NCBI RefSeq assembly: GCF_038022665.1
Contig: NZ_CP150629.1
Span: 2,400,480 to 2,464,479, forward strand
Source: Methanolobus sp. WCC4
GTDB lineage: Archaea > Halobacteriota > Methanosarcinia > Methanosarcinales > Methanosarcinaceae
DNA: 64,000 nucleotides
Direction of reading: 5' to 3'
The position numbers were made by a program, and so were the translations under genes. A model generated the notes under the pieces. It did no database searches. It was not told the DNA's origin and saw only the letters and a list, made by a program, of their open reading frames with translations. Each line of letters begins with the position of its first letter. The stretch's first letter is position 1. This document shows, in pieces, positions 1-64,000 of this stretch.

Positions 1-1578
1 GGAGTAGTTGCAATTTCCGGATGCACAGACACTAAAATGGAGATAGCAGGTACTGAAGGAACAACAACAGATGATGAGTTGATCGCAGCAGTTGGGACAC
101 ATGGCGGAGAACCTGAATCAGGTTTTAATCCGGTCACAGGATGGGGTTACAATCATGAACCGTTGATCCAGAGCACTCTTTTTAAGAAAGATAGTAATGG
201 AGCTCTTATCAACGATCTTGCAACGGATCACTCCGTTAGTGAAGATGGATATACATGGACCGTCACAATAAGGGATGATGTAACATTCCACGACGGGGAA
301 GTACTTACAGCTGAAGATGTAGCATTCACATTCAATACCGCATCAGAAGCCGGCGGAAGTGTGGACCTTTCCATGCTTGAAAAAGCTACAGCTACAGATG
401 ATAATACTATTGAATTCAAACTAAGTGACGATCAGGCCACATTTATCAACAAACTTGCAGTGATTGGAATTGTCCCTGAACATGCATACGATGAGAACTA
501 TGGTCAGAACCCGATCGGTTCCGGTCCTTACGAATTTGTACAGTGGGATAAAGGACAGCAGGTAATTCTGGAAGCAAATCAGGACTACTATGGAGATGAA
601 CCTTACTTCAAGAAACTCACCATTGTATTCATGGAAGCAGACACTGCTTTTGCAGCTGCGAAATCCGGTCAGATCGACCTGGCTGAAATTCCAGCATCCT
701 ATGCAGGTCAGGAAGTCGAGGGAATGAAGATAGTGGCTCTTGAGTCTATTGACGCCCGCGGGATCAGCTTCCCGACACAGCCAGAAACAGGTGAAACATC
801 CGAGGATGGATACACAATTGGAAATGATGTAACATCTGACGTTGCCATCAGAAAAGCACTGAACATCGGAATTGACAGGCAGACCCTGGTGGATGGTGCA
901 CTTAACGGACAGGGTGAAGAGGAATTCACAGGTGTTGACAAATTACCATGGGGAAATAAAGAAGCCATTATTGAAGACGGAAATGTTGAAGAAGCTAAGA
1001 AGATCCTAAGCAATGCCGGATGGGAAGATACCGATGGTGATGGCATTGTAGAAAAGGACGGTGTCAAGGCTGAATTTACTCTTCTATACGCTGCCAGCGC
1101 ACAGGAAAGACAGGCACTGGCTGTTGCTGTTTCAGAGGAAGCAAAAGAACTGGGGATCAATATAATCCCTGAGGGTGCAAGCTGGGATAAGATCGATACA
1201 CTTGCTCTTTCAACTCCAGTCGTATTCGGTTACGGTTCACTTGACCCGACCGACCTATACTTAAAATACTACAGTGAGAGCTACGATCCTTCAAGCTACA
1301 ACAACATAATAATGTATAGCAACCCGACCGTAGATTCCTATTTAAGAACTGCAATTACCAGTTCAGACCAGAGTATTGCAAATGAGAACTGGCAGATGGC
1401 AGCATGGGATGGAGAAACAGGATTCTCTCCAAAAGGAGATGCTACCTGGATGTGGATGGCAACACTCGATTACCTCTATATCATGGACGAGGACCTTGAC
1501 ATAGGAACTCCAAAGATACAGCCACACGGTGCTGATATTTTCGGAAATATCCTGGAATGGGAACGCACAGAAAACTAA
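1..1578 (+). CDS. ABC transporter substrate-binding lipoprotein, peptide/nickel type (5' partial)
   Basis: Extracellular solute-binding protein of the SBP_bac_5 (DppA/NikA/OppA) family. It would be lipid-anchored outside the membrane and deliver a peptide, nickel chelate or similar ligand to the permeases that follow. The reading frame is open to the window edge. Its first codons read GVVAISGC, the end of a lipoprotein signal peptide with the lipobox cysteine at codon 8, so the true start lies upstream and ATG 37 is internal. Family signatures visible are the DVTFHDGE segment and GSGPYEF. About 518 residues of near full-length mature protein are present. A 9-bp hairpin lies just after the stop, followed by the permease genes on the same strand. 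The ligand cannot be read from the sequence; peptide and nickel are both possible. Confidence 0.9.
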   Translation, partial: GVVAISGCTDTKMEIAGTEGTTTDDELIAAVGTHGGEPESGFNPVTGWGYNHEPLIQSTLFKKDSNGALINDLATDHSVSEDGYTWTVTIRDDVTFHDGEVLTAEDVAFTFNTASEAGGSVDLSMLEKATATDDNTIEFKLSDDQATFINKLAVIGIVPEHAYDENYGQNPIGSGPYEFVQWDKGQQVILEANQDYYGDEPYFKKLTIVFMEADTAFAAAKSGQIDLAEIPASYAGQEVEGMKIVALESIDARGISFPTQPETGETSEDGYTIGNDVTSDVAIRKALNIGIDRQTLVDGALNGQGEEEFTGVDKLPWGNKEAIIEDGNVEEAKKILSNAGWEDTDGDGIVEKDGVKAEFTLLYAASAQERQALAVAVSEEAKELGINIIPEGASWDKIDTLALSTPVVFGYGSLDPTDLYLKYYSESYDPSSYNNIIMYSNPTVDSYLRTAITSSDQSIANENWQMAAWDGETGFSPKGDATWMWMATLDYLYIMDEDLDIGTPKIQPHGADIFGNILEWERTEN

Positions 1579-1594
1579 ATTTGAGGTTTCATGA

Positions 1595-1619
1595 AACTGA
1601 GGGGAACTTACCCTCAGTT
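1595..1619 (+). promoter_or_regulatory. Intercistronic hairpin after the substrate-binding protein gene
   Basis: AACTGAGGG (1595-1603) pairs perfectly with CCCTCAGTT (1611-1619) around a 7-nt loop. No long T tract follows directly. In binding-protein operons such hairpins often stabilise the first cistron's mRNA or thin out downstream transcription; that role here is inference. Confidence 0.6.
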
Positions 1620-1721
1620 CAACCTATTTTAACCATTTAATTGGTTTTTCAAAGGATCTAAAATCACAAAAGATCACAAGAAACCATAAAATTGCTGGAA
1701 TGGATAATGGAGGTTAAAATT

Positions 1722-2711
1722 GTGAATTACAGGAAATTAAGTATCTTTATGGGGAAAAAAGCCCTCAAATTAGTTTTCCTTTTAATTGTTGTTTGTATTG
1801 CCAGCTTCTGGATCGTAGAACAATCTCCCATTGACCCGGTCAGGGCATATATAGGGGAAATGAGCATCCAGCCGGAACAAAAGGCAAAGCTGGAAGAATA
1901 TTGGGGAGTAAATACTCCTGCACACGAAAAATTCCTGAACTGGGCTGAAAATCTACTCAAAGGAGATCTTGGCACTTCACTGATATACAGAATGCCTGTG
2001 ACAGACGTTGTTAAAGAACGGTTTGCAGCTTCTCTTATACTTATGGCTTCTTCGTGGCTTTTATCAGGAGTACTGGGTTTTATTTTAGGAATCGTAGCAG
2101 GAATGAAGAACGGAACCTTAATTGATAAAGCAATAAAAGTTTACTGTTATATTCTGCTTGCCGCTCCAACATTCTGGCTGGCGCTCATCTTCTTATTGAT
2201 ATTTGCAGTGAATTTAGGTTGGTTCCCTGTTGGACTTAGTGTTCCTATTGGTGTTGCAAGTGAAGATGTGACCTTTTTTGACCGCATCCATCATTTGATA
2301 CTTCCGACTGTAACCCTGAGCCTGCTTGGAGTTGCTTCTATTGCGATGTTCACCCGTGAAAAACTGATAGAGGTAATGGAAAGCGACTATGTGTTATTTG
2401 CAAAAGCAAGAGGTGAAAAAGGATTTGACCTTGTTAAAAGACATGGAATAAGAAATGTTGCACTTCCAGCCATCACATTGCAGTTCTTAGGTTTCAGTGA
2501 ATTATTTGGAGGAGCTGTGCTGGTTGAACAGGTGTTCTCTTATCCCGGCATCGGTCAGGCTGCAGTGGCAGCAGGTTTAAGATCTGATGTCCCTCTGCTT
2601 TTAGCAATTGTTATCGTCAGCGCTATTTTCGTCTATTCAGGAAACCTGATAGCAGATGTGATCTACGAGTTCGTTGACCCAAGAATAAAACAGCAGGAGA
2701 TGAGAACATGA
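1722..2711 (+). CDS. ABC transporter permease, DppB/NikB type
   Basis: Inner-membrane permease of the binding-protein-dependent transport family, the first of two that form the channel. The start is set at GTG 1722 because a full GGAGGT (1709-1714) lies 7 nt upstream; an in-frame TTG at 1692 and an ATG at 1707 lie before or in this site. The protein begins VNYRKLSIFMGKK and has about 329 residues with six hydrophobic segments. The EAA-type cytoplasmic loop is visible as YVLFAKARGEKG, which contacts the ATPase subunits. The stop overlaps the next start by 4 nt (ATGA), so translation is coupled. Confidence 0.92.
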   Translation: MNYRKLSIFMGKKALKLVFLLIVVCIASFWIVEQSPIDPVRAYIGEMSIQPEQKAKLEEYWGVNTPAHEKFLNWAENLLKGDLGTSLIYRMPVTDVVKERFAASLILMASSWLLSGVLGFILGIVAGMKNGTLIDKAIKVYCYILLAAPTFWLALIFLLIFAVNLGWFPVGLSVPIGVASEDVTFFDRIHHLILPTVTLSLLGVASIAMFTREKLIEVMESDYVLFAKARGEKGFDLVKRHGIRNVALPAITLQFLGFSELFGGAVLVEQVFSYPGIGQAAVAAGLRSDVPLLLAIVIVSAIFVYSGNLIADVIYEFVDPRIKQQEMRT

Positions 2712-3565
2712 GCACTGCTGTTGTAACTGCTAACAGAGGACTTTTTAAAGGGTTCAACCTGAGGCAGAAGACCATCATGCTGATAAGCTGTCTTTCAGTG
2801 TTGTTAATTGCAATCGTGGTTTCAAGCACATTCATAGACGATAATGCGTTGTCCACAGATTTTGAATCAAAGAACCTGGCTCCTTCCCTGGAACATCCGT
2901 TTGGAACTGACTGGATGGGAAGGGACATGTTCATACGAACTCTTGGTGGACTTGGCTTAAGTATAGTGATCGGAGCCCTGGCATCCTCGATCAGTACTAT
3001 GTTCAGTGTGATCTTAGGTTTGTTTTCAAGCATCGGTAAGGTAGAGGATTCGATCGTCTCCTGGCTTGTGGACCTGTTCCTTTCAATACCACATCTTCTC
3101 CTGATAATTTTGATATCCTTAGGACTTGGCGGAGGAGCTACAGGAGTGATAATAGCTGTTGCATTATCACACTGGACAAGCCTTACACGTGTTGTAAGGG
3201 CAGAGATCAAGCAGATAAAGACCCAGGAATACATCCATATATCAAGGAATTTTGGCAGATCCAGATGGTGGATAGCTAAAAATCATATCCTTCCCCACCT
3301 TGTTCCTCAGTTCGTGCTGGGTACGATAGTAATGTTCCCACATGCGATCCTGCATGAAGCATCAGTAACATTCCTTGGTTTCGGACTTTCACCACATCAA
3401 CCGGCAATCGGCATTATCCTGTCGGAATCGATGAAATATCTCTCAGCAGGATACTGGTGGCTTGCTTTCTTCCCGGGATTATCTCTTCTGATAGTGATAC
3501 TTGCATTTGATATGATCGGAGAGAACATGGGAAAGCTACTGGATCCGAAAAGAGCACATGAATAG
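2708..3565 (+). CDS. ABC transporter permease, DppC/NikC type
   Basis: Second membrane subunit of the importer, 285 residues. The N-terminus has one membrane segment followed by the family's HPFGTDWMGRDMF motif, typical of the DppC/OppC branch. Several more membrane segments follow, with the EAA-like loop YIHISRNFGRSRWW. The start overlaps the stop of the preceding permease by 4 nt. It pairs with that permease to form the translocation pore; substrate identity is not visible. Confidence 0.92.
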   Translation: MSTAVVTANRGLFKGFNLRQKTIMLISCLSVLLIAIVVSSTFIDDNALSTDFESKNLAPSLEHPFGTDWMGRDMFIRTLGGLGLSIVIGALASSISTMFSVILGLFSSIGKVEDSIVSWLVDLFLSIPHLLLIILISLGLGGGATGVIIAVALSHWTSLTRVVRAEIKQIKTQEYIHISRNFGRSRWWIAKNHILPHLVPQFVLGTIVMFPHAILHEASVTFLGFGLSPHQPAIGIILSESMKYLSAGYWWLAFFPGLSLLIVILAFDMIGENMGKLLDPKRAHE

Positions 3566-3612
3566 ATGAAAAATCGATGAAACCAGATATGAACGATCAA
3601 AAGAGGTGAAGT

Positions 3613-4590
3613 ATGACAGATACATCCCAATTAACAAATAACAACACGGAGAGATCTGACGCTCTATTAAAGGTCAAAGACCTCTCACTTTCTTTCACTC
3701 AATATGCCTCCGGACTCAGGCAAACTGAACTAAAAGTGATATCCAGTTTGAGCATGGAAGCTTACAGTGGAGAGATACTAGCTGTTGTAGGTTCCAGCGG
3801 TTCCGGAAAAAGTCTTCTGGCACATTCTATATTAGGCATTCTTCCATCGAACGCTAAGCTTAGCGGCACTATGGAATACGATGGCCATGACCTGACACAG
3901 AAAAAGAAAGAGGAACTCAGAGGTAAGGAAATAGTCCTTATCCCACAATCAACCACATATCTTGATCCCTTGATGAGGATCTCCAGTCAGGTCATAGGAA
4001 GTGTTGATGATAAGGATGCAGAATCAAGAAAGAAGCTTCAGAAAGAGATATTCAATAGATATGACCTGAAACCTGAAGTCGAAAGAATGTTCCCTCATGA
4101 ACTTTCAGGAGGAATGATCAGAAGAGTTCTTGTTTCAACTGCTGTGATGAGTTCGTCAAAGATCGTGATAGCAGATGAACCAACACCGGGACTGGATGAA
4201 AAGAACCTGAACGAAACTTTAGGCTATTTCAAGGATATGGCAAACAAAGGATATGCCGTTATTCTCATCACCCATGATATCGAAGCTGCATTGAAGATCT
4301 CTGACAAGATCGCCATTTTTTACGCTGGCACCATCCTTGAAATTGCAAATACAGATGACTTTTCAGGTGAAGGGGAAAAACTGAGGCATCAATACACAAA
4401 AGCGCTATGGAATGCCCTGCCACAGAACAAGTTCCAGGCCATAAAAGGTCACCAACCCATGCAGGATGAAGTGCTTGATGGCTGCTTCTTTTATGAAAGA
4501 TGCACTACAAGAGGCGAAGTTTGCTCAAAATGCGTTCCTGAGTTAAAATTGTTCAACGGCGGAATGGTGAGGTGCAATAATGTATCTTAA
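3613..4590 (+). CDS. ABC transporter ATP-binding protein, DppD/NikD type
   Basis: Cytoplasmic ATPase subunit of the importer, 325 residues. Walker A GSSGSGKS is at about residues 60-67, the ABC signature LSGGM at about 163 and Walker B IVIADEP at about 183, followed by the H-loop in LITHD. The C-terminus has the cysteine-containing extension typical of the oligopeptide/nickel branch (CFFYERC...CSKC), which in relatives can bind an iron-sulfur cluster. ATG 3613 is preceded by GAGGTGA. The gene overlaps the next ATPase by 11 nt. Confidence 0.92.
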   Translation: MTDTSQLTNNNTERSDALLKVKDLSLSFTQYASGLRQTELKVISSLSMEAYSGEILAVVGSSGSGKSLLAHSILGILPSNAKLSGTMEYDGHDLTQKKKEELRGKEIVLIPQSTTYLDPLMRISSQVIGSVDDKDAESRKKLQKEIFNRYDLKPEVERMFPHELSGGMIRRVLVSTAVMSSSKIVIADEPTPGLDEKNLNETLGYFKDMANKGYAVILITHDIEAALKISDKIAIFYAGTILEIANTDDFSGEGEKLRHQYTKALWNALPQNKFQAIKGHQPMQDEVLDGCFFYERCTTRGEVCSKCVPELKLFNGGMVRCNNVS

Positions 4591-5191
4591 AGGCGAAAAC
4601 ATTAGTTTCGGCTACAAGGAGAGTAATTTAATCTTAGAGGATGTGAACATTTCCCTTGGCAGCGGAGAAGTTCTGGGACTTGTGGGAGACAGCGGATGTG
4701 GGAAATCAACCCTGTGCAGGATACTGGCCGGATATGAGAAGAACTACGATGGGAACATAAGCATAGATGGAAACAAGATATCATCAGGCGGATATAATCC
4801 GGTACAGCTAATCTTCCAGCATCCGGAAAAAGCTGTTAACCCAAAATGGAAAATGAAGGATATCCTGAAAGAAGGACATGAGGTCTCACAGGATATTCTG
4901 GAAGCTTTTGGAATTAAGGATAACTGGCTCAACAGGTGGCCTAATGAACTTTCCGGAGGAGAACTTCAGAGATTTGCTCTTGCAAGGGCTTTGGGACCCA
5001 AAACAAAATTCCTGATTGCTGATGAAATAACCACCATGGTGGATGCTATCACACAGGCCCAGATATGGGAGAGCATTTTAAGCATCGTTGAGGAATTGGG
5101 TATTGGAGTTCTTGTTGTAAGCCACGATAAAAGTCTGATCAACAGACTATGCCATGATGTTTTGTACATGTCTGACCTGAACAGAAAATAA
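4580..5191 (+). CDS. ABC transporter ATP-binding protein, DppF/NikE type
   Basis: Second ATPase subunit, 203 residues, which is short for this branch and lacks the C-terminal cysteine extension seen in its partner. Walker A GDSGCGKST is at about 36-44, the signature LSGGELQR at about 124-131, Walker B FLIADEITT at about 144-152 and the H-loop in VVSHD. ATG 4580 lies inside the end of the previous gene and follows GAGGTG. It closes the five-gene operon. Confidence 0.92.
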   Translation: MYLKGENISFGYKESNLILEDVNISLGSGEVLGLVGDSGCGKSTLCRILAGYEKNYDGNISIDGNKISSGGYNPVQLIFQHPEKAVNPKWKMKDILKEGHEVSQDILEAFGIKDNWLNRWPNELSGGELQRFALARALGPKTKFLIADEITTMVDAITQAQIWESILSIVEELGIGVLVVSHDKSLINRLCHDVLYMSDLNRK

Positions 5192-5531
5192 GGCTCTATA
5201 GAAAATTACCGGTGTTCAGAAAATGAATTAGAGATAACAGATGATTTATGCACTTTTTCGGATTGTGCCGGCTTCGCCGGACCCTCCGAGATGGTTTTAG
5301 TTATTCAAGGCATCCATTAATCAAACTTATTGTCAATGCCCTTATGTTTTAGATAGTTCTACAAAAGAACATTGACAAACAAAGAACAACATGGCCATCC
5401 GCCGCAGGCGGCACTTTCCTTCAATGCCATTCTAAAGAATACTGAAATAATTCAGTTGTTTAAAATTACTGAGTTAAAGTTGCACTTAACAGTTTTTCTA
5501 AACGCAGATTTATTCTGATCGATCAGAAATC
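5192..5531. other. Gene-free interval with two GC-rich hairpins
   Basis: 340 nt between the ABC operon and the convergent ccmB gene. It holds a nested hairpin (TCGGA 5258-5262 with TCCGA 5285-5289, enclosing CCGG/CCGG around CTTCG) and a second hairpin, GCCGC-AG-GCGGC (5401-5412). Both are far richer in G+C than the AT-rich surroundings and look like REP-type elements or terminators of converging transcripts. The first bases, GGCTCTATAGAAA, resemble the MITE end seen near 62.8 kb, but no matching partner is present. I see no credible gene. Confidence 0.5.
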
Positions 5532-6206
5532 CTAATCCATCACAGTATATTCGAACACAAGCTGTCCCACTACAAAGAATATCAGATCATACACAATAAG
5601 CAACCTGAGCTCCGAAGAAATACTACTTATCCCACCATCTGTAAGTATAGTTCCTGTTGCCATAACAGCCGGAATGATCACAGGAATGATCAGCGGAAGC
5701 AGAAGCACCGGGAGCATAATCTCCCTTGCCCTTGTGCTGGCAGAGAGTGCTGAAAGCAGGGTTCCCACGCTGACAAAACCAAAGGTTCCGAGGAAGATAA
5801 TTAGTGCAAGTCCGGGAATGTTACTGATATTGTAATTGAAGAGCACTATGAATATAGGGATTGTAACCAATTCCACAATGAACATGAGTACTGCATTTGA
5901 TATTGTTTTTCCGATGTAGATGGAACTCCTGTCTATCGGTGAGAGCTTCAGTCCTTCAAGGCATCCGTTCTCCATCTCACCGGCAAACGAGCGCGAAAGT
6001 CCAAGGGTGCCTGCAAAGGTGAAAGCCACCCATAGCACACCGGGTGCGAGTTTCCCTACAAGTTCGGTCTGGCTTAGAACATCACCGAATGAGATGCTGA
6101 AAATGACTATAACGATAAGTGAGAAGATGAGCATGGAATTGAGCATCTGCTTTGTGCGGAACTCGGCCTTAAGGTCCTTTGCTGCAATGTAGAGGCTTTT
6201 CTTCAT
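5532..6206 (-). CDS. ccmB: Heme exporter CcmB (ABC permease, cytochrome c biogenesis)
   Basis: Membrane subunit of the CcmAB transporter, which acts in c-type cytochrome maturation (system I) at the heme-handling step. The protein has 224 residues, the usual CcmB length, with six hydrophobic segments and the family's GVLWVAFTFAGTLGLSRSF region near residue 55. It starts 21 nt after the end of ccmA on the same strand. c-type cytochromes occur in Methanosarcinales, which supports the placement of this genome. No ccmC, ccmE or ccmF follows here, so the other maturation genes must be elsewhere. Confidence 0.85.
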   Translation of the reverse strand: MKKSLYIAAKDLKAEFRTKQMLNSMLIFSLIVIVIFSISFGDVLSQTELVGKLAPGVLWVAFTFAGTLGLSRSFAGEMENGCLEGLKLSPIDRSSIYIGKTISNAVLMFIVELVTIPIFIVLFNYNISNIPGLALIIFLGTFGFVSVGTLLSALSASTRAREIMLPVLLLPLIIPVIIPAVMATGTILTDGGISSISSELRLLIVYDLIFFVVGQLVFEYTVMD

Positions 6207-6227
6207 TCATCTCACCGCCATGAAGTA

Positions 6228-6983
6228 TTAGAGATTACTGATGCCCTCTGCATCCGTATCTTTTCCAACTATGGAAAGGTACTGTTCCTTGAACTGTTCC
6301 ACGCTTCCAATATCCTTTTTCAGCCTGTCGAAACGTATCTCTCCCCTGTCCATGATGAGCATGCGGTCGCATAGCTCGAAGGCACGTTCGATGTTGTGGG
6401 TGATCATTATCCTTGTAACATCAGAATCTCCGGTACCCATGAGCACACGTTCAAAATTAGCTGCTGCATGCTGGTCAAGTCCTGTATAGGGTTCATCCAT
6501 TAGCAAGATCCCAGGCTGATGCAGCAGGGCCCTTGCAATGGAAAGTCTCTGTTTCATCCCCCTTGAGAACGAACCAGCCCTCTCATCTGCACGCGGAAGA
6601 AGGTCAACGTTTTTCAGTATGGCATCCACCCTGTCATCGATACTGCTGCCATCAATACCGTACATGTGTGCGAAGAATACGAGGTTCTCCCTTGCTGTAA
6701 GCTCATCGTAAAGGTAGGTCTCATGGGATATGGCACCAATCATTCCTCTTATCTTTTCAGGGCTTTTTCTGGCATCGGTCCCATTCACAAGTAAAGTTCC
6801 TTTAGAAGGAGCGACTATTGTGGACATTATCTTAAGAAGTGTGGTCTTTCCGGCACCGTTGGGACCAAAGATAGCAACGAACTCACCTTTTCCTATCACA
6901 AGGTCGATGTTGTTCAGCGCCTTTCTGCGTCCGAAGCTCTTTGAAAGACCGGAAATTGATATGATACTGTCCATTGGAGCCAT
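6228..6983 (-). CDS. ccmA: Heme exporter ATP-binding protein CcmA
   Basis: ATPase partner of CcmB, 251 residues. Walker A GPNGAGKTT is at 40-48, the signature is FSRGMKQRL (an R replaces the usual second residue of SGG, as is common in CcmA-like proteins), Walker B is LLMDEPYTGLD and the H-loop MITHN. It lies directly upstream of ccmB with a 21-nt gap, which makes the CcmA assignment better than that of a general ABC-2 ATPase. ATG 6983 opens the frame; an in-frame ATG at 6974 is an alternative. Confidence 0.85.
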   Translation of the reverse strand: MAPMDSIISISGLSKSFGRRKALNNIDLVIGKGEFVAIFGPNGAGKTTLLKIMSTIVAPSKGTLLVNGTDARKSPEKIRGMIGAISHETYLYDELTARENLVFFAHMYGIDGSSIDDRVDAILKNVDLLPRADERAGSFSRGMKQRLSIARALLHQPGILLMDEPYTGLDQHAAANFERVLMGTGDSDVTRIMITHNIERAFELCDRMLIMDRGEIRFDRLKKDIGSVEQFKEQYLSIVGKDTDAEGISNL

Positions 6984-7077
6984 TAGGGCTATATTTACAA
7001 TTTCAGATTATATAAATTAGCGTTCTGTCCTGAAAAATAAAAATGGTCTTGTGGGAGGAAATGCACACAACTGTGTC

Positions 7078-7767
7078 TCATCTCTCAAATGCAGGTCCGC
7101 CGACATCTGCACTGTTGCTGTAGCCTGCACTTTCCCAGTAGCCCACGTATGGCTCATCAGTAACCTCGATCGAGGTTATCCATTTCGCCCACTTATAACC
7201 GTATTTGTCCTCGGCCACAAGCTGCAGTGGAAAGCCCCTGTCAGCAGGCAGTGTTACATTGTTCAGCTTATAGGCAAGCATGATATCGTTCTCCACCAGA
7301 TAATCCAGTTCAAGTCCTGTGGAATAGCCATCTGCACTGTAGAATATGACCGTAGTTGCACTGTCGTTGACACCTGTATCGTTGAACAGTGTGTTAAGTG
7401 TCACACCCGTCCACATTGCATCGAATCCCCAGCCTTCAACACAGTCCATACGTACGAAACGGGTGTCTGAAGGATATGCGAGCAACTGCTCATAGCTCAG
7501 GCTCATAGGGCTGTCAACTAATCCGTATATCCTGAGCTCATAGGCATCCCGGTCGATGTACTGGGTTCCTTTGATAGCATTGTTCCTCTGCTCTGAAATA
7601 GGAGTGAGGGTCTTACCTTCGAATACTGAGGCTTCGAGTACCGTAGCTTCGCCTGAAGTGTTCACTATCTCCTGCGGATCCTCAAGGCAACCGGAGCTGA
7701 GTATCAAAAAAAGAAGTATAGAAACGGTCCTGATCAACAAGACCTTTTGCTTCTTTGCATTAAGCAT
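7078..7767 (-). CDS. Molybdopterin-dependent oxidoreductase-like lipoprotein (sulfite oxidase/YedY family)
   Basis: Extracytoplasmic protein of the oxidoreductase molybdopterin-binding fold (sulfite oxidase/MsrP superfamily), 229 residues. From ATG 7767, which has GGAG about 8 nt upstream, the N-terminus is a lipoprotein signal peptide with lipobox LSSGC (Cys27). The Moco-coordinating cysteine is probably Cys109 in MDCVEGW, and the C-terminal part carries the conserved GYKWAKWI segment. An upstream in-frame ATG at 7806 would overlap the previous gene and has no ribosome site. It lies downstream of a small HTH gene and upstream of ccmAB, so an exported redox role is plausible. Substrate unknown. 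Confidence 0.8.
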   Translation of the reverse strand: MLNAKKQKVLLIRTVSILLFLILSSGCLEDPQEIVNTSGEATVLEASVFEGKTLTPISEQRNNAIKGTQYIDRDAYELRIYGLVDSPMSLSYEQLLAYPSDTRFVRMDCVEGWGFDAMWTGVTLNTLFNDTGVNDSATTVIFYSADGYSTGLELDYLVENDIMLAYKLNNVTLPADRGFPLQLVAEDKYGYKWAKWITSIEVTDEPYVGYWESAGYSNSADVGGPAFER

Positions 7768-7783
7768 GTATAGACTCCGAGAA

Positions 7784-8080
7784 TCAGATATTGGCCAGCA
7801 GGTCAAGTCCCTTATCGCTCAGGAAATACTTGTCCTCGATAATGTTCAGGAACTCACCGTTTATCAGGAACTCGGTGTGGTACTTGAATACCTTTTCATC
7901 AAGTTCTGTCCTCTCAAGAAGATCCTTCTTTGTTGAACCAAAAGCACCGATCTCCTTGATCAGTTGTCTCCGTACAGGATGTGAAGCTGCCTTGTGTATT
8001 ATCTCGTGCTCAGCCTTTACACGTTCCCTTTCAGATGGTTGTGCATCGATCAGACTATCCAGTTCATCATCATCAAGCAT
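7784..8080 (-). CDS. Small winged-helix DNA-binding protein (ArsR-like)
   Basis: 98-residue regulator. The central part, HPVRRQLIKEIGAFGSTKKDLLERTELDEKVF split over a helix-turn-helix, and the wing-like ending EDKYFLSDKGLDLLANI fit the winged-helix families common in methanogens. ATG 8080 has GGAGGAG about 8 nt upstream, so the longer frame to 8164 is not used. It stops 16 nt before the Moco-family lipoprotein gene and probably shares its transcript. A TATA-like TTTATAATATA lies at about 8115-8126, and an insertion sequence sits only about 25 bp beyond it. Confidence 0.7.
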   Translation of the reverse strand: MLDDDELDSLIDAQPSERERVKAEHEIIHKAASHPVRRQLIKEIGAFGSTKKDLLERTELDEKVFKYHTEFLINGEFLNIIEDKYFLSDKGLDLLANI

Positions 8081-8207
8081 AATCCTACTCCTCCTAAAAC
8101 AGGTAAGAGAGTATATTATAAAAAGTATCGTACAGAAAAACTGTCCATCATATGAGATTATCAAATTAGCTCATCTTTTTCTCCATTCTAATTTGACAAG
8201 CTTTTTC

Positions 8208-9317
8208 TCACACATAATTTGCAAATGAATTTGGATTTTTGACCTTGTTTTGCAAATTTGCAATCAGCATCAATTGATAAACAACAAAGTTCATGGTAAC
8301 ATAGAGTTCTCTGCTTCCTTTTCTGATTGATCTAACATCAAATTTGAGAATATGCTTCACATGCTTGTGAAACCTTTCACAATCTTGTCTTGTCCCTTTT
8401 TTCTTCTGGAATTCTGCATCCTCCATGTTCTGATTTCTTAGATACATTCCAACTTGCTTTGACCTTCCATGTTTGTAGAGGAACTTCAATTTTCTGTTAA
8501 GTGGAAAGTGGGGGTCTCCCCCACTTTTCCACATCTTGTTCATCCAATGATTGATTCTCTCTATTCTTCCTTCCTCACTGACAACAGCATCAGAAGGAAG
8601 GGATATTGTAGGATTCACATTAAGATCATTCCAGATATCTGCGTAGTTAGTGAATGAATCATATGCACCATCCAAAGCATATGAATCAACTTCAGGATTC
8701 AATCTTTTCAAGAACTCAATATGCTGTTCCAGTTGTGGAGAATCATGTGCCAGTCCCTTTGTATACGTCATGTACAATGGACAAGTTCCGATTAATGTGA
8801 TATGCGCTTTATCCATTTTACAGTTATAATGCGGATTATAATCACTATGCTTGTCGTACCTAGAAGCTTCAATAGGTGTTGAATCTGTTTTTAGGTCCTT
8901 TGAAGATGTTAGATCTAGTATTCTCGAAGCTACTTTTTGCATTATTTCCCGGAATCCATTTTCTCCTAACCTGTATTTCACAAAGTGGTGAAGTGTTGCT
9001 CCAGTTGGCATTGAAATATCATCGTTCGTATTAACAAAACGAAGAAGCAGAGCTTCTTCATCTGTTAGCGATGAGATAGTTTTGTCAAATGAGAGTTTTC
9101 TGAAACACATGACAATGGTGAGTTTTATCATAGAAGAAACACGATACTTGAAATGCCAGTCTTTATTGGAATAGTAGTTGTTTTCAACATGCTGTGCGAT
9201 ATCATCGATATTAAGAGAATGTAGCAACCGGCAAATTGACACATTATCTTTACCAACGTAGTTTCGAATGGAGTCCTCAAAGAGGACTCCTTTATACACA
9301 GTACAAATATCCTCCAT
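8208..9317 (-). CDS. IS transposase, DDE type (IS4/IS5/IS1182-like)
   Basis: Transposase of about 369 residues that cuts and joins the element's ends. The probable catalytic triad is Asp in TDSTPIEAS (about 145), Asp in YALDGAYDS (about 216) and Glu in QDCERFHKHVK (about 314), the layout of DDE_Tnp_1-type enzymes. The frame is intact. ATG 9317 is preferred; a TTG at 9329 lies upstream and a TATA-like TATAAAT abuts it. The C-terminus ends close to the left inverted repeat. An unusual run of 8 T and 11 G lies in its upstream region. Confidence 0.85.
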   Translation of the reverse strand: MEDICTVYKGVLFEDSIRNYVGKDNVSICRLLHSLNIDDIAQHVENNYYSNKDWHFKYRVSSMIKLTIVMCFRKLSFDKTISSLTDEEALLLRFVNTNDDISMPTGATLHHFVKYRLGENGFREIMQKVASRILDLTSSKDLKTDSTPIEASRYDKHSDYNPHYNCKMDKAHITLIGTCPLYMTYTKGLAHDSPQLEQHIEFLKRLNPEVDSYALDGAYDSFTNYADIWNDLNVNPTISLPSDAVVSEEGRIERINHWMNKMWKSGGDPHFPLNRKLKFLYKHGRSKQVGMYLRNQNMEDAEFQKKKGTRQDCERFHKHVKHILKFDVRSIRKGSRELYVTMNFVVYQLMLIANLQNKVKNPNSFANYV

Positions 9318-9364
9318 GAGACTGGCCAAATTTATACTATATGAATCTATTGACCTAGCTACTG

Positions 9365-9383
9365 TTTTTTTTGGGGGGGGGGG
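9365..9383. repeat. T8G11 homopolymer tract in the IS leader
   Basis: Eight T (9365-9372) run straight into eleven G (9373-9383). It lies about 50 nt upstream of the transposase start, in its 5' untranslated region (C11A8 on the transcript). No other G run of this length was noticed in the window. Confidence 0.8.
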
Positions 9384-9611
9384 CGAGGTCTTAAAGAAAA
9401 AAGAGGTAAGCTTTTAAGTCAAAATTCTAATTTGATGGACTCCATATGATCAGCTCATATAGTTAATAACAAAACAAAATTCGAAAAGAAAGAGATTCAG
9501 ATGCTTGCTTCCTTGAAATATAATACGAATGCTGGCCTTGTTGAAAGCAAACAAGTTATCAATGCAAGAGGGTTGCACTATCTGAGGGGATCGTTGGTGC
9601 CAGCATTCATA

Positions 9612-10010
9612 TCAATGTGATAAGGCCACTCTTTTCTCTGTTCCGGAAGCATGTGTTACCTCCATTGCAGGTGTCATTTGTGACCACTTTGCTACCAGAC
9701 CCTGATCTGCAGGCAGGAATGTAAGTTTACCTTCCTGGTATCTCATAGGAGAACCAATAGCCTCGTAATATCCATTCTTAAGGCTCTGCATTGCAGCTAT
9801 CACGGTCTCATTATCATACTTTGTGTTACCAGGGTTTGCAAATTCAACACCTATCAGCACACCATTCACGTGCAGAGCAAGGTGCAGTTGCCATGTATCC
9901 CTGTTAACGAATTCATGAACTTTAATATCCATAACCAAATTGCTTTCATCTTCCCTCAAGATCACAATCTCCTTGTAATTGACTGCAATCAATACATTGC
10001 ATGAACTCAT
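9612..10010 (-). CDS. Conserved hypothetical protein
   Basis: About 132 residues from ATG 10010. I do not recognise the family. The sequence is a soluble mixed alpha/beta protein without cysteine clusters, with recurrent beta-like stretches (VLIAVNYKEIVILRE, WQLHLALHVNGVLIGVEF). A TATA-like TTCTAAAAATAC lies about 30 nt upstream of ATG 10010, fitting a leaderless transcript. The alternative ATG 10085 would add a hydrophobic N-terminus (LFLFVYIFLK) and make it membrane-anchored. It follows the YdjM-like gene on the same strand. Confidence 0.5.
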   Translation of the reverse strand: MSSCNVLIAVNYKEIVILREDESNLVMDIKVHEFVNRDTWQLHLALHVNGVLIGVEFANPGNTKYDNETVIAAMQSLKNGYYEAIGSPMRYQEGKLTFLPADQGLVAKWSQMTPAMEVTHASGTEKRVALSH

Positions 10011-10095
10011 ATAAAAGAAGTCTGTGGGTATTTTTAGAAAGATGTACACGAATAAAAATAACGTGTACCTGATATGGAGTTCCATGTACATAGGT

Positions 10096-11154
10096 TCATT
10101 CAAACAGGGCCCTTGATACCGGTCGATCGTGCTGGCCATGTCTGCCTATGTAGGCCTTATAGTCCCCGGTATCCGTATCGAACACAAAAACGTACTCGGT
10201 CTTGAAGTAGGCCCAATATTGTGCATAAGGATTCCTGGCATCACTGATGATAACGGTCACATTCGCTCCAGAGGAATAGGCACTATATACCTGATAGTCC
10301 ACCTCACCCGGTAGACTGGCATCATACAGGGACCGTGCCCTGGATACGTAAGGGCTGAACTCACTTCCACTGTCAGGATATATTGGAACAAATGAACTCT
10401 GCTCGACCCCTGACCAGTAGCTTGAGGTCAATATCCTGTAATGGGTCTCATTATATTGGTATGCAGAGAGAAATTTGCCGGGAGAGATCGGATAGGAACC
10501 CTGATATCCTATATCATGACCTTCAGCATCCTCAATAGCACTTATGAGAAATGCCTTTGCAAGCGGATTGAACAAACACCAGACCGTGAAAATGATAAGA
10601 AGCTGGCGATACATCTTTGAGTGACTGCCTGATGTAAGTGTTTCGAACCATCCATTACCCCCCTTGAAGGAACCATTTCGGATCCCATTCCTTTTTACCC
10701 TGTCCGCAAGGATGTAGATCATAGGCACAAATGAGATCACAGTGACCACTGGATCGAAGAAATCTATCGCGCCTATCGTTGTAGCCTCCGTTACAAACGG
10801 GAAGAACGGTCTCATCTTCCAGCTTGTGACATAATCCAGATATACGTGACTGAATATTGCCGCCGCAGAGGCTATTGTCAATAGCCTGTCCCTTTCCCTG
10901 AGCCATACATAGATGATCACAATTGATGCAAAGGTCAGAGAATGCATGAACTCCCGATGACCCATCAGGTAGTACATGGCATTATAGACCCCATGGGACA
11001 GGTATTCATCAACTGCAAGTAATATTGTACTCAGTATGAAATCAAGATCAGGTAGAATTGCCATGAAAGCAACTACCTTTATCTGTCTGCTGTTCAGTCC
11101 TGCAACTGATGCTATCAGTAGCCCGATTCCCAGATGGGACAGAGTGTTTACCAT
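10096..11154 (-). CDS. Membrane-bound metal-dependent hydrolase, YdjM family
   Basis: Integral membrane protein of 352 residues of the YdjM/YbcI-like family (putative metal-dependent hydrolase). The N-terminal half carries the metal-binding-type pattern: His7 in LSHLGIG, PDLDF (Asp36, Asp38), GHREFMHS (His66, His71) and HVYLD (near 102), placed between membrane segments. A last membrane segment near 170-190 is followed by an extracellular-type domain of about 150 residues rich in Tyr and Ser. GAGG lies about 8 nt before ATG 11154. The biochemical substrate is not known for the family. Confidence 0.75.
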   Translation of the reverse strand: MVNTLSHLGIGLLIASVAGLNSRQIKVVAFMAILPDLDFILSTILLAVDEYLSHGVYNAMYYLMGHREFMHSLTFASIVIIYVWLRERDRLLTIASAAAIFSHVYLDYVTSWKMRPFFPFVTEATTIGAIDFFDPVVTVISFVPMIYILADRVKRNGIRNGSFKGGNGWFETLTSGSHSKMYRQLLIIFTVWCLFNPLAKAFLISAIEDAEGHDIGYQGSYPISPGKFLSAYQYNETHYRILTSSYWSGVEQSSFVPIYPDSGSEFSPYVSRARSLYDASLPGEVDYQVYSAYSSGANVTVIISDARNPYAQYWAYFKTEYVFVFDTDTGDYKAYIGRHGQHDRPVSRALFE

Positions 11155-11263
11155 CCTGACATCCTCACACCATTATAAAGAATGAGACTACTTCTTATTA
11201 TATTCTTGGAGGATGCAGGCTGATGAAAAAGAAAAAAGAGAATGAAAAGAAAGAATAATGATC

Positions 11264-11692
11264 TCAGTACTTTCCAAGGGTCTTTGCAACAAGCCTGTGG
11301 AAACCATGGATGCTCGTACCGCTTCCAAGATACATCATTGAACAGCGTCCGGTTATTATGTTAAGGTTAGGGTCATATTCAAGATGATCCACATCACATG
11401 TATCTGTCTTCCAGTGCACCCAGAAATCGACAATACCCCTCTCAGCCAGTTTCTCGATCAGCCTTGCTGGTTCGCTCTTTGTGATACCTATGATGACATT
11501 CTTCACAGTAACCGGCACAGAACCTATATCCTTTACCGAGCCTTCCATAGGCTTTTCAGAAAGGTCGAGTACACTGACGATCTTTCCTCTTTTCTTAAGC
11601 TCAGCTATCGTCCATTTTATGGCAGGCTTCGTGCCATCTGTTATTACCAGGAAATTGTCCCTTTCCCAGAATTCTTCCTGCTTTGTGACCAT
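11264..11692 (-). CDS. CoA-binding domain protein (YccU-like)
   Basis: 142-residue Rossmann-type protein of the CoA_binding_2 group. The frame shows a beta-alpha start (NFLVITDGTKPAIKWTIAELKKRG), an internal strand pair (NVIIGITKSEP) and a late WVHWKTDTCD segment in the place where relatives hold CoA or a nucleotide; these stretches are abbreviated. Relatives bind CoA but a reaction is seldom known. Its neighbours are divergent, so it is probably a single-gene unit. Confidence 0.6.
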   Translation of the reverse strand: MVTKQEEFWERDNFLVITDGTKPAIKWTIAELKKRGKIVSVLDLSEKPMEGSVKDIGSVPVTVKNVIIGITKSEPARLIEKLAERGIVDFWVHWKTDTCDVDHLEYDPNLNIITGRCSMMYLGSGTSIHGFHRLVAKTLGKY

Positions 11693-11799
11693 GCGATCCT
11701 TCCTTTATTACTTCCTTAAGGAAGTTAATAGCTCATTGTATATGAGGGCTTTTAAGTGATACCACAGACTGTTTAAGCAATGGGACCAGAGAGAATTAT

Positions 11800-12399
11800 A
11801 TGTCGGTGATCTCCAAGTACAACCGGATATCTCATGTGTACGATATAATGGAACTCCCAATGGAGACCATGATGTTCAGCAACTGGAGAGAAGAGGTCCT
11901 TTCCGGACTATCAGGCAGGGTTCTGGAGGTTGGCATAGGTACGGGAAAGAACATACCTCACTATCCTGATAATTGCGAAGTTGTTGGGATCGACATAAGT
12001 GACAAAATGCTTTCCCATGCAAAAGAGAAAGCAAGCTCTAGAAACAACATTTCTTTATTCCAGATGGATGCTGAGAATCTTGGATTCAAGGATGATAGTT
12101 TTGACTATGTGATCACCACTTTCGTCCTGTGCTCGATCCCGCAACCAATCCCTGCACTTAAGGAAATGAAACGCGTCTGCAAACCTGATGGAATGGTCAT
12201 CAACCTTGAGCATATGAAGAGTGAGAACAGGGCAATTGCACTGGCAGAGGATGTATTGAATCCGCTTACAGTAGCAATAACCGATGTGAACATAAATCGT
12301 GAAACAGTGGAAAATGTCAAAAAGGCAGGCCTTAACATAATAGATGTAAGGAATATGGCACTAAAGGATGTTTTCAGGCTGATAAGGTCCAAGCCGTAA
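11800..12399 (+). CDS. Class I SAM-dependent methyltransferase
   Basis: 199-residue cytoplasmic methyltransferase of the UbiE/PmtA-like group. SAM motif I is VLEVGIGTGK at 41-50, motif II follows as GIDIS, and later segments are DYVITTFVLCSIPQP and a terminal beta-rich part. These phospholipid- or quinone-type methyltransferases often act on lipid headgroups; the substrate here is unknown. The gene ends directly against the convergent ArsR-type regulator with no spacer (stops at 12399 and 12400). Confidence 0.8.
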   Translation: MSVISKYNRISHVYDIMELPMETMMFSNWREEVLSGLSGRVLEVGIGTGKNIPHYPDNCEVVGIDISDKMLSHAKEKASSRNNISLFQMDAENLGFKDDSFDYVITTFVLCSIPQPIPALKEMKRVCKPDGMVINLEHMKSENRAIALAEDVLNPLTVAITDVNINRETVENVKKAGLNIIDVRNMALKDVFRLIRSKP

Positions 12400-12693
12400 T
12401 TAACCAAATATACTGATCAGATCATCAATTCCCAGACTGACATCGAATTCCTTCAATTTGAAGAACTTCTTAGCCCTGTTGTCATTATCCTCAAGTCTGA
12501 GATCACTTTCAACAAATCCCGCCTTTTCCAGTCTTTTCAAGTGCAACTGGACGACCTGACGTGAGAGATCAAGATCCTTGGCAAGCTCATACACATATCT
12601 CTCCCTCTCAGAGAGCAGATACAGTAGCTTCACCCTTACCGGATGGGAGAGTGCCTCTCCTATTGTCGTTATCTGTTGAAGTGTCATCGTCAT
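12400..12693 (-). CDS. ArsR-family winged-helix regulator
   Basis: 97-residue transcription factor. The N-terminus has the ArsR pattern (EALSHPVRVKLLYLLSERER), the recognition helix is around LSRQVVQLHLKRLEKAGFV, and a wing follows. No metal-binding cysteine pair is present, so it is not a classical metal sensor. The small coiled-coil membrane protein gene 38 nt upstream of the coding start's far side lies on a separate frame in the same direction. Targets unknown. Confidence 0.85.
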   Translation of the reverse strand: MTMTLQQITTIGEALSHPVRVKLLYLLSERERYVYELAKDLDLSRQVVQLHLKRLEKAGFVESDLRLEDNDNRAKKFFKLKEFDVSLGIDDLISIFG

Positions 12694-12730
12694 TTATGAT
12701 CCTGCTGTTTTTTGTTAACTGAGTTCAGGT

Positions 12731-12943
12731 TCAGATCTCGTCGAGTTTATCCTTTATGTCCTGAACCATCCTCTTGACCTCTTCCACGTCCTTCTCGACC
12801 CTTGCAAGGCGTTCATTACCCTCTGAACCGCCGGAACCGGATCTGTTAAGAAGAGTAACTGTCACCCAGACAACCAGAAGGATAATAAGTATGTTCAAAA
12901 GAAGACCCCAGATACCATAACCATACATGCTGCTACCCATCAT
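12731..12943 (-). CDS. Small membrane protein with C-terminal coiled coil
   Basis: 70 residues: a short N-terminus, one membrane segment at about 12-32 (LLLNILIILLVVWVTVTLL), a Gly/Ser linker, then a charged heptad-like coiled coil (VEKDVEEVKRMVQDIKDKL). This is the layout of small SHOCT-like or phage-shock-like accessory proteins. It lies 38 nt upstream of an ArsR-type gene on the same strand and downstream of a secreted PepSY-like protein. Function unknown. Confidence 0.65.
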   Translation of the reverse strand: MMGSSMYGYGIWGLLLNILIILLVVWVTVTLLNRSGSGGSEGNERLARVEKDVEEVKRMVQDIKDKLDEI

Positions 12944-13051
12944 TTTCTAATTCATCCTTAAAATTATTAAGTTAACAAAGAGTATATGGGAAGGCTCGTA
13001 TTACTAGTTTTCGACCTTCCCTATGCGATTATCATTCTCAGGCAAATGATA

Positions 13052-13555
13052 TCAGTATCTATAGCCTGCTCCTCCACAGCCACCGTATCCACCATATCCG
13101 CCACGCATTCCGCGTCCGCCCTGGTAGTACTGGCCCTGATATGAAGAACTTGCATAGAAGTCCACTATGACATCGCCTGTGTATGCATCGATGCGGCCCT
13201 GCTTTGTAGTATCACCCTCTGTGTAGATGAAGACCCACCATCTGCCCATCTGATAGATATCTTCAACGGCTCCATCGATTGCATCATCTGCAATATCCAT
13301 TGCATCATCAGCAGTCTCTACTTCAAGTTCAAGTGTTGTTCCATCATTTGCATATGAGCTGTACACAGGACAGTATTCAGATCCATATCCACTGGCGTAC
13401 CCACTGGCATATCTCATACCATGTCCTGCCCATCTTGACATCTGACCGAAAAATGTTGCATCATCAGCCTCATCAACTGCCGCACTTACTATACCTATCC
13501 CTGCAATGGTTGCAATGAGCATACCAGCAAGGAGTATTGATGTTGTTCTTTTCAT
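13052..13555 (-). CDS. Secreted PepSY-like protein with Gly/Tyr-rich tail
   Basis: 167 residues with a Sec signal peptide at 1-25 (cleavage near VSAAVD). The middle has a PepSY-type pattern (ELEVETADDAMDIADDAIDG, then WWVFIYTEG and GRIDAYTGDVIVDFYA), a fold often found in secreted inhibitory or regulatory proteins. The last 30 residues are rich in Gly and Tyr with one Cys (GGYGGYGGCGGAGYRY). It could be an envelope protein. Function unknown. Confidence 0.65.
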   Translation of the reverse strand: MKRTTSILLAGMLIATIAGIGIVSAAVDEADDATFFGQMSRWAGHGMRYASGYASGYGSEYCPVYSSYANDGTTLELEVETADDAMDIADDAIDGAVEDIYQMGRWWVFIYTEGDTTKQGRIDAYTGDVIVDFYASSSYQGQYYQGGRGMRGGYGGYGGCGGAGYRY

Positions 13556-13733
13556 TTTTACACCTTCCTGAACTGCAGGAAAACCTGTTCTGTAATTTCA
13601 TCCTGCATATGTAGTCTTGACACTACATATGTATGATAGTGTAGTATATAAGGCTTGTGTGGAACTTCCAGTGAAAGCCGAATTTCAGCAGTTGTATTAA
13701 GTATAATAAAGATACGGAATTAGACCGGAAAAA

Positions 13734-14372
13734 TTACTTTCTTCGCTCAACATACCATCCTACAAGAGGTGGTATCCAGCAAAGGTTAGCAGCAATCGCT
13801 TCAAAGGCAGTGAAAGTCTGTGTGGTAGGGCTGAAACCAAGGATGCGTGAACTCAGAAGTCCAACCGGAACGATGAGTATCACTGCAAGGCTTGAAAGCA
13901 TAACAGGATGACGGACATACCGGCTGAAAGCGGCATTCCATGTACCTTCCTTTCTTTTCAAAAAGAGCATGCCTGATATATTTGCACCTATCTGGTCGCT
14001 GAGGGAATAGAAATAAGGTATGTAGAAACCTTCGATACCATAGACATCAACCCCTGCTAACCTGCTTCCAAGGTCGATGACCCACGGAAAGGCAATACCG
14101 AAGAGTTTACCCCATCCATACGCTTCAGCCATTGTCTGCTGGCTGGGTTTGAAATGCTGCTTTATGGAATAGAATCCTTCGAATATGCTTTCCCCTTCAC
14201 CTGCAAGAGTACGGACCAGCCATTGCCCGACAGGACTACGCTGATATCCATATGCATCCAGAAGTACACCTGCTATCAACCCAATGATATAACCTGGAAC
14301 TGTATACCTGATAAGTTCGGAAAAGTTCTCTGTTTCGAACTCCTCTTCGTTGTCCTCTTGAACCTCTTCCAC
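13734..14372 (-). CDS. Conserved integral membrane protein
   Basis: 212 residues. The first 20 are very acidic (EEVQEDNEEEFE), followed by several membrane segments (TVPGYIIGLIAGVLLDAYGY, LFGIAFPWVIDLGSRL, AVILIVPVGLLSS). I recognise no named family. It stands alone, divergent from the small gene at 14485. Possible roles cannot be narrowed from sequence. Confidence 0.6.
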   Translation of the reverse strand: MEEVQEDNEEEFETENFSELIRYTVPGYIIGLIAGVLLDAYGYQRSPVGQWLVRTLAGEGESIFEGFYSIKQHFKPSQQTMAEAYGWGKLFGIAFPWVIDLGSRLAGVDVYGIEGFYIPYFYSLSDQIGANISGMLFLKRKEGTWNAAFSRYVRHPVMLSSLAVILIVPVGLLSSRILGFSPTTQTFTAFEAIAANLCWIPPLVGWYVERRK

Positions 14373-14484
14373 AATTATTCTATTTTGTTCTTTGTATAAG
14401 AGTTTCCTGTTAGAATGTAATAACAGACCTTAACAATATAAACAACACAAACTTTTTAAATTAATAATCCTGTAACATAAATAA

Positions 14485-14802
14485 ATGTCTGAAGAAAATA
14501 TAATTGAAGCTCATGCAGTAACGGATGCGAACATAACCTACAGACAAAGATATTTTTGGGGTATACCAATATTCATAGTGATCGGATGGATCAAGACAAA
14601 GTATGTGAGTATCTTTTCGGTCGAGCATGAAGGACACAGACTTGTCGTACTCTATGATGGCATCTGTCCGGTTGCAAGAGATGACAGGCTTCATATCACC
14701 GGGATCATGGATCATGGTGGAAATGCAGGCATCTGTGGAATGGTCATGGTAGCTTATCGAATAGAGAACATGGATACCGGTGATGTCTACGAGAAAAACT
14801 AA
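14485..14802 (+). CDS. Small conserved hypothetical protein
   Basis: 105 residues, mostly beta-strand in character (RQRYFWGIPIFIVIGW, YVSIFSVEHEGHRLVVLYDG, RLHITGIMDHGG), which would fit an OB-like or small barrel fold. No catalytic motif is recognised. A TATA-like TTTAAATTAATAATC lies about 30 nt before ATG 14485 with no ribosome site, consistent with a leaderless mRNA. It converges on the dehydrogenase gene at 14849. Confidence 0.5.
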   Translation: MSEENIIEAHAVTDANITYRQRYFWGIPIFIVIGWIKTKYVSIFSVEHEGHRLVVLYDGICPVARDDRLHITGIMDHGGNAGICGMVMVAYRIENMDTGDVYEKN

Positions 14803-14848
14803 GGTGCTGGAGAAAAAGAAAGCAGGTAAATTACCCCTGTCATCATGG

Positions 14849-15829
14849 TCAGAACAACTTTATCCTTTTTCCAATTCCTTTTTCAACAGCCTTCCTGTAG
14901 ACCATGTTCGCAGTTACAAGATCCTGGACTGCAAGACCTGTGGAATCGAATATAGTTATATCTTCATCAGACTGCCTTCCAACCTTCACCCCGGCAACCA
15001 CCTCTCCAAGCTCACAGGAGATATCAGCCTCTGATATATCTCCGTTTGAGAGCGGGACATTAATCTCGCCGGAATGGGATGCCTGCACAATATCGTCAAC
15101 GATGATCCTTGACCTTTTAAGCAGTGAGGAGTCAAGTTCCTGCTTACCCATGGCATCAGCACCTATGGCATTGATGTGAGTGCCTTCATTGATCCATTCC
15201 GATCTTACAATGGGTTCCCTTACAGGAGTTGTCGTTACCAGAACATCACAATCACATGCATCCTTAATGTTCTCCACAGGAGTAAAGTCACAGCTGACAA
15301 ACTGTTTCATATCCTTTGCAAAGGAAGTACAGTGGGACATATTCCTGCTGTTGATCTTCACTTCCTCAATGTCCATTACCTCAGCAAGTGCCAGCAACTG
15401 TGTTCGTGCCTGTCCGCCTGCACCAACCATGCCGACTATTCTGGAATCGGGTCGTGCAAGATATTTTGCAGCAACCCCGCCTGAGGCACCGGTCCGCATG
15501 TCAGTTATATGGGTACCGTCCATCATGGCAAGGGGAGCACCGGTCTCTGTGGAATTGAGAACTATCACAGCCATGACCGTTGGAAGTCCTTTCTCCCTGT
15601 TATCAGGATGGACGTTGACTATCTTCACACCTGCAATATCCTGTTCTTCCATGAATGATGGCATCGTGCGCAGGTCACCGTTGTGTTCGGTGAAATACAG
15701 ATAGGATTTCGGAGGCATCTGGACCTTTTTCAAGCCATGTTCCCTGAAACCGTTCTCTACAGCAGAAAGGGTTGAAGACATATCGATAACACTTTTGACA
15801 TCTGATTGTTCAAGCCAGAGGACATCCAT
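14849..15829 (-). CDS. Ornithine cyclodeaminase/alanine dehydrogenase family enzyme
   Basis: NAD-dependent enzyme of the OCD/mu-crystallin family, 326 residues, cytoplasmic. The dinucleotide-binding motif GMVGAGGQARTQ sits in mid-protein, preceded by the family's MTDMRTGA-like segment (HITDMRTGASGG) and a substrate-site MPSFM. Archaeal members include the alanine dehydrogenase of Archaeoglobus, so alanine dehydrogenase is as likely as ornithine cyclodeaminase. ATG 15829 has AAGGAG 8 nt upstream; the longer GTG start at 15838 overlaps that site and is rejected. Confidence 0.85.
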   Translation of the reverse strand: MDVLWLEQSDVKSVIDMSSTLSAVENGFREHGLKKVQMPPKSYLYFTEHNGDLRTMPSFMEEQDIAGVKIVNVHPDNREKGLPTVMAVIVLNSTETGAPLAMMDGTHITDMRTGASGGVAAKYLARPDSRIVGMVGAGGQARTQLLALAEVMDIEEVKINSRNMSHCTSFAKDMKQFVSCDFTPVENIKDACDCDVLVTTTPVREPIVRSEWINEGTHINAIGADAMGKQELDSSLLKRSRIIVDDIVQASHSGEINVPLSNGDISEADISCELGEVVAGVKVGRQSDEDITIFDSTGLAVQDLVTANMVYRKAVEKGIGKRIKLF

Positions 15830-15945
15830 TAAACTCACTCCTTAAAAGATATAGAATATGTTGAAGCTTAAGGAATAAAACCCTGTTTATCTGATGTAAT
15901 CAGAATATACAATCTTATATATAATAGCAAAGATAATATATTTTT

Positions 15946-16860
15946 GTGACCGGTCAGAATGACAATAATGTTCCCAGGAATGAGCTAACGCACCTGATAA
16001 GATCAGGGAATGAGATCCTTGGCCTGCTTGAAGATGATTCCACAGCCAATGAGCATGAATATCAGAAAAAGCGCAATATGTTCATTTCCGACTATAACAA
16101 ATGGTACAGCAGGTGCCTGCCGATCGTCAGGACCATGATGCCTGACAGATCTGTAAGGTTCGAAAGTCTGCATCATACTACCAGACGCTCAGGGACAAAC
16201 GAATATACCTACACCATACAGGACTATATCCATGGTGTATATTTCAACGGAAGGCCAAAGAGTTACACCGACAGCATTGCTGCCAAGAGGGTAAGAGAAC
16301 AGATATCCATCCTGAAGGATGCCGTCCCCAGAACAGGGGATTTCTCCTTTGAGATGGAAAAATTCGTCAAGATCAACCCCATACATAGACAGCCTTCCAA
16401 TGCGATCAGCAAACATGCTAAACTTGTAGATGCTGAATTTAATGATGAGCACTATGTATTGATGAAGAATGAGATCAATTCCACCTTCAAACGAGGATCA
16501 TTATTTGCAGCTTTTGTACTTTCAAGAGAATTGATAAGAAACCTCTTACTGGACATGATAAGGCTCAGGTTCCCCCCATCACTACCAGAATATCTATATC
16601 TCTACTATGATATGCAGAACAACTGTCACAAAGAGATAAGGGCATTGATAGGAGTAATAGACGAAAAGAAGGATGATTTCGACCTGAACCCTGATGCCCT
16701 TGAACACCTTATCGAGATGATAGATGTATTTGAACCCAAGACCAGACCCTCTTCCCATTCTTTCCTGACCGTCCCTACCCGCGAACATCTGGAAGAGTAC
16801 AAGATCGAAGAAATTGTAGATCTGCTTATCGATATTATCGATTTCATGAAAAAACAATGA
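15946..16860 (+). CDS. Conserved hypothetical protein upstream of a histidine kinase
   Basis: 304-residue soluble, helix-rich protein with no signal peptide or membrane segment. It opens at GTG 15946. I do not recognise a named family; the N-terminal half has a helical SDYNKWYSRCLPIVRTMMPDR stretch and the C-terminal half is helical and charged, resembling HEPN-like or abortive-infection-associated helical proteins only loosely. It lies 36 nt upstream of a PAS-histidine kinase gene on the same strand, so the two are probably co-transcribed. Confidence 0.5.
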   Translation: MTGQNDNNVPRNELTHLIRSGNEILGLLEDDSTANEHEYQKKRNMFISDYNKWYSRCLPIVRTMMPDRSVRFESLHHTTRRSGTNEYTYTIQDYIHGVYFNGRPKSYTDSIAAKRVREQISILKDAVPRTGDFSFEMEKFVKINPIHRQPSNAISKHAKLVDAEFNDEHYVLMKNEINSTFKRGSLFAAFVLSRELIRNLLLDMIRLRFPPSLPEYLYLYYDMQNNCHKEIRALIGVIDEKKDDFDLNPDALEHLIEMIDVFEPKTRPSSHSFLTVPTREHLEEYKIEEIVDLLIDIIDFMKKQ

Positions 16861-16896
16861 TCATTGATCTCTTATAACTGGATACTCTCATAGACC

Positions 16897-18840
16897 ATGG
16901 ATAAGAAAAAAACATCAAAAGAAGAACTCGAAAGAGAGAACCTTTTGCTAAAAGCACGTATCAAGGAACTTGAAGAGTCTTATAGCCTTTTCAAAGAGAG
17001 AAGAGAAGAAGAGATACATAAAGATAAGACCCTTTTAGACGGATTATTGATGTCCCTGCCTGACCTGATCAATTTTAAGGACAAAGAAGGGACTTTCATT
17101 GCATGCAATCGTGTATATGCCGATTCTTTCAACCTGTCAACTGAAGAAATAATTGGAAGGAATGATTATAATCTGCACGAAAAAGAATATGCAGATCTCT
17201 TCCGTTCAGTGGACAGAATGGTAATGGATCAGGGAATACCTCACAGGAACGAGGAATGGTCCACACTAGCCAATGGGAAAAAAGTCTACCTTGATACTTA
17301 CAAAGCACCCCTTTATACAAGGGATGGAGAATGCATAGGCATACTGGGAGTAAGTCGTGATATCACGTTACAGAAGAAAAAAGAAAAAGAACTGATCAGA
17401 GCACATGAACAACTGATCTCTGTCATGGAAGCTTTTGATGAACCCGCCTATGTTGCCGACCCTGTTACCTATGAACTGCTCTTTGTGAACAATACGATCA
17501 AAAAAGAGTTGGGAGACGATGTTGTAGGGCAAAAATGCTATAAGGCCCTCCAGAATTTCGATTCTCCATGTCCGTTCTGTACGAATCACCTGATTTTCGG
17601 GGACAATGTTGGAAAAACACACATATGGGAAACCCGGAATGCTAAGAATAAACGCTGGTACCGGTGTATAGATAAAGCTATTGAGTGGCCAGACGGGCGT
17701 ATGGTCAGGTTTGAACTGGCTGTGGACATTCATAAAGAGAAGATGTCACAGAAATCTTTGCGTGAAAGCGAAGAGAAGTACAAGACATATGTAAATGTGT
17801 CACCACACCCTATTTTTGTAATCGATTTCCATGGGAACTATGTAGATGTGAATCCGGCAGCTTGCAAAGTGACAGGTTACTCCAGAAAAGAGATACTGAA
17901 AATGAACCTTTCTGACTTTCTGGAGCCGACCAACAAAAGATATTATCTGGAGTTATTTAAAAAGCTACAGTCTGAAGGCCACATATCAGGAGAGTTCCCT
18001 TTTATCAAAAAGAACGGAGGCCTGTTCTATCTGGAGGTTCAGGTTGTAAGTATCCCTGAAAACAGGTTCCTTGCTTTGTGTACAGATAGTACTGAAAAGA
18101 GAAAGGCCGAGGAAAGGGTACTTCAGGCGAAGATAGATGCTGAGAATGCAAATCGTACAAAGAGCGAGTTCCTCGCCAATATGAGCCATGAACTGCGAAC
18201 ACCATTGAACTCCATAATCGGATTCTCAGATATGCTACTTACAGGAATTGCAGGAGATATCAATGACAAACAAACACGTTATCTTATAAATGTCTCCCAA
18301 AGCGGAAGACACCTGCTGGATATCATCAATGAGATACTGGATATTTCCAAAATAGAATCCGGCAAGATGAAACTATACAAAGATAGAGTTGCCCTTATTG
18401 AAGTGTATGAAGAGATACGTTCCAGTTTACAACATCTTGCAGATAATAAGGGTATAAAGATAATAATATCTCCTGAACTTGATGGAAAATGTGTGATCGC
18501 AGACAGGGCAAAATTGAAACAGATACTTTACAACCTTGTTGGCAATGCTATCAAATTCACAGAAGATGGCGGACTTGTTACTATTGATACGAGGTCGAGT
18601 GGAGAATTCATTGAGATATCAGTCATAGATACTGGTATAGGTATTCATCCTGAAGAAGTGAATATGCTGTTCAGACCTTTTGTACAACTGGATTCTTCTG
18701 AAGCCAGGAGATATGAAGGTACAGGTCTTAGGCTTGCCCTTTCAAAGGAACTCATTGAGCTTCATGGTGGAAGGGTATGGGCTGAGAGTGAACCGGGAAA
18801 GGGAAGTGCCTTCACCTTTACAATTCCAGCTTGTGAGTAA
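16897..18840 (+). CDS. Cytoplasmic multi-PAS sensor histidine kinase
   Basis: 647 residues without membrane segments. Order: an N-terminal charged coiled coil (1-45), PAS about 48-165, a second PAS about 175-290 with cysteines in GQKCYK and PCPFC, a third PAS about 300-410, HisKA with the phospho-acceptor His in ANMSHELRTPLNS, and HATPase_c. The N-box is ILYNLVGNAIKF and the G1 box DTGIGI. The G2 box reads GTGLRLAL, where an Arg replaces the usual Gly. No receiver domain is attached, so phosphotransfer to a separate receiver is expected. The gene at 15946 lies 36 nt upstream. Confidence 0.9.
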   Translation: MDKKKTSKEELERENLLLKARIKELEESYSLFKERREEEIHKDKTLLDGLLMSLPDLINFKDKEGTFIACNRVYADSFNLSTEEIIGRNDYNLHEKEYADLFRSVDRMVMDQGIPHRNEEWSTLANGKKVYLDTYKAPLYTRDGECIGILGVSRDITLQKKKEKELIRAHEQLISVMEAFDEPAYVADPVTYELLFVNNTIKKELGDDVVGQKCYKALQNFDSPCPFCTNHLIFGDNVGKTHIWETRNAKNKRWYRCIDKAIEWPDGRMVRFELAVDIHKEKMSQKSLRESEEKYKTYVNVSPHPIFVIDFHGNYVDVNPAACKVTGYSRKEILKMNLSDFLEPTNKRYYLELFKKLQSEGHISGEFPFIKKNGGLFYLEVQVVSIPENRFLALCTDSTEKRKAEERVLQAKIDAENANRTKSEFLANMSHELRTPLNSIIGFSDMLLTGIAGDINDKQTRYLINVSQSGRHLLDIINEILDISKIESGKMKLYKDRVALIEVYEEIRSSLQHLADNKGIKIIISPELDGKCVIADRAKLKQILYNLVGNAIKFTEDGGLVTIDTRSSGEFIEISVIDTGIGIHPEEVNMLFRPFVQLDSSEARRYEGTGLRLALSKELIELHGGRVWAESEPGKGSAFTFTIPACE

Positions 18841-19098
18841 GTAAAATTATTATGTAAAATAAGTACTACCGGATCAATGAACCATATGGGAGTGCTATGA
18901 ATACTCTATACATCTTTACGCATCCTGAACAGAAGTCATTAAATTAGGCAATGAAAGGGATTGCCAGCAGAATCCTTATGGAACTGAGAATAAGAAATGA
19001 ACCTTTTTTCTTGCTTTTTTAACTTCAACCGGATCCGTAGTCAAAGTAAGCTATTTATCAGACAGGAACATTATGCAACTGGGGGTTAAGAGGAGTTT

Positions 19099-19590
19099 AT
19101 GAAAGCGAATAACAACACTTTGTTAGGTATCCTTGTATTACTAACTATTGTTATTGTCACAGTAGCGACGTTTTCCCTTGGATGCGCTGAAGAACCACCG
19201 GCCATTACAAACAACACAACAGATATCGATGAGACACCCGATACAGTTGATGATGGATATATATATGGTAATGCAGTTGTCGAGGGAACCGAGGTACTTA
19301 TCCTGGAATCCTTCCCTGTACAGGTGCATGTGGAAGTTACAGGATATCTTCCGGACGGATGCACAGAGATAGATGAAGAGAACGTTGAATTCAATGAAGA
19401 AGATAACACATTCCAGGTAAGCATAACCACAAAGAGACCTGCAGATGCAATGTGTACACAAGCCATCGTTCCTTTTGAAAGGACTGTTGCACTTGATGTA
19501 TATGGCCTCGAGAAAGGTGTGTACATCGTGAATGTGAATGATGTCACTGATCAGTTCGAACTACAGACCGATAATATCATTCCTGAATGA
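19099..19590 (+). CDS. Small secreted lipoprotein
   Basis: 163 residues with a hydrophobic N-terminal segment and lipobox FSLGC (Cys29), so probably anchored outside the membrane. An acidic Asp/Thr linker follows, then a beta-rich domain (VEVTGYLPDGCTEIDEENV) with two further cysteines. The pattern resembles inhibitor- or intralin-like folds but I do not name it. AGGAG lies 4 nt before ATG 19099. It converges on the hybrid kinase gene. Confidence 0.6.
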   Translation: MKANNNTLLGILVLLTIVIVTVATFSLGCAEEPPAITNNTTDIDETPDTVDDGYIYGNAVVEGTEVLILESFPVQVHVEVTGYLPDGCTEIDEENVEFNEEDNTFQVSITTKRPADAMCTQAIVPFERTVALDVYGLEKGVYIVNVNDVTDQFELQTDNIIPE

Positions 19591-19634
19591 TATTATCTGG
19601 ATATTTTACAGTGCTATTTTAAGGCAGAATACCC

Positions 19635-23197
<3,563 letters not shown>

Positions 23198-23198
<1 letters not shown>

Positions 23199-26100
23199 TA
23201 CTCTTCCTCTGCGGAAACAACTGAACTACCATGTTCAGCATCATGATCCAGTGTTTCAAGTATTTCCAGGAGGGAATCTTTTTCAAGTGAACCTTTCTGA
23301 ATTATACTGTACGTATTCCTCTTTAACAATCGCATTTCCTCTGTATCAAGGTCCCTGGCAGTGCATACGATAAGAGGAATAGCAACAGTCCTTGGATTGG
23401 ACTTTAAAGTGGATATAACGTCAAAACCATTCATATCTGACATCATCATGTCCACTATCAATACATCAGGAATATCGTTGGACGCTTTATCTATACCTTC
23501 TTTTCCACCATTGGCAGTGATCACATCATATCCATAGGAACGGATCATCTCGGAAAGCATCTCGAGCACCAGTGGATCATCATCGATAACAAGCACCTTT
23601 AACGATGAGTTTTCAGATAGGGCCTTCAGCTTTGAAAGGGCACTAAGAAGATGAACCGCATCGATTGGTTTTGTCAGATGATCCTCAATACCAACTATCA
23701 CACCTACGTCCTGTTCACCAAGTGAAGAAAGGATAAGGACAGGAATAGAAGCTGTTGATCTATCGTTCTTAAGGTTCTCCAGGACCTCTGTACCATTCAT
23801 TTCAGGGAGATTGAGATCAAGTGTTATTGCAAATGGATGTAGCTTTTTCGCAGCATCGAGAGCTACAGCACCATCTTCAACAAGTGCTACACGATAGCCT
23901 GCTCCTGTAAGCATAGTACTTATCAATTCCCTTGAAGTTGCATCATCCTCCACAACAAGAACAAGAGGTTCTTTGCCTGTTGAATCTTCAGGATATACTA
24001 TAGCAAGGTCATCTTCAGAGAAGAGTGAATCATGGGAATAGGATGAAACGATCTCATTAGATCTGACCTGAATCTGTTCCTTATTATCAATATTCAATGG
24101 GATCGTGAACATGAAGTTAGAACCTTCCCCAGGTTCACTTTCTACCCATATATTACCACCATGGAGTTCGATGAGGTTCTTCACAAGGGCAAGCCCCAGA
24201 CCTGTTCCGTCATACTTACGATTACTTGACGAATCAAGTTGTACGAATGGCTTGAAAAGTTCCTGCTGGTCTTCTTTGGATATGCCTATTCCGGTATCTT
24301 TTACACTGACATTGAGCATATCGTCATTGACCGATACGATGACATGTATATTTCCATTCTCAGGTGTGAATTTCGTAGAATTACCAATTATGTTGTAGAG
24401 GACCTGTTTCAACTTGCTCCTGTCAGCTTTAAGATAAATGTTCTTTGATCTCATATCAACATCAAGAAGCAGATCTTTCTTTGTCGCTATTGGCCTCATC
24501 ATTAACTGGATATCTGACATGAGATCTGCAAAGTCGAATACCTCATAGAAAAGCTCCATCTTTCCTGCTTCTATCTTTGAGATATCAAGAATATCATTGA
24601 TCAGGTTCAAAAGGTGTTTTCCACTGGAAGCTATATTTGACATGAAACGATGCTGTCTCTCGTTAAGATCACCAAAACCACCCTCAAGTAGAATGTCAGA
24701 GAACCCTATAACTGAATTGAGAGGTGTTCGCAGTTCATGGCTCATGTTTGCAAGGAACTCGCTCTTTGTGCGGTTCGCTGCCTCAGCATGCACCTTTGCA
24801 GCCAATAATGCTTCCTCAGTTTCCTTGATCATTGTGATATCAACAAAACTTTCGATCAGCAGTTCACGGCCTCCCATATTTACAGTTTCCACTGATTTAA
24901 GGACAGGCACCATCGTGCCATCTGAGCGTATCATTGAACGTTCGGACCTATCAACATTCATACCAAGATCACTTATCGGGCACATACCTTTTTCTGACGG
25001 GCAGACAAAATTATGACATTCTTTACCGATGACATCTTCCTTATTGAAACCAACTATTCCCAGAGCAGTTGGGTTGATATCAACGATCTCATGATTATTT
25101 GCATCAATTACGATGACACCACAGTTAATATTGTCAAGGATGAGACTCATCCTTTCATTGCTTTCCTGCTCCAGTCTCTCGATCTCTTTCCTCTCAGTGA
25201 TATCACGAATGATGAACTGGATCAACCTTTCATCAGCGTCAATAACAGTTGCAGTGACCTCAGCATCCATAGAGAGGGCATCCGGACGAGTGATCATCAT
25301 CTCCTTTCGACTAAAAGAGTTCTCTATTGCATCCTCTTCCAGCTGATGCATCAATGAGAAATTATTCTTCTCCACAATATCAAACAAAGGTTTTCCAACC
25401 ATTTCCTGACATAATCCAAATACCGAAATGAATGCCTTAGTATTATAATCCTGTATTATCCCATCCTTTACAATGAATATCGCATCATTCGAATGTTCAA
25501 AAAGTAACCTGTACCTATGCTCCTTTTCCCTTATAAGAGCCTGAGATATCTCCCTTTTAGTCACATCCTCAAAGTTGAACATACGGCCGATCACCGTTTC
25601 ATTCTTGAACAGGGGAGTAGCTACAACTTCGTAATAGGTGCCATCCTTGAACTGTATTGTCGAGATGGTGATCTCTGTGGTCATATGGTTCTTTTTTACA
25701 TTTGATACCATGTCTTCAGCATTGACCATCCGCTCCTTCAAATGATAAAGTAGCTTCATTGCGTCTCTTTCTTCAATTATATCTCCGGGAATCTCCCATG
25801 TAGTGACAAATTTTGACTTGATATGGGATATCTTAAAGTCCTCATCAATTACGATAAGACCCCCGGACATGGACTCAATAATTGAGAACAGAAGACTGTC
25901 CCTTTCATCAAGCCTGTCCATTAGATGATTGACGCTTGAACCGAGGGATGCGATCTCATCATTGCCCGGAACAAGTATTTCATTAGAACTTGAAAGGTCA
26001 CCTTTTATAGAATCTACATTCCTTGTAAGGAAAGATAGCCTTGAAAGAATGGACCTCTCAAGGAATACGGTACCTACAGCACCATATAGGAAACCGGCAA

Positions 26101-26941
26101 AGATAATTGTATAGAGTAAATAGGAAAATGTACTCTTTGCTTTTTGGTATATATCACGTTGAGATGAGACTTCCAGCATGATAGCTGGTTCTCCATATAG
26201 GTCATTGACAATTCTGTAACCGATTATAGTGTTCTCACTGACAGTTTCGATATACATCGATTCCTGTCCCCTCTGGATCAACTCTGCCAGAGATCCAGTC
26301 TCAGGGTCTAAAGAAGGATCTTGAAGTATATGATATTGAAGTGGAATGTCATGAAGCTGACTGAAAAAGACATCAGAACCCTGGTCAAGATAGCAACCAA
26401 CTACAATTGTACTGACCATAGTGCCATTAAGTGACAGATCGATCGGACGTGAGGAAAAAATAGCAGGACCATCGGAGAGTACAACCATACCTGAGGGGGA
26501 ATATTCGTTTTCAGAGGAAGGTACCAGAGGTCCATTTTCAGAAAGGATACCTGTTACATCCTGTGGAAAAGGAACTTCTCCATCTGTTGATGCATCATAT
26601 GATCTTTCATAGATGATATTTCCCGAATCATCCAGAAGAATAAGGAAATTCTGATCAAATTCTCTGAGCTCACGGTCTGCAAGGTCAGATACCACTGCAC
26701 CTTTATCGTTGATGAGAGTACCGGAACCAAAAACCTCTGCGAAATGCTGGACCGCCACATCAGTATGCACAATGGAATTACTATAATGATCCAGCACCAG
26801 GTCCATCTCATCTGCGATATCTTTATGTTCAAGCTCCTCAAAACTCTTGAATATTATAGAGCCTGCACTGAGATATAAGGTGAATACCAGAAAGAACAGA
26901 GTTAAACTGAATACTAGTAGCGTTTTTGTGCGGAGTTTCAT
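23198..26941 (-). CDS. Hybrid histidine kinase with CHASE4-like sensor, HAMP, PAS and two receivers
   Basis: 1,247 residues. Order: membrane segment 8-28, an extracytoplasmic CHASE4-like domain to about 270 (FLILLDDSGNIIYER), a second membrane segment near 275-295, HAMP, three PAS domains (the third with cysteines in GKECHNFVCPSEKGMCP), HisKA (ANMSHELRTPLNS), HATPase_c (LYNIIGNSTKF, DTGIGIS, GTGLGL), and two receivers with Asp in TLDLNLP and IVDMMMS. It lies 47 nt after the single-receiver gene and overlaps the next hybrid kinase by one base. With them it forms a phosphorelay-type operon. Confidence 0.9.
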
Positions 26942-26988
26942 AAACTACCCAAACCCATATAGAGGATGTAACCTCTCATTTATTTACT

Positions 26989-27360
26989 TCAGTTCGATTG
27001 TCCAAGATGATATTGCACCTTTTCCTTGAAACTGTGGATGTCAATAGGTTTGGATATATAGTCTATACATCCAGCTGCTATGAAACGTTCATCGTCCCCA
27101 CGCATTGAATGTGCGGTCAGGGCTATTACAGGAACATCCTTTGTGCTCTCATTTTCCTTTAAGCGGGACAGAACCTCAAGACCATCCATCTTTGGAAGCT
27201 GAATATCCAGAAGGATCAGATTAAAATCACTCTCTTTTACCTTTTCAAGAGCAATAAAGCCGTCTTCTGCAGGAGTTACATTATAACCATAGGATTCCAG
27301 AAGGTCTACAGTAAGTTCCATGTTCACCGGATTATCTTCTATTACAAGTATTCTATGCAT
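26989..27360 (-). CDS. Single-domain response regulator (DivK-like receiver)
   Basis: 123 residues comprising only a receiver domain: acidic pocket in VIEDNPVN, phospho-acceptor Asp in LLDIQLPKMDG, Thr in ALTAHS, and the Lys in SKPID. No output domain is present, so it would act by protein contact or as a phosphorelay shuttle. GAGGG lies before ATG 27360. It is the first gene of a three-gene set, 47 nt upstream of the CHASE4 hybrid kinase. Confidence 0.9.
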   Translation of the reverse strand: MHRILVIEDNPVNMELTVDLLESYGYNVTPAEDGFIALEKVKESDFNLILLDIQLPKMDGLEVLSRLKENESTKDVPVIALTAHSMRGDDERFIAAGCIDYISKPIDIHSFKEKVQYHLGQSN

Positions 27361-27703
27361 TTTTTCCCTCAGTTTATAGATTCACTTTTCCATATGCCAG
27401 CAGCCATATCATTTTGTAGGCCATACAAATGAGAACTGACATGCCTGTATCAGTGAATGGATGATAAATATAATAACTTGATGATAATATTACTTAGTTA
27501 TTTACCCTATAAAAGTATATCGCATTTTAGCATTACCTGCTATTATTATAGAAGATGTTACTCAAAAAAACAACAAACGCCAAATGTTGAAAAAATAAGC
27601 AAATTGTGAATTTATCCTGTGAGATACTGCATACCTACGCTCCGAATCAAACATGATCTGGTGATACATATAAAGTATAAAACACATTAAAAAGTGATCC
27701 AAT
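27361..27703. promoter_or_regulatory. Divergent promoter interval
   Basis: 343 nt between the receiver gene (minus) and the CinA-like fusion gene (plus). AATCTATAAACTG near 27372-27384 (read on the minus strand) is a TATA candidate for the receiver operon; CATATAAAGTATAAAAC at about 27667-27683 is one for the plus gene. The remainder is AT-rich, and I see no gene or clear operator in it. Confidence 0.45.
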
Positions 27704-28900
27704 TTGAAAAAAAATAACTCTAATGTAGATATGAGGAATGCCATCCAGATGATACATGGGTCACCCCATCACATCGTACTGATAATTACCGGCGGGGGAA
27801 CCGAAGCCATAGGGGAACTATTGAGGCATGGAAAGGGTTCAACAACCCTTCTTGAGGCAAACGTTCCATACAGCAGGGAAGCACTGATAGACCTCATTGG
27901 AAAAGAGCCCTCAAGTTATGCTTCCCCGAAGACTGCAAAGGATATGGCAATGTCAGCTTACAGGAGAGCACTTTTTCTGAACAGGGATACAGAGAGGGAC
28001 AAAAAGGAACTTATAGGGATCGGGGTTACCTGTAAACTCACAAAAGGTGAAGATGAACGTAAAGGAAGGAAGCATGAAGTGCATCTTGCTTACCAGTCAT
28101 ATAACAGAACAGGCGTATCAAGCTTTTTCCTGAAAGAAAGTGCTACAAGGGAAGAACAGGAAAAGATTGCTGCCACCCTTATCATCGATAAGATCGCAGA
28201 TATATGCGCTCTTAATAAAAGAACAGAAATGCTGCCGGAAGATGTAATGGCAGAAGAGACTGTTGAGAAGGAAACAGAAGTATCAGATCCCGTTGCAGAA
28301 CTATTGTTGAGAACTCTGGAAGATATCAATTCAAAAGGACATGTGAAGCCTTTGAAGGTTGATATGGAAATCAGCAGCAATGAACCGAAGATAATATTGT
28401 CAGGTTCCTTCAATCCATGCCACAAGAACCATATTGAAATGGCAGGAATAGCTTCTGGAATATATAATGCTCCGGTAGATATGGAAATTTCGCTTGCGAA
28501 TGTGGACAAACCACCCATAGACCTGATATCCCTTGAAGAAAGGATCGATTCAATAATGAAGTGGCATGACAGGAGATACATGGGGAATATATATCTGACA
28601 AATTCACCCCTGTTCGCCGACAAAGCCGTACTCTTTCCTAACTGTATTTTTATTATAGGCACTGACACATTGAACAGATTGTTCAATAAGAGATACTACA
28701 GAAAGGGAGAGGATACAAAGAGCCTGGTGGAACACTTCAAAAGATACAATGTCAGATTTGTTGTCTTCATACGAAAAGGAGTGGAGATCTCAAAAGATAT
28801 TGAGATACCGGACATCTGTGATATTGTCCCACTTGAAGCATACATGGATGATGGCACCTCATCCACAAAGATACGAGAAAGGAACATGGATCAGGAATGA
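27704..28900 (+). CDS. CinA-like (NMN deamidase-type) and nicotinate-nucleotide/NMN adenylyltransferase-type fusion
   Basis: 398 residues in two parts. The N-terminal half (1-165) resembles the CinA C-terminal/PncC fold (GSPHHIVLIITGGGTE, GIGVTCKLTKG). The C-terminal part (235-398) is a cytidylyltransferase-like nucleotidyltransferase: the H-x-x-H motif is GSFNPCHKNH, with Asn in place of the usual Gly, and the late motif is SSTKIRER. PncC deamidates NMN and NMNAT/NadD adenylates the product, so an NAD-salvage role is a reasonable inference. TTG 27704 has GTGATCC 4 nt upstream; ATG 27731 is the alternative. Its end overlaps the convergent gene by 10 nt. Confidence 0.7.
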   Translation: MKKNNSNVDMRNAIQMIHGSPHHIVLIITGGGTEAIGELLRHGKGSTTLLEANVPYSREALIDLIGKEPSSYASPKTAKDMAMSAYRRALFLNRDTERDKKELIGIGVTCKLTKGEDERKGRKHEVHLAYQSYNRTGVSSFFLKESATREEQEKIAATLIIDKIADICALNKRTEMLPEDVMAEETVEKETEVSDPVAELLLRTLEDINSKGHVKPLKVDMEISSNEPKIILSGSFNPCHKNHIEMAGIASGIYNAPVDMEISLANVDKPPIDLISLEERIDSIMKWHDRRYMGNIYLTNSPLFADKAVLFPNCIFIIGTDTLNRLFNKRYYRKGEDTKSLVEHFKRYNVRFVVFIRKGVEISKDIEIPDICDIVPLEAYMDDGTSSTKIRERNMDQE

Positions 28901-29316
28901 TCATCTGACCCTCTTATCTTACATGCATTGTATATAGGAGGATAACTGCGAAGCTCACTGTTCTCCAGAATATCGGAGTTGACAGCACAGACCATTCTAT
29001 AGACTATCGATTGCGCCTTCAGGACACATTTTTCATCCATTTCTTCCCACCTGTCGGATGAAATATTGTCAAGCACCTCTTTCAGGAAAGAAAGATCATC
29101 CTGACAACCGGGGAGATCAACGTTTACACAGCAGTTTTCCTCTCTTGCCAGTTTCCTGATGCTACCGAACATCTTTTCTAAACAGGAACTTGTAAGTTCA
29201 TGAGAGAAATTATGTTCTGACGGGACAACACCCTTCTTATGATAGTGTACCTCTGCCAGAAATAAGAATCTTTCACACTCGTAGAACCAATCCCTAAGGT
29301 CATATAGCTGATTCAT
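28891..29316 (-). CDS. Hypothetical protein
   Basis: 141 residues, helix-rich, with six or more cysteines scattered (two adjacent in EENCCVNVD) but no paired metal motif. No family recognised. The 3' end overlaps the fusion gene by 10 nt in convergent orientation. Coding bias and the length of the open frame favour a real gene, but support is modest. Confidence 0.5.
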   Translation of the reverse strand: MNQLYDLRDWFYECERFLFLAEVHYHKKGVVPSEHNFSHELTSSCLEKMFGSIRKLAREENCCVNVDLPGCQDDLSFLKEVLDNISSDRWEEMDEKCVLKAQSIVYRMVCAVNSDILENSELRSYPPIYNACKIRGSDDHS

Positions 29317-29451
29317 ATAACTCCATATTTAAATATAATTGAACGTATAAAAGCCTGTTTCTCACCTGCTATGCATATGTCCATTAATAGTTATTTACCC
29401 ATCCATGAAATAATGCCACCACGATATATATGATGTATTATATATTACTCA

Positions 29452-29760
29452 TTAAAGGCTATTCTCATCGACAGGGAAATATGAAACCGAGAGTTTTTCA
29501 CCTTTATAGCTCAGCATACTCATCCTTTCCCCGACCATAAGATCAAAGAGCTTTTCTATACCCGGAGGATAGGGACCATTAGGATTCATCGGAACAAGTG
29601 GTTCCCCATCGACCATTTCCACATAGAACAGGTCGGAACCGAAATTGCGAATAAAACTGATATCATAGGCCAGGATAATATCGATAATATCCTTTCTTTT
29701 TACAGGCACCATGAAACGTTCAATGTCCTGGTCTGCAAGTTCTGTAAGCTCATTTTCCAT
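29452..29760 (-). CDS. Conserved hypothetical protein
   Basis: 102 acidic residues with no membrane segment. The core (MEMVDGEPLVPMNPNGPYPPGIEK abbreviated as VDGEPLVPMNPNGPYPPG) suggests a small soluble domain. I do not recognise the family. A perfect 16-bp palindrome lies about 85 nt upstream, downstream of a TATA-like TTATTATAAAAG on the minus strand, so it may be transcriptionally controlled. Confidence 0.5.
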   Translation of the reverse strand: MENELTELADQDIERFMVPVKRKDIIDIILAYDISFIRNFGSDLFYVEMVDGEPLVPMNPNGPYPPGIEKLFDLMVGERMSMLSYKGEKLSVSYFPVDENSL

Positions 29761-30062
29761 AAAGACTGATTGATGATATCACATAAAAATAGATGCATAT
29801 ACCCTTCAAATACCCGATAAAAGCGAAGCAAATTAGTTAATTGTTTCAAATTTGAAACTGTAAACAACAAACTTTTATAATAAACAGCAGCAACCAGCAT
29901 AATTATGAAATAAACATACATGGCATACGTTTTTTAAGAAAAGTCACAATAGTAAGAGCATAACAATGTGACATGAAGAATACTGCACGCATATATATGA
30001 TATTATCATAAAAAATAAGAATTGATCAAGATGAACTGGAAATATCCGACCTGAGATACAGA
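29761..30062. other. Gene-free interval
   Basis: 302 AT-rich nt between two minus-strand genes. Besides the palindrome at 29843-29858 and the TATA candidate beside it, it holds no gene that I can support. Confidence 0.5.
29843..29858. promoter_or_regulatory. Perfect 16-bp palindrome, candidate operator
   Basis: GTTTCAAATTTGAAAC is its own reverse complement. It lies upstream of the 102-residue gene (start 29760), and a TATA-like element read on the minus strand at about 29868-29880 is placed so that the palindrome would overlap the transcription start. That position suits a repressor site. The regulator is unknown. Confidence 0.5.
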
Positions 30063-30590
30063 TCAATTACTTTTTCTGTTACGAGCCTGATCAACAGACA
30101 TCTTCAGAACATCAGACTCCTGTGAGCCCAGCAGGAGATGCTTCCCATTGGTGAACTTAAGCATCAGGCCCCTGTTACCTTTTATGTTGTAAGCCTTCCC
30201 ATGAGAACCATATCTGATACCCCACCCACCATAATCACGAAGGGGTCTGTAAGTAACCGCATCATAGGCATATATATCTTCAAAAGGATAATGCCTGAAA
30301 GAAAGATGTATCGGGAAGAATTTCACATAGATGCCACTATTTCTGACAACCACTACAAAACGAATGGACAGAATGAACAACGGCAGAAGAATACCGAACG
30401 CGATGAGGATAATTACCATCCCCTGGTCAGATACAGGGTTAGTACCATAAGGACGGCCATAGACCAGTTGTTCAAGGGCACCATACCACGCCATTGCAGC
30501 AGGCAAAAGAACCACCAGCCACACCCAGGGTTGAGTGAATCTCTGGCTCTCCCTGAAAATGATAGGATCCACAGGATCATTATTAGTCAT
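30063..30590 (-). CDS. Membrane protein with PH-like cytoplasmic domain
   Basis: 175 residues: two membrane segments (about 18-37 and 57-80) then a beta-rich domain (VVRNSGIYVKFFPIHLSFR, GLMLKFTNGKHLLLGSQ) that looks like the bacterial PH-domain or DUF6141-type fold. The rest carries an aromatic linker (YRPLRDYGGWGIRYG). No enzymatic motif. A divergent promoter region separates it from cutA. Confidence 0.6.
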   Translation of the reverse strand: MTNNDPVDPIIFRESQRFTQPWVWLVVLLPAAMAWYGALEQLVYGRPYGTNPVSDQGMVIILIAFGILLPLFILSIRFVVVVRNSGIYVKFFPIHLSFRHYPFEDIYAYDAVTYRPLRDYGGWGIRYGSHGKAYNIKGNRGLMLKFTNGKHLLLGSQESDVLKMSVDQARNRKSN

Positions 30591-30648
30591 GAATAAAAAT
30601 AAGAGGTTTAAAATATATAATTATTTTTAGGACCCAGAGCTGATAATA

Positions 30649-30957
30649 ATGTTCTCTATAGTATACACAACAACAGGAAACAAAGAAGAAGCCAGAAGAA
30701 TAGCCTCCAGACTCGTAGAGCAAAAACTTGCGGCTTGCGTCAACATGCACCCGATCGATTCAATATATGAATGGGAAGGCAGGATCGAACAGGATACAGA
30801 AATAGCACTTTCAATTAAAACGACGAGCAGCAAAGTAGAAACTGTAACCGGGTGCATAAAGGAAATGCATAGTTATGACCTGCCGGCCATAATCTCATGG
30901 GAGATAAAAGGTGAAAAACAATACCTTGAATGGATAGCAGGATCTACCAGGCCATAA
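30649..30957 (+). CDS. cutA: Divalent cation tolerance protein CutA
   Basis: 102 residues, the normal CutA length. The family pattern is clear: YTTTGNKEEARRIA, LVEQKLAACVNM, SIYEWEGRIE and YDLPAIISWEI. CutA is a trimeric cytoplasmic protein linked to copper and divalent-metal tolerance, though its exact role is not settled. Divergent from the PH-like membrane protein. ATG 30649 follows an AT-rich leader with a TATA-like run and no strong ribosome site. Confidence 0.93.
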   Translation: MFSIVYTTTGNKEEARRIASRLVEQKLAACVNMHPIDSIYEWEGRIEQDTEIALSIKTTSSKVETVTGCIKEMHSYDLPAIISWEIKGEKQYLEWIAGSTRP

Positions 30958-31012
30958 AGAAAGAAAAACACAAAAGAAAAAGAGATGATGCAGGAAGATA
31001 CCTGCAGTCACT

Positions 31013-32098
31013 TCAGTTCTGCCTTATGATCGTTCGAACAGGGAATGGGATCTCAATACCTTCTTTCTCGAACACTGCATTGATCTTAGTGTTAACCTCA
31101 TTTACAAGGGTGAACTTCTCACCCGGGTGAGTGACCCACATGATTATAGCAAAGTCGAGACTGAAATCCCCATGATTATCAAAACGGACATAAGGAGCAG
31201 GGTCATCAAGAACAAGATCACTGCTCTTTGCTATATCGGTCAGAAGACCTCTTACCCTCTCAACGTCAGAACCATAGGCAACCCCAATTGTCACCTTTAC
31301 CAGCATATGCTCCTCAGGTGAAGTATAATTGGTCACCTTACTATTGGCGATTATGCTATTAGGTATAACTATCATATTGTTATACAGGTTCTTGATACGA
31401 GTACTGCGAATACCCACCTCCTGGACAATGCCGATCTCACCATCATCGATCTCTATCCTGTCACCCGGTTTGAACGGCTGGTCGAAATAGATAGAGATAC
31501 CTCCGAAGAACTGGGAGATAGTATCCTGTGCAGCGAATGCAACAGCCAGACCCACAATTCCTGCCGAGGCGAAAAGAGGCAGTATGTCCGCATCCCATAT
31601 GCCTTTGAGTATAGCAAGGATACCGAAGAATACGATAAGAACATCAACAACGTTCTTGAAAAGAGGAAGGAGTTCATCATCCATCTTCGTCTCGGTCTTT
31701 TTAACAAGATGGGACAACACATGCTTGAAAATGATACCATCTATCCTCAGAAGTGCCAGTATCCAGATAATACCAAGAATAGTAAGCAGCAATCCCATAA
31801 TAATACCGATAGCCGTGTTCCCAGGGAACACGATCTCTGCTGCAATGAATGCACCAAAGAATGAAACAGTATAGAATATAGGTTTTTTAAGTGCATCCGC
31901 TACCAGGTAATCGCAATCATATCTCGTCTTTGCTGCATAATGAAGGAAAACCTTCTCGAACGCAAGATCTGCAATGAAAGCGATCACAACAGCAGCAACC
32001 AGTACCACCGCAGCGATCATTATATCCGACCCGGGTGCCCACGACTGAGAGCTTACAAACTGCTCGATATAGAGAGGAATGGTGTTATTCAAAAACAT
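31013..32098 (-). CDS. Small-conductance mechanosensitive channel, MscS family
   Basis: About 361 residues. Four or five N-terminal membrane segments are followed by the pore-lining helix and the MscS beta domain (AFAAQDTISQFFGGISI, PGDRIEIDDGEIGIVQEVG, NNMIVIPNSIIANS) and a C-terminal alpha/beta domain. It would release solutes when membrane tension rises. TATATAAA at 32121-32128 (TTTATATA on the coding strand) is about 25 nt before ATG 32098, so the mRNA is probably leaderless; this argues against the longer TTG start at 32116. Confidence 0.9.
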   Translation of the reverse strand: MFLNNTIPLYIEQFVSSQSWAPGSDIMIAAVVLVAAVVIAFIADLAFEKVFLHYAAKTRYDCDYLVADALKKPIFYTVSFFGAFIAAEIVFPGNTAIGIIMGLLLTILGIIWILALLRIDGIIFKHVLSHLVKKTETKMDDELLPLFKNVVDVLIVFFGILAILKGIWDADILPLFASAGIVGLAVAFAAQDTISQFFGGISIYFDQPFKPGDRIEIDDGEIGIVQEVGIRSTRIKNLYNNMIVIPNSIIANSKVTNYTSPEEHMLVKVTIGVAYGSDVERVRGLLTDIAKSSDLVLDDPAPYVRFDNHGDFSLDFAIIMWVTHPGEKFTLVNEVNTKINAVFEKEGIEIPFPVRTIIRQN

Positions 32099-32221
32099 GC
32101 ATTCTGGTTCGAACAATTCTTATATAAACTTTTTTGAATTACTCCACTACATTCACAATATAGTACAAAGCAACAAGAACAGTGAGAAAGATAATATAGA
32201 CATTCACTAATAGACCAGCAA

Positions 32222-32932
32222 ATGAGAAAAAGTAATTCAGAGATTGCGAAGACATGGACCCTGAAAGGGATTGACGAAAAAGATCCTGATAAGAAACTGC
32301 ATTATTTTAACCTGGCACTCGAACTTGACCCGAATGATCCAGCTGCCCTGAACAACAAGGGCATGGTACTGCATAAAATAGGAAAGTTCAGGGATGCTAT
32401 TGATTGCTATGACAGGATACTGAAACAATACAACATGTCAAAGTCATTACCTGCATTATACAACAAGAGCCTCGCACTTAAAGAGATAGGAATGAACGAA
32501 GCTGCACTGACCTTTATGAACAGGGCTCTGAAACAGCAACCAGATAACGATAAGATAAAGAAGCATGTTGAAGACCTGACCCTTATCGTCGAGGGGAAAG
32601 AAAAGAAAAGAACAGGAATTCCTGCGTACATCCCTGCAAAGGACCTTGCAGTCAATCAGATATATGACAGATGGGAACCACCCGCAGTTACAACAATTCT
32701 TGCATATTCAATGAAATGCAGCCAGAAAGATATCAAATACTACAAAGGATTTGGAGAGGACCTGATCAAAGAGAAGATAATACAGGAGAATCTCAGTCGC
32801 AGGGTATACTCATGCAGCTCATGCAAATTCTGTACCGATGGCATTTGCCACCACAGGGATACAAAAGCAATGATCGTTGCACCTAAAGCAATATGCAGGA
32901 ATTTCAGACCTGAAAAAAGGAACGAAAAATAA
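32222..32932 (+). CDS. TPR protein with C-terminal cysteine cluster
   Basis: 236 residues. The N-terminal 120 hold about three tetratricopeptide repeats (LELDPNDPAALNNKGMVLHK, LPALYNKSLALKEIG, ALKQQPDNDKIK). The C-terminal half ends in a Cys/His group, CSSCKFCTDGICHH, with a further Cys near the end (AICRNF), which may bind zinc or an iron-sulfur cluster. The TPR part is probably a protein-binding platform. It is followed by the convergent topoisomerase VI operon. Confidence 0.75.
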   Translation: MRKSNSEIAKTWTLKGIDEKDPDKKLHYFNLALELDPNDPAALNNKGMVLHKIGKFRDAIDCYDRILKQYNMSKSLPALYNKSLALKEIGMNEAALTFMNRALKQQPDNDKIKKHVEDLTLIVEGKEKKRTGIPAYIPAKDLAVNQIYDRWEPPAVTTILAYSMKCSQKDIKYYKGFGEDLIKEKIIQENLSRRVYSCSSCKFCTDGICHHRDTKAMIVAPKAICRNFRPEKRNEK

Positions 32933-32979
32933 AAAATGAAATAGAAAGGAAGAACATCAAGCGTAAAACATTATCGGAA

Positions 32980-34089
32980 TCAGAGTATTCCGAGTTCTGT
33001 CAGACGCTCCGGCAGGTACCTGTCGGTCACAAAGTCAAGACCTTTACCTGCGAAGGCCTGCTGTTCTGCCTTTTTGTTGATATCAAGTTGCAGGCTTATC
33101 TGTTCCTTCCAGTAGTCATCTGCAAACCTTGGATCGGTCAGTTCACTCCTCAGAGCTGCCACATCCTTATCTGTCAGCTTATCAGTGGAGAGTTCATACT
33201 CTACGATATCAGATGGCTGCACACCTACAAACTGGGCACCAGGGGTTGCCATGTGTTCGGAAAGATGGGCACTTTTGATGGCACCATAGGCCACTGAAGC
33301 GAAGATACGATAGGACCATGGGTCACCATCAGTAAAGACAACCACAGGCAGGTTCATCTCCTCATTCATCCTCTTGATGATACGGCGAGTAGAACGTGCG
33401 GGCTGACCCTTGAGGTGGACGAGGATAGCATCGTTGCGCTCATCAAAACCATTCTCAATAAGCCTGGCATACATACCACCAGTCTCGATCGCGATAATGA
33501 ATTTCGCATCCGTCTCCAGGAACTCGATATTCTCAACATTGAACGGGATCTGATAGCCACTCTCGCCAATATCCTCCTGACAGTGGATCACACGGTCACC
33601 ACGTTTTGTTTCCTCACGCAGGCGAATAGGACCGAACATGGTAGCACCATCCTCTTCCGGACGCATGTGGAAATACTCCCTCTGAAGACCGGAGATGATC
33701 TCAAGGTCCTCTATCAGGCGGTCACTTTCAGGTTGTTCCTTGAATTTTGCAATATCCCAGTTCTCAGAGATATAATACAACTCCCTTAAAGTGGACCCCC
33801 TGTTCTGCCCCAGATGGTTCTTCATAAGAAAATCGATGACATGAGTGGTTTTCAATAACTGATAGGCACCCTTTACGGTCTTTGCACTTCTCTCTGTTTC
33901 CCTGTCACCATATACCCATACATCACTATCTTCACTGTACTCGATATTAGCCTTTGTACGGCTGGGGAGGGAGACGTTTGGAACTATCTCATCAACGAAC
34001 TGGTCGTATAACTTCCCTGCAAGACCCATCAGGCGGTTGCTTGCTATCTCATCGTGTTCCTTTTTCTGATCGGAAATATCATTTGCCAT
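32980..34089 (-). CDS. top6A: DNA topoisomerase VI subunit A
   Basis: Catalytic subunit of the archaeal type IIB topoisomerase, 369 residues. The winged-helix CAP-like domain carries the DNA-cleaving tyrosine in LRELYYISE (Tyr105/106). The Toprim domain shows [11 protein letters not shown] and TDGDPWSY with the acidic metal-binding residues. It relaxes and decatenates DNA with subunit B, whose stop is only 4 nt upstream of this start. The layout B then A in one operon is usual. Confidence 0.96.
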
Positions 34090-34093
34090 TCAC

Positions 34094-35956
34094 TCACCCC
34101 TTTATTGCTTTCGCACCGGTAACAAGCTCTTCATCAAGACCCTCCACAATAAGTGAAGGCAATCTTGCAATACCTGCCTCATCAAGAGTTGCTACGGAAT
34201 ATTTTACAACTTTGGAAGCACCGGGTGAAACTGCCATATCCCATATATGGTCGAAATCGTTGCCCATGCTTATAGTCTTAGGCTCAGGCACTGCACCCTC
34301 CACTTCAAAGGAGACCATGTCATGTACCTTGAATTCCTGTTTCTTGCTGGAGAAATTATTGATCTTAATGGAGATATTTGCTCCCCCATTTCCATCGGAT
34401 TCGACAACACGATGCACAAGGAGGTTACCCATTATCTTCGCAACAACAGGATCGATGTCAGGAACCTCACGGTCAAGTGTCTCAGCCAGTTTCTTTGCCA
34501 TCCGGGGAAGCACCTTGGTAATGATAACCTCTTTCTCGCGTCTCTTTTTGAGATTGTCGCGTTTATTGAGGTAGCGATTCATCTTTCTTGAAACTTCCTT
34601 TATAGCAAGTTCGATCTCATCCTTTATCTCAGGGATCTCGGCTACCGCATCCTTGGACTCGGAAGTGAAAGGTACATTGGTCGAAGCCACGTGCACGAGG
34701 ATGACCACAGGACCCGTAGGCAATCCGCCACCAGGCTGGTTAAGACCGTATTGTTTCCATTTGATGGACTCAATTGCATGAGTTATGACACAGCCACCCT
34801 GCTGATAGAGCAGTGGTACCCTGTTGGCAAAACGCATTATGTCCACACGGTCATCCTTCTGCAGTTCACCACCATATGCTATGCCAACCTCTACAATGAA
34901 AGGATTACCTGAATAGACAGAAGCACTCCTTGTAGTGGTTGCTATGAAATCAACACTGAACTCCTTCTCAAGTCCTTTATAGATCAGTTCCTCACCAATA
35001 GGGGACAGACAATCTGTCGGAGGGGCCATGATCTTTACTTTGGAGAAAGAATCAAGGAGCTTCTTTGACTGGTCCCTTGTCATCTCATGAGGATCAAGTT
35101 CCGGATCAAGGCCGGATGCCTTGCATATCTCTTCGGCAGCAAGGTGCCCTATCTTGGAGAAAGAATAACGTAAGAACGGAGATAGCTTCTGCCTCTCGGT
35201 ATACCTCAGCATCTTCATGAGAGTACCGAGCTCTATACCATGAGGATGCGGAAGGATCTCCTTTGCAGGAACAGGAAGCTTATCAGTTGCCCTTTCAAAT
35301 GTCACCTCGTTCCCATCAGGTTCAACGAGTGTGATCCTCGCATGAGGATTTACGATAGCTGTTGCCTTGAGATACTCATATATGGACTGCCTCCTCCCTT
35401 TTACATAGGATGCTTCCATTTCCATCTCGATACGAGTACCATGTGGCCGGTCCCAGTCAACTATCTCATCCTTAAGGATCTCAGGGTCATTGGTACTAGT
35501 ATTGATCATAAGCTCATAATAGTGAGCAGGTTTGCCATGACCGATCTTGGAGATGATCTTCGTGTGATGACCGGAAGTCAGCTGAGAATACAGCACAGAT
35601 GCTGATATACCTATACCCTGCTGACCCCGGCTCTGCTTAAGAGCATGGAACCTTGAACCATACAGGAGTTTTGCAAACACCTTGGGTATCTGTTCCTTTA
35701 TGATACCGGGACCATTGTCCTCTATAATGATAACTACATTGTCCTTTCCAGCTCTTTCGATATGCAGGAATATATCAGGAAGAATCTCAGATTCCTCACA
35801 TGCATCAAGGGAGTTGTCCACTGCCTCCTTGACAGTTGTTATCAAACTCCTTGGAGCTGAGTCAAAACCCAGTATCTGCCGGTTCTTTTCAAAGAACTCC
35901 GCGACACTTATCGATCTTTGGTTCTTTGCAAGTTCTTCTGCAATTGGATTATCCAT
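34094..35956 (-). CDS. top6B: DNA topoisomerase VI subunit B
   Basis: ATPase subunit, 620 residues. The GHKL motifs are clear: N-box [12 protein letters not shown] (about 44-55), IEDNGPGI (about 77), GQQGIGIS (about 114), followed by the H2TH and transducer domains, including the conserved transducer lysine region ([15 protein letters not shown]). The C-terminal extension contains an Ig-like domain. It uses ATP to time strand passage with subunit A. The gene is 4 nt upstream of top6A. Confidence 0.96.
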
Positions 35957-36050
35957 AAAAGTATCATCCTCGTCCGTTATTGGCCATCGTCCCTTTGACC
36001 AGAAAATAAATAACCTGTAATATATAAAAATGTTATTGGGATGAGAACCA

Positions 36051-36284
36051 TTACTTCAGTTCCGCACCCACGATCGTCTGCGTGGCAGTCACTGATTCAG
36101 CTTCACGGATCGTATCCACGATACTGTTAAGACGGCCAAGGTCGTCGACCTCGATGATAACCACAAAGTCATATTCACCGAATACGTGATAGATATCCTT
36201 TATACCTTCAATAGCAGTGAGTTCATTATAAGCTGCCCTTTCCGACCCCGGAAGCACGTTTACCATAGTTACGCCTATTGTCAT
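36051..36284 (-). CDS. Stand-alone Lrp/AsnC ligand-binding (RAM) domain protein
   Basis: 77 residues forming only the C-terminal dimeric alpha/beta domain of Lrp/AsnC regulators, without the helix-turn-helix. Visible features are an opening beta strand ([19 protein letters not shown]), [13 protein letters not shown] and a last strand ([12 protein letters not shown]). Such proteins bind amino acids or related ligands and can join full-length Lrp proteins. It lies upstream of topVI B on the same strand. Confidence 0.85.
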
Positions 36285-36465
36285 AATATCACAAGACAGA
36301 AAGTAGGATACAAGGTATTTAGCAGTTTTCTATGGCATGCAATAAGAACTGTTCAACAAATAAGAATCATTGCTGACCAACAACATACCGGGTTCATTAA
36401 CAAAACGGCATCAAAAGAATACCTGGCAAAAAGTTCCTCATCATCATTATGATGATTAGCATAAC

Positions 36466-36477
36466 CTTTAAATATGT
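36466..36477 (+). promoter_or_regulatory. BRE/TATA-like promoter of a candidate small RNA
   Basis: ACCTTTAAATAT stands in the gene-free interval. Its position implies a start near 36495-36500, at the foot of the hairpin that follows. Confidence 0.45.
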
Positions 36478-36499
36478 TCGTGTTCATACAATCGTTTAG

Positions 36500-36552
36500 A
36501 TGAGCGGGTTATCCTCTTTTTGACAATAACCCCCACTCCCCAACCCGCTCAT
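36500..36552 (+). ncRNA. Candidate structured small RNA with two competing stems
   Basis: ATGAGCGGGTT (36500-36510) pairs perfectly over 11 bp with AACCCGCTCAT (36542-36552). Inside this, GGGTTAT (36506-36512) can instead pair with ATAACCC (36526-36532). The two pairings share GGGTT, so only one can form at a time. A TATA-like element is placed correctly upstream, a T-run (CCATTTTTGA) follows at about 36561, and no open frame covers it. It is read as a separate transcription unit of about 60-75 nt; the strand follows from the TATA element. No named RNA family is recognised. Confidence 0.45.
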
Positions 36553-36927
36553 ACTCCACTCCATTTTTGACATATTAAACCCTGAACAGGATGTTTTCAT
36601 TGTTGGCAGCTGCATAGAGACACAGATAATGAAATGTATGATACGATCATCACATTTGCATAAGATTCCCTATAAAAAGAACAAGGCCCTTTTTTCTATA
36701 ATGTTGCACATGTCCTACTTAATAGGATAACTGTAAAAAGAAAGACATATTATGAGATTTAAATTTGTTCTCTATAAGACATAAACATCCGGACAAGACA
36801 GTTCAGTCGAAGTAGAACCACACATCATAATATATATATAAAATAATTAGCATTTAATAAAAGATATGATTTTAAATATATAATAAAATATAGAGATTAC
36901 ATACTATATAATTATACACATACCGAG

Positions 36928-38415
36928 CTAGAAATCAAATAACGTCTTCTGAGGTTTTTTAGCAGGCTCTTTTTTCTCTAATATCGGAGTTTTTGAAATT
37001 ACAGCATCATTTTTAGTTACATCTGATGACGGCAATTTATCAAGACTTAGTTGAGAAGGGTCTTTCTTTGTAACGGTCCTTTCAACAAAGAACTCAGGCT
37101 CATCAGCAGGGAAAATATGCTGACGTTTTTCCTGTGCTTCATCATAGACTGCCTGAAGCTTTTTGGTAACCTTCTTAGCTCCCACCAGATAGAGAAACTC
37201 ATCGAGGTCGAGTCCCAGTGTTGCAATAACATCTGTGGCATACTCATCCTGATGCAGGAGTCTTGAATACATACCTGCCACCTCAAGGCGTGAATAACGC
37301 ATTGATTCATTACAATGAGAACCGACCTTTACAGCTATGTTATTACGCATATTCTTCCTGGCCCGCATCTGACCCATCTTACGCCATAGAGAAGGTGGCT
37401 GATACTTCACAAAACCACCACGTACACGAGTCTTTGAGACAACCGTCCCACCGGTCATGAGCATGCCTGCATAGCGCCACATACGATAGTTCTGTCGCCT
37501 GCGCACACGGCCAAGGAACCTGTCGGCACGTGACAGATGAGAATAGCCACTGACGATATCATCCGTAAGTGCCTCTTCACCCTTACCAGTATACTGATGC
37601 GGGAGATTCTCACCGATCCAGTGAATGAGATCCTCCGGGGTTTCATCAAGACCATATGTAGCCTCCAGTGCAGAGGATACATCCTTGCCTTTGAATATCC
37701 TGCCGACAACCTTGAATATAGACTCTTTAGTGTCCCTGTCTGACGTAGATATATCATCGACATCGATTTCCGTGCGGCCCATTGAAACTGCCTGAAGGTC
37801 ATTGACAGCACTTCTGAAGTCCCCGTCTGCAGACCCGGCTATCTTTTCAATGACACCGACACCACACATGATACCTTCCTGCTGAGCGATCCTTTTGAGC
37901 GCAGGGACCATTGAACGAGATTGCACGGAAGCGAATTTCAATTCAAGACATAATGAACGTAATGAAGAAGAGAGACCATAAAGGTCGTTGGCAATAAGCA
38001 CAATAGGCTGATTGGTCTTCTTAACAACATCAATGATAGCACGGGAACCTCCACGGTCACTATTACCATGAAGATTGTCAGCCTCATCAAGTATGATCAG
38101 TCGCTTTGCAGATGCCCCTGTAAGTGTTTGCATAGTGGACGCAGATCCTGCAATCTTAGTGATCACACCTGCGGTCCTCTGGTCACTGGCATTGAGCTCG
38201 ATTACCTCCCAGCCCATATCATTTGCAAGTGCATGTGCAGAAGAGGTCTTTCCGATACCGGCATCACCATGGAGTAATGCAGCCCGCTTATCAGGAGTAC
38301 CATACTCCCACTGCTCACCCCAGTTGCGGAGATCATCTATCACTTTTTTATGACCTACGATATCACCAAGTGTTCCTGGCCGGTATTTCTCTGCCCATTC
38401 CATCTGCACTGTCAT
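36928..38415 (-). CDS. rfcL: Replication factor C large subunit (clamp loader)
   Basis: About 495 residues. AAA+ ATPase that, with RfcS, loads the PCNA sliding clamp. Walker A is [12 protein letters not shown], Walker [10 protein letters not shown], with the sensor and arginine-finger region following. Residues after 330 form the collar domain and a Lys/Pro-rich tail. The protein ends in QKTLFDF, a PIP box that contacts PCNA. ATG 38415 is preferred to the TTG at 38427. Divergent from mtxX. Confidence 0.95.
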
Positions 38416-38502
38416 ATTACTACCCAATATTCAGGAAAAGTAATTAATGTTTGCATCGCTTTGTTTGTTCTGATCGACATTACTGACGGTAGGTATCTTG
38501 CT

Positions 38503-39366
38503 ATGGTATCAAAAAGTACAGAGAGCCTTCTTGGCCTGATAGAGAAAAGGGCATTGAATAATAAGGCAAGAGTTGCCATAGGAGTGCGGAACCCCACCCC
38601 TAAGATGCTTAAGAGCGCGCGGGATGCACACGAAGCAGGTTATGCACATGTGCTGCTGGTAGGCAACAAGAAAGACATAGAGGAAATAGGAACAGACCTT
38701 GAGATCATAGGCACCAATGACCCGGAAAGAACCCTTGGCGACCTCCTAAAGTCAAGATATATAGATGCAGCAGTCAGAGGTACTGCCGGTGCATCACAGA
38801 CACTGGCCCACCTCAAGAAGATATTATGCCAGGAGAATCTGCACAGGATCGCCCTACTCCAGACAAGTGAAGGAGAGCCTTTTTTTATTGCACCCGTAGG
38901 CATTGATGAGGGCAACTCACTTGCAGACAGGATAGCATTCATAAAGCTTGGGGTCGAGTACATCCGCAGGTTTGACATAGAGCCAGTTGTCGGGATCCTT
39001 TCAGGAGGACGAATGGGAGACCTGGGGCGTAACCAGAGGGTCGACCAGACACTTGCTGAAGGAGACTTCATAGTCAACAGGGTCAGAGAGCAGGGCATCG
39101 ATGCAAAACACTACACCATATTGATAGAAGATGCCATACAGGAAGCAAATTTCATACTGGCACCTGACGGAATATCAGGTAACCTCATCTTCAGGACACT
39201 GGTCTTCCTTGGAGGAGGGGACGGGCTTGGAGCACCAATACTTATAGATGACTATGTCTTTGTCGATACATCAAGGGTCGGAGGACATTATACCAAAGCA
39301 ATAATGCTTGCAAGTGCACTTGTAGAAAAGAATGTGGCACAGACAGATGCTGAGGAACAAAAATAA
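38503..39366 (+). CDS. mtxX: Methanogenesis marker protein 4 (MtxX)
   Basis: 287-residue cytoplasmic protein of the MtxX/methanogenesis marker 4 family, distantly related to phosphate acyltransferases and annotated as a putative methyltransferase. Family stretches are [28 protein letters not shown] and [16 protein letters not shown]. The true reaction is unknown, but the family is confined to methanogens and their relatives and supports the assignment of this genome. ATG 38503 begins the alignable part; the frame is open far upstream without similarity. Confidence 0.85.
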
Positions 39367-39451
39367 TTATATCAGGGTGCGCACATCTAATTTAGTGGAC
39401 GGAACTTATTTCTGAATATATCGAATCATTATCAAAAAGGGAATGAACGAC

Positions 39452-40216
39452 ATGGAAGCCATACTGATAAAAGCAGACACCATTGCCTCTGCATGGTCTC
39501 AACTTATCCAGGAGATATACGAAAAAGGTGAGGATCATGAACCGGACTATAAGACAATGACAAAGAGAGTGCATGCCACCATATACATCAAGGATGTCAA
39601 TAACATGCAGGTCAGTCCGGCAGTACCTTTCGGAGAGAATCTGATAAAGAAGTACAAGGAAGAGCTTACAGAAGAGTATGCAGACTGGTACGTTTCACTT
39701 TCGGATGATGATAAAAGGAAGTTCGATTACTGTTATGCAAAACAGCTTTTCAGATACGGCGAGACAGCATACAATACACTTCAGGAGAATGTTAGCAACC
39801 TGCGCCCTGGCTCCAGAAGACATGTCGGAGTACTCTGGGAGAATGAGGTCCACATCCCAAAATACGAAGATCAGCCCTGCTGGATAGCCTATAAAGTAGA
39901 ACTCCTGAATGAGACACAGGTAAGGATATACATCCTTTACCGGTCATGGGATGCTTTCGGCGGATTCCCGGCAAACATACCTGCCATAGTAGAAGGATTC
40001 AAGAAGGTCTTCAGAGAACAGGACCTGCCATATGAGATCGAATCACTGATAGCCACCGGATGGGACACACATATCTACGACACAGACCTCCAGTCAGTGG
40101 AGAAGATATTCAAGAATAATGCACTATGCCCCCTATGCAAGTGCATAACACCAAAACATTCATTCATACAGACAACGAAGGGCAAGGCCTGCCCTGAATG
40201 TAAGAAGTCAATGTGA
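39452..40216 (+). CDS. Thymidylate synthase-like protein with C-terminal zinc ribbon
   Basis: 254 residues. The core resembles archaeal thymidylate synthases: paired arginines in GSRRHVGV, a candidate catalytic cysteine in DQPCWIAY, and the late dUMP-site motif RSWDAFGGFPANI. The C-terminus adds about 30 residues with two CxxC pairs (CPLCKC and CPECKK) that form a zinc ribbon absent from classical ThyA. If it acts as a thymidylate synthase it would methylate dUMP, but the active-site context is unlike the usual PPCH. GGGA lies 9 nt before ATG 39452; ATG 39443 is an alternative. A terminator overlaps its stop codon. Confidence 0.65.
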   Translation: MEAILIKADTIASAWSQLIQEIYEKGEDHEPDYKTMTKRVHATIYIKDVNNMQVSPAVPFGENLIKKYKEELTEEYADWYVSLSDDDKRKFDYCYAKQLFRYGETAYNTLQENVSNLRPGSRRHVGVLWENEVHIPKYEDQPCWIAYKVELLNETQVRIYILYRSWDAFGGFPANIPAIVEGFKKVFREQDLPYEIESLIATGWDTHIYDTDLQSVEKIFKNNALCPLCKCITPKHSFIQTTKGKACPECKKSM

Positions 40217-40237
40217 ACAGGCGTTCACATCTTTTTT
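40211..40237 (+). terminator. Hairpin terminator overlapping the stop codon
   Basis: ATGTGAAC (40211-40218) pairs with GTTCACAT (40223-40230) around AGGC, followed by a run of T. The stop codon of the zinc-ribbon protein lies inside the 5' arm. Confidence 0.7.
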
Positions 40238-40360
40238 TTATCCATTTCCTTTCTTGCAGGACCCACATTTAGCGAGCCATTGCTTTGATATTCTTCACAA
40301 GGTTCATACAGAACCCATAGATTGCATAAGAATCGAAATATAATTCCATTAATTATATAT

Positions 40361-40395
40361 GTATGATATATGCATACAATGGTATGATTCCATAC
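40361..40395. promoter_or_regulatory. Two GTATG-CATAC inverted repeats, candidate operator
   Basis: GTATG-N7-CATAC (40361-40377) and GTATG-N4-CATAC (40382-40395) lie side by side. They follow a TATA-like AATTATATATG at about 40351-40361, so the repeats would cover the transcription start of the RHH protein gene, whose ATG is at 40421 with GGGAGA upstream. Ribbon-helix-helix proteins commonly bind paired short inverted sites, so autorepression is an attractive inference. Confidence 0.5.
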
Positions 40396-40420
40396 AAATG
40401 ATGATTGAAGGGAGATAGCT

Positions 40421-42475
40421 ATGAAGAGACTTACTATCAGCATGTCTGATGAACTGTTTGATAAACTGGAAGTGATCGAGAACAAGAGCCTGTTCATCAG
40501 AAAACTTGTCGAGAGAGAACTTGACATGTTAGATAATGCTCCGCAGGATGACATTATCCCCTGGACAGACAGGTTCACAACACTCAAAGACGAAGTCATG
40601 ACATTATCCGACAGGATGGAGCTGATAGAGAAGAACTTCTCAGGAATAAATGCGTTGCTTGAGAATCCCCATAACGGAGCAGACGTCCCGAAGACGGAAA
40701 TAGCTCCGGATGAAAGTGAAATTGAAGAAATACCACTTTCAGGACCTGATCATCAAGAAGATATCACAGACATCGGGAATGTAGCCCTAACTGAAGAAGA
40801 AATTACCAATTTCCAGGCCCCTGCTGAAGAAATTAAACCACCTGAAAATGAAATTGCGGAATCTATAGAAGCACCTGCGATAGAAGCAATAACTGCAGAG
40901 GCAGAAGTACCCACACATGCAGGAGAAACAATAGCAGACAATCTTTCCGTAGTAGAGAACGAAACTGCGATATCAACTTCTGAAGAAAAAGAAGAACAGC
41001 ATCCAATGAAACTATCAGAGATGGTTGCTGAGAAGATAGAGAAGCAGGAGCAGAAAATACCTACACCGGAAAATGATACTTTTACAATACCTGAAGTTGC
41101 GATACCGGAACAACCTGACGACACTGCAAGCTTTGTAATGCCGGAAGTGAAACCACCAGAGCAGGCAAATGAAGTACCAGGATTTGAAATGCCGGAAGTG
41201 AAAACACCGGAACAAACAAATGAAGTACCAGAATTTGAAATGCCAGAAGTGAAACCACCGGAGCAGGAAAACGAAGTAACAGCATTCGAAATGCCGGAAC
41301 TGGAGCCAACGGAGCAGGAAAACGAAGTACCGGGATTTGCGATGCCGGAACTGGAGCTACCAGAGCAGGTAAACGAAGTACCAGGATTTACGATGCCGGA
41401 ACTGGAGCCAACAGAGCAGGTAAACGAAGTACCAGGATTTGCGATGCCGGAACTGGAGCCAACAGAGCAGGTAAACGAAGTACCAGGATTTGCGATGCCG
41501 GAACTGGAGCCAACAGAGCAGGTAAACGAAGTACCAGGATTTGCGATGCCGGAAATGAAGCCACCGGAGCAGGCAAATGAAGTACCAGGGTTTGCGATGC
41601 CGGAACTGGAGCCAACGGAACAGGCAAATGAAGTACCAGGGTTTGCGATGCCAGAACTGGAGCCACCAGAACAGGCAAACGAAATACCAGGGTTTGAGAT
41701 GCCGGAACTAAAGCCACCAGAGCAAGCAAACGAAGTACCTGGGTTTGCGATGCCAGAACTGAAGCCACCAGAGCAGGCAAACGAAGTACCAGGATTTGAA
41801 ATGCCGGAAATGAAGCCACCAGAACAGGCAAACGAAATACCAGGGTTTGAGATGCCGGAACTAAAGCCACCAGAGCAAGCAAACGAAGTACCTGGGTTTG
41901 CGATGCCAGAACTGAAGCCACCAGAGCAGGCAAATGAAGTACCAGGGTTTGCGATGCCAGAACTGAAACCACCGGAGCAAGCAAACGAAGTGCCAGGATT
42001 TGAAATGCCGGAACTGAAACCACCGGAGCAAGCAAACGAAATGCCGGGATTTGAAATGCCGGAACTGAAGCCACCGGAACAGGCAAATGAAGTACCAGGG
42101 TTTGCGATGCCAGAGTTGAATACACCCAGGGAAATGCCAGTATTCAGCCCGTCCGAACCACAGCAACCTCAGGAACAAGCAGGATTCCCTCCGGCAATGG
42201 GAACGGAGAGACAGACGATCCCACAACAAGCAGTAATACCACCTTCTACACCTGCCAGCGAACAGGGAGCTGGAACAAAACCGGACAAACTTGAAACTAA
42301 CATATTGATGTACATGCCACGTGGCGCAAAGGTAAAGAAAGATATCATTAAAAGTCTTGTATCACGCCAGTTCAGTCAGGAAGAGATCGACCGGAAGATA
42401 CAGGAACTTATAGCCAGAGAAGTGCTTGTGCTCGTTCAGGAAGACGGCGTAGAACAACTACACAGGCTCAAATAG
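40421..42475 (+). CDS. RHH protein with nineteen 17-residue repeats and C-terminal winged helix
   Basis: 684 residues, apparently cytoplasmic. Residues 1-37 form a ribbon-helix-helix domain (RLTISMSDELFDKLE). A short helical stretch (TTLKDEVMTLSDRMELIEKNF) and a very acidic disordered region follow to about 240. Residues 245-567 are nineteen copies of a 17-residue unit, consensus PPEQANEVPGFAMPELK. The last 60 residues, after a Gln/Pro-rich spacer, resemble a winged helix (GAKVKKDIIKSLVSRQ, IQELIAREVLVLVQEDG). Two DNA-binding-type ends joined by a long Pro/Glu linker suggest an architectural or bridging factor; this is inference. The neighbouring zinc-ribbon gene is convergent by one base. 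Confidence 0.8.
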   Translation: MKRLTISMSDELFDKLEVIENKSLFIRKLVERELDMLDNAPQDDIIPWTDRFTTLKDEVMTLSDRMELIEKNFSGINALLENPHNGADVPKTEIAPDESEIEEIPLSGPDHQEDITDIGNVALTEEEITNFQAPAEEIKPPENEIAESIEAPAIEAITAEAEVPTHAGETIADNLSVVENETAISTSEEKEEQHPMKLSEMVAEKIEKQEQKIPTPENDTFTIPEVAIPEQPDDTASFVMPEVKPPEQANEVPGFEMPEVKTPEQTNEVPEFEMPEVKPPEQENEVTAFEMPELEPTEQENEVPGFAMPELELPEQVNEVPGFTMPELEPTEQVNEVPGFAMPELEPTEQVNEVPGFAMPELEPTEQVNEVPGFAMPEMKPPEQANEVPGFAMPELEPTEQANEVPGFAMPELEPPEQANEIPGFEMPELKPPEQANEVPGFAMPELKPPEQANEVPGFEMPEMKPPEQANEIPGFEMPELKPPEQANEVPGFAMPELKPPEQANEVPGFAMPELKPPEQANEVPGFEMPELKPPEQANEMPGFEMPELKPPEQANEVPGFAMPELNTPREMPVFSPSEPQQPQEQAGFPPAMGTERQTIPQQAVIPPSTPASEQGAGTKPDKLETNILMYMPRGAKVKKDIIKSLVSRQFSQEEIDRKIQELIAREVLVLVQEDGVEQLHRLK
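41153..42121 (+). repeat. Tandem array of nineteen 51-bp coding repeats
   Basis: Nineteen in-frame units of exactly 51 bp encode PPEQANEVPGFAMPELK and variants; a degenerate unit precedes them. Units 11-12 and 14-15 (starting about 41663 and 41816, 153 bp apart) are almost identical at nucleotide level, with the same rare choices, which points to a recent three-unit duplication. Confidence 0.95.
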
Positions 42476-42476
42476 A

Positions 42477-42653
42477 TCAGACAAGTCCGGTCCTTTCCGA
42501 CGACATCTCTGACAGAGGATTACCCGGTGAGCACTGGATGCAAACACCTCTTGAATGATCATAGCACTTATTGCAGACCAGCCTGCCGCATATAGCACAT
42601 GTATTCAGCTTCCCGACGGAACCACATATGGAACAAATACCAGCTCTTTCCAT
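42477..42653 (-). CDS. Small zinc-ribbon protein
   Basis: 58 residues from ATG 42653 (70 from ATG 42689). Four cysteine pairs are present: CSIC, CAIC, CNKC and CIQC, the pattern of a double zinc ribbon or a cross-brace such as a B-box-like module. No other domain. It ends one base from the stop of the repeat protein in convergent orientation. It may be a protein- or nucleic-acid-binding module; function unknown. Confidence 0.7.
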   Translation of the reverse strand: MERAGICSICGSVGKLNTCAICGRLVCNKCYDHSRGVCIQCSPGNPLSEMSSERTGLV

Positions 42654-42770
42654 TGGGTAATACTCAGTTGATACGGTTAAAATAACCATCGGTTATTATT
42701 CACAGAAACAAGATAATTAAAGCAAAAAAGATAGAAGAACAGGCCAACCAGAGTCCTGCTCCATTCCACA

Positions 42771-44432
42771 TTATTCGATGATAGCACCCTTGCTTGCAGA
42801 ACTGACAAATCTTCTGTATCTTGCAAGGTAACCGGTTACTTTCTTCTCCACAGGTACGAAAGATTCTCTGCGCTTTTGAAGTTCCTCTTCTGACACCTTG
42901 AGGTCAAGTTTTCTTGCAGGAATATCAATCTCAAGGATATCACCTTCCTGTACAAGACCTATTGGACCGCCTTCCTGAGCCTCAGGAGAGATGTGACCGA
43001 TGCATGGACCTCTTGTCCCGCCGGAGAAACGTCCATCTGTTACCAGAGCAACCTTGTCTATAAGACCCATTCCTGCAATAGCAGAAGTTGGTGAAAGCAT
43101 CTCACGCATACCAGGGCCACCTTTCGGACCTTCGTAGCGTATGACTACCACATCACCTGCAACTATTCTTTTTGCAAGAATAGCTGCCATTGCATCCTCT
43201 TCACTGTCAAATACCCTTGCAGGGCCACTGTGTTTAAGCATCTTAGGGTCAACAGCTGCCTGTTTGACAACTGAGCCATCCGGAGCAAGACTGCCCTTCA
43301 GTACAGCTATACCACCCTCTTCATGAATTGGTGATTCGAGTGTACCCATGATCCTTGCATTGAGCTTTGGATTTATAATAATAAGATCATCGAGATTCTC
43401 TCCCACTGTCTTTCCATTTACAGTGATCTCATCAAGGTTCATCTTTGAACCCAGTCTTGACATGATAGCCTGAACACCACCTGCCCTCTCAAAATCGATC
43501 ATGTAGTTTTCCCCACCGGGCTTCAGTGAGATCAGATGAGGAGTTGTCCTGCTCAGCCTGTCAAATACATCAAGCGAGAGGTCGAGCTCAAATGCATGGG
43601 CAATTGCCGGAAGGTGAAGGGTCGTGTTGGTACTTCCACCGATAGCCATGTCCACCATTATAGCATTCTCAAATGACTTCATAGTGACTATGCTGCGAGG
43701 ATTGAGACCTTCATGGACCATAGAGACGATGCGTTCACCGGATTCCTTGGCCAGCCTTATCTTCTTTGCATCTGCTGCATGAGCAGTACCACAACCAGGA
43801 AGACTGAGACCAAGTGCCTCGGTCATGCATGCCATGGTGTTTGCAGTATACATTCCGGCACATGAACCGGCACCGCTGCAGGAACAATCTTCGAGGATCT
43901 TCAGCTTTTCATCAGATACTTTCTCAGACTGACATTCACCTACTCCTTCAAAGACGGATATGAGATCACGAGGTTCATCATCCACATAACCTGGCATCAT
44001 CGGGCCGCCAGTCACAACGATCGCAGGAATATCAAGCCTTCCTGCCGCCATAAGATGACCGGGTGTTATCTTGTCACAGGCAGTGATCATAACCATACCA
44101 TCAAGCTGATGGCCCTGAAGGACAAGCTCAATGGAATCCTCGATAGCTTCACGGCTTGGAAGGGAATACTTCATACCTTCGTGCCCCATGGCAATCCCAT
44201 CACATATACCGATAGTATGGAATTCGAATGGCACACCTCCGGCACTCCTGATGCCTGCCTTTACAGCCTCTGCAACCTTATCAAGATGAATATGACCGGG
44301 AATGAGTTCGTTCCGGGAGTTCACAACTGCGATGAACGGTTTTTTCATTTCAGAATCCGTTACGCCGGTTGCCTTCAAAAGTGAACGATGTGGTGCACGT
44401 TCGAGTCCTTTCTTGGTCTTGTCACTTCTCAT
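42771..44432 (-). CDS. ilvD: Dihydroxy-acid dehydratase
   Basis: 553 residues. Converts 2,3-dihydroxy-isovalerate and -methylvalerate to the 2-keto acids of branched-chain amino acid synthesis. Iron-sulfur ligand cysteines are visible in CDKITPG and [16 protein letters not shown], and the GGSTNTTLH and [10 protein letters not shown] motifs are those of IlvD rather than Edd. The N-terminus [11 protein letters not shown] is typical. A TATA-like TTTATTATATA lies at about 44487-44498 (minus strand), about 60 nt before ATG 44432. Confidence 0.95.
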
Positions 44433-44979
44433 TAGAAAACCTCGTTTACTGCTATACTTAAGCTACTATACGTAATAGAGAAAGAGGTATATAATAAATG
44501 CGTGCTACCGGGCAATTTCACAGAGGACAGGCAATCACTATGAAACGTATTCAGCCCATATGCGTAATAATTTACATGACCATAAAGATCAAATGAACCA
44601 TCATACACATGCATACGAAATAATATTACAAATTCATATTTATTCATACGTATGATAATAGATACTCGTGTATGATATGCCCATATGAAAAAAAAAGTAA
44701 CCATTAGTTTAAATATTGCATATCGCATTCCCCTAATAAATCAAATCCAAATCCATCCAAAACACTGCGTTTCAAGGAATAGTGGCTGAATTAGACACTA
44801 AATGGACAAAACCACATGCCACATAATATAAAAAGATCATAAAAATCAGAATATAGTCCAGAAACAGCAACATCAAACAATACAGCAAGTGATGAATGAA
44901 AGAATATATTCATATATAGCTATATAATAATGTATAGATATTAATTAAAATAGAATAAATAATACATATTTTACTGAAT
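44433..44979. other. Gene-free AT-rich interval
   Basis: 547 nt between divergent ilvD and the radical SAM gene. A TATA element for each is visible (44487-44498 for ilvD, minus; TATATAGCTATATAATAATG at about 44912-44931 for the plus gene). Two copies of GTATGATA (44648-44655 and 44671-44678) resemble the half-sites near 40.37 kb. No gene is supported. Confidence 0.5.
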
Positions 44980-46656
44980 ATGAGAGCAATAATAATTGAC
45001 GGATACGTGGATGAACCGGCCTGCTTCGGAGTTCCACCATACATATCCCCATACATCAGATATATTGCAGGTGCATTAAGAGAGAGAGGATTGCAGGAAA
45101 GAGACATATCCTACTTCACTATAGACGACATACGCAAGAACCCTGCAAAGGTCTCTGATATCATACAGAAAGCCGATATAACCATAGTAGTTGCAGGCAT
45201 GACAGTTCCTGGAAAATATCTGCGTTCCACACCCATAAGTATCGGAGAGATAGAAAGCATATTCAGTGCATCCAATGGAACAAATATACTGGGCGGACCC
45301 ATAAGACTCGGTTTCTCAATGGAAGGAGGCAGGAAAGCAGAACGCAGCCTCCTGGACAACACTGACGCAACCATCTGCAGAAAGGATATTGAAGCCTTTG
45401 TCTTTGACATACTTGCCGAACAGAACACCAATCATCAGGAAGTCGAACATCGCTTCAGGTCAGTCACAGAGATAGGCAGATGGGCGCTAAATGGTGCCTT
45501 CATCATCGAACAACATCCGGACTACCCCAATGTGATGTGCGAACTTGAGACCTACAGAGGATGCGGGCGTGAAAGACATTGTTCATTCTGCACGGAACCA
45601 TCGTATGGAAGTTCCGATTACAGGCCCATAGAAGATGTTATATCAGAAGTATCCGGGCTTTACAAAAGAGGAGCCAGATATTTCAGAATAGGCAGGCAAC
45701 CGGACATACTCAGTTACCATGCAAAGGACAAAGGCGGACACATCCCGGAACCAGACCCTGATGCTATCCTGACCCTCTACAAAGGCATAAGGAATGCAGC
45801 ACCACAGCTAAAGGTGCTGCATATGGACAATGCCAACCCAGGAACAATAGCAACCTATCCTGAACTCTGCAAAGATATATTCAAAACAATTGTTAAATAC
45901 CATACATCAGGTGACGTGGCTGCCCTTGGAATGGAAAGTGCTGACCCGGATGTTGTGAAGGCAAATGGATTGAAGGCGATGCCCGATGATGTCTTTGAGG
46001 CCATCAGGATGATCAATGAGATAGGCAGGACCAGAGGTAGCAATGGGATGCCTGAACTTCTACCAGGGATCAACATCGTGCATGGCCTGATGGGAGAAAC
46101 AAAAAAGACATTCGACATGAACTATGATTTCCTTAAACGTGTCATGGACTCAGACCTGCTGCTGCGAAGAATAAATATCAGACAGGTGATGGCATTCCCG
46201 GACACGCCAATGTACGGCAATGACAAACTTGTAAAAAAACACAAGCAGATATTCCTCAAGTACAAAGAGAAGATAAGAAAGGAGATAGATCTCCCGATGC
46301 TACAGAAAGTGGTACCCGTTGGAACAATACTAAAGGACGTACTCTGCGAGGTCAACGACGGAAAGATGTGTTTTGGCAGGCAAATGGGATCATACCCACT
46401 CCTGGTAGGAATTCCCGCCAGTATGCCACTCAACAATTTTACAGACATCACCATTACACGCCACGGCCACAGGTCGGTCACCGGAGTGCCATACCCGCTT
46501 AATATCAATAGCGCACCCCTGCAACTCATACAGGAGCTTCCGGGAATCGGAAAGAAACAGGCGATCGAAATACAGAAGCATATCCCATTCTCAAGCAAAG
46601 AAGACATGATAAAAAGAACAGGCAATGAAGGAATACTGCCCTACATTGACCTATAA
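44980..46656 (+). CDS. Radical SAM protein with N-terminal B12-type fold and C-terminal HhH
   Basis: 558 residues. The N-terminal 150 resemble a cobalamin-binding-type Rossmann region without an obvious DxHxxG. The radical SAM core has its cysteines in YRGCGRERHCSFC, a CX5CX2C spacing instead of the usual CX3CX2C, and ends with helical repeats. The C-terminus has a helix-hairpin-helix (LIQELPGIGKKQAIEIQKH), a nucleic-acid-binding motif. A nucleic-acid or tRNA substrate is suggested by this, but no named archaeal family is claimed. Upstream AT-rich promoter region is long. Confidence 0.75.
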   Translation: MRAIIIDGYVDEPACFGVPPYISPYIRYIAGALRERGLQERDISYFTIDDIRKNPAKVSDIIQKADITIVVAGMTVPGKYLRSTPISIGEIESIFSASNGTNILGGPIRLGFSMEGGRKAERSLLDNTDATICRKDIEAFVFDILAEQNTNHQEVEHRFRSVTEIGRWALNGAFIIEQHPDYPNVMCELETYRGCGRERHCSFCTEPSYGSSDYRPIEDVISEVSGLYKRGARYFRIGRQPDILSYHAKDKGGHIPEPDPDAILTLYKGIRNAAPQLKVLHMDNANPGTIATYPELCKDIFKTIVKYHTSGDVAALGMESADPDVVKANGLKAMPDDVFEAIRMINEIGRTRGSNGMPELLPGINIVHGLMGETKKTFDMNYDFLKRVMDSDLLLRRINIRQVMAFPDTPMYGNDKLVKKHKQIFLKYKEKIRKEIDLPMLQKVVPVGTILKDVLCEVNDGKMCFGRQMGSYPLLVGIPASMPLNNFTDITITRHGHRSVTGVPYPLNINSAPLQLIQELPGIGKKQAIEIQKHIPFSSKEDMIKRTGNEGILPYIDL

Positions 46657-46679
46657 TGCAGTTCCATAGACTGAACACG

Positions 46680-47708
46680 TCAATCCAGATACTTCCTGAT
46701 GAAATCCGCATCCTTGAGTATCTTGAAACTGACAAAACCACCGACAAAGAGATTCATATAGAAGGTAAATGCCCTCCAGGCAATGACTGCTATACCCAGG
46801 ACCGAGGATGACACGAACAAAGAGAATACGGTGGTCCCCGCAAATTCTGCAATACCGCTTGCACCAGGTGTTGCCGGTATCACTATAAGGATCATTATGA
46901 TCACCTGTGATGCAAAGACGACCACAGGGTCAGGGTGCTGATTCAGTCCTATCAGTATCACATAGAGCATTGAGAAGTCCACGAACCAGAATCCAAGAGT
47001 GTGGAATATCCCAAAAGCAAGACCCTTTCTACCTTCATTCGTAAGTACTGAAATGCTGTCGTGGAAATGTTCAAGCTCGGAGTCAACCCTGCACAGAACC
47101 TTCTCAAGAGCATCATCAGTTTTCTTTCCCAGAAGAGGGGCAAGTCTATGGACGAGGAAATATACGACCTTCTTTGTTGGTTCCGGCCTCCATAGTGCAT
47201 ACAAAATAAGAATAAGTATGAAAACCAACCCAACCTCTGCAAAAAAGAACATTGCATCGAACATAGAGTCCTTCAGAACACCACGTATGATATATATCGA
47301 GATAGGAGCAAGTGCCAGTATGAGAATACCATCAAGTACCCGTTCCCCAAGTACTACAGCAGTGGCCTTGCCCAGAGGCATCTTCTCACCATGGAGTAAA
47401 TGGATCCTGAGCGGCTCACCACCAAGGGAAGAAGGAGTTATCGAAGCCGCCAGCGTCCCCGAGGTCACGATCTCGACCGACCTCATATAGCCAACATTAT
47501 GACCAAGGGCCCTGCAGAGAGATCTTGTCCTCATACCCCATATCACATATGTAAGAGCATGTATGACAGCTGCTGCAAGCAGATATTCCGGCCGGAGTTC
47601 CGCCAGAGCGGCAAACGTATCTGAATCAAAGGTAAAAATAAAAACTACCAACCCGGAAACAAGGCTGATAAGTAATGATATGACAATCCATTTCTTTAAC
47701 TTGTTCAT
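46680..47708 (-). CDS. Flippase-like integral membrane protein (YbhN/UPF0104, LPG synthase TM region)
   Basis: 342 residues with about seven or eight membrane segments. Relatives carry the AglD/MprF-type transmembrane region (lysylphosphatidylglycerol synthase TM). Family stretches visible are SGTLAASITPSSLGGEPLRI, LGERVLDGI and TPGASGIAEFA. In archaea such proteins are linked to lipid or glycan translocation. ATG 47708 is preferred over TTG 47729. It lies directly downstream of the sugar nucleotidyltransferase with 36 nt spacing, which supports a surface-glycan role. Confidence 0.8.
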   Translation of the reverse strand: MNKLKKWIVISLLISLVSGLVVFIFTFDSDTFAALAELRPEYLLAAAVIHALTYVIWGMRTRSLCRALGHNVGYMRSVEIVTSGTLAASITPSSLGGEPLRIHLLHGEKMPLGKATAVVLGERVLDGILILALAPISIYIIRGVLKDSMFDAMFFFAEVGLVFILILILYALWRPEPTKKVVYFLVHRLAPLLGKKTDDALEKVLCRVDSELEHFHDSISVLTNEGRKGLAFGIFHTLGFWFVDFSMLYVILIGLNQHPDPVVVFASQVIIMILIVIPATPGASGIAEFAGTTVFSLFVSSSVLGIAVIAWRAFTFYMNLFVGGFVSFKILKDADFIRKYLD

Positions 47709-47744
47709 ATCCCAACCACATCTAAACAAAGGCAGGCATTCGTA

Positions 47745-48899
47745 TTAAGAGTTGTTCAGAATATCTTCCCTGACCCGCGTCCTAGCAGGAATAGAGACCT
47801 TTGGCCACACCTTGATATCAGAATGAACAGTGACATCATCACCAATAGTCACATCCGGCCCAATGACAGTACCATTCTCAAGACTACAGTTTTTGCCCAC
47901 CTTTGTATCATTATCAATAATAGAGCCGGAAACATTAGAATTATCCCCTATTGTCACACCATTGAACAGGTATGAGGACAATATCCTCGAATCATCCTGT
48001 ATAACACAATTGGAACCAATGGTCGTGTAAGGACCGATAAGAACATTGTCACCTATAGTCGTATTTTCCCCTATCACAATAGGACCAACGATAGCCGAGT
48101 TTGAACCCACCGACACATTATGACCAAGAGCAACAGGACCCTTTATACGAGCATCCTTTGTCCTGAAATGACCTTCAATGGTCGTGCCGGGAAGAGTTTC
48201 AAGCATCCATCGTTGTGCCTGCCTGTAAGCCTGAGGACTCCCCACATCAGTCCACCTGCCAGTTGCAAGAAGACCATTTATCTTCCTTTTTTTAGCAAGG
48301 ATGTCAGGAAAGAGGTCCTTTGCAAAATCATATTTCGTATTCTCCGGGATCCAGTCGAATATCTCAGGATCACATACATAGATCCCCGTACTTGCAAGAT
48401 TACTGAATATCTCACCGGGACCCGGTTTTTCTAAGAAGCGGCGTATCCTGTTATTAACATCCATATCCGCAATACCGAACTCCCGCGGATCATCAATGGA
48501 AAGAAGACCAATAGTGACAAGAGCATCCGTCATTTCATGGAACCTGTGCATCTCACGGAGATTCAGGTTCATTACATGGTCCCCACCAAGAACTATGAAA
48601 GGTTCATCACGCAGGTATTTCTCCGCGTTCTTTACGCCGCCTGCCGTCCCAAGTTTATCCTTCTCATAGACATAATCTATATGAACACCGAATATACGCC
48701 CGTCTCCAAGCTGCTCTTCTATCTTATCGGCCATGTAGCCAAGGGTTATAACAATATCATTGAAACCTTCCTTTGCAAGATGTTCTATGAGATGTACAAC
48801 TGAAGGCTTGTTCAAAATAGGAATACTTGGTTTTGGTCTTGCAAATGTCAAAGGACGGAGCCTGGTGCCCTCCCCGCCACACATGATACAGGCTTTCAT
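47745..48899 (-). CDS. NDP-sugar synthase (sugar-1-phosphate nucleotidyltransferase) with left-handed beta helix
   Basis: 384 residues. The N-terminal nucleotidyltransferase domain has the signature GGEGTRLRPLTFARPKP and the metal-binding GGDHV. The C-terminal third has hexapeptide repeats (IGENTTIGDNVLIGPYTTIG) that build a left-handed beta helix, as in GlmU and mannose-1-phosphate guanylyltransferases. It activates a sugar for glycan synthesis; the sugar is not determined. The flippase-like gene follows. Confidence 0.88.
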   Translation of the reverse strand: MKACIMCGGEGTRLRPLTFARPKPSIPILNKPSVVHLIEHLAKEGFNDIVITLGYMADKIEEQLGDGRIFGVHIDYVYEKDKLGTAGGVKNAEKYLRDEPFIVLGGDHVMNLNLREMHRFHEMTDALVTIGLLSIDDPREFGIADMDVNNRIRRFLEKPGPGEIFSNLASTGIYVCDPEIFDWIPENTKYDFAKDLFPDILAKKRKINGLLATGRWTDVGSPQAYRQAQRWMLETLPGTTIEGHFRTKDARIKGPVALGHNVSVGSNSAIVGPIVIGENTTIGDNVLIGPYTTIGSNCVIQDDSRILSSYLFNGVTIGDNSNVSGSIIDNDTKVGKNCSLENGTVIGPDVTIGDDVTVHSDIKVWPKVSIPARTRVREDILNNS

Positions 48900-48964
48900 A
48901 TTTTAGTATGAGGTTATTTTTTGCATATATCTCTAGCGACTAACAATTAATTTTTACAGACCCC

Positions 48965-49348
48965 TTATTCCAGGACACTGACATCTTTGGCATCCTGAAC
49001 GACCACCTCGAGCTCACCCATGTATTCCTCAACAGTACCTTTAATGAATAGATGGTCATTCGCAGTCACCTTTGAATCAACATCCTTTGCACCATTGCCT
49101 GAAGGTACAAAGACCATGACAACCCCCTGACCATAGTCAATATCCAGCACAAGATGATCGCCTGTATAGGTGAATTGCTTTGAAAGCACCTCACCGGTGA
49201 ATTGAACATTATCCCCCGGTACAGAAGAAGAACTGAATCCACCAACACCACTCGCATTCCCATCGGAGAAGAACGTAGCATAGGCTATTCCCAGTGACAG
49301 CAGAGCCATGCACAGAAGAATAACAACGATCTTTTCTTCTTTTTCCAT
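48965..49348 (-). CDS. Membrane-anchored OB-fold-like protein
   Basis: 127 residues: one membrane anchor (about 7-27), a Gly/Ser linker, and a beta-rich domain (FTGEVLSKQFTYTGDHLVLDI, KDVDSKVTANDHLFIKGTVEE) resembling an OB fold such as that of CcmE-like or tOB proteins. The resemblance is loose. It follows the FKBP gene by 15 nt on the same strand, so they are probably co-transcribed. Confidence 0.6.
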   Translation of the reverse strand: MEKEEKIVVILLCMALLSLGIAYATFFSDGNASGVGGFSSSSVPGDNVQFTGEVLSKQFTYTGDHLVLDIDYGQGVVMVFVPSGNGAKDVDSKVTANDHLFIKGTVEEYMGELEVVVQDAKDVSVLE

Positions 49349-49363
49349 ATATGAACCATTGAT

Positions 49364-49897
49364 TCAGGCTTTTTCTATGGAGACAAGCTCTATTGTGAAT
49401 GTCAGATCATTGCCAGCCAGATTATGATTACAATCGATCGTCACATTCTTATCAGAGATATTGACAATCGTTCCCACCTGACCCTGATAAGTAACTTTCT
49501 GACCAATCACAGGAGTGATATTAACAGCCTGGAAGTCATCAATTGACAAAGGTATAAGAAGTTCAGGACAATAAGCGCCATACGCTTCCTCCGAAGGGAT
49601 TGTCACAGTTTTCTCATCGCCAACACTCATACCTATTACAGCATCATCGAATCCCTTTATCATCTGACCGGCACCGGCTGTGAAAGATAGTGGTTCATAT
49701 GTCCTGTAAGGATTATAGACATCTTCGGCCTTTGCAACTTCTTCAATAGAAGTATCGAACACAGTCCCATCATCAAGACTACCTGTATAGTTCACAGATA
49801 TGTAGTCACCGGACTCCACCTTTTGAGATGTATCGGATTCAGTACAGCCACTGACGAACAAAGATAAGAGAAGCAAAATGAATAATATTTTCTTCAC
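49364..49897 (-). CDS. FKBP-type peptidyl-prolyl isomerase, lipoprotein
   Basis: 177 residues. Signal peptide with lipobox LFVSGC, then an FKBP domain (ISVNYTGSLDDGTVFDTS, GAGQMIKGFDDAVIGMSVGDE) with the SlyD-like insert, and ending ELVSIEKA. It acts on extracytoplasmic proteins. GTG 49897 is chosen because GGTGATCC, complementary to the 16S 3' end, stands just upstream and the signal peptide then starts KKILFI; ATG 49918 would add a polar N-terminus. Confidence 0.9.
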   Translation of the reverse strand: MKKILFILLLLSLFVSGCTESDTSQKVESGDYISVNYTGSLDDGTVFDTSIEEVAKAEDVYNPYRTYEPLSFTAGAGQMIKGFDDAVIGMSVGDEKTVTIPSEEAYGAYCPELLIPLSIDDFQAVNITPVIGQKVTYQGQVGTIVNISDKNVTIDCNHNLAGNDLTFTIELVSIEKA

Positions 49898-50163
49898 AGG
49901 ATCACCATTGATTTTCAACTATTTTATTTCATGATCAGAAGTACAGGTATGAAAAATCATATACATCAAGAATAATTTAGTGTGTTACTTCAAGATATAT
50001 AAGAGTTCTGAAATAAAGATAGATGAAAGTTATATATGGAAAACATATGTTAAGAAAGTTTCATACACATTTCACTAAATAGATAGAAAAGTACATATAA
50101 TATATAAATGCAGTATATACATGTGCAATTGTTGCAGCACATCAATAATCACTGGTGAGAATA

Positions 50164-50994
50164 ATGCACATTGAACATGCTAACAAAACTAGATTAAAAA
50201 ATAATACAAAAGGACAGATAGGGATAGGGACCCTTATCATTTTCATTGCAATGGTACTTGTAGCAGCCGTTGCTGCCTCTGTCCTGATACAGACATCCGG
50301 AGTACTCCAACAGAAAGCCCAGAGCACTGGAAAAGAAGCAACAAAAGAGGTTTCATCTAACCTTATGGTCCAGAAGATCGAAGGATATAGAGCAAAGAAC
50401 AGTGCCAGCGATATGGCAGAAACACTCGACCTGCTGAAGATCACTATAGGATTGAACGCTGCCAGCGAACCGGTAGACCTCAAAGAAGTTGTCATAAGTA
50501 TCACAGATGGGTTCAGAACGAATAATCTGATATACGCAGGGAACACGAATAGCAGGGCACCAACGCCCGGCGTGGCAGGAAACATGTCAGGATTTAGTGA
50601 TAGTCCGGCAATAAATCTGGAAAAGGCCCTTACTGAGAACTCTACACTGGGCAACCCCGGAGCGAATGTGACATACGTGAACTCCCAGACATATTTCACT
50701 GTTGAAAAGATAAGAGACGAAGACGATTCGTTTTCCCAGTCACAACCAGTACTTACTACTGGTGATTTTGTTGTGGTCTACGTACCTACAGTATCCCAGT
50801 CATCTGTAGACGCCGGATACACCACCCTGAAAACGATCAACGTTTCATCCACACTGAAATCCTCTGGCCTGAACCTTGAACCCAGGGCTACCGTGAACAT
50901 AGTAGTGACACCTGAAACAGGAGCATCATCATACGCAGACTTCATTCTGCCCACTACATTCGGAAGCTATGAAATGGTACAACTGTACCCATGA
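50164..50994 (+). CDS. flaB: Archaellin (flagellin FlaB/ArlB)
   Basis: 276 residues with a class III (prepilin-type) signal peptide, KGQ-IGIGTLIIFIAMVLVAAV, which is cut by FlaK/PibD before assembly. The rest is a typical archaellin: N-terminal helix, variable serine-rich centre (GNPGANVTYVNSQTYF, with N-glycosylation sequons), and C-terminal GTYEMVQLYP-like ending here read as GSYEMVQLYP. ATG 50164 has GGTGA 6 nt upstream. No other archaellum genes flank it, so the fla operon is elsewhere or the gene is an orphan. Confidence 0.9.
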   Translation: MHIEHANKTRLKNNTKGQIGIGTLIIFIAMVLVAAVAASVLIQTSGVLQQKAQSTGKEATKEVSSNLMVQKIEGYRAKNSASDMAETLDLLKITIGLNAASEPVDLKEVVISITDGFRTNNLIYAGNTNSRAPTPGVAGNMSGFSDSPAINLEKALTENSTLGNPGANVTYVNSQTYFTVEKIRDEDDSFSQSQPVLTTGDFVVVYVPTVSQSSVDAGYTTLKTINVSSTLKSSGLNLEPRATVNIVVTPETGASSYADFILPTTFGSYEMVQLYP

Positions 50995-51176
50995 CAGGAC
51001 AAAAGAACGAATCATACCAGTGACTTTTAACTTTTCTTTTTTACTCTCGACCTGAACAGGACAAAATTGGATATTTAAGTCTATAGGCCTGCCTATGTAA
51101 TTTCAGAATTCAGATAGGGAACAAACAATTACACGAACATGCAACACTGTCCTTGCAGTTCCGGCAAAAAAGTAAG

Positions 51177-51248
51177 TGGACTGGTCGGGAATTGAACCCG
51201 AGGCCTCTACCATGCCAAGGTAGCGATCTTCCCCTGATCTACCAGCCC
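51177..51248 (-). tRNA. tRNA-Ala (GGC)
   Basis: A 72-nt cloverleaf on the minus strand: acceptor GGGCTGG/CCAGTCC (one G-U pair), anticodon stem CTACC/GGTAG around TTGGCAT (anticodon GGC), T arm TCGGG-TTCGAAT-CCCGA. The 3' CCA is not encoded. Confidence 0.95.
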
Positions 51249-51428
51249 GGAATATCAAGTCATACAGAACATTATCAAACATAAACCTATCGCTGCAAGC
51301 CAATGAGCAAAGAAGACATATTAAATAAATTAATCCAAAAACCAGCTTCCGAGCGAAACGTTAAAGTATCTGTATGCGTATTTGGAGTGTCGCGTGATGA
51401 AGAGCATCATGCGAGACACAAGCAATGT

Positions 51429-51505
51429 GGGCCCGTAGCTTAGCTAGGTGGAGCGCACGGCTGATAACCGTGAGGCCCTGAGTTCGAATCTCAGCGGGCC
51501 CACCA
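51429..51505 (+). tRNA. tRNA-Ile (GAT)
   Basis: Cloverleaf with acceptor GGGCCCG/CGGGCCC, anticodon stem CACGG/CCGTG around CTGATAA (anticodon GAT), and T arm CTGAG-TTCGAAT-CTCAG. Discriminator A is at 51502 and an encoded CCA follows (51503-51505). Confidence 0.95.
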
Positions 51506-51993
51506 TCATACATCTTATACTATTTTTCTTGCAATATCAATACGAACTAAATGCAATTTATTTTATCTATGTGATCTGGAGTATTTATTAGTACTTGACT
51601 TGAGAGATCCTTCCAGGCCAATTATATTTCAGCTCATCCCCGAGGTCCAGACAACATCATTCGTAAAGACCACACCTTTTTGGAGAACGTTACATTGGAT
51701 TATAAAGATCCATAATCAATGATCTGCGCTTTTCTTTCATCCTTTTAAATTTAAATTCAGCTAAAAGTATATTATCAAAAATAGATGTTGTTGACTTTCT
51801 ATTATAATATAAAGAATATTAATATATAATAAATTACAATAATAGTAATTAGAATTCATAGCAATGATCCCGGATACATGTACAGGACATATCGCATCAA
51901 CAAGTATCTTGTGATGAGAATACCTGTAAACAGACATATCCTAAAAACGAAGGATCAAAACACACAAAGTGCATATTAATCTGGTGATTTTGG
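51506..51993. other. Gene-free interval
   Basis: 488 nt between tRNA-Ile and the HTH gene. A dense A/T block (about 51811-51845, including TTAATATATAATAAATTA) could hold the promoter of the HTH gene, giving a leader of about 150 nt. No gene or clear structure is visible. Confidence 0.45.
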
Positions 51994-52368
51994 ATGAGAG
52001 AGAAAAAACCTAGTGGCATGAACGAAAAAGAGTATGAGATTGTAGAGCTATTAAGGAAATTGGACATAAACCGACCTGTAGCTTTAACCCTTGCCTGCCT
52101 CTCATGCGGAGACGAGATCACATCCCGCGACATAGAGAGAAATTCAAGCCTCAGACAACCCGAGGTCAGCATTGCAATGAGATACCTCAAAGAAAATGAG
52201 TGGGTAGACATCAGGGAAGTGAAGAAGACAGAAGGTAAAGGAAGACCTGTAAAACTATACAGGCTTATAACCCCACTGGACGAGATAGTCCAGAGCATTG
52301 AGCAAAGGATCCTGCTGGAAAGCAGTTATGTGCTCAATAATATTGAGAAACTAAAGCGACTCGCATAG
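51994..52368 (+). CDS. Winged-helix transcriptional regulator
   Basis: 124 residues. A helix-turn-helix is visible in ITSRDIERNSSLRQPEVSIAMRYL, followed by a wing with basic turns (KTEGKGRPVKLYRL). The C-terminal third is helical and could dimerise. The two-cysteine LACLSCGDE segment may bind metal. GGTGAT lies about 7 nt before ATG 51994. It resembles regulators of the EarA type that control archaellum genes, and an archaellin gene lies 1 kb upstream, but identity is not claimed. Confidence 0.75.
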   Translation: MREKKPSGMNEKEYEIVELLRKLDINRPVALTLACLSCGDEITSRDIERNSSLRQPEVSIAMRYLKENEWVDIREVKKTEGKGRPVKLYRLITPLDEIVQSIEQRILLESSYVLNNIEKLKRLA

Positions 52369-52389
52369 ACGAAGCTTTTTCTTTTTTCC

Positions 52390-52417
52390 TGCTGCCTCTG
52401 GCAGCAAAAAACCTTTT
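52390..52417 (+). terminator. Hairpin terminator downstream of the HTH gene
   Basis: TGCTGCC (52390-52396) pairs with GGCAGCA (52400-52406) around TCT, then a T-run (CTTTTTT) follows at about 52411-52418. It lies about 20 nt after the stop at 52368. Confidence 0.6.
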
Positions 52418-52526
52418 TTACAGGGAACTTTATACTCAATAGTAAGTAATTTTCCTATCGAAGATTTTAAGTTAAAAAGGGATATTTAACAATCCCGATC
52501 CCCATTACACTAACGGAGTTAATCTT

Positions 52527-53768
52527 TTGAGTACTATAAGCGAAAAAATATTCAGCCGTGCTTCAGGAAAAGAAGTAAAGGCAAATGATTTTGTGATCGC
52601 AGATGTTGATTTTGCCATGGCACATGATGGCACAAGTGTCCTTGCAGTCAAAGCCTTCAAAGAGATGGAAGAAGAAAAGGTCTGGAACCCGGAGAGAATA
52701 GTCATACCTTTCGATCACCTCACACCTGCAAATACTGACACCACCGCCGGACTACAGAGCGAGATACGTGAGTGGATCAGGGACCAGGGCATCAAGAACT
52801 TCTATGATGTCGGAGAAGGGATCTGCCACCAATTACTTCCTGAGAATGGATTCGCCCTGCCTGGTAAACTCATAGTCGGAGCCGACTCGCATTCATGCAC
52901 CTATGGAGCTTTTGGGGCATTCGGCACCGGAGTAGGAGCCACTGACATGGCAGAGATATTCTCATCAGGAAAACTCTGGTTCAAGGTACCTGAAAGCATA
53001 AAGATAACTGCTGAAGGAAAACTGAACGATGGGGTCTATGCAAAGGACCTGATCCTTAAAATGATAGGCACACTCGGAATTGCTGGTGCAACCTATAAGG
53101 CTGCTGAGTTCTATGGAAGCACCATCGAATCACTTTCCATGTCCGGCAGGATGACCCTCAGTAACATGGCAATTGAGATGGGCGGTAAAGCAGGCATAGT
53201 ACCACCTGATAAGACCACATTTGACTTCCTTGAAGGCAGGGCTGCTCAGGAATACGAACCAGTCTATGCTGATGAGGATGCCATATACTCAAAAGAATAC
53301 GATTTCGATGCAACTGAACTTGAGCCTCAGATATCCATACCACACCAGGTAGATAATGTGAAGGACATATCTGATGTCAAGCCCACAAAGCTTGACCAGT
53401 CCTTCATAGGTACATGCACCAATGGAAGACTTGAAGATCTGGAAGTAGCTGCGTCCATCCTGAAAGGAGAGAAGGTCGCAATCAGGACGATAGTAGTGCC
53501 AGCATCACGTGGCGTTCTTGTTGAAGCTGTCAGGAAAGGCATAATTGAAACTCTCCTTGATGCAGGTGTTGTGGTCGGACCACCTGGCTGCGGTCCATGC
53601 CTTGGAGGACATATGGGAGTCATAGGTAAAGGCGAGTCATGCATCTCAACCGCCAACCGTAACTTCAAAGGAAGAATGGGAACCGGAGGATCCATCTATC
53701 TTGCATCTCCTGCTACAGCAGCAGCGTCTGCTCTCACCGGAGAGATCACTGACCCTCGTGAAATATAA
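52527..53768 (+). CDS. 3-isopropylmalate dehydratase or homoaconitase large subunit
   Basis: 413-residue aconitase-superfamily large subunit. Iron-sulfur ligand cysteines are in FIGTCTNGR and [14 protein letters not shown]; the active-site [13 protein letters not shown] segment is present. Without the small subunit (none nearby) leucine synthesis (LeuC) and methanogen homoaconitase (HacA, coenzyme B synthesis) cannot be separated. TTG 52527 is supported by GGAG 8 nt upstream. It is followed by a small gene on the same strand. Confidence 0.88.
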
Positions 53769-53805
53769 ATGCAAGAATGAAGAACATATGAGTGGAGAAA
53801 TTAGA

Positions 53806-54009
53806 ATGGAACTTGACAAAGCAAAACTTGATCACCTCATAGGGCACTGGATAGAGCATAACGATAGCCACAGTACAAGTTTCAGTGAGTGGGCAACAAA
53901 GATAGATGATGCAGGCTACAAAGATATAGCTGAAGATATAAGGCTGGCAGCATCGAAGATGGACGAATGTTCCGAGCTGTTGAAAAAGGCCAGAACAAAG
54001 CTGGAGTAG
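53806..54009 (+). CDS. Small conserved helical protein
   Basis: 67 residues (ELDKAKLDHLIGHWIEHNDS). Two or three predicted helices with His-rich first helix. The family appears widely in methanogens without a known role. ATG 53806 has GGAG 8 nt upstream; ATG 53788 is an in-frame alternative. It follows the dehydratase gene closely. Confidence 0.6.
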   Translation: MELDKAKLDHLIGHWIEHNDSHSTSFSEWATKIDDAGYKDIAEDIRLAASKMDECSELLKKARTKLE

Positions 54010-54022
54010 TCCGGAACACACC

Positions 54023-54817
54023 ATGATCAGGCCAGTATTCAGGAAACTGAGTGGCATAATACTCATTTTTTTGTGCATTGTATTCCTTTCGGGAATGGCA
54101 ACAGCTTCCACAAGTGTTAGCATTGTTCCATCCTCACATACGGCAGGACCAGGAAAGGACCTCACATTAGAGGTCCATGTCAAGCCGGATACGGCAGTAG
54201 CAGGCTTACAGTTCGATCTGAGCTATGATAACAGACTTGTAGACATCAACAATATCAAAGAAGGAGACTTCTTTGCAAGCACCGGTTCAGCTGTGATGTT
54301 CAATCCAGGCATTATTGATGAACAGAAAGGAACCGTATCCATGATCTACAGCGCAGTCATCATGGGAGATCCGGTTTCAGATGAAGGTATCTTTTGCACG
54401 ATAGATATCACAACAGGATATAATAATGGACCATGTGAGCTCAGGATCACAGATGTTGTTCTGGGAGACGTGAATGGGAACGAATTGCCTGTTGTGACCT
54501 TTGACTCAATAATAAATATTGATGTTGCATCAGAAAATGATGAAGAAGCAGACAGCAACGACGAAGGCACCGAATTTAATATCATCCAGAAACAGGACGA
54601 AGAAGCCATTGCATCACAGGAACCGGAACAAAGTGGTACTGGTAATGAGAATTTGGAAGCGGTCTTTGCTAGCATAGATGACCCGGAAGGAGCAGGTGAC
54701 CTGAACGAGAATGAAGAAACGGAGTTCACCAGTACCGGCGCGTCAGGTGTAACAATGTTAGCTCTTGCAGTAATAGCTTTTTTTGCAATTGCATATTTCC
54801 TTGACAGGAAAAAATAA
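54023..54817 (+). CDS. Secreted cohesin-domain protein with C-terminal membrane anchor
   Basis: 264 residues. Signal peptide (1-28), a cohesin-like domain (SVSIVPSSHTAGPGKDLTLE, then VAGLQFDLSYD and VLGDVNGNELPVV) of about 150 residues, a long acidic disordered linker, and a final membrane segment with basic tail (AVIAFFAIAYFLDRKK). Cohesin domains bind dockerin partners in bacteria, and in archaea they occur on surface proteins. The layout fits a surface-anchored scaffold or adhesin. Ligand unknown. Confidence 0.8.
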   Translation: MIRPVFRKLSGIILIFLCIVFLSGMATASTSVSIVPSSHTAGPGKDLTLEVHVKPDTAVAGLQFDLSYDNRLVDINNIKEGDFFASTGSAVMFNPGIIDEQKGTVSMIYSAVIMGDPVSDEGIFCTIDITTGYNNGPCELRITDVVLGDVNGNELPVVTFDSIINIDVASENDEEADSNDEGTEFNIIQKQDEEAIASQEPEQSGTGNENLEAVFASIDDPEGAGDLNENEETEFTSTGASGVTMLALAVIAFFAIAYFLDRKK

Positions 54818-54819
54818 AG

Positions 54820-54860
54820 AGGATAATAAAAAGGGGAACATCCCCTTCGCTTTTATCCTA
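54820..54860. terminator. Bidirectional hairpin terminator
   Basis: AAGGGGA (54831-54837) pairs with TCCCCTT (54841-54847), flanked by a longer AT stem (AGGATAA with TTTTATCCT). It lies between the convergent cohesin and HMG-CoA reductase genes and would work in both directions. Confidence 0.6.
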
Positions 54861-54905
54861 AGATAAATTTGTTCTTTTTCAGAGAAAGATTAACTCTCTT
54901 ACTCC

Positions 54906-56150
54906 TTACCTTCCAAGTTCTGCATGAGCCCTTGCAAGATGGCCTGCAGCCTGTGCACCTACCAGTGAGATCTCACCTGCAAGTACGGCTGAGGCAATTA
55001 TCTCAGCGAGTTTCTTTGCATTGGAACCCGGAGGAGTGCCTGAACCGCTTACACCAAGCATCCTCAGGCAATCCAGCTGTGGACCAAGGTTGGTACCGCC
55101 TCCCACAGTACCGATCGCCATTGCAGGAAGAGTGACTGAACAATACAGGTCACCATACTGGGTGATCTCCATTGTGGTAATGGTGCTGCTACCCTCTACA
55201 ACGTGTGCAGGGTCCTGTCCACAGGCAATATACATTGCAGCTATTATGTTCGCAGCATGTGCATTGTATCCGAGGGAGCCGGCCCTTGCAGAACCAAGCA
55301 GGTTCTTGCGATAGTTTACCTCTACCATGGTCTCAGGTTTGCATTTCAGTCGTTCAGACACAAGTGATGCAGGTATTGTGACATCGGCAACGGTCGTCTT
55401 ACCCCTTCCAAGAATGTTGTTGATAGCTGCCGGTTTCTTGTCAGTGCACATATTACCTGAAAGTGACACAGGTATGGCACCAAACTCATCCTCAATCAAA
55501 CTGAGAACAGCATCTGTAGCAATAGTTACCATATTCATCCCCATAGCATCCTTGGTATCATATGAGAAACGTACATACACAGTATTACCAGTTACAAATG
55601 CCTTCACATCGATAAGTTCACCAAAGCGTGTGGTATCTGCTGCCTTGGCCTTCATGCGGGAAAGAACTGAAGGGTCGTTCAGCCAGTCAGCAAATTCCTT
55701 TGCACGGATCACATTCTCAAGCCTGAACACAGGAGCACGTGTCATTACATCCTGGAATATACGGACATTTGCACCACCTGAACGGGTAATTACAGAACAG
55801 CCCCTGTTAACACTTGCAACAAGAGCACCTTCTGTTGTGGCCAGTGGCAACTGGAAAGAATCATCTGCAAATTCACCATTCACTTTAAGAGGACCGGCCA
55901 CACCCAGAGGAACCTGAATTACACCGATCATATTCTCTATGTTCTTCTTACTTGCATTCTCAACATCTATTGAAAAGTTCTGTATGTGATCGAAATTGAA
56001 GTCAGAGCTTTCCTCAATAGCATATCGTCGTATCATGACAGCAGTTTCTTTATCGGTAAGGCTGTCAAGTTTGTGAAAAGATATCTCGCCGGAGATAACA
56101 CCCTCTAGCAACTCTTTTTTTTCCCTGTTAAGTTCAGTTCTTGATGTCAT
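54906..56150 (-). CDS. hmgA: Hydroxymethylglutaryl-CoA reductase
   Basis: 414 residues. Reduces HMG-CoA to mevalonate with NADPH, the step that supplies isoprenoid chains for archaeal lipids. Motifs of the family are VPLGVAGPL, TTEGALVASVNRGC, DKKPAAIN, GTVGGGTNLGPQ and, near the end, the catalytic His in GHLARAHAE. ATG 56150 is preferred because AGGG lies 8 nt upstream; an ATG at 56156 overlaps it. The longer frame to 56243 has no support. Confidence 0.95.
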   Translation of the reverse strand: MTSRTELNREKKELLEGVISGEISFHKLDSLTDKETAVMIRRYAIEESSDFNFDHIQNFSIDVENASKKNIENMIGVIQVPLGVAGPLKVNGEFADDSFQLPLATTEGALVASVNRGCSVITRSGGANVRIFQDVMTRAPVFRLENVIRAKEFADWLNDPSVLSRMKAKAADTTRFGELIDVKAFVTGNTVYVRFSYDTKDAMGMNMVTIATDAVLSLIEDEFGAIPVSLSGNMCTDKKPAAINNILGRGKTTVADVTIPASLVSERLKCKPETMVEVNYRKNLLGSARAGSLGYNAHAANIIAAMYIACGQDPAHVVEGSSTITTMEITQYGDLYCSVTLPAMAIGTVGGGTNLGPQLDCLRMLGVSGSGTPPGSNAKKLAEIIASAVLAGEISLVGAQAAGHLARAHAELGR

Positions 56151-56446
56151 GTTCATATCCCTCTGTAAGATCGGTAAAACAGCAAAGCAGATAGTATCTT
56201 TTTTATAAGTACGGACTTGGTCACAATGATACAAATAGTTCACGCCTATTTGTTTTCAGCATGCTGAGATAGAAAATGAGCGGTCGATAAAATAAAATAC
56301 GTGCTTTTTTATATTAGGATAACATAATAAACAATATTCTAAAAAGTACAAGTATCATATACTTTTTAATGAAAGCAGATACTAATAATATATGATCACT
56401 AAGTTTGGGAATATAATTTAATTTAAAACATTTAAGGTGGTTTAAA

Positions 56447-57175
56447 ATGACAGGTGCTGACCCATCAGAGAGAGTGAATACCGGGATATCCGGACTGGAT
56501 GAAATGTTGCGCGGAGGATTCTTCAAAGGAACTGCAAATGTCGTGTCAGGAAAATCTGGTACTGGTAAAACGATATTTGGAACACAGTTCATAGCTGAAG
56601 GAGCAAAGAACGGTGAAAAGGTAATGTGCATCATCACCTCAGAAGAATCAAAATCAATTGTCAGAGAGATGAAAACATCCTTTGGCCTGGACCTTGAGGA
56701 ATATGTCGAACAGGGATTACTCACCTTTGTAGATATTACAGACCCAAGCCTTCGCCTTCAGAAGAGTGTCGAGATCGCACCATCCGAACTTATCAAAAGC
56801 TTTAAGAAACTGGTGGAAAGCAAGATAGAGGATATACAGCCAACACGTATCTTCATCGATTCAATAGAAGCCCTCTTCCTTGCAATAGAATCAAATTACA
56901 AACTAAGAACACTGATAGATGATGTTTTCAGCGTGTTCCGCAAGCATGACGTGACATCCGTAATAACCGTAGGGGCAATGTTCGGACTGGACGAGATGGT
57001 AGAATATGGTGCTGACTCCGTCATTAAGCTGGACCGTATAATCGCAGGTAACAACCTTCAGCGTTCCATCTATATTATGAAGATGAGAGGATCAGGCACA
57101 ATAAATGAGGTAAGGGTCCTTAACATATCAGATAATGGTATGTCTGTGCTTGCGCAGTCACCATACCTCGATTAA
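56447..57175 (+). CDS. KaiC-like RecA-superfamily ATPase
   Basis: 242 residues comprising one KaiC/RAD55-type domain: Walker A GKSGTGKT (35-42), a catalytic Glu pair region (TSEESKSI) and Walker B RIFIDSIEAL. Archaeal single-domain KaiC-like proteins are often signalling or gene-regulation ATPases, unlike cyanobacterial clock KaiC. GGTGG precedes ATG 56447. A hairpin terminator lies between it and the next convergent gene. Confidence 0.8.
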   Translation: MTGADPSERVNTGISGLDEMLRGGFFKGTANVVSGKSGTGKTIFGTQFIAEGAKNGEKVMCIITSEESKSIVREMKTSFGLDLEEYVEQGLLTFVDITDPSLRLQKSVEIAPSELIKSFKKLVESKIEDIQPTRIFIDSIEALFLAIESNYKLRTLIDDVFSVFRKHDVTSVITVGAMFGLDEMVEYGADSVIKLDRIIAGNNLQRSIYIMKMRGSGTINEVRVLNISDNGMSVLAQSPYLD

Positions 57176-57177
57176 GT

Positions 57178-57208
57178 AGTGGCATCAAAAGCCACTCACA
57201 TTACTTTT
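57178..57208. terminator. Hairpin between convergent genes
   Basis: AGTGGC (57178-57183) pairs with GCCACT (57191-57196) around ATCAAAA, with a short T-run (ACTTTTTAA) after it. Confidence 0.45.
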
Positions 57209-57219
57209 TAATACATTTC

Positions 57220-57906
57220 TCAGAAAAGATACCAGTCATTATCGTTGGTATTATTCTGTTCATCTTCGCTCCTGATATCATTCTTCAGACCTTTTCCTGA
57301 AATGTCTGCAATTGCATCGGAAAAGTCACGAAGATAGCTGGTTTGATTCAGGCTCCCATAGATGAACTTCTTTCCTGGCTGGACCTGTGAATTGATGGTC
57401 CCTTCTTTGGGCACAATGGTCACATCAACACCTGACATCTCAACCGCCAGTTCCATTGCTTTCCTGAAGTCACCAATGCAGTAAGCGATACGATGCTTGT
57501 AGTTATCCCGGGTCTTCCTTAGATACTCCGCAAGACGTTGACTTTCCATTTTAATGAAATCACGTTTTACCTTTGCCACATTGCATTTACCAAGCATGAA
57601 CTGATAGTCCATGAAAGGGTATTCGGTATCTAACTCCCTCGGAGTTATCCCACATGTTCCAAAGACCACCACATGAACCTCTTCAGGTCCAAGGATCCCG
57701 AAGATAACTTTATCGAATATCTTGTGTGAAGGACTTTCATGGTATGGTTTTTTCTTGGCACACGGGACAAAGATACAGACATCTCTGACCGGAGCCTCAT
57801 ATTCACTCAGTACCCACTCGTTTGCACGTATCATATCAGGGTGATAGATAACTTCATCCGTATCCAGAGGGAGATCGGACCTTTCGTCTTCAGGTATTAT
57901 TGTCAA
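57220..57906 (-). CDS. DUF5591 protein related to archaeosine synthase (ArcS/TGT catalytic region)
   Basis: 228 residues of the domain found at the start of archaeosine synthase alpha: VPCAKKKPYHESPSHKIF and FGTCGITPRELDTEYPF fit the conserved PC...PY...SH pattern. Archaeosine synthase acts on preQ0 in the D-loop of tRNA. Here it is a stand-alone domain without a PUA, so it may be a partial, paralogous enzyme. It opens divergently from the TrmB-like gene. Confidence 0.65.
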   Translation of the reverse strand: MTIIPEDERSDLPLDTDEVIYHPDMIRANEWVLSEYEAPVRDVCIFVPCAKKKPYHESPSHKIFDKVIFGILGPEEVHVVVFGTCGITPRELDTEYPFMDYQFMLGKCNVAKVKRDFIKMESQRLAEYLRKTRDNYKHRIAYCIGDFRKAMELAVEMSGVDVTIVPKEGTINSQVQPGKKFIYGSLNQTSYLRDFSDAIADISGKGLKNDIRSEDEQNNTNDNDWYLF

Positions 57907-58014
57907 GGAAGGGGAGATTCTGGCAAACTATATATATAATTGACGCAATCTTTATTCGGTTTTGTGTAAATTGCACAAAAAGCAAGTAAACCTATTCTAT
58001 GGATCGTGAGTAAA

Positions 58015-58386
58015 ATGGCAAGTTCTATACCTGAAATGCTAAGAGCCGAATGTAAATGCGAAGATATGGCGAAATGTGTGCTTGGGCTTAAAGAACTTGA
58101 TATAAATACATACAAGACATTGCTCGAACATGGTGCAATGACCGCAGAGAGACTTGGAGAACTCCTTGGAAGAGAGCGCAGTACAGCATACCGCTCATTG
58201 CAGAACCTCATTGCCGCAGGTCTTGTGTACAGGGAAACAAAGTCCATATCCATTGGCGGATACTATTATGAATACGTGGCAATAGAACCCACCGTGGTCA
58301 AAGAGATGATCAGGAAGACAATAGACCAGTGGTATCAGAAGATGAACGACCTTATTGAGAACTTCGATAAGGAACTTATTGTCTGA
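58015..58386 (+). CDS. TrmB-like winged-helix regulator
   Basis: 123 residues. The helix-turn-helix matches the TrmB pattern (TYKTLLEHGAMTAERLGELL, then RSTAYRSLQNLIAAGLV), and the N-terminal cysteines (ECKCEDMAKC) could bind metal or a cluster. No C-terminal sugar-binding domain is present. GTGAG lies 4-5 nt before ATG 58015. Targets unknown. Confidence 0.75.
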   Translation: MASSIPEMLRAECKCEDMAKCVLGLKELDINTYKTLLEHGAMTAERLGELLGRERSTAYRSLQNLIAAGLVYRETKSISIGGYYYEYVAIEPTVVKEMIRKTIDQWYQKMNDLIENFDKELIV

Positions 58387-58590
58387 AACCTGTTTTATTG
58401 TAGGGACTTTCCACCCACCCGCATATCATCATTTGCATTATTATTCTAACTAATAGTATATTTATTGTATAGCAACCTCTTGTTTACATATGAGACAATT
58501 GACCCTGTCCTTGAAGTAAAGTATTTCAAGAAACGAATAACAAGTAGCATTGAATACAGTAAACATACCACTGAAAATGGAGTTAATAAA

Positions 58591-58890
58591 ATGGAAGGAC
58601 ACCCACTAGGCATAATTCAGGAAAAGGACAGTGAATTCTTCGACATCATAGAAGGAGCACGTGAGAACGCACTTTCAGAGGGCAGTATACCACTGAAATA
58701 CAAATTCCTCATAGCCATGGCACTTGATGCAGACCATGGAGCTGTGGATGGAGTTAAAGTACTTGCCCTGCAGGCAATGGAAGCAGGTGCTACAAAGAAA
58801 GAGATAATGGAAGCTGTGCGTATCGCTAACTTCATAGGAGGCATTGGAAGCGCTTACACCGCAGCCAACGGACTCAGGGAAATACTCTAA
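58591..58890 (+). CDS. Carboxymuconolactone decarboxylase-fold protein without the AhpD cysteines
   Basis: 99 residues of the CMD/AhpD-like family (PLKYKFLIAMALDADHGAVD, GATKKEIMEAVRIANFIGG). AhpD-type members use a CxxC next to His; here the region reads DADHGAVD and no cysteine is present in the protein, so peroxidase chemistry is excluded. ATG 58591 has GGAG 8 nt upstream, so the longer frame from 58465 is not used. Confidence 0.75.
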   Translation: MEGHPLGIIQEKDSEFFDIIEGARENALSEGSIPLKYKFLIAMALDADHGAVDGVKVLALQAMEAGATKKEIMEAVRIANFIGGIGSAYTAANGLREIL

Positions 58891-59286
58891 ATAGTCTCCC
58901 GACAAATTCCTTATTTTCCATTTCTTTTTTGGATCGAAAACTGTTGATGCAAAGAAACGCTCAACACACTGGTCTTTAGAATATCATACAAATATTACAG
59001 GCATATTAACCTGATATTAAACATATGCTTTAGTCATAAATACCCATTATGATAAGATCATACATGGAATACTAAACGTAGCTGCCATAGACCTCCATAA
59101 TAGAAAGTTCCACATAATTCAACAACCCCAATGATGCGAAGAAAAAAAAAAAAACATGAATAACTATACTTCAGATCAAGACAAAAACTTCACTTGCATA
59201 ACATATACATAAATAAATATAATATATAATGTTTATTTAGAATTATGTACTATATAATATACATATCGTATAATACTAAGGTCGGT
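58891..59286. other. Gene-free interval
   Basis: 396 nt between convergent genes, AT-rich, with a 13-A run at 59142-59154. I see no gene, RNA or strong hairpin. Confidence 0.45.
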
Positions 59287-60117
59287 TCATGCCGATTCTG
59301 AATACACCCCTATGAATTCTGCCATGAAAGTCACAATGATAGAAGACATGTAGACCCACATGAAAATAACAATAACAGACCCAATTGACCCATATACCGT
59401 TGTCAGGTTACTGTAAAACAGATAGAGACCCATAAGGTACTTTCCAATAGTAAGAAGGAAAACCGTTAGCAATGATCCTGTGAAAACAAACCTTAACCCG
59501 GGATTCCTTTCAGGAAGCACCCTGAAAAAGAACATGAAAAGAGCGATCAGGGTCAGAATGTTTATTCCAAAATTAATTGCCTGAACAATATTAGAAGGGA
59601 TTGAGAATGCTATTTCCAGATTATCAGAAATGATGAAGAACACAACTTCGAACAAAGTACTTATGGCCACAAGCACTCCAAAGACCAGAGCTGCAAACAG
59701 AGCAACAGCCCTGTTACGAACAAAAGTATGAAGCCAGCTACGGTCAGTTGCCTTTGGACCCCACATCTTATTGGTCATCCGCTGCAACTGCACGAAGATA
59801 TTCCCTGCACTCCAGAGATATAAGAAGAAACTCAGGACAATACCAAAGTTAAAGGATGTATCGACAGAGAGCTGGGTAAATAATGAATTCAATATCCTTA
59901 TGGACGTATCATCTGCAAAAAGCGATACATCTGTGATTATTGCCGCCTCGATCAACTGTTGTTTCAAAAATATGCTGCCCAGAAATAGAGTAAAAAGAAG
60001 AAGTGCCGGCATTCCTATTATAGCATGGAAGGAAAGAGCAGCACTATTTGCGATACCATCATCTTCCATCCATTTATGGAGTGTACTTTTGAAAAGAGAC
60101 GCATACTTTGATATCAT
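59287..60117 (-). CDS. YihY/UPF0761 family membrane protein
   Basis: 276 residues of the YihY/BrkB family (misnamed RNase BN). Six membrane segments; family stretch SLFKSTLHKWMEDDGIANSA shortened to WMEDDGIANSAALSFHA, and MTNKMWGP, RSWLHTFVRNRAVAL. Proposed roles include transport or envelope integrity. Divergent from the AI-2E family gene. Confidence 0.85.
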   Translation of the reverse strand: MISKYASLFKSTLHKWMEDDGIANSAALSFHAIIGMPALLLFTLFLGSIFLKQQLIEAAIITDVSLFADDTSIRILNSLFTQLSVDTSFNFGIVLSFFLYLWSAGNIFVQLQRMTNKMWGPKATDRSWLHTFVRNRAVALFAALVFGVLVAISTLFEVVFFIISDNLEIAFSIPSNIVQAINFGINILTLIALFMFFFRVLPERNPGLRFVFTGSLLTVFLLTIGKYLMGLYLFYSNLTTVYGSIGSVIVIFMWVYMSSIIVTFMAEFIGVYSESA

Positions 60118-60220
60118 CCACTAAAACTAGTATATGATCCCATTTATCTCTTCTCGATGAAAATACATGAAGTCAGCAGGATAATACCCTTAAATACAAT
60201 GAACAGGAATGTAAGAAGTA

Positions 60221-61243
60221 ATGACCCGTTCTTCAAGGATGTTACAGGCATTACTTATACTTGGAATATTAGTAGCGGTCCTTGTCTATGCCCTCTACCC
60301 ATTCATTAATGCTTTTTTCGGTGCTTTCATCCTGTATGTGGTCTTCAAACCTTTGTACATCTACATGACAAGTAAAAAAGGAATAAATAGGGGCATATCT
60401 GCCTTTGGCATCATCATTCTGACAATAGTCCTGATACTGATACCCCTATATATGCTAATGGCAATTGTGATCATCCAGATACAGGATATTCTTTTTGATA
60501 CAGGCACTATCATAGAATATCTGAACGCTGCCAGCCTGTACATGAAAGAACTGCACCTTGAATCATTGCCGATAGACATCAACATCAATGAGAAGATAAC
60601 AGAGATCATTTCGACAGCAGCCAATTTCTTCAGTGTTATGCTCGTTAACGCAATTCAAAGTCTGGGACAAAGGCTAATTGAATTCATCATCATGTATTTC
60701 CTGCTTTATTACTTGCTTGTAGGGATCGGTTCTAAATACTCGCTCAAACTTCAAAATATAGTCCCTTTCAGCAAGAAGAACACAGAGATACTCCAGAATG
60801 AGTTCAAGTCCATTGTAAATGCAACCCTTATAAGTTCAGGAATAATTGCCATCGTACAGGGAGGGCTGCTCACACTGACCTTCCTTTTGCTTGGAGTAGA
60901 AGGAGCATTCCTCTGGGGATTTGTTGCAGTGATACTTTCATTCCTGCCACTAGTGGGTGCTACATTCATCTGGGTCCCCGCAGTGCTGATCCAGCTGATC
61001 CAGCAGGATTATTTTACTGCAGCAGGAATCCTTATTGGCGGAGGGATCCTCAGTACCATCGATAACTTCCTGCGACCCATGATACAGAACAAAGTAGGAA
61101 AGATCCATCCACTTGAATCACTCATCGGAGTGATAATAGGATTGAACCTGTTCGGACTGCTGGGTATCGTCATCGGACCACTGCTGATATCGTATGTGGC
61201 CCTCATGGCAAGGATGTTCAACGAGGAGTACTTAGTAGATTGA
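60221..61243 (+). CDS. AI-2E family transporter (PerM/YdiK)
   Basis: 340 residues with eight membrane segments and the family motif IDNFLRPMIQNK near 285. Members export AI-2 or act as Na+/H+ antiporters; the substrate here is not known. The PFLPLVGATFIWVPA-like segment (LSFLPLVGATFIWVPA) is a family mark. Confidence 0.88.
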   Translation: MTRSSRMLQALLILGILVAVLVYALYPFINAFFGAFILYVVFKPLYIYMTSKKGINRGISAFGIIILTIVLILIPLYMLMAIVIIQIQDILFDTGTIIEYLNAASLYMKELHLESLPIDININEKITEIISTAANFFSVMLVNAIQSLGQRLIEFIIMYFLLYYLLVGIGSKYSLKLQNIVPFSKKNTEILQNEFKSIVNATLISSGIIAIVQGGLLTLTFLLLGVEGAFLWGFVAVILSFLPLVGATFIWVPAVLIQLIQQDYFTAAGILIGGGILSTIDNFLRPMIQNKVGKIHPLESLIGVIIGLNLFGLLGIVIGPLLISYVALMARMFNEEYLVD

Positions 61244-61412
61244 GGAAATTCCAGTGCTCTATTAAACATTATATATTTTAAAATAATTAGAGTAATAAAA
61301 TAAGAAAGGTTGTGTTTGCATATCCCTAATAAAATATAGGATTTCTGAGAGCTTACCGATAGCAATTGCAATATTAGTCACAATTTCATCAGCATTATTA
61401 GTCGCTTCACCA

Positions 61413-62375
61413 GTGAGTGATTCTGAATTGCTTGCTTCCTTGTATGGAAAAATTCAGCTTCTAGCAATTATAGCATTAATTTTTAGTATAATTTTAGGAG
61501 TTTTTACATATTATATTAGTTCTAAACTAGAACTTTCAGACAGTGAAGCCGAATATTTACGTAAAACAATTAAAGAACAACTTTCTGACGAAAAAACAGA
61601 CGAACTAAAACAAAAAAAGAATAAATATCTTAATATATCTACCATTTCTTTTCATTATGCAAATGAAAAACGTATTGAAGAAGTCTATAACGATTACTTC
61701 TCTGAAGACAGAATTGAAAAAATAGAGAGAGAATCTTCAAATGAGGTATGCGGAGAAGCAGGTGTAGAAATACCCCAGGTTGCTAATACTAAAGCATTAA
61801 GCTCCAAAGGTATTAAGGAAAAGACAATAATTGCTCCTCATGAAATTTCCGTTGCAGAAAAGTTCAGGAAATATCAAACTTCAATCATCAAAAATAATCA
61901 AGTATCTTTAGAACTGGATATGCTTGAAATTGATAAATCTGAACTGGATGAATTCAATAAGGCTGTATCTAATTTAACATCCCGATTCTCTTTTGAGATG
62001 GATGAGTCAAAGCTCAAAAGTAAGAGAAACGAATTAACACAAGATGCAACCAGCAATACAATAACAAGACTGGAAAATGCAAGTGGCTGGGTACTCATAG
62101 AAGGCAAGTTCAAAATTATCGATAAACCAGATGATAATTCATACGAATACGAATATTCACATCCTGTAAACGAATTCAAAACAGAAGATGATGAAAAAGT
62201 CTATGTGACTATCACACTCAAAAAAGATAGTCTGATGAGTAATCTAAAAGAATCCTATAAGCAACTGGTAGACAAACAAATAAACCTCAAGGTCTATGGA
62301 GAAATATTACTTCCGTTGGATATGGAAAATGAGAATAATAAGATTATAATTACTCCGTTGGCAATATATTCATGA
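61413..62375 (+). CDS. Hypothetical membrane-anchored coiled-coil protein
   Basis: 320 residues from GTG 61413. An N-terminal membrane segment (KIQLLAIIALIFSIILGVFT) precedes a long Lys/Glu-rich helical region and a beta-rich end (YEYEYSHPVNEFKTEDDEKV). The codons before 61413 stay open to 61299 and encode a second hydrophobic run (ESLPIAIAILVTISSALLVA), but contain no ATG, GTG or TTG. GTG 61413 itself has no ribosome site. Its base composition is clearly more AT-rich than its neighbours, which suggests horizontal transfer. Confidence 0.6.
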   Translation: MSDSELLASLYGKIQLLAIIALIFSIILGVFTYYISSKLELSDSEAEYLRKTIKEQLSDEKTDELKQKKNKYLNISTISFHYANEKRIEEVYNDYFSEDRIEKIERESSNEVCGEAGVEIPQVANTKALSSKGIKEKTIIAPHEISVAEKFRKYQTSIIKNNQVSLELDMLEIDKSELDEFNKAVSNLTSRFSFEMDESKLKSKRNELTQDATSNTITRLENASGWVLIEGKFKIIDKPDDNSYEYEYSHPVNEFKTEDDEKVYVTITLKKDSLMSNLKESYKQLVDKQINLKVYGEILLPLDMENENNKIIITPLAIYS

Positions 62376-62837
62376 TTATAGCACTCCTTTAAAAATTGCA
62401 TTAAGTCCTGCCTTTATAGTTAACGTAATGATGACAACAAAACACAATCTTCAGAATAAACGAAATCATTGATTAGATTTTCAGGAAATAGATAGCATGG
62501 GTAATTTTTGTATTGTTAGCAGCATATAGAAATTATAAAAAAATACAACCAGTGAACTGAAGAATACACAATCATACAAATAGATGGTACAGAAATACCA
62601 GATGAAAACAAAAAAGCCAGAAAAAAATTCATCATCAGATAATGGTTGGAATAATGCAGAGATAAAAACTCATAGTTTATATTAAGGCACTATAAATCCA
62701 TGGAATTTTGCCCGTACCATATATAGAAGTATTTGATATTAATATAGAATAAATAGAAAGTGACATGTGTTTTTTAATGGTCTGGTACATAGTTTAGATC
62801 AAGATGAAGTCAATTGCATATTAGAAAATGAAATTAG
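62376..62837. other. Gene-free interval upstream of the MITE
   Basis: About 460 nt of AT-rich sequence without a supported gene. It ends at the target site of the MITE. Confidence 0.45.
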
Positions 62838-62969
62838 GGCTCTGTAGAAATCCTCTACTTTGATATAAACCACAAATGAACACAGATTAAAAATACTGAT
62901 ATCTGCGTGTATCTGTGTTTATCTGCGGTTATTTTGTATCTCACAAAAAGATAGGATTTCTACAGAGCC
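62838..62969. mobile_element. Miniature inverted-repeat element (MITE), 132 bp
   Basis: Perfect 17-bp terminal inverted repeats: GGCTCTGTAGAAATCCT at 62838-62854 and AGGATTTCTACAGAGCC at 62953-62969. They are directly flanked by the 8-bp direct repeat GAAATTAG (62830-62837 and 62970-62977), a target duplication. The interior carries an imperfect palindrome of the CGCAGATAAACACAGAT type. There is no open frame, so it is non-autonomous. Confidence 0.9.
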
Positions 62970-62991
62970 GAAATTAGAATGCATTGTTTTC

Positions 62992-63810
62992 TTAACCCAG
63001 ACTGCATACTCCATCCCCATGAAGATAGTTCTCAGATTCGATATCTGTTATCGAAGGCTTGTCACCGCATACAGGGCATGAAGGATTCTTACGGACCTTG
63101 ATCTCATCAAAGGACATGTTCAATGCATCATAGAACAAGAGCCTCCCTTTCAGTATCTCGCCAATTCCCAGCAAGTACTTGATAACCTCAGTGGCCTGAA
63201 TGGAACCGATTACACCAGGCAGTACACCGAGAACGCCGGCTTCCTGGCAACTGGGAACCATGTCTGCAGGAGGAGCATCTTCGAAAAGGCATCTGTAGCA
63301 AGGGCCATCATCCGGGACTATTGTCATGACCTGACCCTCAAAACGGAAAATACTGCCATGAGAAAGTGGTTTCTTTGCAAGCACACAGGCATCATTGACC
63401 AGATAACGGGTGGCAAAGTTGTCAGAGCCATCCACAACGATATCATAGTCCTTTATGATATCAAGAATATTATCAGGACTTATCCTCTCGTTATAGATGA
63501 TGACATCCACATCAGGATTTAGTCCTTCAACATATCTTTTTGCAGAATCGACCTTTGACATGGACACATTTCCACCATGTATTACCTGCCTCTGAAGGTT
63601 ACTGAGGTCCACAACGTCATCATCAACAATGCCAATGGCCCCTATCCCGGCAGCAGCCAGGTATTGAATAACAGGAGAACCAAGCCCACCTGCACCAATA
63701 CAGAGAACCTTTGAAGATAACAGTTTCTGCTGTCCCGTTCCGCCTACTTCCTGTAGTATGATATGTCTTGAATAACGATGGATCTGCTCTTCAGTGAATT
63801 CGTTTATCAT
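62992..63810 (-). CDS. ThiF/MoeB-type adenylyltransferase (E1-like)
   Basis: 272 residues. Adenylates the C-terminal glycine of a ubiquitin-like sulfur carrier (ThiS, MoaD or SAMP). The nucleotide motif is GAGGLGSPVIQYLA, with the Arg in NLQRQ, Asp in DGSDN, and CxxC pairs in CYRC and CPVC for the zinc. The catalytic cysteine candidate is in SCQEAGVLG. ATG 63810 has AGGAAGG about 9 nt upstream. MoeB, ThiF and the archaeal UbaA cannot be told apart. Confidence 0.9.
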   Translation of the reverse strand: MINEFTEEQIHRYSRHIILQEVGGTGQQKLLSSKVLCIGAGGLGSPVIQYLAAAGIGAIGIVDDDVVDLSNLQRQVIHGGNVSMSKVDSAKRYVEGLNPDVDVIIYNERISPDNILDIIKDYDIVVDGSDNFATRYLVNDACVLAKKPLSHGSIFRFEGQVMTIVPDDGPCYRCLFEDAPPADMVPSCQEAGVLGVLPGVIGSIQATEVIKYLLGIGEILKGRLLFYDALNMSFDEIKVRKNPSCPVCGDKPSITDIESENYLHGDGVCSLG

Positions 63811-64000
63811 CTTTGCCTTCCTGAAATGTTGAATTAAAAACTATAAATGTGTATATTAATACATGCCAATTTGCGATATTCTGATAAATAGGCATAGAAA
63901 GAGGCAATATTGTTCGTCATATAAAATATGAAAATATAATACGCTCGTAGAGTGCTGTTTTTTGATTTTATGATTATAACATACACGACACAAAAGCGGC
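63811..64000. other. AT-rich terminal interval
   Basis: 190 nt at the window end, upstream of the thiF-type gene. It presumably holds that gene's promoter; no other feature is visible. Confidence 0.35.

Follow-up and report, generated by a model that had tools for sequence, protein, structure and literature searches.

A ribbon-helix-helix protein with a 17-residue repeat linker and a winged-helix end in Methanolobus, and a predicted operator at its own promoter

The window, that is, the whole 64,000-nucleotide stretch of contig NZ_CP150629.1 of Methanolobus sp. WCC4 analysed here, contains a 684-residue open reading frame with an ATG start whose product joins a ribbon-helix-helix (RHH) domain, a coiled coil, an acidic linker with tandem repeats and a winged helix (WH). 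We refer to it as the RHH-repeat-WH gene; the features of the locus are listed in Table 1. The gene order in most genomes is rfcL (reverse strand), mtxX, X, the RHH-repeat-WH gene (all forward) and ilvD (reverse). The position X is occupied by mtxA-mtxH, which encode homologues of MtrA and MtrH, in genera g2, g7, g10, g12 and g14, whereas the window's genus (g1) and g11 have a gene resembling thymidylate synthase there, and mtxX is the only mtx gene left in these two. The true start of mtxX is probably downstream of position 38350. A 70-residue zinc-finger protein with weak similarity to prokaryotic RING families is encoded at 42477–42689 on the reverse strand, convergent with the repeat gene, an arrangement seen in several species.

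Table 1. Features of the RHH-repeat-WH locus, in coordinates of the window
Feature	Coordinates	Strand	Basis
mtxX (methanogenesis marker Mmp4)	38350..39366	+	TIGR03270 over cut-off
Thymidylate-synthase-like protein, C-terminal zinc ribbon, PCW and GWDTHIY motifs	39443..40216	+	TIGR03283 below cut-off
TATA-box-like TTATATA, directly 5' of the palindrome	40353..40359	+	Sequence; nearly invariant in 23 stacked promoters
Predicted operator TGTATGATATATGCATACA	40360..40378	+	Genus-wide conservation, shuffles
Half-site GTATGA, the third in the predicted operator	40382..40387	+	CATACA-N3-(G/A)TATG in most genus orthologues and in g14/g2
CDS: RHH, coiled coil, acidic linker carrying 19 repeats of 17 residues, winged helix	40421..42475	+	Single copy, orthologues
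RHH domain, residues 1-38	40421..40534	+	AlphaFold2 helices 10-17 and 22-38; fold matches; weak NikR and RHH_1 profile matches
Predicted coiled-coil helix, residues 48-76	40562..40648	+	AlphaFold2 helix; PDB sequence matches there are coiled coils
Linker motif MKLSEMVAEKI, residues 196-206	41006..41038	+	Shared by many genus orthologues
19 complete 17-residue units, consensus MPELKPPEQANEVPGF(A/E), residues 240-562	41138..42106	+	pS 0.45, pN 0.12
Winged-helix domain, residues 620-684	42278..42472	+	AlphaFold2 pLDDT 94.8; Z 10.3 to MCM5 WH, 9.9 to Pyrococcus Rpa2 WH

The tandem array is far above chance, with a 51-bp period repeated 19.1 times at 41138–42111, 88% matches and no indels according to Tandem Repeats Finder. 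The preliminary description of this DNA had counted nineteen uninterrupted 17-residue units, and both the count and the placement are correct. One degenerate unit (IPEVAIPEQPDDTASFV, residues 223–239) precedes the array and a partial MPEL follows it. The linker carries a net charge of about −102 and is predicted to be disordered from its charge and hydropathy. Each of the 27 genomes of the genus has exactly one copy of the gene. The presence of both ends in 27 of 27 species and the syntenic locus rule out an artefact or a pseudogene; a few copies are split, and these are found at contig ends or at stretches of N. A mobile-element or plasmid gene is likewise ruled out by the fixed synteny, and a tblastn search of plasmids gave nothing better than matches of 21–25% to the repeat part.

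Structures of both ends were predicted from 25-member alignments. The N-terminus, previously read as an RHH domain, has the RHH pattern MKRLTISMSDELFDKLE...NKSLFIRKLVERELD, and the AlphaFold2 model of the first 78 residues supports this assignment (pLDDT 78.9), with an extended start, helices at 10–17 and 22–38, and a long helix at 48–76. The RHH fold consists of a strand and two helices, and the strand pairs only in the dimer, which explains why the model, built from a single chain, has the two helices after an extended N-terminus and no strand. A single RHH chain that leads into a coiled coil would be expected to look like this. The fold matches are few and of low Z but mostly to RHH proteins, namely ParD, AtaR, the RHH ParB and Reg576. 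At the sequence level, NikR matches residues 1–43 with E 0.19 in a PDB search, and the Pfam family RHH_1 gives a weak match in 2 of 25 members (best E 0.0019), the window's member not being one of them. Neither end reaches a Pfam gathering score, and searches of profile libraries gave no match above the cut-off.

The winged-helix-like end noted previously is confidently modelled (pLDDT 94.8). The last 65 residues form the helix-strand-helix-helix-strand-strand series of a classical winged helix, and the elements (H4–11, E18–20, H21–28, H34–46, E50–55 and E58–63) confirm the alpha-beta-alpha-alpha-beta-beta topology. The fold search returned 204 chains at Z 8 or more. The best is the C-terminal WH of MCM5 (Z 10.3, rmsd 2.1, 63 residues aligned); the WH of Pyrococcus Rpa2 scores Z 9.9 (rmsd 2.0, 61 aligned), and the DNA-binding winged helices of MecI (9.6), BlaI (9.5) and BigR (9.4) are tied with these within 1 Z. 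In a profile search of the PDB the first natural globular domain is Rpa2, with an E of 0.16 that alone is not significant, and the Pfam family MCM5_C (PF21933) is matched in 5 of 25 members, below the gathering score. The MCM5 protein shares the WH topology but has an AAA+ helicase domain that is absent here.

What the WH does bears directly on the earlier suggestion that two DNA-binding folds bridge two DNA sites. In such a model the RHH end would sit on its operator and the WH on a second sequence, or RHH dimers would join two operators, with the linker as a leash spanning the distance. Winged helices commonly bind DNA, the Z-scores of MecI, BlaI and BigR are tied with those of the replication proteins, and the second helix (H2) of the WH is basic. 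However, the third helix (H3) is acidic across the family, with a mean charge of −2.8, the wing is not basic, and the sequence profiles favor the winged helices of Rpa2 and MCM5. Because the domain is closest to the MCM5 and Rpa2 winged helices and its third helix is acidic, we infer that the WH tip more probably docks a protein than serves as a second DNA-binding end.

Between-unit comparisons in the window's array give pS = 0.45 and pN = 0.12, a ratio of 0.28 (0.26 when the frame is chosen automatically). The protein sequence of the repeat is held while silent sites diverge, indicating purifying selection around the core F-x-MPE-L-K. The arrays of other species have ratios of 0.2–0.8, with 0.6–0.8 in several, and gene conversion within arrays can distort such between-unit values. 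The motif of the type MP(E/D)(L/F) recurs at a spacing of 17 residues in 176 intervals, including those in arrays that have decayed to scattered motifs. In g1, g2 and g14 the core recurs with the same 17-residue period while the residues around it turn over, and units vary between species (EVPGFAMPELKPPEQAN, DSGFVMPELKPPEQTNQ, TEFQMPELKPPEQEMAQ) around a shared core. The motif is single or spaced by 31 residues in g11, and g3 has IMPDL in an 18-residue unit. A single PYATLSFPELKIPPELL is among the best-conserved stretches of the otherwise variable linker in g7 and may be akin to the repeat core. One g7 genome, G043 (L098:5764-7695), has an 18-residue unit of unrelated sequence, LVSDSVISPSLPDPLDSP, repeated 17 times in its linker. 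Its nearest relatives lack this unit; by this distribution, the G043 array is a recent, independent array birth.

The preliminary description also proposed a length-adjustable spacer. The length does vary: members of the family have anything from almost no linker to one of about 560 residues. It is the passive role that is weakened. A passive, length-labile spacer would change its repeat number by slippage or unequal crossing-over with little effect, only the ends being of consequence. This would accommodate the 165–200 aa proteins of g10 and of the genome G186, which have almost no linker, as well as the differences in array units between species and the recent expansion of an unrelated unit in G043. 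It is harder to reconcile with a pN/pS of about 0.26 between units of the window's array and with the conservation across genera of the core and its 17-residue spacing (g1, g2 and g14, the motif also in g3 and g11) amid flanks that turn over, and we regard it as unlikely.

The comparison of homologues suggested at the outset finds a repeat linker that varies among relatives and two ends that stay constant. Full-length homologues within the taxonomic family range from 184 to 714 aa. The C-terminal domain was detected in 59 of 112 genomes of this family, in eight genera; among the same 112 genomes it was not found in g13, g5 or g6. A class-wide search yielded one relative outside the family, a 165-aa RHH-coiled-coil-WH protein in G186, which belongs to another order of the class; its gene starts ~10 bp behind mtxH (mtxA-mtxH). 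This homologue without repeats suggests an ancestral protein with just the two domains, into which the repeat linker was introduced afterwards. RHH matches in g6 were considered as orthologues and ruled out, as they lie at a different locus and have no WH. They belong to a different small protein (L166:6985-7434, L167:8745-9203) with an RHH domain, a coiled coil and an aromatic end of the KKWYQFW type. The architecture was initially judged unusual and without a described counterpart, and this assessment holds. No curated family covers the RHH-repeat-WH protein, and no paper on it was found in the open-licence literature; this archaeal family is apparently undescribed.

The promoter of the gene contains a palindrome that we predict to be its operator. 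The exact form TGTATG-N7-CATACA occurs in 20 of the 27 genus genomes, in each of them at one site ~60 bp upstream of the RHH-repeat-WH gene. Only three other exact sites exist in all 27 genomes, compared to four for a control pattern, and in a regulon search sites with one mismatch elsewhere in the genomes are near background. Species that lack the exact palindrome carry an N6 or a one-mismatch version. In all 24 species tested, none of 100 shuffles of the upstream region matched as well. An ungapped stack of 23 promoters contains 1.4–1.6 bits of information per base over the TATA region and the palindrome versus 0.2–0.4 upstream, and the same operator-like site is found in g2 and g14. Repression would be consistent with its location, downstream of the TATA box and ahead of the start codon. 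The palindrome supports the view that the RHH end regulates its own gene with high specificity; that the RHH domain itself would bind it is the simplest reading. On the other hand, the operator might belong to another regulator, and it is absent from g7, g10, g11 and g12. The RHH strand differs in g7 (MKELKIS) and g10 (MRQLKID), both of which lack the predicted operator, yet g11 also lacks it and has the strand MKRLTISMSD as in g1; covariation of strand and operator across these genera is thus incomplete. In G011 (L012, about 20–75 bases upstream of position 1501) the three half-sites are replaced by a row of ~six TGTATG/CATACA-like half-sites.

A nearly unique site beside the gene is also reminiscent of plasmid RHH centromere-binding proteins, which bind beside their own gene, and by analogy the protein could serve in chromosomal partition or anchoring. 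Such a function would be in line with about one site per genome, with the RHH ParB among the fold matches and with half-sites in series, about six in G011. Nevertheless, we consider it extremely improbable, given that the syntenic block contains no ParA-like gene, that the locus is about 0.5–1 Mb from the two Orc1/Cdc6 genes, and that the operator overlaps the promoter, an overlap that autoregulation explains by itself. A centromere near the origin is ruled out by the same distance of 0.5–1 Mb to the Orc1 genes.

A further copy of the palindrome, with 0–2 mismatches, is located in the intergenic region between ilvD and a divergent radical-SAM gene (rSAM) in about half of the species. The window's copy (44669–44687, two mismatches) is possibly a weaker second site. 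These copies differ in position, sequence and presence, and the other half of the species have none. Being only a few kb away, they could provide the second site for DNA bridging, but they are inconstant and the exact operators are nearly unique in each genome. The part of the bridging proposal that stands is the RHH end with a conserved, cognate-looking, near-unique operator; the part that fares poorly is the WH, which resembles those of Rpa2 and MCM5 and has an acidic H3. What speaks positively for bridging comes down to the fold of the WH and to the inconstant copies between ilvD and rSAM; we consider it possible but quite unlikely.

The gene is placed directly behind mtxXAH on the same strand in g2, g7, g10, g12 and g14 (with gaps of 51–90 bp in g2, g7, g10 and g14), and behind mtxAH in G186. 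In the genomes searched, the only MtrH-like copies of the window's genus and g11 are canonical (48–49% identical), whereas the mtxH that other genera have at this position is 66–94% identical. The RHH-repeat-WH gene was kept after the loss of mtxA and mtxH, and genera that lack it keep mtxXAH. Judging by this gene order, the protein is historically tied to the mtx operon and does not depend on mtxA or mtxH.

The same arrangement raises the possibility of a dedicated transcription regulator of the mtx operon, whose WH would contact RNA polymerase or a basal factor and of which the autoregulatory branch alone would be left in the window's genus. Most RHH proteins act as regulators, a promoter has an operator-like site, and in most other genera the gene is co-directional with and directly behind mtxXAH, at gaps of 51–90 bp in g2, g7, g10 and g14 and of 10 bp in G186. 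However, Methanosarcina-like and other genera retain mtxXAH without the gene, the window's genus and g11 retain the gene without mtxA and mtxH, no copy of the operator was found before mtxX in the species compared for upstream sites, and a repressor has no need of a 540-residue repeat leash. We find this explanation very unlikely.

The closest described two-domain archaeal RHH protein is the haloarchaeal CdrL, which combines an RHH_1 N-terminus with a C-terminal double zinc ribbon, occupies one reproducible genomic site by ChIP, at the promoter beside its own gene, regulates cdrS-ftsZ2 and is restricted to Halobacteria (PMC7439475). It resembles the protein described here in having an N-terminal RHH domain and a second domain at the C-terminus, but that domain is a zinc ribbon and there is no repeat linker; the C-terminal domain in the window has no cysteine and models as a WH. 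In archaeal Rpa2 (RPA32) the WH, tethered by a flexible acidic linker, is a bait for partners and docks PolD and primase (PMC11686378). The likeness extends to a DNA-binding core, a flexible acidic linker and a C-terminal docking WH. In contrast, the core of Rpa2 is an OB fold for single-stranded DNA, with neither RHH nor repeats, and its partners are PolD and primase; the present protein matches no OB-fold family and has an RHH domain and a coiled coil at its N-terminus. Regulators of the CopG/NikR/ParD type share the RHH fold and an operator-like site at their own promoter but have neither a WH nor a repeat linker, and their Pfam family RHH_1 is matched weakly here (2 of 25 members). These comparisons can be read as an RHH autoregulator to which a docking module and a motif-amplified leash have been added.

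These results lead us to propose that the protein is a DNA-anchored, autoregulated and self-limiting adaptor with a multivalent acidic leash, a reading to which we assign a probability of about one half. Two chains would dimerize through the RHH domain and the adjoining coiled coil, and one or more dimers would bind the TGTATG/CATACA half-sites of the gene's own promoter, whose anatomy and conservation are clear, and thereby repress it. From this anchor would extend a leash of ~540 residues, strongly acidic (net about −100), rich in proline and glutamate and disordered, along which ~20 evenly spaced F-x-MPE-L-K-x-P-E cores could give a partner many places to dock with low affinity, and at its tip a WH of the MCM5/Rpa2 protein-docking type would presumably engage a partner as well. 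The ancestor could have been an RHH-coiled-coil-WH protein of 165–200 aa inside the operon of the mtx methyltransferase. The window's genus would then have lost mtxA and mtxH; its gene has a promoter of its own, presumably autoregulated, and tandem duplication would have multiplied the docking motif. Several observations weigh against this adaptor. The Z-scores of its WH are within 1 of those of DNA-binding winged helices such as MecI and BigR, the unrelated 18-residue unit of G043 suits a spacer more than a specific motif, and pN/pS, which gene conversion can distort, is 0.6–0.8 in several other species' arrays.

A more far-reaching and quite improbable variant is a multivalent scaffold fixed at one chromosomal locus, in which an RHH domain serves as the anchor on roughly a single operator in each genome, the acidic leash carries ~20 near-identical docking motifs, and a replication-type WH forms the tip. 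If so, many copies of one partner would be gathered around the rfcL-mtxX-ilvD locus; autoregulation would tune the dose of the protein, and the number of repeats its avidity. The family forms a clear evolutionary series, with a repeat-free protein of 165 aa at one end and one of 714 aa and many repeats at the other, and it comes with a predicted near-unique operator. It raises the questions of what role a winged helix of the replication type has when joined to an RHH regulator, and of whether a prokaryotic regulator can have its avidity tuned by amplifying a short motif in tandem.

Two more one-mismatch versions of the palindrome are of interest. One is found ~40 bp before a tspO-like gene in four close relatives (L207:7555, L208:9947, L209:7108 and L210:6447), where it overlaps a TATA-like stretch; it may be a second target or mere TATA overlap. 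The other, TTTATGATTATAACATACA, is at 63967–63985 of the window, upstream of a ThiF/MoeB-like gene (62992–63810, reverse strand).
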